A stretch of 32,914 nucleotides of DNA from Sphingomonadaceae bacterium (GTDB lineage: Bacteria > Pseudomonadota > Alphaproteobacteria > Sphingomonadales > Sphingomonadaceae), in the NCBI GenBank assembly GCA_009920915.1, contig RFZB01000013.1, positions 1-32,914 of the forward strand, written 5' to 3'. Shown piece by piece: positions 1 through 32,914 of the stretch (within the stretch, counting starts at the first letter, position 1; each line of letters opens with the position of its first letter). The translations under genes were made by a program, and so were the position numbers. The notes under the pieces are model-generated. The model was not told the DNA's origin. It ran no database searches and saw nothing but the letters and a program-made list of their open reading frames with translations.

Positions 1-64
1 ACTCCACTTGCAAAGTCGGTGCTGTTGAGCGACACAGGGGTGACTTGGTTCTGCGTCAGAGTGA

Positions 65-823
65 CAGTGCTGGTGTCATGCCCAGGACGAGCAGGGGCCT
101 GGCCCCGGCGCGTCCGGCGCATCCAATTTCCGCCAGAATATCGACGCTTTTGTCGATGCCGGTTATCGCGTCATTCTGCCCGATATGATTGGCTATGGCG
201 CGTCATCAAAGCCGGAAGGCATTGATTACACGCTGAGCCTCTTCACTGACACAGTCTATGAGGCGCTGCGCGCACATGGCATTGAACGGGCGTCCCTAGT
301 TGGCAACTCGCTGGGCGGTGGCGTTGCTATTCAGATGACGCTCGATCACCCGGAATTTGCCGAAAAGTTGATCCTGATGGCTCCGGGCTGCGTGGAAGAG
401 CAAGCAAGCTATTTCGCCATGCCCGGCATTGCCAAAATGGTGTCGGGCTTTGGCAGCCCAGATTTTAACATTGAGGAGCAAAAGCGCCTCGTCTCCAATC
501 TGGTCCACCCAGATTTTGCGCCCAAAATCCCCGATCAACTGGTCGCCGAACGCTTTGCCGTTGCCAAGACGCAGCCCAAGGACGTGCTGGCCCGGATGCG
601 GACCCCCAATTTAGGCCCGCGCGTGGGTGAGATCACACAGCCGATTTTCGTGCTGTGGGGCCATAATGATGAATTCTGCCCGGAAAGCGGCGCGCGCTAT
701 TTCCTCGATCAATGCGCCAATGCCCGCACGATGACCTTTGCCCGCACCGGCCATTGGGTGCAGGTGGAACGCGCGGCTGAGTTCAACCAATATTCGATTG
801 CCTTCCTCAATGACCAAGGCTGA
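65..823 (+). CDS. alpha/beta hydrolase, meta-cleavage-product hydrolase-like (HsaD/BphD type); 5' end disrupted or truncated at window edge
   Basis: The 185..823 ORF has the nucleophile-elbow motif VGNSLGGGVAIQM and a C-terminal GHWVQVERAAEFN. The same frame upstream of the first ATG encodes EQGPGPGASGASNFRQNIDAFVDAGYRVILPDMIGYG, which is typical oxyanion-hole sequence, back to a stop at 62-64. No start codon lies between. Next gene overlaps (ATG 810). Confidence 0.75.
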   Translation, partial: QCWCHAQDEQGPGPGASGASNFRQNIDAFVDAGYRVILPDMIGYGASSKPEGIDYTLSLFTDTVYEALRAHGIERASLVGNSLGGGVAIQMTLDHPEFAEKLILMAPGCVEEQASYFAMPGIAKMVSGFGSPDFNIEEQKRLVSNLVHPDFAPKIPDQLVAERFAVAKTQPKDVLARMRTPNLGPRVGEITQPIFVLWGHNDEFCPESGARYFLDQCANARTMTFARTGHWVQVERAAEFNQYSIAFLNDQG

Positions 824-1505
824 GAAATACGGCCAGGAATTATATGAAGCGATGCGGGACCGGCGAACGGTGCCGCCGCTGATGGGCCGTGACCCCAGCC
901 TGACCATTGACGATGCCTATGCCATCAGCCTTGATTTCCTTGCCCGCCGCCGCCGTGATGGTGAAAAAGTAGTGGGCAAGAAAATTGGCGTCACCAGCAA
1001 GGCCGTGCAGGATATGCTGGGCGTGCATCAGCCCGATTTTGGCTTTCTGACCGACTGGATGTTTGTTGAAGGCGATATTGATGTTGATGCCAAAGCCTTA
1101 ATCGCGCCCCGCGCTGAAGCCGAAATTGCCTTCATCCTGAAAGACAATTTGGTTGGCCCCGGCGTGACGGCAGAGCAAGTCATTGCAGCGACAGCGGCCA
1201 TCGCGCCGTGTTTTGAAATTGTTGATAGCCGCATTCAGGATTGGCAGATTGGCATTGTCGATACGGTGTCAGACAATGCGTCCTGCGGCGTCTATGTGCT
1301 GGGTGCGGAACGACTGGACCCCAGAGCGCTCGACCTGCCCAATCCCAATACACTGGGTGCTTATGGCGTCACGCTGGATGCGGGCGATGTCATTCTATCG
1401 GGCTCGCTGGTGCCCCTCGCCCCCGCCGTTAAGGGCGATCGGTTTGACATGATTTTAAGCGATGCATCCGGGCCAATTGGCTCTTGCACCGCCAATTTCG
1501 TTTAA
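810..1505 (+). CDS. 2-keto-4-pentenoate / 2-hydroxypenta-2,4-dienoate hydratase family
   Basis: Translation [24 protein letters not shown]...[23 protein letters not shown]...[12 protein letters not shown]...[11 protein letters not shown] matches the hydratase (MhpD/BphH/TesE) family. ATG at 810 overlaps the hydrolase stop. Confidence 0.88.
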
Positions 1506-1515
1506 AGGAAATCAC

Positions 1516-2448
1516 ATGGCACGGGTAAAGGCCGCCATTATCGGATCGGGCAATATCGGCACCGATTTGATGATGAAGATGATCAAATATCCCCAAAATA
1601 TGGAACTGGCCGCTGTTGTCGGGATCGACGCCAATAGCGAGGGCCTCGCCATGGCGCGCCAACATGGCATTGCCACCACGCATGAAGGGATAGAGGGGCT
1701 GAAAAAGCTGCCCTGCTACCCAGAAATTGGCATCGCCTTTGATGCGACCTCTGCCTATGCGCACAAAGTGCATGATGAGGCTCTGCGCGCCGATGGCATT
1801 CAAGTGGTGGACCTTACCCCGGCTGCCATTGGCCCCTTCACGGTGCCGCCCGTCAATATGCACCAGCATTTGGACCAGCCCAATGTGAACATGGTCACGT
1901 GTGGCGGCCAAGCGACGATCCCAATGGTCGCAGCGGTCGCTCGCGTGTCCAAAGCCGTGCATTACGCCGAAATTGTGGCGTCAGTGTCGTCCCGCTCGGC
2001 AGGACCTGGCACACGCGCCAATATTGATGAATTCACCCGCACCACGGCCCGCGCCATTGAGGTTGTGGGTGGCGCGACCAAGGGCAAGGCCATTATCATC
2101 CTCAACCCGGCTGAACCGCCAATGATCATGCGGGATACTGTCTTCACTCTGTCCGAAGGCGGCGATGAAGACGCCATTCGCCAATCAGTGGCGGAGATGG
2201 TGGCCGAAGTGCAAAAATATGTGCCCGGCTATCGGCTGAAGCAGGACGTACAGTTTGAACGCTTTGGCGATAATAACCGCCTGAAAATCCCCGGCATGGG
2301 CGATTTTACGGGCATTAAATCCATGATCATGCTCGAAGTGGAAGGGGCTGGCGATTATCTGCCGCCTTATTCTGGCAATCTCGACATTATGACCGCAGCA
2401 GCCAAAGCCACGGGAGAACTTCTCGCGGCACGGAGGATGGCAGCATGA
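1516..2448 (+). CDS. acetaldehyde/propanal dehydrogenase (CoA-acylating), BphJ/DmpF/HsaG family
   Basis: [22 protein letters not shown] Rossmann start; [20 protein letters not shown] active-site Cys region; directly followed by the aldolase gene. Confidence 0.92.
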
Positions 2449-3485
2449 GCGGCAAGTTCAACGTCGAAGCTGGCGATAAGCTTTATATTCAAGATGTTAC
2501 GCTGCGCGATGGGATGCACGCCATCCGCCATATGTACGGCCTCGACCATGTCATGGCGATTGCCAAGGCATTGGACGATGCCGGCGTCGACGCCATTGAA
2601 GTGGCACATGGCGATGGCCTGTCAGGCGCAAGCTTTAACTACGGCTTTGGTGCCCATACTGATTGGGAATGGCTGGAGGCCGTGGCCTCGGTGCTGACCA
2701 AATCGGTGCTGACAACGCTCATCCTGCCAGGCGTGGGCACAGTAGAAGAACTGCGCCGCGCCTATGACATTGGCGTCCGCTCGGTCCGCGTCGCCACGCA
2801 CTGCACCGAAGCCGATGTGTCGAAACAGCATATTGGCATCGCGCGTGACCTTGGCATGGATGTGTCTGGCTTTTTGATGATGAGCCATATGATTGAGCCG
2901 GAACATCTGGCCCAACAGGCGCTGTTGATGGAAAGCTATGGCGCGCAGTGCGTTTATGTGACGGACAGCGGCGGGGCGCTCGATATGGATGGCGTCCGCG
3001 CGCGTCTGCAAGCCTATGATCGCGTGCTGAAGCCTGAGACCCAACGGGGCATTCACGCGCACCATAATCTTTCACTGGGGGCCGCCAATTCGATTGTTGC
3101 GGCACAAGAAGGCGCCGTGCGCATTGATGCCAGCTTGGCAGGCATGGGCGCAGGTGCGGGCAATGCGCCGCTGGAAGTCTTTGTCGCAGCGGCCGATCGC
3201 AAAGGCTGGAACCATGGCTGTGACGTCATGATGCTGATGGACGCGGCGGAAGATCTTGTGCGTCCGCTGCAAGACCGGCCCGTGCGTGTCGACCGCGAAA
3301 CCTTGGCGCTGGGCTATGCCGGTGTCTATTCCAGCTTCCTGCGTCATGCGGAAAAAGCGGCTGAGACTTATGGCCTCGACACCCGCCAAATTCTGGTCGA
3401 ACTTGGCCGCCGCAAGATGGTGGGTGGTCAGGAAGATATGATTGTCGACGTTGCATTGGATTTGCTAAAGTCACGCAATGGCTGA
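2445..3485 (+). CDS. 4-hydroxy-2-oxovalerate aldolase, BphI/DmpG/HsaF family
   Basis: [23 protein letters not shown] and [48 protein letters not shown] overlap with the dehydrogenase gene. Confidence 0.93.
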
Positions 3486-4938
3486 AATTTCGCTGCACAA
3501 ACCCTACCCTGCCTCTGAAGTCGCCAAATGGGATTTGGAGACCGATATTGTCGTGATCGGCTTTGGCGCCACAGGGGCCTGTGCGGTCATTGAAGCGCGT
3601 GAAGCGGGCGCTGCCGTTATGCTGTTTGAGCGTAATTCGGGCAGCGGTGGGGCATCGGGCCTTTCAGGCGGCGAGATTTACCTGGGCGGCAATGGCGGCA
3701 CAGAGGTGCAACGCGCAGCAGGTTTTGAAGATAGCACGGAGGATTTCGCAGCTTATCTCAAAATGGCAGGCGGCCCCTGTGCTGATGAGGCCAAGTGCGA
3801 TCTTTATGCCCGCGAGGCGGTCAACCATTTTGCTTGGCTGAAAGCGCAAGGCGTGCCTTATCGCGGCAATTATCTGCCCGGCAAAGTCATTGAACCGATG
3901 GATGATTCCACGCTCATCTGGTCGGGCAGTGAAGCAGCAGCCCCCTTTTACAAGCACGCCAAGCCTGCCCCCCGCGGCCATGTGATCCAACATATGGGCT
4001 GGGGCGGCGGTCGTCCGCTGGTGGACATTCTGGAAGCTCGCGCCCGTGCTTTGGGCACTGAGGTGCATATCGATGCGCGGGCGCTGGCGCTGGTGCAAGA
4101 TGGCGAACGAATTGTTGGCGCAATTTTCCGAATTGATAACGCGCCAGTCTTTGTCCGCGCCAAAAAGGGCGTTGTCCTCGCCACGGGTGGCTTTGTGATG
4201 AATGAAGAGATGCGCCGCAAATATTGCCCGCAAACCTTCAAAATTCAGGATCCCATTGGCGATAAGGATGATGGCTCAGGTATTAACATGGGTGTCGGCG
4301 CGGGCGGGGAGGCGATCCACATGGATCAGTTCTTTACCACTTGCCCTTGGACCATCCCCGAAAGCCACGCCAAGGGCGTGTTTGTAAACATCCAGGGCCA
4401 GCGCTTCATTAATGAAGATTGCTATCATGGCCGCGTATCCCGCACTGCTGTCGATCAACCGGGCAACCGCGTTTATCTGCTTCTGGATAGCGCGCATTTT
4501 GAGCAACCGCCTGAATTTGGCCGCATGACAATTGCCGGCACGGGCAATGATTGGGAAGAAGTCGAGCGTGAGCTGGAGATGGCCGAAGGCACGCTCTCGC
4601 GCACAATGGACTTTTACAATCGCCATGCCCGCGAAGGCCGTGATCCGTTGTTTGACAAACAGCCGCCGATTTTAACTCCGCTCGATCAAGGCCCGTTTGT
4701 CGCGCTCGAGCTGAATTTTGAAACAAGCTATTTCAGCTTCTTCACATTGGGCGGCCTCAAAACCTCGCCCAATGCCGAAGTGTTGGACCGCACAGGTGCG
4801 CCAATCCCTGGCCTTTTCGCTGCTGGACGCTGCACCTCGGGTCTGCCCGCATGGGGCCATGGCTACAGCTCTGGCATGAGCCTTGCGGATTGCACCTTTT
4901 TTGGCCGTCAGGCGGGCCGCACGGCGGCACAGGGATGA
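3478..4938 (+). CDS. FAD-dependent dehydrogenase of the fumarate reductase/KstD superfamily (3-oxosteroid dehydrogenase-like)
   Basis: N-terminal dinucleotide fold [35 protein letters not shown]-binding C-terminus [36 protein letters not shown], which resembles the C-terminus of ketosteroid dehydrogenases. Confidence 0.8.
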
Positions 4939-5456
4939 ATGATCGCGCGCTCCTTGATCGGATCGCGCTGACCGATCTTGTGATGCGCTATTGCCGCGGG
5001 ATTGACCGGCGCGATTTTGCGTTGGTCCGTTCGCTCTATCATGATGACGCCATTGATGATCACGGGCATATGTTCTGCGGCACCGCGGATGATTTTGTTG
5101 CGTGGTTGCCGGGTGTCATGGCGCATTGGGACATGACGATCCACAGCATCAGCAACAGCCTGTTTGCAATTGAGGGGGACCGGGCAGAGGGCGAACATTA
5201 TGCCATGGCCTTTCATCGCTCCCCCGCGCCAGATGCGCGTGAATTGATTATCTGGGGCCGCTATCTCGACCAATATGAACGCCGGGCAGGCGAATGGAAG
5301 TTCCTGAAGCGGCAACTGGTGTTTGATCATGGAAGCATCCGCCCAGTGGACGCTGAGGGGCTGGCGCAGTTGGGGGCCGATGCCCCCAATGGCACGGCCG
5401 ATGGCCAAGACCCGTCTTGGGCGCTGGCGCTGCTGAGAGGCCTTTCCGGGAAATGA
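4935..5456 (+). CDS. SnoaL-like / nuclear transport factor 2-fold protein
   Basis: [49 protein letters not shown]...HSISNSLFAIEGDRAEGEHYAMAFHR, a SnoaL_4-type pattern; ATGA coupling with the upstream gene. Confidence 0.8.
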   Translation: MNDRALLDRIALTDLVMRYCRGIDRRDFALVRSLYHDDAIDDHGHMFCGTADDFVAWLPGVMAHWDMTIHSISNSLFAIEGDRAEGEHYAMAFHRSPAPDARELIIWGRYLDQYERRAGEWKFLKRQLVFDHGSIRPVDAEGLAQLGADAPNGTADGQDPSWALALLRGLSGK

Positions 5457-5920
5457 CCACGCCTCTGGAGCCGCTGGAAGCGCGTCTACAGGCGCTGGAG
5501 GATAAGGAGGCCATACGCACCCTCATCGCGCGCTATGGCCCCTTGGCAGACAGCGGCGATGCCGAGGGTGTGGCACAGCTGTGGACCGAAGATGGCAGCT
5601 ACGCCATTGCCGGTTTTGGCGAAGCGCGCGGCCATGCCGAAATTGCCGCCTTCATCACCGGGGCAACGCATAAACAACTGATGGCCGATGGCTGTGGGCA
5701 TATTATGAGCCCGGTTGCCATTGAACTGAAGGGCGATGGCGCGACGGCACGAGGCCACAGCATGGTTATCCGCTGGACGGGCAGCAACTTTGAAGTGGCA
5801 CGCATGGCCGCCAATTGCTGGACGCTGAAGCGCCTGCCCGAAGGCTGGCGCGTCACGCACAGAGACAATGCACAATTAAAGGGCGATGACGCCGCCCGCG
5901 CGTTGTTTGCCGGGGTTTAG
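5453..5920 (+). CDS. SnoaL-like protein
   Basis: MTTPLEPLEARLQALEDKEAIRTLIARYGPLADSGDAEGVAQLWTEDGSYAI; ATGA coupling with the upstream gene. Confidence 0.8.
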   Translation: MTTPLEPLEARLQALEDKEAIRTLIARYGPLADSGDAEGVAQLWTEDGSYAIAGFGEARGHAEIAAFITGATHKQLMADGCGHIMSPVAIELKGDGATARGHSMVIRWTGSNFEVARMAANCWTLKRLPEGWRVTHRDNAQLKGDDAARALFAGV

Positions 5921-5934
5921 CCCCGGCCCCCAAC

Positions 5935-6675
5935 TCATCCCGCCAATTGCCCGCCATCAATGGTGAAGAGCGACCCTGTCACTTTGCGCGCCTGATCACT
6001 TGCCAAGAACGCAAACATTTCTGCCACGTCTTCCGGCTCGCAGCTGCCATCCACCAGCTTGGGCGCGTTGCGCATGACAAGGCCCCAATCAACATCGCCC
6101 GGCGGCGGCGCGGCATTGCCCATCGGCGTGTTCACATGGCCGGGGCAGATGGCATTGATGCGCACGCCCTTGCTGGCAAACTCGACCGCAAGGCTTTTAG
6201 TGATCGCGGCCACTGCGTGTTTGGAGGCGGCATAGGCAACGGTATAGGCAATGCCTTGGAGAGCCGCCGTAGACGCCGTGTTCACAATAGTGCCCTTGGA
6301 CTTAATCAGATGGGGCAAGGCCGCGCGGCACATGGCATACACACTGGTGGTGTTGATGGTGAGGATGCGGGCAAAATCTTCCTCGCTAAACTCTAATGTC
6401 GGCCCCCATTTCAGGATGCCGGCAATGTTGCACAGCACATCCAGTCCATCTTTGGCGGCCACCTCGACCAGCGCACGGCAGGAATTAAAATCCGCTGCGT
6501 CATAAGGCTGGATCAACGGGCGCGAGATCATTTTGGCAGCAGTCTCTTCAAGGCCGCCTGCATTCACATCGGCAATGGTTACGCGTGCGCCTTCTGAGGC
6601 GAACAAAATAGCAGTTGCCCGGCCAATGCCCGATGCCGCCCCTGTGATGAGAACATTCTGCCCCTCAAACCGCAT
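5935..6675 (-). CDS. short-chain dehydrogenase/reductase (SDR)
   Basis: MRFEGQNVLITGAASGIGRATA, NIAG, YAASKHA, LFTIDGGQLAG. Start chosen at MRFEGQ rather than the ORF-track 6732 start. Confidence 0.88.
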   Translation of the reverse strand: MRFEGQNVLITGAASGIGRATAILFASEGARVTIADVNAGGLEETAAKMISRPLIQPYDAADFNSCRALVEVAAKDGLDVLCNIAGILKWGPTLEFSEEDFARILTINTTSVYAMCRAALPHLIKSKGTIVNTASTAALQGIAYTVAYAASKHAVAAITKSLAVEFASKGVRINAICPGHVNTPMGNAAPPPGDVDWGLVMRNAPKLVDGSCEPEDVAEMFAFLASDQARKVTGSLFTIDGGQLAG

Positions 6676-6707
6676 ATCCCTCTCCCGGATTCGTGCTTTA
6701 ACTTTCA

Positions 6708-6741
6708 TTTGCGTAATATATAACTCACCCATCTACGCAAA
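6708..6741. promoter_or_regulatory. candidate operator, inverted repeat TTTGCGTA-N18-TACGCAAA (site A)
   Basis: Perfect 8-bp inverted half-sites read directly from the sequence, located between divergent SDR and SnoaL genes. Same motif as sites B, C, D and E. Confidence 0.75.
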
Positions 6742-6753
6742 GGAGAAAGCGCC

Positions 6754-7254
6754 ATGACTCTGGAAGAAAGATTGCAGAGATTAGAAGATGATCGCGCCAT
6801 TCGCGACTTGAAGGCCCGCTATCTCCAAGCCTGTGACGCCAAGGATCCCGATAGCGTGCTGGACACACTGCACCCCAAGGGCGCAATCATTGCCTATGAA
6901 GGCTTTCCGCCCTTTGACAATCGCGAAGACTTTGTCGCCATTTATCGGCTGATGGGCTGCACGCCTGATATCTTTGATATTCACCACGCCGCCAATGGCA
7001 TCATCACGTTTGACAGCGATGTGCGGGCGACAGGCCGCTGGTCCCTTTACTTCCACAACATCCACCTCGGCCAGCGGACGCTGACGCAGATGGGCGTGGT
7101 CTATGATGATGTTTATGTGAAGGAAAATGGGCGCTGGTGGATCGCTGAAACCCGATCCCACCGCTCGTCCTGCCTGATCCATAGTGTGGATGCAGATGGC
7201 AACACCAAGGTTGCCGTTATGGGCCCAGCCCCCGCCAATTTTGGCGAGGGCTGA
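6754..7254 (+). CDS. SnoaL-like protein
   Basis: MTLEERLQRLEDDRAIRDLKARYLQACDAKDPDSVLDTLHPKGAI...GRWWIAETRSHRSS; RBS aaaggag upstream. Confidence 0.82.
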   Translation: MTLEERLQRLEDDRAIRDLKARYLQACDAKDPDSVLDTLHPKGAIIAYEGFPPFDNREDFVAIYRLMGCTPDIFDIHHAANGIITFDSDVRATGRWSLYFHNIHLGQRTLTQMGVVYDDVYVKENGRWWIAETRSHRSSCLIHSVDADGNTKVAVMGPAPANFGEG

Positions 7255-7270
7255 AGTCCATCATCTTCGC

Positions 7271-9601
7271 TTAGAAGCGCACCCCGAAGGTCACGCCATA
7301 GGTGCGCGGATCTGGGAAATAGCCCAGTGTCAGCCCACCAAAGCCCGGGCCAAAGTCAATGAAGTTGGACGGGTTCTTCTCATTGCCAAGGTTACGCACC
7401 CAAGCCGAGAGTTCCGTCTTCACGCCACCCAGATCAAAATCGCTCAGCGCGGCGCGCAGATTGACAATCGTGCGGCCCTTTGAGCGGGTATTATAGGCGT
7501 TCTGGTCCGATGCAGTTGGCGTGCGCAACGCATAGGGGAAGGTGAAATAGCCAGACACATGGTTCAAATCACCATTGATGTTCAGCTTACCCCAATCGCC
7601 TTCCACAACGCGCCAATCCACGCCGAGGCCGGCCGTGAATTTAGGCGTATGCGGGAACGCGCGGTTGTTTGACACATCTGCCCCAGCATCTGTGTAGCTC
7701 AGATATTTGGCCGACAACGTCGCCAGCGAGGCATTGATCGTCAGCGCATCTGTTGGCCGTGCAATTGCTTCCACTTCCAAGCCCTGAATACGGGCAGAGG
7801 CCGCATTGCGAACCACCGAAGACGCAGCGCCGGCTGCCGTAAAGATCGACAGCTGAATGTCCTTATGGCGATCATAGAAGGCCGCAAGGTTCAAGATCAG
7901 GCGATTATCGAGCATCTTGGTTTTGATGCCCAATTCATAGCTATCCACCTTTTCCGGGCGGTAGGGCTGGCACAGCTCTGTCAGGCCCAGGGGGCAGCCA
8001 GCAGGTGCCTTAGGATCGAAGAAAACGTTGGTTTCCCCGTTAAAGCCACCCGACTTAAAGCCTTGGGCAAAGCGACCATAAAGGTTCACCTTGTCAGAGG
8101 CTTCGTAGCTGAGCGTCACAGCGGGCGAGAAGTTATTATAGCTCGCATCCGGCACGCCACCATAAGGCAGATCCAGCACCTTCACGAGCGGCGAACCAGC
8201 GGCGAAATACCGGCGGACATCCTTCTTCTCATGCGTGTAGCGGCCACCCAAGGTCAGCTTCAGCGCATCCGTCAGCTTGTAATCAAGCTGCGAATAGAGC
8301 GCATAGGCATCGGTGTGCGAGCCATAGTCTGACTGGAAATAGCTGCCAGCCGGGCCAAACAGACCGAAAAAGGCTTGCGGGCCAAGTGTTTCAGCCTTTT
8401 CGGCGAAGTAGAAAGCGCCCACCACATAGGCCAAGCGATCATCCATCGCATTGCCGGCAAGCTGCACTTCTTGGCTGAAGGCATCATAGTCGGTAATGCG
8501 CTGCGTAAAGGCAATATTCAGCGGCGAACCATCCAGATCAAGGCCGTCTGCCCAAGCCAGATTCCGATACGATGTGATTGACTTTAGCTCCGCACTACCA
8601 AGATCAGCGGTGAGCGTCAGCGCGTGACCATAAGCGCGTGAGCGTTCATAGGCTGCGCCGTCCACACTCGCCGTCGTGACGCGATTGGGATTGGCATAAA
8701 GGTTGAGCGGGGCCACCCCAATATAGCTGGGTGATTTGGGATCAAAAATGTCCCGCGGGTCGCCATTGCGGTTTACGCGCAGCAATTGCGCGAAAGGCGG
8801 CAACTGCTTTTGCTTGTTGTAATCAAACGAATAGTCCGCCGTGACGGTGTCCGAAAGTTGGGCCCGAACTTGGATCAGGGCGCTCTTGCTATCCACCGTA
8901 TCAATTTGGCTCAGCGAAGGCTTGCCTGCCAAAAAGGCGGCCGGGAAGGGATTTGCCGTAATCTGGACAAGGCCATCGCGCTTCGACATTTGGCCCGAGA
9001 CTTTGGCTGAGAAAATGCCCATCTGCGGCAGATCCAAGCTCGCCTTGGCCTTCCAAGCGTTATAATTGCCATAAGACACTTCGGCAGACCCGGCCAATTC
9101 GCCCTTGGGCTTCTTGGTGATCAAGTTCACAGCACCGGCCAGCGCGTTGCGGCCATAGAGTGTGCCTTGGGGGCCACGCAGAATTTCGACACGCTCAAGA
9201 TCAGCGACATCAAAGATCGAGCCTTGCGCCTTGGCGATGTAAACACCGTCCATATACAGGCCAACTGCCGGTTCCCAAGTAATCGCGGGGTTGATCGTCA
9301 CGGATCCGCGAATGGAAATTTGCGAAATCGTCTTGCTAGAGGGTGCACGCTCAAACTTAACGTTCGGCGCGACGGACCCCAGCGTATCAATTGACGCGAT
9401 GCCACGCGCCTGAAGATATTCACTGCTCACCGCCGAAATAGCGATTGGAATATCTTGAACATTTTCGGCGCGCTTTTGCGCGGTGACGACAATATCGCCA
9501 ATGCCAGTATCAGCGGCGTCACTCTCTTGTGCGAAAGCCGGTTGCGTCAAAGCCAGTGCGGCGACGCTTGCACAAAATAGGGTCATGCGATGCGTTTTCA
9601 T
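7271..9601 (-). CDS. TonB-dependent outer membrane receptor
   Basis: Signal peptide MKTHRMTLFCASVAALALTQPAFAQ; TonB-box region DIVVTAQKRAENVQDIPIAISAVS; plug LRGPQGTLYGRNALAGAVNLITKKP; C-terminal beta strand ending TYGVTFGVRF. Confidence 0.95.
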   Translation of the reverse strand: MKTHRMTLFCASVAALALTQPAFAQESDAADTGIGDIVVTAQKRAENVQDIPIAISAVSSEYLQARGIASIDTLGSVAPNVKFERAPSSKTISQISIRGSVTINPAITWEPAVGLYMDGVYIAKAQGSIFDVADLERVEILRGPQGTLYGRNALAGAVNLITKKPKGELAGSAEVSYGNYNAWKAKASLDLPQMGIFSAKVSGQMSKRDGLVQITANPFPAAFLAGKPSLSQIDTVDSKSALIQVRAQLSDTVTADYSFDYNKQKQLPPFAQLLRVNRNGDPRDIFDPKSPSYIGVAPLNLYANPNRVTTASVDGAAYERSRAYGHALTLTADLGSAELKSITSYRNLAWADGLDLDGSPLNIAFTQRITDYDAFSQEVQLAGNAMDDRLAYVVGAFYFAEKAETLGPQAFFGLFGPAGSYFQSDYGSHTDAYALYSQLDYKLTDALKLTLGGRYTHEKKDVRRYFAAGSPLVKVLDLPYGGVPDASYNNFSPAVTLSYEASDKVNLYGRFAQGFKSGGFNGETNVFFDPKAPAGCPLGLTELCQPYRPEKVDSYELGIKTKMLDNRLILNLAAFYDRHKDIQLSIFTAAGAASSVVRNAASARIQGLEVEAIARPTDALTINASLATLSAKYLSYTDAGADVSNNRAFPHTPKFTAGLGVDWRVVEGDWGKLNINGDLNHVSGYFTFPYALRTPTASDQNAYNTRSKGRTIVNLRAALSDFDLGGVKTELSAWVRNLGNEKNPSNFIDFGPGFGGLTLGYFPDPRTYGVTFGVRF

Positions 9602-9660
9602 GCCATCCTCCCATCAAAGTCCCCGCGCGAAAGTGAGCACTCCGCGCAAGGATGCAATCA

Positions 9661-9694
9661 TTTGCGTATCCAGATTGCCTTTTAACTACGAAAA
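9661..9694. promoter_or_regulatory. candidate operator, imperfect inverted repeat TTTGCGTA-N18-TACGAAAA (site B)
   Basis: Seven of eight half-site positions are symmetric, with the same 18-nt spacing as site A. It lies between the divergent TonB receptor and DUF1254 genes. Confidence 0.68.
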
Positions 9695-9769
9695 TGCAAG
9701 ATGGCTTTGGCAAACTTAATAAATAGCGTAGTAATTTGGCCACAGTCACTGCGCATTAAGGAGAGGAAG

Positions 9770-11155
9770 ATGAGCAGCTTTGTGTTGATGGCAGCTGCCA
9801 GCCTGATGAATAGCTTGCCCGCAACAGACGACTGCGCCGCGCTGGCCAAAGATCCTGCTGCGGCTTTGGCCTATAGCAGCGGTCTTCAGGGCTTTGTTTA
9901 CGGCTATCCCATTGTCGATATGCTCAAGCAAAAGCATAACGAAACGCACCGAGTGGCGGCTGACCAGCCAATTGTTGCACCCGTCAACACGATGGTGCCC
10001 TACCCCCATATCCTAACGCCAGAGACGCAGGGCCAGCTTCGTGCGCCCAATGCGGATACGCTTTATGTCAATGCTTGGTTAGATCTCTCTAAAGGGCCTG
10101 TCCTGATTGAGACGCCTGAAATGAACGGGCGATATTATACATTGGCATTCATGGACCTTTTTGGCCGCCCCTTCCATCTGGGGACACGGACCAATCAAGG
10201 CCGGGCCACGCGTTATGCGATTATTGGCCCGTCGGGTGGGCAAGTGCCAGATGGGTATGAGGCTTTTCCCGTGCCAACGGACACCGCATGGATGCTTGGC
10301 CGCATTTTAGCGGATGGCAAGGCAGATGAGCAGCAAGCCATTGCCATTGCACGCAGCTTTAAAATGACTGGGCCGGCCAGCTTTAGCTCCGCCATCACAG
10401 ATGCTGCGCCCATGGCGCCTTATGCCAGCCTAGACTTTTTCGCGCAGTTAAACGGCGCGTGGAAATCCCTTCCCCTGCCCGCCGAGGAAACGGCGCTGAT
10501 GGCTGTTTTTGACAAAGCCGGCTTTGGGCCCAAAGCGCGTTTTGACGCGGCAAAGCTGTCTGCCGGGCAAAAGCTGGGGCTGGGCTGTGCCATCCGCATG
10601 GGGCCAGATATTCTGGCAGCTCAAGGCTTTAAGCCGACGTGGATGGTCAATGGCTGGGTGCGCAATGACAAGGTGGATAGGCCGGGCAATGATTATCTGC
10701 TGCGCGCTGAAATCGCGCGTGGTGGCTATGTGAATGCCCAAGAAGAGTCGATTTATCCCGCCGCAGTGACGGATAGCACGGGTGCAATGCTGAACGGCGC
10801 CAAGCGCTATCGCATCCGCTTTGCCCCCGGGCAAACGCCGCCCGTTAACGCCTTTTGGTCGATCACAGCCTATGACCTAAAGACCGCGCACCTCGTGCCC
10901 AATCCCATTCGCCGCTATCAATTTGGCGATCGCACCAAAGGCACAAAGCGTGATGCCGATGGCGGGCTGACGATTTATCTGAGCGCAAAACGGCCACCAC
11001 AGGGCAAATCCAATTGGCTGCCCACGCCCTATGGCGCGTATCACCTTGTGATGCGGATGTATTTGCCAAAGCCAGAGGCCTTGGATGGGCGCTATGCCCC
11101 GCCGCCAATTGAGCCTATTTCTGCCCCCACCCCCGTTGCGGAGACGAAGAAGTGA
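9770..11155 (+). CDS. DUF1254/DUF1214 domain-containing protein
   Basis: GLQGFVYGYPIVDMLKQKHNETHR...PNADTLYVNAWLDLSKGPVLIETPEMNGRYYTLAFMDLFGRPF...FWSITAYDLKTAHLVPNPIRRYQFGDRT...WLPTPYGAYHLVMRMYLPK, typical DUF1254 plus DUF1214 architecture. Putative signal sequence at the N-terminus. Confidence 0.87.
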   Translation: MSSFVLMAAASLMNSLPATDDCAALAKDPAAALAYSSGLQGFVYGYPIVDMLKQKHNETHRVAADQPIVAPVNTMVPYPHILTPETQGQLRAPNADTLYVNAWLDLSKGPVLIETPEMNGRYYTLAFMDLFGRPFHLGTRTNQGRATRYAIIGPSGGQVPDGYEAFPVPTDTAWMLGRILADGKADEQQAIAIARSFKMTGPASFSSAITDAAPMAPYASLDFFAQLNGAWKSLPLPAEETALMAVFDKAGFGPKARFDAAKLSAGQKLGLGCAIRMGPDILAAQGFKPTWMVNGWVRNDKVDRPGNDYLLRAEIARGGYVNAQEESIYPAAVTDSTGAMLNGAKRYRIRFAPGQTPPVNAFWSITAYDLKTAHLVPNPIRRYQFGDRTKGTKRDADGGLTIYLSAKRPPQGKSNWLPTPYGAYHLVMRMYLPKPEALDGRYAPPPIEPISAPTPVAETKK

Positions 11156-11775
11156 CAAGTTTGGAAGCCAGGATTGATCGGCTGGAATCTTTGGACGCCA
11201 TTCGCCAATTGCCCGCCAAATATGCGCTAGCGCTTGATATGCGTGATATGGACGCAATGGTCTCGCTCTTCCCCGCGGATGTCCGCGTTGGCAAAGATGC
11301 CTCGGGCCGGGCGGCACTGCGCGCCTATATGGATCGCACCTTGCGCTCTCCCTTTACCGGCACGTCGCATCATATTGGCGGGCACGTGATTGAATTTGAC
11401 GATGCCGACCATGCCCATGGCGTTGTCTATTCCAAGAATGAGCATGAGACAGGCGATGAATGGGTCATCATGCAGATGATGTATGTCGATGATTATGTTC
11501 GCCTTGAGGGCCGCTGGTATTTCCAGCGCCGCCTGCCGCTTTATTGGTATGCGACTGACCTCAACAAACCGCCCATTGGTGACAATAAAATGCGCTGGCC
11601 GGGGACTGACTGGGTGGAAGGCAATTTCCACAAGCTCTTCCCCAGCTATGCCGAATTTTGGGCGCGCGAGGGCGACCATGGCGGGCCAGTGGCAGAGCCT
11701 GCGCCGCTGGACGGATTCCTAAACGCAATGCGCCGCGGGGCCGCAGCCCCCAAGGTAAAGGTGCGGGCGGATTAA
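11152..11775 (+). CDS. SnoaL-like protein
   Basis: GTG start overlapping the upstream stop (gtga); TSLEARIDRLESLDAIRQLPAKYALALDMRDMDAMVSLFPADVRV. Confidence 0.8.
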   Translation: MTSLEARIDRLESLDAIRQLPAKYALALDMRDMDAMVSLFPADVRVGKDASGRAALRAYMDRTLRSPFTGTSHHIGGHVIEFDDADHAHGVVYSKNEHETGDEWVIMQMMYVDDYVRLEGRWYFQRRLPLYWYATDLNKPPIGDNKMRWPGTDWVEGNFHKLFPSYAEFWAREGDHGGPVAEPAPLDGFLNAMRRGAAAPKVKVRAD

Positions 11776-11805
11776 ACCTTTAAAGCTCGGACTGCCGCGT
11801 CTGGG

Positions 11806-11865
11806 CTCCGGGTCAAGCCCGGAGTACCGAACGGAGATAGCCGTGCTCCGGCCTTGAGCCGGAGC
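11806..11865. repeat. REP-like double palindrome (two GC-rich hairpins in mutual inverted orientation); may also act as bidirectional terminator
   Basis: ctccggg-tcaag-cccggag (11806-11824) and gctccggc-cttga-gccggagc (11845-11865) are perfect stems. The second block approximates the reverse complement of the first. Located between convergent genes. Confidence 0.7.
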
Positions 11866-11875
11866 CTAGGGCTGC

Positions 11876-12685
11876 TCAGAAATAATAGCTCGCGCCATTG
11901 GCGACGAGGACAGAGCCGTTGACAAAGCTCGCGTCATCGCTCGCCAAATAGGCGACAGCCGCGGCAATTTCCGATGGGTTGGCCATACGGCCCAAGGGGA
12001 TGGATGCTTCCATCGACTTGATCCACTCATCCGGAATACCGGCCATCACGGGCGTATTGGTCGGTCCCGGCGCAACGGCATTGACCCGGATTTTGCGCGG
12101 GGCGAGTTCGCGCGCCAATTGCCGCGTCAGGCCGATAATTGCGGCCTTAGACGTCACATAATGGGGCGATCCTTCCCCTGATTGCGCACTGGTGGAGCTG
12201 ATATTGATGATGGACCCGGCGTTGCCATCTTCTGCCAAAACACGCGCAAATTCTCGACAGACGTAAAAGGCGCCGTTGATGTTGACGGCCATAACGCCCG
12301 CCCAACCTTCATCCTCCATATGGATCAGCTGATCGACAATGACGTCAGACGCGCCTTTTTCCGCCAGCTCAGCATTACGCTGGGCCATCGCGCCGTAAAA
12401 TTGCTCTGAGCCATCTTTGGCAGCTTGGCCAATGCCTGCGTTGTTGACGGCAATATCCAGACGCCCAAAGGCCTCTCGCGCGGCGCGCACAGCCGCCCGC
12501 ACAGAGGCGGAGTCTGCCACATTGCAGTGCAGGGCCAAGGCAGCGCCGCTGGCCTTTGCCTCATCCACATTCATGTCGAGGGCAGCAACTTTGGCGCCAT
12601 CGGCCGTCAGCCGCTCTACAATCGCACGGCCAATGCCCCGGCCTGCGCCTGTGACAATCGCGGCTTTGCCTACAAATTTGCTCAT
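11876..12685 (-). CDS. short-chain dehydrogenase/reductase (SDR)
   Basis: KAAIVTGAGRGIGRAIVERL, NNAGIG, HYVTSKAA, NGSVLVANGASYYF. Confidence 0.88.
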   Translation of the reverse strand: MSKFVGKAAIVTGAGRGIGRAIVERLTADGAKVAALDMNVDEAKASGAALALHCNVADSASVRAAVRAAREAFGRLDIAVNNAGIGQAAKDGSEQFYGAMAQRNAELAEKGASDVIVDQLIHMEDEGWAGVMAVNINGAFYVCREFARVLAEDGNAGSIINISSTSAQSGEGSPHYVTSKAAIIGLTRQLARELAPRKIRVNAVAPGPTNTPVMAGIPDEWIKSMEASIPLGRMANPSEIAAAVAYLASDDASFVNGSVLVANGASYYF

Positions 12686-14376
12686 TCCTCATTCGCTCCT
12701 GTCATGTGGCGCGCCGCGATATAGCCAAAGGTCATGGCCGGGCCGATTGTGACGCCCGCCCCCGGATAGCTTTCACCCATGGCCGAGGCCGCGTTGTTGC
12801 CAACAGCATAAAGGCCAGAAATCGGCTTACCCTTTGTATCGAGCACGCGCGCCAGGTCATCCGTCAACAAGCCGCCATTGGTGCCAATATCACCGGGATA
12901 GATGGGCATCGCGTAGAACGGCCCTTTTTCCAGCGGACGCAGGCACGGGTTGGGGCCAACGCGCGGATCGCCATACATTCTGTCATAAGCTGCTTCCCCA
13001 CGATGAAAATCGGGGTCTTCGCCTTTTACGGCAAAATCATTGTAGCGCGCGACAGTCGCTGCCAGCTTATCAGCAGGCACGCCCATCGCTTCGGCCAGTT
13101 CTTCCACCGTGCGGCCTTTTTTCAAAATGCCGCGCACTTCGCCGCGCTGAAGCCAATCCGGCATGATCGGGTAAAGCGGCCCGACAGGATAGCTGTGGCG
13201 ATAGCGGTGATCAAAAACGAACCATGTCGGGCTGGCATCGCCATGTTCGGCCTCACGCCGCGCCATTTGCTGGCCGACAATATGGTAAGACGCAGCCTCG
13301 TTCAGATAGCGTTCGCCCTTTTGGTTGACCATCATGCAGCCCGGCAAGGCGCGTTCAATGGTGCAGAGCCGCCCGCGATCTTCCCCCGGCACGTAAAAGA
13401 CAGGGGCCGCCCATGCCGATTGCATATTAAGCACCTGTGCCCCGACACCCAGCCCGGCGCGAATTGAATCGCCCGTATTGCCGCTTGTCCCGCCAGACAA
13501 CTGGGCCCGACGATACAGCGGGGCGTGCGCGTCCCGCATCTCTTGGTTTTTATCAAAGCCGCCAGCAGCCAGCACAACGCCTTTCCGGGCGCGGACACGC
13601 AATGACTTGCCTTCGTGACGGACCACCGCGCCCACAACCTTGCCCTTTTCAGTGATCAGTTCTTCCATGGGCGTATCAAGCCATAGCGGCACGCCCTTTT
13701 CATTCAGCGCCAGCCGCAATCCGCCCAGCAAGGCATTGCCCAGCGTCAAGCGCCGATCCTTGCGCGATTTAAAGCGGAAGGGCCAATCAAACCAATAGCG
13801 CGCCAAGCTTTTGGTCAGATGCCACCACCAACGCGGCGCACGGAAGAGGAGAATATAGGTTTCATCAAAATGCCAGTTGAGATAGCCAAAGAGGCTCGCC
13901 GCAGGCGAGGCAAAGCGCAGAGTTTCGACATCCTTGCCCAGCTTTTTCCCATCAATAGGCAGCGGCATATGCGTGCGATAGCCGGTGGGGCTGCCCCCCG
14001 GATTTTCGGCATGATAATCAGGATAGGGAAAGGCCTGATAATCAATGTCGGTATTCGCCGTCACCCAACGCAGCATCTTTGCGGCATTGTCGACAAAGGC
14101 GCGGATGTTGGCATCGGGCACATTTTTGGCAGACAACTTGCGGACATATTTAAAGGCATCCGACGTCTTGTCTTCAAAGCCCGCCGCCTTGGCCTGATCG
14201 CTTGCCGGGATCCAAATCCCCGCGCCTGATGTGGCGGAGGTGCCGCCCCACAGCTTTTCCTTTTCGATCACCAGCACATCAGCATGATTGCTGGCCGCGA
14301 CCAAGGCGGAGAGCAAACCGCCCGCGCCCGAGCCGACCACCAATGTATCGACTTCTTTATCCCATGTTTTCGTCAT
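12682..14376 (-). CDS. kstD: 3-ketosteroid delta1-dehydrogenase-like FAD flavoprotein
   Basis: VDTLVVGSGAGGLLSALVAASNHADVLVIEKEKLWGGTSATSGAGIWIPAS plus C-terminal IYPGDIGTNGGLLTDDLARVLDTKGKPISGLYAVGNNAASAMGESYPGAGVTIGPAMTFGYIAARHM, the KstD-type signature. The symbol is by family resemblance; substrate is unverified. Confidence 0.75.
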   Translation of the reverse strand: MTKTWDKEVDTLVVGSGAGGLLSALVAASNHADVLVIEKEKLWGGTSATSGAGIWIPASDQAKAAGFEDKTSDAFKYVRKLSAKNVPDANIRAFVDNAAKMLRWVTANTDIDYQAFPYPDYHAENPGGSPTGYRTHMPLPIDGKKLGKDVETLRFASPAASLFGYLNWHFDETYILLFRAPRWWWHLTKSLARYWFDWPFRFKSRKDRRLTLGNALLGGLRLALNEKGVPLWLDTPMEELITEKGKVVGAVVRHEGKSLRVRARKGVVLAAGGFDKNQEMRDAHAPLYRRAQLSGGTSGNTGDSIRAGLGVGAQVLNMQSAWAAPVFYVPGEDRGRLCTIERALPGCMMVNQKGERYLNEAASYHIVGQQMARREAEHGDASPTWFVFDHRYRHSYPVGPLYPIMPDWLQRGEVRGILKKGRTVEELAEAMGVPADKLAATVARYNDFAVKGEDPDFHRGEAAYDRMYGDPRVGPNPCLRPLEKGPFYAMPIYPGDIGTNGGLLTDDLARVLDTKGKPISGLYAVGNNAASAMGESYPGAGVTIGPAMTFGYIAARHMTGANEE

Positions 14377-15169
14377 GATGCGTCACCTGTTGGGTAGATA
14401 TTGGCGCCTGTCGCGCCTTTATGCCTGCGTGCCGGGCATCGAGCGCCGGGTCCAGCGCTTCGGGCTGGGGGATGATCCAATAATCACCGCGGTCAATCGC
14501 GGCGAACACTAAGTCAGCAAAAGCCTCGGGCGCCATGCCATGCGCACCAAGCAAGTCGGTCATCGCCTGATGAAAGCCTTGGGCTGCAGCTGTTGGGGCC
14601 TCGCGGAAGATTTGGGTTTTAACGGGGCCGGGCGCCAGCAATGAGACAGCAATCGGGCTGCCCAAGGCCGCCAATTCCCCCGCCAAAGACTCCGTCAGCG
14701 CCACCACGGCAAATTTGGTCGCGCTGTAAGGCGCCATAAACGGCGATGGCAAAAAGCCGCCAACGGAGGCCGTATTGATGATGCGCGCGGGTCCACCCGC
14801 TGCCATCATGCGGGGGACAAAGGCCCGCAGGCCATTCACCACCCCGCCAATGTTAATATCAAGTGAGCGTTGCCACGCGTCTGCGCTGATTTCCCAGCTT
14901 AGGCCCGTGGTCAGGACACCTGCGTTGTTGAACAACAGGTCAACCCCGCCATGCTGGGCGAACGCCGCTTCAGCCAGCGCCTCGAGCGCTGCGGGATCAC
15001 GCACATCGGTGGGATAAGCATGGGCTTGGTCCCCAAGCTCTTGGGCAAGCGCCGCCAGCGCGTCCCCATCCCAATCCGCCAGAACAACCGTCATCCCCCG
15101 GCGCACGGCTTCGCGCGCAAGGCCGGCACCAATGCCGCTGGCCGCGCCAGTAATGACGGCTGTGCTCAT
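14357..15169 (-). CDS. short-chain dehydrogenase/reductase (SDR)
   Basis: MSTAVITGAASGIGAGLAREAV, NNAGVL, YSATKFAVVALTESLAGEL. Confidence 0.87.
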   Translation of the reverse strand: MSTAVITGAASGIGAGLAREAVRRGMTVVLADWDGDALAALAQELGDQAHAYPTDVRDPAALEALAEAAFAQHGGVDLLFNNAGVLTTGLSWEISADAWQRSLDINIGGVVNGLRAFVPRMMAAGGPARIINTASVGGFLPSPFMAPYSATKFAVVALTESLAGELAALGSPIAVSLLAPGPVKTQIFREAPTAAAQGFHQAMTDLLGAHGMAPEAFADLVFAAIDRGDYWIIPQPEALDPALDARHAGIKARQAPISTQQVTHHDENMG

Positions 15170-15177
15170 GTCCGCGA

Positions 15178-15951
15178 TCAGCCCGGAATATATAGCTGGG
15201 CCGCCTTGCCGCCATCCACAGGCAGCGCAACGCCCGTGATATAACTGGCCGCATCAGACAGCATGAACACAATGGCTTCCGCCAATTCTTCAGGCTTGCC
15301 GCCCCGGCCCATCGGGATGGCATCGGCTGTCTTTGCCGCAAGTTCCGGCGCTTTAATCGCGAAATCCGCTGTCGCCGCCGTATTCACCTGCCCCGGCACA
15401 ATCGCGTTGACGCGAATGCCTTTGCGCGCGCCTTCCATTGCCGCCACTGCGGTAAATTGGATCAGCGCCGCCTTAGAGGCTGAATAGCTGGAATAGTTTA
15501 CCATGGCGCGAATGGCTGTGGTGGAAGAAATGTTGACGATAGAGCCTTTGCCCTGCTTTTCCATCACAGCCATGGCCGCCTTGGTGCCAATGAAGACAGC
15601 TTCCGAATTAACGGCAAAGTCCTTGCGCCAATGATCAAGTGAGAGCTTGCTGATCGGTGCATAATGCGTCGACATGGCGTTGTTCACCAACATATCGAGC
15701 CGACCATGCCGGGCCGCCACATCGGCAATCATGGCTTCAAAAGCTGGAAAATCGGTCACATCCAGTTGAACAGCCTCGACCTTGCCGCCTTCGCCGTCAA
15801 TCTGCGCGCGGGCCAAATCCAGCTGCTCCTGTCGGCGTCCACAAATGACAACTTGCGCGCCGCGACGTGCCAGCAGGGCGGCGGTCGCCAGCCCAATGCC
15901 GTCGCTGCCGCCCGTCACAATGGCGACCTGGCCGGTTAAATCCTGATTCAT
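15178..15951 (-). CDS. short-chain dehydrogenase/reductase (SDR)
   Basis: GQVAIVTGGSDGIGLATAALLARRGA, NNAMSTHYAP, YSASKAALIQF, ITGVALPVDGGKAAQLYIPG. Confidence 0.9.
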   Translation of the reverse strand: MNQDLTGQVAIVTGGSDGIGLATAALLARRGAQVVICGRRQEQLDLARAQIDGEGGKVEAVQLDVTDFPAFEAMIADVAARHGRLDMLVNNAMSTHYAPISKLSLDHWRKDFAVNSEAVFIGTKAAMAVMEKQGKGSIVNISSTTAIRAMVNYSSYSASKAALIQFTAVAAMEGARKGIRVNAIVPGQVNTAATADFAIKAPELAAKTADAIPMGRGGKPEELAEAIVFMLSDAASYITGVALPVDGGKAAQLYIPG

Positions 15952-16012
15952 GCCTGTTCCTCTCCGAAGAATTTCGACGCATTTGCGGTTTTCTATGGCC
16001 TTATGTCAACAT

Positions 16013-16046
16013 GATGCGTAGAATCACGCCAATAAAATTACGAATG
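16013..16046. promoter_or_regulatory. weak candidate operator, GATGCGTA-N18-TACGAATG (site E)
   Basis: Core GCGTA-N18-TACG with the same spacing as sites A, B and D, between divergent SDR genes; outer half-site positions are degenerate. Confidence 0.45.
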
Positions 16047-16063
16047 ACAGGGATTCGAGAGGC

Positions 16064-16825
16064 ATGACTGATCTGACTGGCAAGACTGCCCTGATTACGG
16101 GCGCGGGGCAAGGTGTGGGCCAAGGCATTGCATTGGCCATGGCCGCCGCTGGGGCTAATGTCGTCGTCACAGGCCGGACGCTGGAAAAGCTGGAAAAGAC
16201 GGTTAGCCTGATTGAAGGCCGAGGTGGCACCGCGATGGCGGTTGCCTGCAACGTCAAATCCAAGAGCGATCTGGAAGCCGTTGTCGAGGCAGCCGTCGCC
16301 CGCTTTGGTGGCGTCGATATTCTTGTTAACAATGCGCAAGAAGTGCCCAATGGCAGATTGCTGGATGTCTCTGATGAGGCGTTTCTTGCGGGCTTTGAAT
16401 CCGGCCCGCTTGCCACATTGCGGCTGATGCAACTCGTCGAACCGCATATGGTGGCGCGCGGCGGCGGGGTGATTTTCAACCTTGCCTCCTCAGCAGGTAT
16501 TCGCTGGGATATGTCGGGCTATGGCGCTTATGGCGCAGTCAAACAGGCAATCCGCAATTTGACGCGCGCGGCCGCGGCCGAATGGGGCCGCGATGGCATC
16601 CGCGCCCTCACCATTGCGCCGCACGCGGAATCTCCCGGCCTTAAATGGTGGGTGGAGAATAATCCGGAAGAAGCCGAAGCCTTTTTCCGCACCATCCCGC
16701 TGGGCCGGATTGGCAAATTGGAAGAAGATATTGGCCGTGCCGTTGTCGCTTTGTGCAGCCCAGATATGGGCTATCTGACGGGCGCGACCATTCCGCTCGA
16801 TGGCGGCCAAGCCAATTTCGATTGA
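16064..16825 (+). CDS. short-chain dehydrogenase/reductase (SDR)
   Basis: GKTALITGAGQGVGQGIALAMAAAGANVVVTGR, NNAQEV, YGAVKQAIRNLTRAAAAEWG, ATIPLDGGQANFD. Confidence 0.88.
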   Translation: MTDLTGKTALITGAGQGVGQGIALAMAAAGANVVVTGRTLEKLEKTVSLIEGRGGTAMAVACNVKSKSDLEAVVEAAVARFGGVDILVNNAQEVPNGRLLDVSDEAFLAGFESGPLATLRLMQLVEPHMVARGGGVIFNLASSAGIRWDMSGYGAYGAVKQAIRNLTRAAAAEWGRDGIRALTIAPHAESPGLKWWVENNPEEAEAFFRTIPLGRIGKLEEDIGRAVVALCSPDMGYLTGATIPLDGGQANFD

Positions 16826-16834
16826 GGCGGCAAG

Positions 16835-17536
16835 ATGGAAAAAATCATCTGTGCGTTATGGAAGGCGGAAGGCGAGGCGCGGGATGATTTTTCCGCGCGA
16901 TTGCTGGCAGATCTTCCCGCCAAATTAACCGCCGCCGGTGCGCGTCATATTCGGCTCAATATCGAAGATCAGGTGTCTGATGCAGGTGCCGCCCTGCGGC
17001 AAAGCCGGGGGGAGAGCCAGCATCATGCCACCTTACAATTTTGGGTGCCCACGGCCTATGCGCCCCTGCGCGCAGAAGTGGATGCCGCATTGCACGCAGC
17101 GTGTGACCATTGGGCCGCTTGGCTGGTCGTTGAGTCTACCATCATTCCCAATACCGATCACCCACCCATTCTAGGCCAGCGCACAGCGGGCTGGGCGCAG
17201 CTTGCATTCCTGACATTGCCCGCAGGGATGGCCCATGAAGACTGGCGCCGCATTTGGCAAAATGATCACACCAAAGTCGCGATCGAGACGCAGGCGAATT
17301 TTGAATATGTCCAGAATCTCATCCTTCGCCCGCTGACGGATAATGCGCCGCCTTATGTGGCCATTGTTGAAGAATGCTTCCCGGAAAGCGCGCTGACGGA
17401 CCCCTTTGTCTTTTTTGATGCCGTTGGAAATAAAGCGAAATTCGATACAAATCTGGGCGAGATGATGGAAAGCTGCGGCCGCTTCATCACGCCCGGCACC
17501 ATTGATGTCATCCCCACCAGCCAATATAATTTTTAG
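16835..17536 (+). CDS. EthD-domain-like (dimeric alpha/beta barrel) protein
   Basis: MEKIICALWKAEGEARDDFSARLLADLPAKL...GWAQLAFLTLPAGMAHEDWRRIWQNDHTKVAIETQANFEYVQNLILRPLT resembles EthD-family proteins; family call by pattern only. Confidence 0.55.
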   Translation: MEKIICALWKAEGEARDDFSARLLADLPAKLTAAGARHIRLNIEDQVSDAGAALRQSRGESQHHATLQFWVPTAYAPLRAEVDAALHAACDHWAAWLVVESTIIPNTDHPPILGQRTAGWAQLAFLTLPAGMAHEDWRRIWQNDHTKVAIETQANFEYVQNLILRPLTDNAPPYVAIVEECFPESALTDPFVFFDAVGNKAKFDTNLGEMMESCGRFITPGTIDVIPTSQYNF

Positions 17537-17550
17537 GATTACAGACAGCC

Positions 17551-19251
17551 ATGACCGACCAAAAGACTGTGCGCATTGGCGGGGGCGCTGCCTTTTTTAT
17601 TGATAGCGCCATGGCCGTGCCGCAGCTTTTGGGCGCTGGGGTGGATTATATCCTGCTCGATTATCTGGCGGAAGGCGCGATGGGCCTTCTCGGCCGCGCG
17701 CGGATGGCTGATCCCAAAGCCGGTTTCCCAAGTGATTTTATGGATGTGCATATTGGGCCATTTCTGGCGCAGATTGCGCAGACAGGCACCAAGATTATGG
17801 CCAATGCCGGGGGCGTGAACCCCGAAGAACTGGCCACGCAACTACGCGGGCGCATTGCGGAATTGGGACTGAATTTGAACGTCGCCTGCATTTCGGGCGA
17901 TGATCTGATGGGCCAGCTGGCGGACTTTGCGGATGTGAAGGACATGTTCACAGGCGCCCCCTTCCCCACATCGGGCGTCACCAGCTGCAACGCCTATTTG
18001 GGCGCCTTCCCCATTGCCAAAGCACTGGCGCAAGGGGCGGATATTGTCATTACCGGCCGCGTGGTCGATTCCGCGCTCGCGCTCGGCCCGTTGATCCATG
18101 AATTTGGCTGGGGTGCCGAAGATTGGGACCAATTGGCAGGCGGCACAATTGCCGGCCATCTGATCGAATGTGGCCCGCAAGCGACGGGCGGCACGTTTAC
18201 GGACTGGCGCGAGGTCGAAGGCTGGGAAAATATTGGCGCGCCCATTGTGATCTGCGCGGCCGACGGCAGCTGCATTGTGACCAAGCCGGACGGCACGGGC
18301 GGCCTTGTCTCACGGGGCACGGTGGCCGAACAACTGCTGTATGAAGTCAGCGATCCGCAGGCCTATTTCGTGCCCGACGTCACTTGCGACATGGCTCATG
18401 TGACCATTGAAGACCTTGGGGCAGATCGCGTCCGCGTGTCAGGCGCCAAAGGCTATCCGCCGCCTGCGACACTGAAAGCCTGTGTGACTTGGGATGCGGG
18501 GTGGCGTGCCATAGCCTATCAGCCCGTTATTGGCCCGGCCGCCAAAGAGCGGGCCGCCAAACAGGCGGCGGCGCTGTTTGCGCGCGGATCGCTGATGCTG
18601 CGCGGCCGAAATATGGCCGATTGGCAACGGACCGAGGCCGTCATCCTTGGCAGCGAAGAGGAAGTGATCCTCAAACTTGTGGTGGAACACACCGATATGC
18701 TGGCGACACAAATGTTTGTGCGCGAACAATTTGCCGCCATTTCGGCAATGTCCCCCGGCACCAGCGTGGCTTTTGGCCCCAATGTCGCGCCCATGATGCG
18801 CCTGATTGGCTTCACGGTAGACCGCGCTCGCGCCATCCCCCTGTTGGATGGCACGCCCTGCCCCGATCCCGCCCGGCCCAGCTTTGCGCCAGAGATGATT
18901 ACACGGGCCCCTGCCCCGGCTGGCGCAGCGACATCCACCACGCAAACCACATTGGAAAATCTGGCCTTTGCCCGCAGTGGTGAAAAGGGGGAGACAATTA
19001 ACGTTGGCATTATCGCCCGTCAGCCCCAGCACCTTGCCGCCTTGCGCCGTGCGCTGACGCAGGAGGCCTTGCGCAAGTGGCTGCCCGACTTAGGCGATTT
19101 CCGCGTGACTGTTTATGATCTGCCGGGGCCAGCCGCGCTGAACATCGTGATGGACGGGGCATTGCCCGGCGGGCTCAACGCCAGCCAGCGTTTTGACCCC
19201 GCCGCCAAGACAATCGCGCAACGGCTGATGCGGTTTCCCATCACGCTTTAA
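17551..19251 (+). CDS. acyclic terpene utilization AtuA family (DUF1446) protein
   Basis: VRIGGGAAFFIDSAMAVPQLLGAGVDYILLDYLAEGAMGLLGRARMADPKAGFPSDF...KIMANAGGVNPEELATQLR...ADIVITGRVVDSALALGPLIHEFGW is characteristic of DUF1446/AtuA. Confidence 0.85.
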   Translation: MTDQKTVRIGGGAAFFIDSAMAVPQLLGAGVDYILLDYLAEGAMGLLGRARMADPKAGFPSDFMDVHIGPFLAQIAQTGTKIMANAGGVNPEELATQLRGRIAELGLNLNVACISGDDLMGQLADFADVKDMFTGAPFPTSGVTSCNAYLGAFPIAKALAQGADIVITGRVVDSALALGPLIHEFGWGAEDWDQLAGGTIAGHLIECGPQATGGTFTDWREVEGWENIGAPIVICAADGSCIVTKPDGTGGLVSRGTVAEQLLYEVSDPQAYFVPDVTCDMAHVTIEDLGADRVRVSGAKGYPPPATLKACVTWDAGWRAIAYQPVIGPAAKERAAKQAAALFARGSLMLRGRNMADWQRTEAVILGSEEEVILKLVVEHTDMLATQMFVREQFAAISAMSPGTSVAFGPNVAPMMRLIGFTVDRARAIPLLDGTPCPDPARPSFAPEMITRAPAPAGAATSTTQTTLENLAFARSGEKGETINVGIIARQPQHLAALRRALTQEALRKWLPDLGDFRVTVYDLPGPAALNIVMDGALPGGLNASQRFDPAAKTIAQRLMRFPITL

Positions 19252-20075
19252 AGGCTGGTGCGCTGGCCGCCCCAGAATTCGCCTTCTTTCTGCGTGTCCA
19301 AGTCCACAGCGCCGCGCACGCCCAGCTTCGCGCGCGCTTCTTCCAGCGGCACGTGCCAGACATCTTCCATCTTCGCCATCCAGAATGGGTCGGACTGGCG
19401 GCCAATGCGAATGCCCTGTTCAATGCAGGATAAGGCGGTTTCCCAAACCTGCGGGTAATGGAGCATCGTGCGGATCACGTAACGCATCGTCCCGAAAATC
19501 GAGAGGACACTCATCTCGCCCGCCAGTTCCTTATTCTGAATATGCGTGTGGATCGTCGCCAAGCGGAACCAATAGGGGATCAGTTCGCCCATATAGTTAA
19601 AGCCGCCGCCGGTCAGGATGTGCTCATAATCATGCGTCTGGCCTGAGCGGAGCGAATAAAATTGCCATTGCGTCTTCGGCTTATAATCGGGGACGATCTG
19701 GATGTCGTAATTCCCCTCGCTGGCGATCTTGTAGTAAATGCCGCCGACAGTGCCAGGCGCGCAATCCTTCAAGTCCTCCAGCGTGTAGTCTGACACCCAC
19801 CAGTCCGAAAACCATTTGTCGAACGCAGGATTCACCTTGCGCTCCTCGGTAATCATATGTTCGATATGATCAAAATCGCGCAGCTCATCAATGAAGCTCA
19901 ACAATTGGTACATTTCAGCGGCAGGCGGAAAATCCGGCCCATTTTTCTTAAGCGCGATAAAGGCAATCCATTCCCGCAGGCGCGGGTGGTTGAGATATTT
20001 GGACGACGACACCAGCACGCTTGAATCAGTACCAAGCAGCTTTACCCCGCGCGCCAGATAGGGAATATCGTCCAT
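19248..20075 (-). CDS. Coq4-like family protein
   Basis: Contains HDYEH-ILTGGGFNYMG-E, which matches the Coq4 metal-binding signature HDxxH-x11-E; flanking RSGQTHDYEH and ELIPYWFRLATIHTH. Start set at MDDIPYLARG rather than the ORF-track 20195 start. Confidence 0.7.
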   Translation of the reverse strand: MDDIPYLARGVKLLGTDSSVLVSSSKYLNHPRLREWIAFIALKKNGPDFPPAAEMYQLLSFIDELRDFDHIEHMITEERKVNPAFDKWFSDWWVSDYTLEDLKDCAPGTVGGIYYKIASEGNYDIQIVPDYKPKTQWQFYSLRSGQTHDYEHILTGGGFNYMGELIPYWFRLATIHTHIQNKELAGEMSVLSIFGTMRYVIRTMLHYPQVWETALSCIEQGIRIGRQSDPFWMAKMEDVWHVPLEEARAKLGVRGAVDLDTQKEGEFWGGQRTSL

Positions 20076-20091
20076 GAGTCTCTCTCCTTTA

Positions 20092-20126
20092 TTTGCGTAA
20101 AAACTTACGGCTTTTAAATTCGCAAA
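20092..20126. promoter_or_regulatory. candidate operator, TTTGCGTA-N19-TTCGCAAA (site C)
   Basis: Inverted half-sites with one mismatch and 19-nt spacing, plus a nested perfect repeat CGTAA-AAAC-TTACG at 20096-20109; between the divergent Coq4-like and SDR genes. Confidence 0.6.
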
Positions 20127-20182
20127 TCTAGGGTATTTGAACGCGAGAGAGACAATGTGCGTCGAATCGGGAGAGGAAAGCG

Positions 20183-21055
20183 ATGACAGAGCCAAAAATT
20201 GCCCTTGTAACCGGAGCCAGCCGTGGCGCAGGCGCGGGCGTTGCCCGTGGATTGGGCGAATTGGGGTATACGGTCTATGTTACAGGCCGCTCTGTCACAG
20301 GCAGCACGGCCAAGGGGTGGGACGGCACGCCGCTGCCCGGAACGATTGGCGAAACTGCCGCTGAAATCACCAAGCGCGGCGGCAAGGGCATTGCGGTTGC
20401 CTGCGACCATGGGGATGACGCCCAAGTCGCCCGCGTCTTTGAACAGATTATGGATGAACAAGGCCGGCTGGACCTGTTGGTCAACAACGCCGCCTATATG
20501 CACCCGCAACTGATTGAGAAAAAGCCGTTCTGGGAGAAGGAACTGGCAGCGCAATATATTCTCGATGTCGGTCTGCGCTCTGCCTATGTGGCCAGCTGGC
20601 ACGCAGCGCGCATCATGGTTCCGCAAAAAAGCGGTATGATTGCAATGACGTCCTCCTTTGGCGCGTCCTGCTATATGCACGGGCCAGCTTATGGCGCGCA
20701 AAAGGCAGGCCTCGATAAGCTGGCGCATGATATGGAGCATGACCTGCGTGGCTCCGGCGTCATTGCCGTTTCCATCTGGCTTGGCCCGCAAATCACCGAA
20801 CGCGCGTTGATCGCCAAAGAAGTAAATCCGGAACAATATGAAGGCTTTATGTCTGTTGCCGAAAATCCGGAATTTACGGGCCATATTCTCGATGCGATTA
20901 ACAACAGCAGTCGCCGCGACGAATTGTCCGGCAACACCCTGATTGGCGCCGAAATTGCTAAGGAGCTGGGCATTAACGACCGCGGGATGGATCGCCCATC
21001 GTATCGCGATATGCTGGGCAGCCCGCGTGAAAAGAACCCGGCGGCTGTTTACTGA
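20183..21055 (+). CDS. short-chain dehydrogenase/reductase (SDR)
   Basis: KIALVTGASRGAGAGVARGLGELGYTVYVTGRS, DLLVNNAAYM, YGAQKAGLDKLAHDMEHDL. Confidence 0.88.
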   Translation: MTEPKIALVTGASRGAGAGVARGLGELGYTVYVTGRSVTGSTAKGWDGTPLPGTIGETAAEITKRGGKGIAVACDHGDDAQVARVFEQIMDEQGRLDLLVNNAAYMHPQLIEKKPFWEKELAAQYILDVGLRSAYVASWHAARIMVPQKSGMIAMTSSFGASCYMHGPAYGAQKAGLDKLAHDMEHDLRGSGVIAVSIWLGPQITERALIAKEVNPEQYEGFMSVAENPEFTGHILDAINNSSRRDELSGNTLIGAEIAKELGINDRGMDRPSYRDMLGSPREKNPAAVY

Positions 21056-21064
21056 GCATCCCCC

Positions 21065-22651
21065 ATGGCCACGCAATTTCACCTTGCAGATTTGTTCGAA
21101 ACTGTCGCCGCGACAGTGCCGGACCGCGTCGCAATTATTTCAGATAGTGCCCGGCTGACATATGCTGAGCTGAATGATCAGGCCGGCCGGCTGGCCAGCG
21201 GCTTGGCCGCACATGGCGTGGCCCGCGGCGATAAAATTGGGCTCTATTTGTACAACAGCCCTGCTTATCTGCTGGGCTTTATTGCGGCCTGCAAACTGGG
21301 GGCGGTGCCCTATAACGTCAATTACCGCTATCGTGCCGACGAACTGCGCTATCTGTTCACCAATGCGGACAGCGCCGTCATTCTGCATGGAGCGGAGTTT
21401 ACGCCCATCATCCGCGACCTGCGCAACGACATACCGACCCTGAAAGTCACCGTGGCTGTGCCGGATGGCTCAAACACCGACATTTCGGGCTCGCTTGACT
21501 ATGTTCAGTTGCTGGCCACGTCGCCAACAGGCCCTTGGGACAGGGGTGAGGATGATATCATCCTCAGCTATACGGGCGGCACCACAGGCATGCCCAAAGG
21601 CGTGATGTGGCCGCACCGCGCCTTCCTGTTCGCCTGCGCGGGGGGAGCGGGCTATTTCAATCCCGCCGGGCCAGTTCAAAAGCCAGAAGACATCGCGGAC
21701 CGCGCAGCCAATGGCTATCCGCTGAAAATGTTCCCACTGGCCCCGCTGATGCATATGGCCGCTGTCTGGGCGACATGGTCCGCGCTCCTCAACGGGTTAA
21801 CGATCATTCTTGATGAAGGTCGCACATTTGACCCGGAAAAGATTTTCGACACTGTAGAGCGCGAGGGCGCAAACCTGATCCAATTTGTCGGCGACGCGAT
21901 GGCGACACCGCTGCGGGACACGCTGCGCGCCCATCCAGGTCGCTGGAAGCTGGACCATGTCATGAATTTGGGTTCTGGCGGGGCTGTATTTTCGCAGCAT
22001 CTGAAAGATGATCTCAAAGCCATGATCCCATCTGCCAGCATTACAGATGGCATGGGATCGTCTGAAACGGGCGTATCAGGCATGGCGGAAAAAAGCGCCG
22101 AAGGCGTCATGCGGCTGGCTGCCAATGAGAACCAGCAAGTGATTGTGGATGATCGCATTGGCAAGGTCGGTGAAACGGGCTTTATCGCCCGCACTGGCAA
22201 CACCCCAGTGGGCTATTATAATGATCCGGTGAAAACTGCCGAAACCTTTCAGATTGTTGATGGCAAGCTGTGGGCCGTCTCTGGCGATGCCGGACGACTG
22301 GATGAGGATGGCATGATCACCATGTTCGGTCGCGGCTCAACCTGCATCAACAGCGGCGGGGAAAAGATTTTCCCTGAAGAGGTGGAAGAGGCGCTGCGCG
22401 CCCACCCGGCAATTTTTGATGCCGTGGTTGCTGGCCAGAAAGATGATCGTTGGGGCGAGCGTGTGGTGGGCATTGTCTCGCGCCGGGCCGACGCAATCGC
22501 GCCAAGCCTGGACGAAGTAAAAGCCTTTCTGTCTGATCGTCTGGCAGGCTATAAAATCCCCAAGGCGCTGGTCTGGGTCGATGACGTGAAACGTTCCCCT
22601 GCGGGCAAGCAGGATTATCGCTGGGCAAAGGACATGGCGGCAGACGCATGA
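21065..22651 (+). CDS. acyl-CoA synthetase (AMP-forming), FadD19-like subgroup
   Basis: ILSYTGGTTGMPKGVMWPHRAF (P-loop), DGMGSSETGVSG, FGRGSTCINSGGEKIFPEEVEEALRAHPAIFDAVVAGQKDDRWGERVV, PAGKQDYRWAK. Confidence 0.9.
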   Translation: MATQFHLADLFETVAATVPDRVAIISDSARLTYAELNDQAGRLASGLAAHGVARGDKIGLYLYNSPAYLLGFIAACKLGAVPYNVNYRYRADELRYLFTNADSAVILHGAEFTPIIRDLRNDIPTLKVTVAVPDGSNTDISGSLDYVQLLATSPTGPWDRGEDDIILSYTGGTTGMPKGVMWPHRAFLFACAGGAGYFNPAGPVQKPEDIADRAANGYPLKMFPLAPLMHMAAVWATWSALLNGLTIILDEGRTFDPEKIFDTVEREGANLIQFVGDAMATPLRDTLRAHPGRWKLDHVMNLGSGGAVFSQHLKDDLKAMIPSASITDGMGSSETGVSGMAEKSAEGVMRLAANENQQVIVDDRIGKVGETGFIARTGNTPVGYYNDPVKTAETFQIVDGKLWAVSGDAGRLDEDGMITMFGRGSTCINSGGEKIFPEEVEEALRAHPAIFDAVVAGQKDDRWGERVVGIVSRRADAIAPSLDEVKAFLSDRLAGYKIPKALVWVDDVKRSPAGKQDYRWAKDMAADA

Positions 22652-24282
22652 GCGAAGTTGATCCCATTTTTGCCAAGCTGACAGCAGCAGGTGAGCCCTT
22701 TGCGCTGACCGAGCGTGATGGCCTGCGGCTCTTTTCCAATATGCCGCCTGATCTCAATATGCTGATTGAAAGCGCACGGCGGCATGGCGACAAAACCTTC
22801 ATTGTCGAAGGCGAGACGCGCTTAAGCTTTGATGATGTGTTTCGCCTGCGCGATGCACTGGTGCCGCATTTGGGCATCACCGCGCGCGGGGAACGTGTGG
22901 CGATTTGTATGCGCAACCGCAGCGAATGGGCCATTGGGTTTCTGGCAACAATTCGTGCAGGCGGCGTGCCTGCGCTGGTCAATAGTCGCGGCGCGCCTGC
23001 CGAATTGGCAGCGGCCGTGGAAGACGTATCCCCCACAATCGTGCTGGCAGATGCCGAACGTGCAGCGCTGCTGCGCGATGGCGGCTATCAGGGCCGAATT
23101 CTGGAGACCAAGGACTTTCCGACTGAGGGGGAAGCGGGGCCACCACCCGCTCCCGCCCAGCCAGAAGATCCGGCTGCCATTCTCTTCACCTCGGGCACCA
23201 CAGGCCGAGTGAAGGGGGCCGTGCTGACGCATCGCAGCCTGATGACGGGCGTCATGGGCATGCAACTGTCGGGCATGATGGTGCTGCACGGCATGGCGCA
23301 GAAAATGGGCATCGCGCCGGAAACCATTATTGCCAATATGCCGCAGGGTGCGGTGCTGGTGGTCTTTCCACTCTTCCATATTTCGGGCGTCGGGGCAGCG
23401 TTCCTCTCGCCGATGTTGGCAGGCTCTAAAATTGTCATCATGCGCCGGTGGGACCCGCAAGAGGCGCTGCAACTGATTGCCGAAGAGCGGATTACCCAAT
23501 TCACGGGCGTCCCGACAATGTTGTGGGATGTGCTGCACGGTGCCAAGCTGGATGAGGCGGATTTGAGCTCACTGCGCAACATCTCTAGCGGTGGTCAGGC
23601 GCTTCCCGTCAATCTGCTCGATGCCATTCGCGCGGCATGCCCTCAGGCCATGATGGGTACGGGCTATGGCATGACCGAAACCTCGGGCATGGTCGCGATG
23701 GCGAATGGCGAGGATTTTATTCGCAACCGCGCCTCTGCGGGCCGGGTTTTGCCCTTGGTCGATATGCGCATTGAAGGCCCAGATGGCGAAGAACTCCCCC
23801 GTGGTGAAGCGGGCGAAATTGTTGTGCGTGGCGCGCTTGTCATGTCAGGCTATTGGAACCGACCTGAAGACACAGCGGCCGTGCTCTCCGCCGATGGATG
23901 GCTGCGCACCGGCGATGTCGGCTATATTGATCCCGAAGGCTATCTCTTCATTGTGGATCGCAAAAAGGACATGGTGATTTCGGGCGGGGAAAATATCTAC
24001 TGCGCTGAGGTTGAGCGTGTCCTTGGCGAAATGCCTGAGATTACGGAATGCGCGACCTTTGGCATCCCGGATGAACGCTTGGGCGAATTGCTGGTTGCTG
24101 TCGTCGTTGCCACTGGCATTGATGAAGCAACGATCATCCACAATGTGGCCGAACATCTGGCGCGCTATAAAGCGCCGGCGCGCGTCGCCTTTTCAAACAC
24201 ACCGCTGCCGCGCAATGCGGTGGGCAAGATCGACAAAGTCTATTTGCGGGCGCATTGGCCTGAACTCATTGGAGACGCGTGA
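22648..24282 (+). CDS. acyl-CoA synthetase / AMP-dependent CoA ligase
   Basis: ILFTSGTTGRVKGAVLTHRSL, GTGYGMTETSGMV, DRKKDMVISGGENIYCAEVERVLGEMPEI, NAVGKIDK; ATGA coupling with the preceding ligase. Confidence 0.9.
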   Translation: MSEVDPIFAKLTAAGEPFALTERDGLRLFSNMPPDLNMLIESARRHGDKTFIVEGETRLSFDDVFRLRDALVPHLGITARGERVAICMRNRSEWAIGFLATIRAGGVPALVNSRGAPAELAAAVEDVSPTIVLADAERAALLRDGGYQGRILETKDFPTEGEAGPPPAPAQPEDPAAILFTSGTTGRVKGAVLTHRSLMTGVMGMQLSGMMVLHGMAQKMGIAPETIIANMPQGAVLVVFPLFHISGVGAAFLSPMLAGSKIVIMRRWDPQEALQLIAEERITQFTGVPTMLWDVLHGAKLDEADLSSLRNISSGGQALPVNLLDAIRAACPQAMMGTGYGMTETSGMVAMANGEDFIRNRASAGRVLPLVDMRIEGPDGEELPRGEAGEIVVRGALVMSGYWNRPEDTAAVLSADGWLRTGDVGYIDPEGYLFIVDRKKDMVISGGENIYCAEVERVLGEMPEITECATFGIPDERLGELLVAVVVATGIDEATIIHNVAEHLARYKAPARVAFSNTPLPRNAVGKIDKVYLRAHWPELIGDA

Positions 24283-24283
24283 T

Positions 24284-25150
24284 ATGGGTATGCCCAAAGA
24301 CATCAAAATCATCGACTGTATGTTGGGGATTCCCGAAGCTGAAGACCGGTCTGAATGGTTTGCCAGCTTCCGCCCGCTGATTAAGGACCAGCAAACGCTG
24401 GAATCCTTTAAAATGCCTGCGCAATATATGTTCAAGGATATTCCTGAGACGCGCAATGTGGATGATTATGTCGCTTGGACTGTCGATCAGATGGACCAGT
24501 TTAACATCGATAAGGCGTTGATTGGCTGGAACGAGAATAAGACGTCTTATCGCGCGAAGGAAAAATTTGGCGATCGCTTCTTCTTTGATCTGCCTTGCGA
24601 TCCCAATAAGGGCGTGGACGAAGTCCGCCGGATTAAGCGCATTCATGCCGAAGTGGGCTTGTCCGCAATCAGCGTTTTCCCCTCGGGCACGCTGCCTCAG
24701 GTGGCAATCAACCATAAATATATGTTCCCGCTCTATACCTGTGCGGCAGAGTTGGGCATTCCGATCCTGCTCAATGTTGGCATTCCCGGCCCGCGCATCC
24801 CGATGGAAACGCAAAAGGTGGAGCATCTGGACGAAGTCTGCTGGTTCTTCCCAGACTTAAAGATTGTCATGCGCCATGGCGCCGAGCCATGGGAAGCCTT
24901 GGCCGTAAAGTTGATGCTGAAATGGCCAAACCTCTATTATTCCACCAGCGCCTTTGCGCCAAAGCACTATCCCAAGGCGATTATTGATTACGCCAACACG
25001 CGCGGCGCAGATAAGATTATCTATGCCGGCTATTTCCCCATGGGCCTCAGCCTTGACCGGATTTTCTCGGACATGGAAAATGTGCCCTTTAAGGATGATG
25101 TGTGGCCGAAATTCTTGCGGGAAAATGCACAAAAGGTTTTCGGGCTGTAA
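24284..25150 (+). CDS. amidohydrolase-2 (ACMSD-like) family protein, atypical motifs
   Basis: TIM-barrel amidohydrolase_2-like: VFPSGTLPQVAINHKYMFPLYTCAAELGIPILLNVG...FPDLKIVMRHGAEPWEALAVKLMLKWPNLYYSTSAFAPKHYPKAIIDYANTRGADKIIYAGYFP. Start IDCMLGIPEAED instead of the usual IDxHxH. Confidence 0.75.
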   Translation: MGMPKDIKIIDCMLGIPEAEDRSEWFASFRPLIKDQQTLESFKMPAQYMFKDIPETRNVDDYVAWTVDQMDQFNIDKALIGWNENKTSYRAKEKFGDRFFFDLPCDPNKGVDEVRRIKRIHAEVGLSAISVFPSGTLPQVAINHKYMFPLYTCAAELGIPILLNVGIPGPRIPMETQKVEHLDEVCWFFPDLKIVMRHGAEPWEALAVKLMLKWPNLYYSTSAFAPKHYPKAIIDYANTRGADKIIYAGYFPMGLSLDRIFSDMENVPFKDDVWPKFLRENAQKVFGL

Positions 25151-25192
25151 ATTTGTAGAGGAGCTGGGAAGTCTGCTCCGTTTCCACCCCAA

Positions 25193-25235
25193 GGCCAGCA
25201 GAGACAACCCCTCTGGCCCGCCCCATCAACGGGGC
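25193..25235 (+). promoter_or_regulatory. two adjacent short hairpins in the leader upstream of the Rieske oxygenase gene
   Basis: ggccag (25193-25198) pairs with ctggcc (25213-25218); gcccc (25220-25224) pairs with ggggc (25231-25235). No poly-T follows. Confidence 0.35.
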
Positions 25236-25255
25236 AATTGAGAAGGAGACGCATC

Positions 25256-26365
25256 ATGTCTGATGCTGAAAGCAAAGCTGCTAGCGATGCCCGCACGGCA
25301 CCTGTGGCCGTCTGGCAAATCCTTGAAAAGCTTAAAGGGCAGGATTTGATCGACTGGCGTTTGGCCAATGTGGAAAATCGCGCCTCGATTGAAGAGCGCA
25401 ATTTGAACATTGGCATTCCCTTTGGCTGGTATCCGCTGGTGATGGCGAAGGATCTGGCCGTCGGCGAAGTGAAGCCGCTGCGCTATTTTTCCAAAGACCT
25501 CGCGATGTGGCGCGGCGAAGATGGCGAAGTCCGCATGGTCGATGCCTATTGCAAGCATCTGGGCGCGCATATGGGCCATGGCGGCAAAGTGCATGGCAAT
25601 TTGCTGGAATGCCCGTTCCACGCGTGGCGCTATGACGGCAATGAAGGCGTGGTAAAGGACATTCCCTATGCGCGCGTCATCCCGCCGCAGGTAAAGCGCA
25701 AATGCACCCGCACATGGCACATTACCGAAGCCAATCGCTGGATTTGGGCGTGGTATCACCCCGAAGACGTTGCCCCCTTGTGGGAAGTGGCGCGCCTGCC
25801 CGAATGTTCTGACCCCGACTGGACAGATTTTGAAGTCCATGAATGGAATGTCTGGGGCTCGATCCAGAACATGGCCGAAAATGGCGTCGATGTGGCGCAC
25901 TTCAAATATATTCACGGCACGGCCAATGTTCCCTTGGGTGAATTGCGCTGGGGCGAATGGGGCCGTGGCGCTGATGTCAATGCCAAGATGGGCACGCCCT
26001 GGGGCGAAGTCGATGGCTGCATCAGCTATGACACCATGGGCCCGGGCCAAAGCTGGACGCGCTTTACCGGCATTTCGGAAACACTGCTTGTTGCGTGCCT
26101 TGCGCCAGTTGAGCTGGACCATGTTCATGCGCGTTTCTGCTTCACCCAGCCCAAGGCGCAAGCCGAAGGGGAACGTGCAGGCGTTGCCAAGGCCATTATC
26201 CGCGACATCTGCAAGCAGTTTGATCAGGATAAGGTGGTGTGGGATCGGCAGAAATATGAAGCCAACCCCATTATTTGCGATGGCGATGGCCCTATTCCGC
26301 AATTCCGCAAATTCTATTCACGCTATTACGTAACACCCGAAAAAGACGCGCATAAAGCGGCGTAA
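25256..26365 (+). CDS. Rieske non-heme iron oxygenase, KshA/DAF-36-like
   Basis: Rieske motif YCKHLGAHMGHGGKVHGNLLECPFHAWRYDG (CxH...CxxH) and mononuclear iron motif NMAENGVDVAHFKYIHGTA (D..H....H). Confidence 0.88.
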   Translation: MSDAESKAASDARTAPVAVWQILEKLKGQDLIDWRLANVENRASIEERNLNIGIPFGWYPLVMAKDLAVGEVKPLRYFSKDLAMWRGEDGEVRMVDAYCKHLGAHMGHGGKVHGNLLECPFHAWRYDGNEGVVKDIPYARVIPPQVKRKCTRTWHITEANRWIWAWYHPEDVAPLWEVARLPECSDPDWTDFEVHEWNVWGSIQNMAENGVDVAHFKYIHGTANVPLGELRWGEWGRGADVNAKMGTPWGEVDGCISYDTMGPGQSWTRFTGISETLLVACLAPVELDHVHARFCFTQPKAQAEGERAGVAKAIIRDICKQFDQDKVVWDRQKYEANPIICDGDGPIPQFRKFYSRYYVTPEKDAHKAA

Positions 26366-26382
26366 CCAAACACCAATATCCA

Positions 26383-26413
26383 AGGGCCGGCCCCATCAGG
26401 CTGGCCCTTTTTC
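26383..26413 (+). terminator. Rho-independent terminator after the Rieske oxygenase gene
   Basis: agggccggcc-ccatca-ggctggccct followed by a T run (ttttt); 10-bp stem with one G-T wobble. Confidence 0.85.
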
Positions 26414-26439
26414 TTAAGACTGTGGGAGAGAGACCGGAC

Positions 26440-27925
26440 ATGATGGATCGTCGTCAATTATTGGCAACGGGGGCCGCGCTGGCCGTGGCAGCACCTGTCC
26501 GGGCGAAGGGGAAAGCGATGAAGAGCAGCATTCTCGATGGCCATGATGCGATGGGCTTGGCCGATCTGGTCAAAACCCGCCAAGTCGCCCCCACCGAATT
26601 GCTTGAGGCTGCGATTGCGCGTGCCGAGGCGCTGAACCCGCGTTTTAACTTCATGGCACAAAAACACTATGATTATGCCCGCGCCGCTATTGCCAAGGGC
26701 CTGCCACAAGGGCCGTTTACAGGCGTGCCGTGGCTGTTGAAGGACCTGAACACCTATATCGCGGGTGAACTGACCGAAGGCGGCAGCCGCTTTTACAAAG
26801 GCTATCGTGCCGCAGTGACGTCTGAACTGGTCCGCCGCTATGAAAAGGCAGGGCTTGTTATCTTCGGAAAGACCACAACGCCCGAATTTGGTTTGACAGG
26901 CACAACTGAAAATAAGCTGACGGGCGATACGCATAACCCGTGGAACCCGGATCATATTGCCGGCGGGTCGTCTGGTGGGGCGGCGGCGGCTGTTGCGGCC
27001 GGTGTCATTCCAGCTGCCCATGCAACGGATGGCGGCGGCTCTATTCGTATCCCAGCGGCCTGTTGTGGGCTTTTTGGCATGAAACCCAGCCGTGGGCGCA
27101 TCCCGATGGGGCCAGTGCGGACCGAAGGCTGGGGTGGCCTCTCCTGCCACCATGCCGTGACGCACAGCGTGCGCGACAGTGCCGCCTTGATGGATGCCAC
27201 ACATGGCCTGGAACTCGGCGCGCGTTATGCAGCGCCAGAACCGGAAGGGGGCAGCTTCTTGGTGAATGTTGGCCGTGACCCCGGCAAGCTGCGCATTGCG
27301 CTGATGATTGCGCCCTTTGCCGGCTCACCCGTCGATCCTGAGGTGGCAGCGGCGACTGAGGCTGCGGCCAAATTATGCGAAGGCCTGGGCCATCATGTTG
27401 AGGTTGCGGCCCCCAAAATTGATGTTGCCGCCACTGGCCAAGCCTCGTTCGTCCTCATTGCCTCTGCAATTGCTGCCGATATTGAAGATCGGGCAAAGCT
27501 GCTGGGCATTACGCCAGGCCCCGATGTGCTGGAGCCAATTACGCTGGGTTTCCATGGCTATGGCAAGACGCTGTGCGTTGCAGGCGGCGGCTGTCACCAT
27601 GGCACAATTCATGGCGCATTATGACGTCATCCTCTCCCCCACGCTGGCCGCACCGCCGCTCAAACTGGGGCAGATCAACCTCACACCGGGCGTTGATTTA
27701 CCAACTTGGGGCGCACGCGCGGCGACCTTCTCCCCCTATACACAAATTGCGAATATGACGGGCCAGCCCTCAATGTCGCTGCCCCTTGCCATGTCAAAGG
27801 CGGGGCTGCCCATCGGGATTATGTTTACGGGCCGATATGGAGAAGAAGCGCTTCTCTATCGCCTCGCCGGGCAACTTGAAGCGGCAGCCCCTTGGGCTGC
27901 ACGCAAGCCGAAAATCAGCGGATAA
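26440..27925 (+). pseudogene. amidase (amidase-signature family) with Tat-like signal, interrupted by a frameshift near 27560-27580
   Basis: Frame 1 encodes MMDRRQLLATGAALAVAAPVRA, VPWLLKDL, HIAGGSSGGAAAAVAAG and DGGGSIRIPAACCGLFGMKPSRGRIP up to ITLGFHGYGKTL. Homologous sequence resumes in frame 2 as ALQAAAVTMAQFMAHYDVILSPTLAAPPLKLG...TGQPSMSLPLAMSKAGLPIGIMFTGRYGEEALLYRLAGQLE. Confidence 0.82.
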
Positions 27926-27947
27926 AAAGAGAATTTGGGGGGGCATA

Positions 27948-28250
27948 ATGAATGATATTCTGGACCAACTGGCACCCATTGCCGGTCTATTTGGTTTGCT
28001 GGGCTTTGCCGGGCTTGCTGGGTTAAAGCAGCCTATTGATAAAGGCCGGGCGGGCCTTGGCATCCGCCTGATAAGCTTGTTGGGGCTATTGGGGTTGGCT
28101 GGCATTTGGATTCCGGGGGCAGGTGCTATGGGCGCCGCAGGGGCCCTTGGCCTATGGAACCACCAAAACCCAAAGCTGGCGCGCTGGGGTAAGCTCGGCT
28201 GGACCTTCCTTTTGGGTGTGCCCTATTTGGTGCGGGCGCTGGTAGATTAA
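27948..28250 (+). CDS. small hydrophobic (membrane) protein of unknown function
   Basis: MNDILDQLAPIAGLFGLLGFAGLAGLKQPIDKG...LISLLGLLGLAGIWIPGAGAMGAAGALGLW; RBS-like gggggg upstream. Confidence 0.55.
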   Translation: MNDILDQLAPIAGLFGLLGFAGLAGLKQPIDKGRAGLGIRLISLLGLLGLAGIWIPGAGAMGAAGALGLWNHQNPKLARWGKLGWTFLLGVPYLVRALVD

Positions 28251-29125
28251 GACGCGACCCGCCGGATCGTCCGAAAGCCAATATGGTTGGTGCCCAAATC
28301 ATCTTCCATGCGCTGGCGAGATTGCGGGCGATACCGCGCACAGAAATTGACAGCGCACAGGAATGAACCGCCCTTCACCGCGCGCGCGCCTGCATCGCTT
28401 TTCGCTGCGGGGTCATGATTGGGCGTCCAAACGCTTTTCGTCCATTCCCACACATTGCCCGTCATATCATAGAGGCCGTTGGAATTAGCGGGAAAGCTGG
28501 CGACAGGCGCCCGCATCATAAAGCCATCAGCAGCCACATTATGGGTGGGGAATTGCCCGTCCCATGTATTGCTGCTGGGCTTGCCATTGCGCACAGGGCG
28601 GGCGCGGCCCGGCATATCCCGCCCTTGGCCAGCCGCCCATTCCCATTCGGCCTCGGTCGGCAAATCGCGTCCTTTCCAGCGGGCATAGGCCAGTGCATCG
28701 GCATAGGCGATTTGCACTACGGGCTCGTCCTCGCGTCCCTCTATGCTGCTGCCCGGTCCTTCAGGCTGGCGCCAATTGGCCCCTGCCATAAAGGTCCAGC
28801 CCGGCGTTTGCCCCGGCCCCGGCATCACAAACACGGCGCTCCCCGGCATTTGCTGTGCCGCGGGGACGCGCGGGTCACCCAGAAATCCCTTTTCTGCGAC
28901 TGTTCTATAACCGGTGGCTGCGACGAATTCTGCGAATTGCCGATTGGTCACTTCGGTTGCGTCCATGTAGAAGCTGCCGACGCTCACCGGCGGGCCCCGC
29001 CGTTCTTCGGGGTAGCTTCTATCATTGCCCAGCGTCAGCGTGCCGCCTTTAATCAAAACCTCTTTCTCTTGCGGGCCAGAACAGCTCGCAAGCAGCAGGA
29101 CAGCAAGGCACAGCGCGCGACGCAT
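28247..29125 (-). CDS. formylglycine-generating enzyme (SUMF1/FGE-sulfatase) family lipoprotein
   Basis: GRDLPTEAEWEWAA, NGLYDMTGNVWEWT and GGSFLCAVNFCARYRPQSRQ, with the paired Cys of FGE; lipobox MRRALCLAVLLLASCSG. Start overlaps the arylsulfatase stop (TAATG). Confidence 0.88.
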   Translation of the reverse strand: MRRALCLAVLLLASCSGPQEKEVLIKGGTLTLGNDRSYPEERRGPPVSVGSFYMDATEVTNRQFAEFVAATGYRTVAEKGFLGDPRVPAAQQMPGSAVFVMPGPGQTPGWTFMAGANWRQPEGPGSSIEGREDEPVVQIAYADALAYARWKGRDLPTEAEWEWAAGQGRDMPGRARPVRNGKPSSNTWDGQFPTHNVAADGFMMRAPVASFPANSNGLYDMTGNVWEWTKSVWTPNHDPAAKSDAGARAVKGGSFLCAVNFCARYRPQSRQRMEDDLGTNHIGFRTIRRVAS

Positions 29126-30750
29126 TACCGGTAGCGGATCTTCACCTTTGGCGGATATTTGGCCATTGTGGCGCCATGCAGCGCAACCAGTGGGCCAAGT
29201 GCGTATGACGGCGCCCAAGCCTTCTCAATCAATATGGATTTCCGCTCTTTGGGGTCGAGATAGAGATTATACATATAGCTGTTGAGCGGGGTCAGCACCT
29301 GCGCATTATCTAGCCCGCCAAAATCACGGACATTGCCCGAGCCAACCTGCACTTCGGACGTCGACATTTTATAATAGCGCCACCGCACGCCCGAAAACAG
29401 GTCAAGATTCCAGAAATAGACGGCTTCGCGCGCAGATTCACCATTATCCGCCAGCAGCAAGCCTGTTTGATCAATCCCATCAATATACCGGTCTGTTGGC
29501 ACTGCCTTGGTGGCATCAATTCCGGCAAGAGTCAGGCTGGTGTTGAACATATCGGTCATATCAAACAGCCCGTCTGACACACGCCCCGGCTTAATCATCC
29601 CCGGCCACCAGAACAGGCCCGGCACGCGTACCCCGCCTTCCAACGTGGTGCCCTTGGCCCCACGGAATGGGGTGACGCCGGTCTCTGGATAGGAATCTTC
29701 TTCTGGCCCATTGTCAGAGGTAAAGAAGACCAACGTATTGTCCGCTATCTTCAGCTCTTCGAGCAGCTTGGTCAGGCGGCCAACAATATCGTCCACCTCA
29801 ACCACGGAATCCCGATAGACATCTTTGGTGGCTGACCGGCCGACAAAGGCCTTTGACGGCTCATTAAAATAATGAACCTTTGAGAAATTATGGCTGAGGT
29901 AGAAGGGCTTGCCCGATTTGGCCGCCCGCCGAATGAAATCTTCTGAGAAAGACGCGAACTTCTGGTCGAGATCGCGGCTATTTTCCCAGTTGATCTGTTC
30001 AACAGGCTTGGCCCCTTTTTCCTTGGAGGCGCGCCAGACATTGCGATCCCCCGGCATAGAGCGCAGCTCTGCCAATAGCTTTGGATCATTGGCGACATCC
30101 GTCGCATTGGGATGTTCTTCTTGATAGGCGTTTACAACGCCCAGAAAGCCATAAAATTCATCAAACCCAACTTGCCAAGGCCGCGAGCCATCCTTCTCGC
30201 CCAAATGCCATTTGCCTGACATGCCCGTGCGATAGCCGGATTGGGAGAGGAGTTTGGAGGCCAGAATTTCACCCGAAATATCCGCTGTATCATTCAGCAG
30301 CTTGGGCGTGATCAGGCCAGAGCGCACCGGCAGTCGGCCCGTGTTCAACGCGGCACGCGTTGGGGTGCAGCTCGGCTGGGCATAGGTCGAGGTGAGCTTC
30401 AGCCCTTCGCGGGCCAGCCGGTCAATATGCGGTGTTGGTGCCCCAAGGGATTCGCCGCCGCCATAGGCACCGACATCCCCATAGCCCAGATCATCGACCA
30501 CGAAGATAAGGATATTGGGGCGCTTACCCGTTTTCTTGAACAGCGCCTCCAGCTTGGCTTGGGCCGCGCGCTGTTGGGCCGGAAGCATAAGGGCGGGCTC
30601 AAAATTTTCTTTCGTGCGCTCTGCCTTTAAAACCGGCGACACGCGCGACATTGACCCCAATGTTAAGCCCGCGGGCACCGACATTTGCTGCGCCACAGCT
30701 GCCGCTGCAACGCTCGCAGTTAGCCCAACACCCATAAGGACCCGCTTCAT
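29125..30750 (-). CDS. arylsulfatase (type I, formylglycine-dependent), exported
   Basis: MKRVLMGVGLTASVAAAAVAQQ signal peptide; RPNILIFVVDDLGYGDVGAYGG; sulfatase signature SCTPTRAALNTGRLPVRSGL (CxPxR-x4-TG); GKWHLGE; FFTSDNGPEEDS. Confidence 0.93.
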   Translation of the reverse strand: MKRVLMGVGLTASVAAAAVAQQMSVPAGLTLGSMSRVSPVLKAERTKENFEPALMLPAQQRAAQAKLEALFKKTGKRPNILIFVVDDLGYGDVGAYGGGESLGAPTPHIDRLAREGLKLTSTYAQPSCTPTRAALNTGRLPVRSGLITPKLLNDTADISGEILASKLLSQSGYRTGMSGKWHLGEKDGSRPWQVGFDEFYGFLGVVNAYQEEHPNATDVANDPKLLAELRSMPGDRNVWRASKEKGAKPVEQINWENSRDLDQKFASFSEDFIRRAAKSGKPFYLSHNFSKVHYFNEPSKAFVGRSATKDVYRDSVVEVDDIVGRLTKLLEELKIADNTLVFFTSDNGPEEDSYPETGVTPFRGAKGTTLEGGVRVPGLFWWPGMIKPGRVSDGLFDMTDMFNTSLTLAGIDATKAVPTDRYIDGIDQTGLLLADNGESAREAVYFWNLDLFSGVRWRYYKMSTSEVQVGSGNVRDFGGLDNAQVLTPLNSYMYNLYLDPKERKSILIEKAWAPSYALGPLVALHGATMAKYPPKVKIRYR

Positions 30751-30797
30751 GACCTCTCTCCTGCGCACTTAATTGTTCGTTTGATTATGTTTCGCTG

Positions 30798-30831
30798 ATT
30801 GCGTAGCTTTTTTCAAATGATTCTACGCAAA
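30798..30831. promoter_or_regulatory. candidate operator, ATTGCGTA-N18-TACGCAAA (site D)
   Basis: Inverted half-sites with a single outer mismatch and exact 18-nt spacing, between the divergent arylsulfatase and alkylsulfatase-like genes. Confidence 0.73.
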
Positions 30832-30848
30832 TATTGATGGGAGTGGCT

Positions 30849-32267
30849 ATGCGCTGGACCGCGCTTTTATTTTCATTGGTTTCAGCCCCTCTCCTCGCGG
30901 CGGGCTTTCCTCTTTCGACAGACGATGTTCTTGTTCAGCAAGGCCGCCAGTTACTTGCGCGTGAACATCCAGATGTGATGCGCCATATGGGCCGCAATGA
31001 TGGGTTTGGCGGCGCCAGCTCTGCCCAAATCGCGCGGGCCATGCTGTCCGACGCCCCTGCGCTCATTGCCGAGGCCCGCAGCAAGATGGTGATTGAGCCG
31101 CAAGGGCCGGGGATGTGGCTGATCCGCTTTCCTTATGTAAATGTCGCCGTCATCGAAACGCGCGATAGCCTTGTTCTGTTTGATAGCGGCTATGCGTCGA
31201 TTGGCCATGTCCTCAAAGATGTGCTGCCGACGCTCAGCAAAAAGCCTCTGAAAACCATCATCCTATCGCACACGCATGTTGACCATAGCTATGGCGCGCG
31301 CGCGCTGGTGCAGCAAACGCCGCGCCCGACTGTCATTGCCAGTGCGGAAATGCTGGACGCTATTGAGACGGACCTGCGCTTGGGCGGGTCGATTGGCCGC
31401 TACAATAATCAGCCGCTTGCCCTGCAACCGACTGACAAATCGCACGTCGTTGTGCCCGATGTCACTTTTAAAGGCCGCAAGACCTTTCGAATTGGCGGGG
31501 AGGATTTTGTCCTGATCCACGCCCCCGGTGAGACGGAAGACCAGATTTGGATGTGGATTCCCGGCCGTAAAACAATTGTGACGGCAGATTATGTCCAAGG
31601 CTTTTTGCCCAATGCGGGCAATGGCAAGCGGATGCAGCGTTATGTGGAAGATTGGAGCGCCGCGATGCGCGAAATGGCGGCGTTAAAGCCAGAACGGATG
31701 CTGCCCATGCATGGCGCCGCTGTGTCTGGCACGCCGCAGATCACGCAGATGCTGACCACCTATTCCGACGCGCTGGACCATATTGTTGACCAGACCATTG
31801 CACGCTTAAACGCAGGGGATCGCAAAGATGCCATTGCAGCGTCAATTGATTGGCCCGAACAATTCGCCAAAAACCCGCTGCTCGACCCACAATATAATCG
31901 GCCCGAAGATATTGCCCGCATGGTCATGAAGCGCTGGACCGGCTGGTGGGATGATGTGCCCTCGCATTTTGCAGCCATGCCTTTTGAGGCCGAAGCGCGC
32001 GAAGCCGTGGCGTTGGCGGGGGGTGTAGAGGCCATTGACGCGCGCGCGCGGGCTCTGCTGCCAGTCAACAGTAAATTGGCTGCCCGGTTGGCAGATTGGG
32101 CCTATTTTGCAGCACCCGACAACCCAAAGGCACTGCGCCTTGCCATTGATGTCTATCTGGCCCGACTGTCCGAGCCCGATATGCCCGTGCAAGAAGGGCT
32201 GATCTATTTCGACATGGCAGCACGCGCACGCGCGCGACTGGAAAAGCTGACGCCCCCCAAGTCCTAA
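30849..32267 (+). CDS. metallo-beta-lactamase-fold hydrolase, alkylsulfatase (SdsA/type III sulfatase)-like, exported
   Basis: Signal peptide MRWTALLFSLVSAPLLAAG; metal motif ILSHTHVDHSYGA (HxHxDH); central/C-terminal region KRWTGWWDDVPSHFAAMP...AVALAGGVEAI...LAARLADWAYFAAPDNPKALRLAIDVY, like the alkylsulfatase dimerisation domain. Confidence 0.78.
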   Translation: MRWTALLFSLVSAPLLAAGFPLSTDDVLVQQGRQLLAREHPDVMRHMGRNDGFGGASSAQIARAMLSDAPALIAEARSKMVIEPQGPGMWLIRFPYVNVAVIETRDSLVLFDSGYASIGHVLKDVLPTLSKKPLKTIILSHTHVDHSYGARALVQQTPRPTVIASAEMLDAIETDLRLGGSIGRYNNQPLALQPTDKSHVVVPDVTFKGRKTFRIGGEDFVLIHAPGETEDQIWMWIPGRKTIVTADYVQGFLPNAGNGKRMQRYVEDWSAAMREMAALKPERMLPMHGAAVSGTPQITQMLTTYSDALDHIVDQTIARLNAGDRKDAIAASIDWPEQFAKNPLLDPQYNRPEDIARMVMKRWTGWWDDVPSHFAAMPFEAEAREAVALAGGVEAIDARARALLPVNSKLAARLADWAYFAAPDNPKALRLAIDVYLARLSEPDMPVQEGLIYFDMAARARARLEKLTPPKS

Positions 32268-32303
32268 GTTCTAAGCCCTAAGCCTTAAGCCTTAAGCCCT
32301 TAA
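32262..32303. repeat. degenerate heptamer tandem array (consensus CCYTAAG, about 6 units)
   Basis: tcctaag ttctaag ccctaag ccttaag ccttaag cccttaa read directly; overlaps both convergent stop codons. Confidence 0.75.
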
Positions 32304-32914
32304 TCCTCGAACTGGGGCGCCCAGGCCACGCCGTTGATATGGGCGCCGCCATCGGCAAATAATGTGTTGCCCGTGATATAGCGGGCATCCTCACTCGCAA
32401 GGAACAGGGCGACCCCGCCAATATCCGCCTCTGGGTCGCCCAAGCGGCCCATGGGGTTGGCGGCATTAATCTGGTCAATCATGCCCGGCTGCATATCCGC
32501 CATGCGACGCGATGAGGCCGACCAGGCGGCAGGGCAAATGACATTGCAACAAATGCCATAGGGCGCCCATTCGCGCGCGGCGGTGCGCGTATAGGCACGC
32601 AAAGCCTCTTTACTGGCGTTGTAATCGGCACTGCCCATATGCGCGTTCACGCCATTGAGGGAGGCCATATTGATCACCCGGCCCCATCCTTGCGCCTTCA
32701 TATGCGGGAAGGCCGCTTCCATCGCCCATTTGACGGCCCAGAGATTCATCGCGAGCGCGGTTTCAAAAATCGCATCGTCCTTACGCTCAATCCGGGCAAT
32801 GCCTGATCCGCGATAGGCGTTGTTGACAAGAATATCGACAGGGCCAGCCGCCGCCATCATCGCAAGGACAGCCTCTTTCTGCATAATGTCGACCGCAATC
32901 GCTTTGGCCTTTTT
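32300..32914 (-). CDS. short-chain dehydrogenase/reductase (SDR), truncated at right window edge
   Basis: Open frame continues past 32884 to the window end (KAKAIAVDIMQKEAV...). VDILVNNAYRG, YNASKEALRAYTRTAAREW, ITGNTLFADGGAHINGVAW. Confidence 0.87.
   Translation of the reverse strand, partial: KKAKAIAVDIMQKEAVLAMMAAAGPVDILVNNAYRGSGIARIERKDDAIFETALAMNLWAVKWAMEAAFPHMKAQGWGRVINMASLNGVNAHMGSADYNASKEALRAYTRTAAREWAPYGICCNVICPAAWSASSRRMADMQPGMIDQINAANPMGRLGDPEADIGGVALFLASEDARYITGNTLFADGGAHINGVAWAPQFED

Follow-up and report, generated by a model that had tools for sequence, protein, structure and literature searches.

Sulfation is common among excreted steroids and fish bile alcohols, and to our knowledge the removal of this sulfate by environmental steroid degraders has been little studied. 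In Caenibius tardaugens, the arylsulfatase EGO55_09215 was reported in 2026 to be induced by cholate, a role in bile-acid desulfation being suggested by the authors, and the next locus tag, EGO55_09220, corresponds to an induced TonB receptor (PMC12882949). The sphingomonad pathway of bile-salt (9,10-seco) degradation has been described in Sphingobium sp. Chol11, and the Chol11 papers searched mention no sulfatase (PMC8399759, PMC12175502). Neighbouring sulfatase and FGE genes are as such known and frequent.

Here we describe a stretch of 32,914 nucleotides from a freshwater Sphingomonadaceae bacterium (the window), in which a sulfatase gene and an FGE gene are placed divergently to a gene encoding a metallo-beta-lactamase (MBL)-fold protein (Table 1). 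The cluster resembles the large induced clusters of Chol11 in its pathway, its Rieske oxygenases and its NTF2-type (BaiE-like) and EthD-type dehydratases. Compared by description only, C. tardaugens is likewise a sphingomonad steroid degrader, with a sulfatase gene induced together with bile-salt catabolism; in contrast to the present locus, neither an FGE nor an MBL protein nor a common operator was described there (PMC12882949). The earlier note on this DNA had regarded the link between sulfatases and steroid-type catabolism as novel, which was partly anticipated, as the general idea of a sulfatase in steroid catabolism is not new after the 2026 report. What is new here is the architecture of an operator-defined regulon that includes sulfatase and FGE, and the evidence for the MBL protein as a core, separate element next to an accessory one.

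Table 1. Positions of the genes and operator sites in the window, with the basis of each assignment.
Feature	Position	Strand	Basis or remarks
Meta-cleavage tail, HsaD/E/G/F-like (alpha/beta hydrolase, hydratase, acetaldehyde dehydrogenase, aldolase)	185-3485	+	
Operator A	6709-6740		Between SDR and BaiE-like SnoaL protein genes
Operator B	9662-9693		Between TonB receptor and DUF1254 protein genes
3-Ketosteroid-delta-1-dehydrogenase-like (KstD)	12682-14376	-	NCBIfam 4e-159, below curated cut-off
Operator C	16014-16045		Between two divergent SDR genes
KshA-like Rieske oxygenase (steroid 9-alpha-hydroxylase family)	25250-26365	+	Pfam KshA_C 9e-26; KshA 4qdf 1e-40
FGE, predicted outer-membrane lipoprotein	28247-29125	-	292 aa; Pfam FGE-sulfatase PF03781 2.5e-62
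Cys-type (type I) sulfatase, predicted exported	29125-30750	-	541 aa, ATG start; Pfam Sulfatase 2e-47
Operator D	30799-30830		Perfect inverted repeat TTGCGTAG-N16-CTACGCAA, between divergent sulfatase and MBL genes
MBL-fold protein, predicted exported	30849-32267	+	472 aa; Lactamase_B (PF00753) 3e-17, Alkyl_sulf_dimr (PF14863) 4e-17

The sulfatase, the FGE and the MBL-fold protein

Protein families, active-site residues, operator sites, regulon membership and conservation were computed. The likely starts of all three genes are ATG codons and not the TTG or GTG codons of the mechanically defined reading frames. In the sulfatase, the CTPTR signature is found at Cys128 and the S-site residues of the type I class are all kept (D86, D87, C128, H293, D346, N347 and K366), and with signature, metal and sulfate-site residues in place its sequence assigns it to the type I (formylglycine) class. 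The stop codon of the sulfatase gene overlaps the start of the FGE gene in a TAATG junction (29127-29123), and the pair of a type I sulfatase and an FGE-like protein proposed in the earlier note was thus confirmed, including the Pfam matches of both. That all three proteins appear exported or lipidated also held: judged by eye, the N-termini of the sulfatase (Sec-like) and of the MBL protein are signal-like, and the FGE carries the lipobox LAS-C15-S. This sulfatase gene is the only classical type I sulfatase gene of the genome, the remaining PF00884 matches being membrane proteins of other kinds. On contig C296 of G000, a sulfatase-like match resembles a membrane protein of LTA-synthase type from a different phylum and is perhaps an assembly contamination.

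The closest solved structure to the sulfatase is PsFucS1, a fucoidan sulfatase of family S1_13 (PDB 7AJ0, 5e-127), which has the catalytic and calcium residues as well as a signal peptide in common with it. A docking model placed R131, R435, H491 and E495 of PsFucS1 around the sulfated fucose of the +1 site (PMC8484680). All four differ in the aligned sulfatase (T148, L449, I508 and A511, respectively), which speaks against a polyanionic sugar as substrate and either leaves a hydrophobic aglycone open or favours it, and the carbohydrate context of PsFucS1 contrasts with the steroid regulon found here. Kinship with a fucoidan sulfatase would nevertheless be expected if sulfatase and FGE served sulfur scavenging or the use of sugar sulfates and lay in the steroid cluster by chance insertion, and the occurrence of similar sulfatase-FGE pairs in other contexts (Roseobacter, Caballeronia) and of a TonB receptor gene that accompanies sulfatase and FGE in several relatives points in the same direction. 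We consider this explanation unlikely, as it conflicts not only with the replaced fucoidan-site residues but also with an operator that the module has in common with the steroid genes and that is present even where the module lies apart (G299, see below), and with a near orthologue of the sulfatase in another genus (L064) that adjoins AtuA and acyl-CoA ligase homologues. A sulfur-scavenging role was also looked for in the neighbouring genes and was not supported, no sulfur-assimilation or carbohydrate gene being recognised among these genes of the window.

The best PDB match of the FGE is human FGE (1y1e, 9e-56), and its catalytic pair C257-x4-C262 lies within KGGSFLCAVNFC, aligned to human KGGSYMCHRSYC. 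With an FGE domain and both active-site cysteines (C-x4-C), the protein has by its sequence the features that define its class. It shares the whole domain and the cysteine pair with known FGEs (human 1y1e, bacterial 2q17) and differs from them in being a predicted exported lipoprotein. Human FGE is located in the ER, where formylglycine is made in eukaryotes. As the FGE gene at 28247-29125 was the only match in a piecewise search of the genome and its product is predicted to be exported, formylglycine formation would here take place in the periplasm, in parallel to the ER of eukaryotes.

No description of an exported bacterial FGE was found in the literature searched. That such a form is unique to this locus was rejected, since 19 of 26 FGEs sampled at the level of the order carry a lipobox-like motif, a count made with a simple pattern that can also match by chance; several of these lipobox-like FGEs adjoin sulfatase-like genes, and signal-less forms also occur among the sampled sphingomonad FGEs (L078-L082). 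Side by side with signal-less forms, FGEs with the cysteine pair and a lipoprotein-type N-terminus seem to be common in Sphingomonadales (L071-L077, L084, L118-L143). The locus thus marks an exported lipoprotein form of FGE that is apparently common in this order.

Type III alkylsulfatases cleave the C-O bond with inversion, and combine an MBL fold with a dimerisation domain. The divergent protein has both domains and the motif HTHVDH, in agreement with the HxHxDH protein of MBL fold described in the earlier note. Its AlphaFold model (pLDDT 84) retrieved SdsA1, Pisa1, SdsAP or YjcS as all 13 best PDB fold matches in Foldseek, and its metal ligands H141, H143, D145, H146, E228, D247 and H288 are invariant across 20 relatives. 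In characterised alkylsulfatases the His196 site is acidic, with Glu in SdsA1 and SdsAP and Asp in Pisa1, and the Cys221 site is occupied by Glu; a Glu next to the zinc ions has been described for alkylsulfatases only (PMC5426288). Of this Glu/Glu metal site the protein has the first residue, E228, which takes the place of the PGHT histidine just as in SdsA1 and SdsAP, and lacks the second, D247 standing where all three characterised enzymes have Glu; each state is invariant in the 20 relatives. It further shares a predicted export signal with SdsA1, SdsAP and Pisa1 and differs from them in its low identity (about 18-20%) and in ending after the dimerisation domain without a Pfam match to SCP2, at 472 aa as compared with 633-668 aa for the solved alkylsulfatases. 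The protein may work like a type III enzyme, though we do not class it as a type III sulfatase, and of the two mechanistically different sulfatases claimed in the earlier note only the type I enzyme was supported.

Plasmid and literature searches revealed no characterised homologue of this short MBL family, an alkylsulfatase-like class of proteins to which the locus draws attention. MBL relatives with 39-44% identity, and with identical metal ligands in those aligned, were present in Acidimicrobiales and Microthrix MAGs (L105, L107-L112). None of the few neighbouring genes checked there could be recognised as a steroid gene, and these relatives thus give no hint of a substrate.

The steroid cluster and its operator

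The window, together with contigs C302 and C315, holds homologues of KshA, KstD, HsaA/HsaC and IpdAB, i.e. a steroid 9,10-seco cluster, and the three pieces form one stretch in relatives. C302 and C315 carry the rest of the cluster (HsaA-like, HsaC, IpdAB and acyl-CoA dehydrogenases), a second KshA-like oxygenase and two AsnC-type regulators; these contents were read from translations except for IpdA (PDB match 6co6, 1e-82) and HsaC (2zi8, 1e-55), with HsaA and IpdB assigned by reading and position only. In the meta-cleavage tail of the window, the hydrolase was assigned by Pfam and the acetaldehyde dehydrogenase by a match above the curated cut-off, and hydratase and aldolase were named from translations only. 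The SnoaL9 protein next to site A had the bile acid 7-alpha-dehydratase BaiE as its sole PDB match (9e-12). From the IpdA, HsaC and KshA matches and this BaiE-only match, a steroid is likely to be the substrate class of the pathway, perhaps a 7-hydroxylated bile-type steroid. The KshA, HsaC, IpdA and BaiE homologues bear out the steroid-type ring degradation that the earlier note had suggested.

An amidase gene beside the Rieske gene (26422-27925) is split over two frames that cover profile positions 1-285 and 357-444; it is whole in several relatives and missing in some, and the split reflects a frameshift or an assembly error. Relatives also keep the AtuA-family (17551-19251) and Coq4-like (19248-20078) proteins in their steroid cluster, and we know of no steroid-degradation role for either.

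Site D lies 18 bp before the start codon of the MBL gene and 48 bp before that of the sulfatase gene, and was kept at the same place in relatives. The operator consensus is TTGCGTA-N18-TACGCAA. A search with a looser form (WTKCGTA-N18-TACGMAW) gave four matches in the window, all of them lying between genes of divergent orientation, where 0.78 were expected from shuffled sequences, none of which reached four. In the whole genome (2.44 Mb) there are seven sites, four in the window, one on C302 and two on C315, all of them inside the steroid cluster, as compared with none for a reversed control pattern. The operator proposed to be shared by the divergent genes was thus supported. Chakrabartia godavariana, whose strain PRB40 (RKSN01000002) carries the complete module, has five operator sites at 132-185 kb on one contig, and the operator is absent from a genome of the same genus (G129) that also lacks IpdA, the MBL gene and the sulfatase. 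In the relative G299, where the sulfatase-FGE pair and the MBL gene lie on different contigs, the sulfatase has an operator with one mismatch 53 bp upstream, and a search ahead of the MBL gene gave none, an arrangement indicating that the operator goes with the sulfatase.

Distribution of the MBL gene and the sulfatase module

Close orthologues of the MBL protein (57% or more) were present in 10 of 301 genomes of the family, belonging to five genera, and all ten have IpdA. In four of these five genera and in a Sphingorhabdus contaminans record, no sulfatase or FGE lies beside the MBL gene, and in such module-free clusters (G298, G271, G137, G257 and Sphingorhabdus) it mostly lies behind Rieske and amidase or P450 genes. 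Orthologues of the sulfatase (73% or more) were found in seven of the 301 genomes, six of this genus (Chakrabartia) and one of another; IpdA occurs in all seven and in 41 of the 301 overall, although the seven are not independent, six being of one genus. Within the genus, 9 of 13 genomes have both MBL and sulfatase and the other four have neither. Outside it, G120 has an isolated sulfatase orthologue with neither an FGE next to it nor an operator close to the consensus, and its best FGE match has no signal sequence. At least two relatives have no FGE beside the sulfatase, two of which encode a lipoprotein FGE elsewhere that may serve the enzyme from a distance.

That sulfatase and MBL protein evolved as a pair was rejected, as other genera have the MBL gene in a Rieske/amidase operon without the module; as it persists in such clusters, its presence is not explained by a partnership with the type I enzyme. 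The most economical interpretation is that sulfatase and FGE, joined in several relatives by a TonB receptor, came to lie next to the core MBL gene through insertion, so that the 'two sulfatases' are, to judge from the gene arrangements, rather a core gene with one accessory sulfatase module inserted at its side in divergent orientation.

The MBL protein may still be a sulfatase that shares the work, with the type I enzyme cutting S-O and the MBL protein C-O bonds with inversion, so that a polysulfated steroid, for instance, would be attacked at two positions. The fold matches, the Glu at position 228 that marks SdsA1 and SdsAP, the common operator and the perfect co-occurrence within the genus argue for such a division of labour, which we regard as possible but somewhat doubtful in view of Asp247, the lack of SCP2, the low identity to characterised enzymes and the module-free clusters. 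Alternatively, it is an exported esterase, lactonase or amide-bond hydrolase of the core steroid pathway, and only the type I enzyme desulfates. This fits its core position in several genera, the only partial alkylsulfatase metal site, the plasmid-borne relative (35%) in Terrarubrum that adjoins an amidase gene and the search for characterised members of the short family, which returned none; with the nearest folds all alkylsulfatases, and a Glu by the zinc ions described for these enzymes alone (PMC5426288), we put its chances close to, but short of, even.

Proposed role in steroid desulfation

Taken together, sulfatase and FGE probably constitute an accessory desulfation module of a steroid 9,10-seco regulon, which desulfates a sulfated steroid in the periplasm to feed the pathway. 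We infer its location, maturation, substrate, order of steps and repression as follows. The FGE lipoprotein would turn Cys128 of the Sec-exported sulfatase into formylglycine in the periplasm, and the sulfatase would then strip the sulfate from a bile-salt, bile-alcohol or sterol sulfate. The freed steroid would be imported and degraded by the KstD, KshA, HsaA-D and IpdAB of the cluster, the whole set being controlled by one regulator, probably a repressor, at the TTGCGTA-N18-TACGCAA sites. The MBL protein would belong to the core of the cluster as an exported hydrolase whose fold resembles that of alkylsulfatases, and might act on another ester or sulfate group of the same substrates.

This explanation is favoured by the type I S-site residues, by the cysteine pair and lipobox of the FGE and by the presence of a single FGE and a single sulfatase; by an operator that is confined to the steroid cluster, missing in G129 and present at the separate pair of G299; and by the IpdA, HsaC, KshA and BaiE matches, the co-occurrence of sulfatase and IpdA, the replaced fucoidan residues and the precedent of C. 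tardaugens. Against it, the characterised enzymes closest to the sulfatase have carbohydrate substrates, the adjacent FGE is missing in at least two relatives, sulfur scavenging would require the same enzyme, and with the module in one genus plus the isolated orthologue of G120, few independent events link it to the pathway. The question is directly testable in this small genome, which has one sulfatase and one FGE, both tied by the operator to a full steroid pathway.

Fish bile-alcohol sulfates are plausible candidate substrates, e.g. 5-alpha-cyprinol sulfate, which occurs in fresh water (PMC6559785). It is a long shot that aquatic sphingomonads recognise and desulfate these compounds through a new, short type III alkylsulfatase without SCP2 and a type I sulfatase that owes its maturation to a lipoprotein FGE, under one steroid regulon, and so clear the signal by which Daphnia sense fish.

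At sites A, C and D the closest start codon is 13-18 bp away, a spacing that would fit a repressor. Two adjacent AsnC/Lrp-type regulator genes (contig C315; L011:8879-9846) are candidate regulators, and the pair is conserved in several relatives next to the second KshA-like gene and an operator. At the HsaA site (C302:1249-1280 in G000; also in G052, G187, G230 and G267), the 18-bp spacer of the operator, ATGACAAAAAAAAT, is strongly conserved, unlike at the other sites, and may hold a promoter or a second site.
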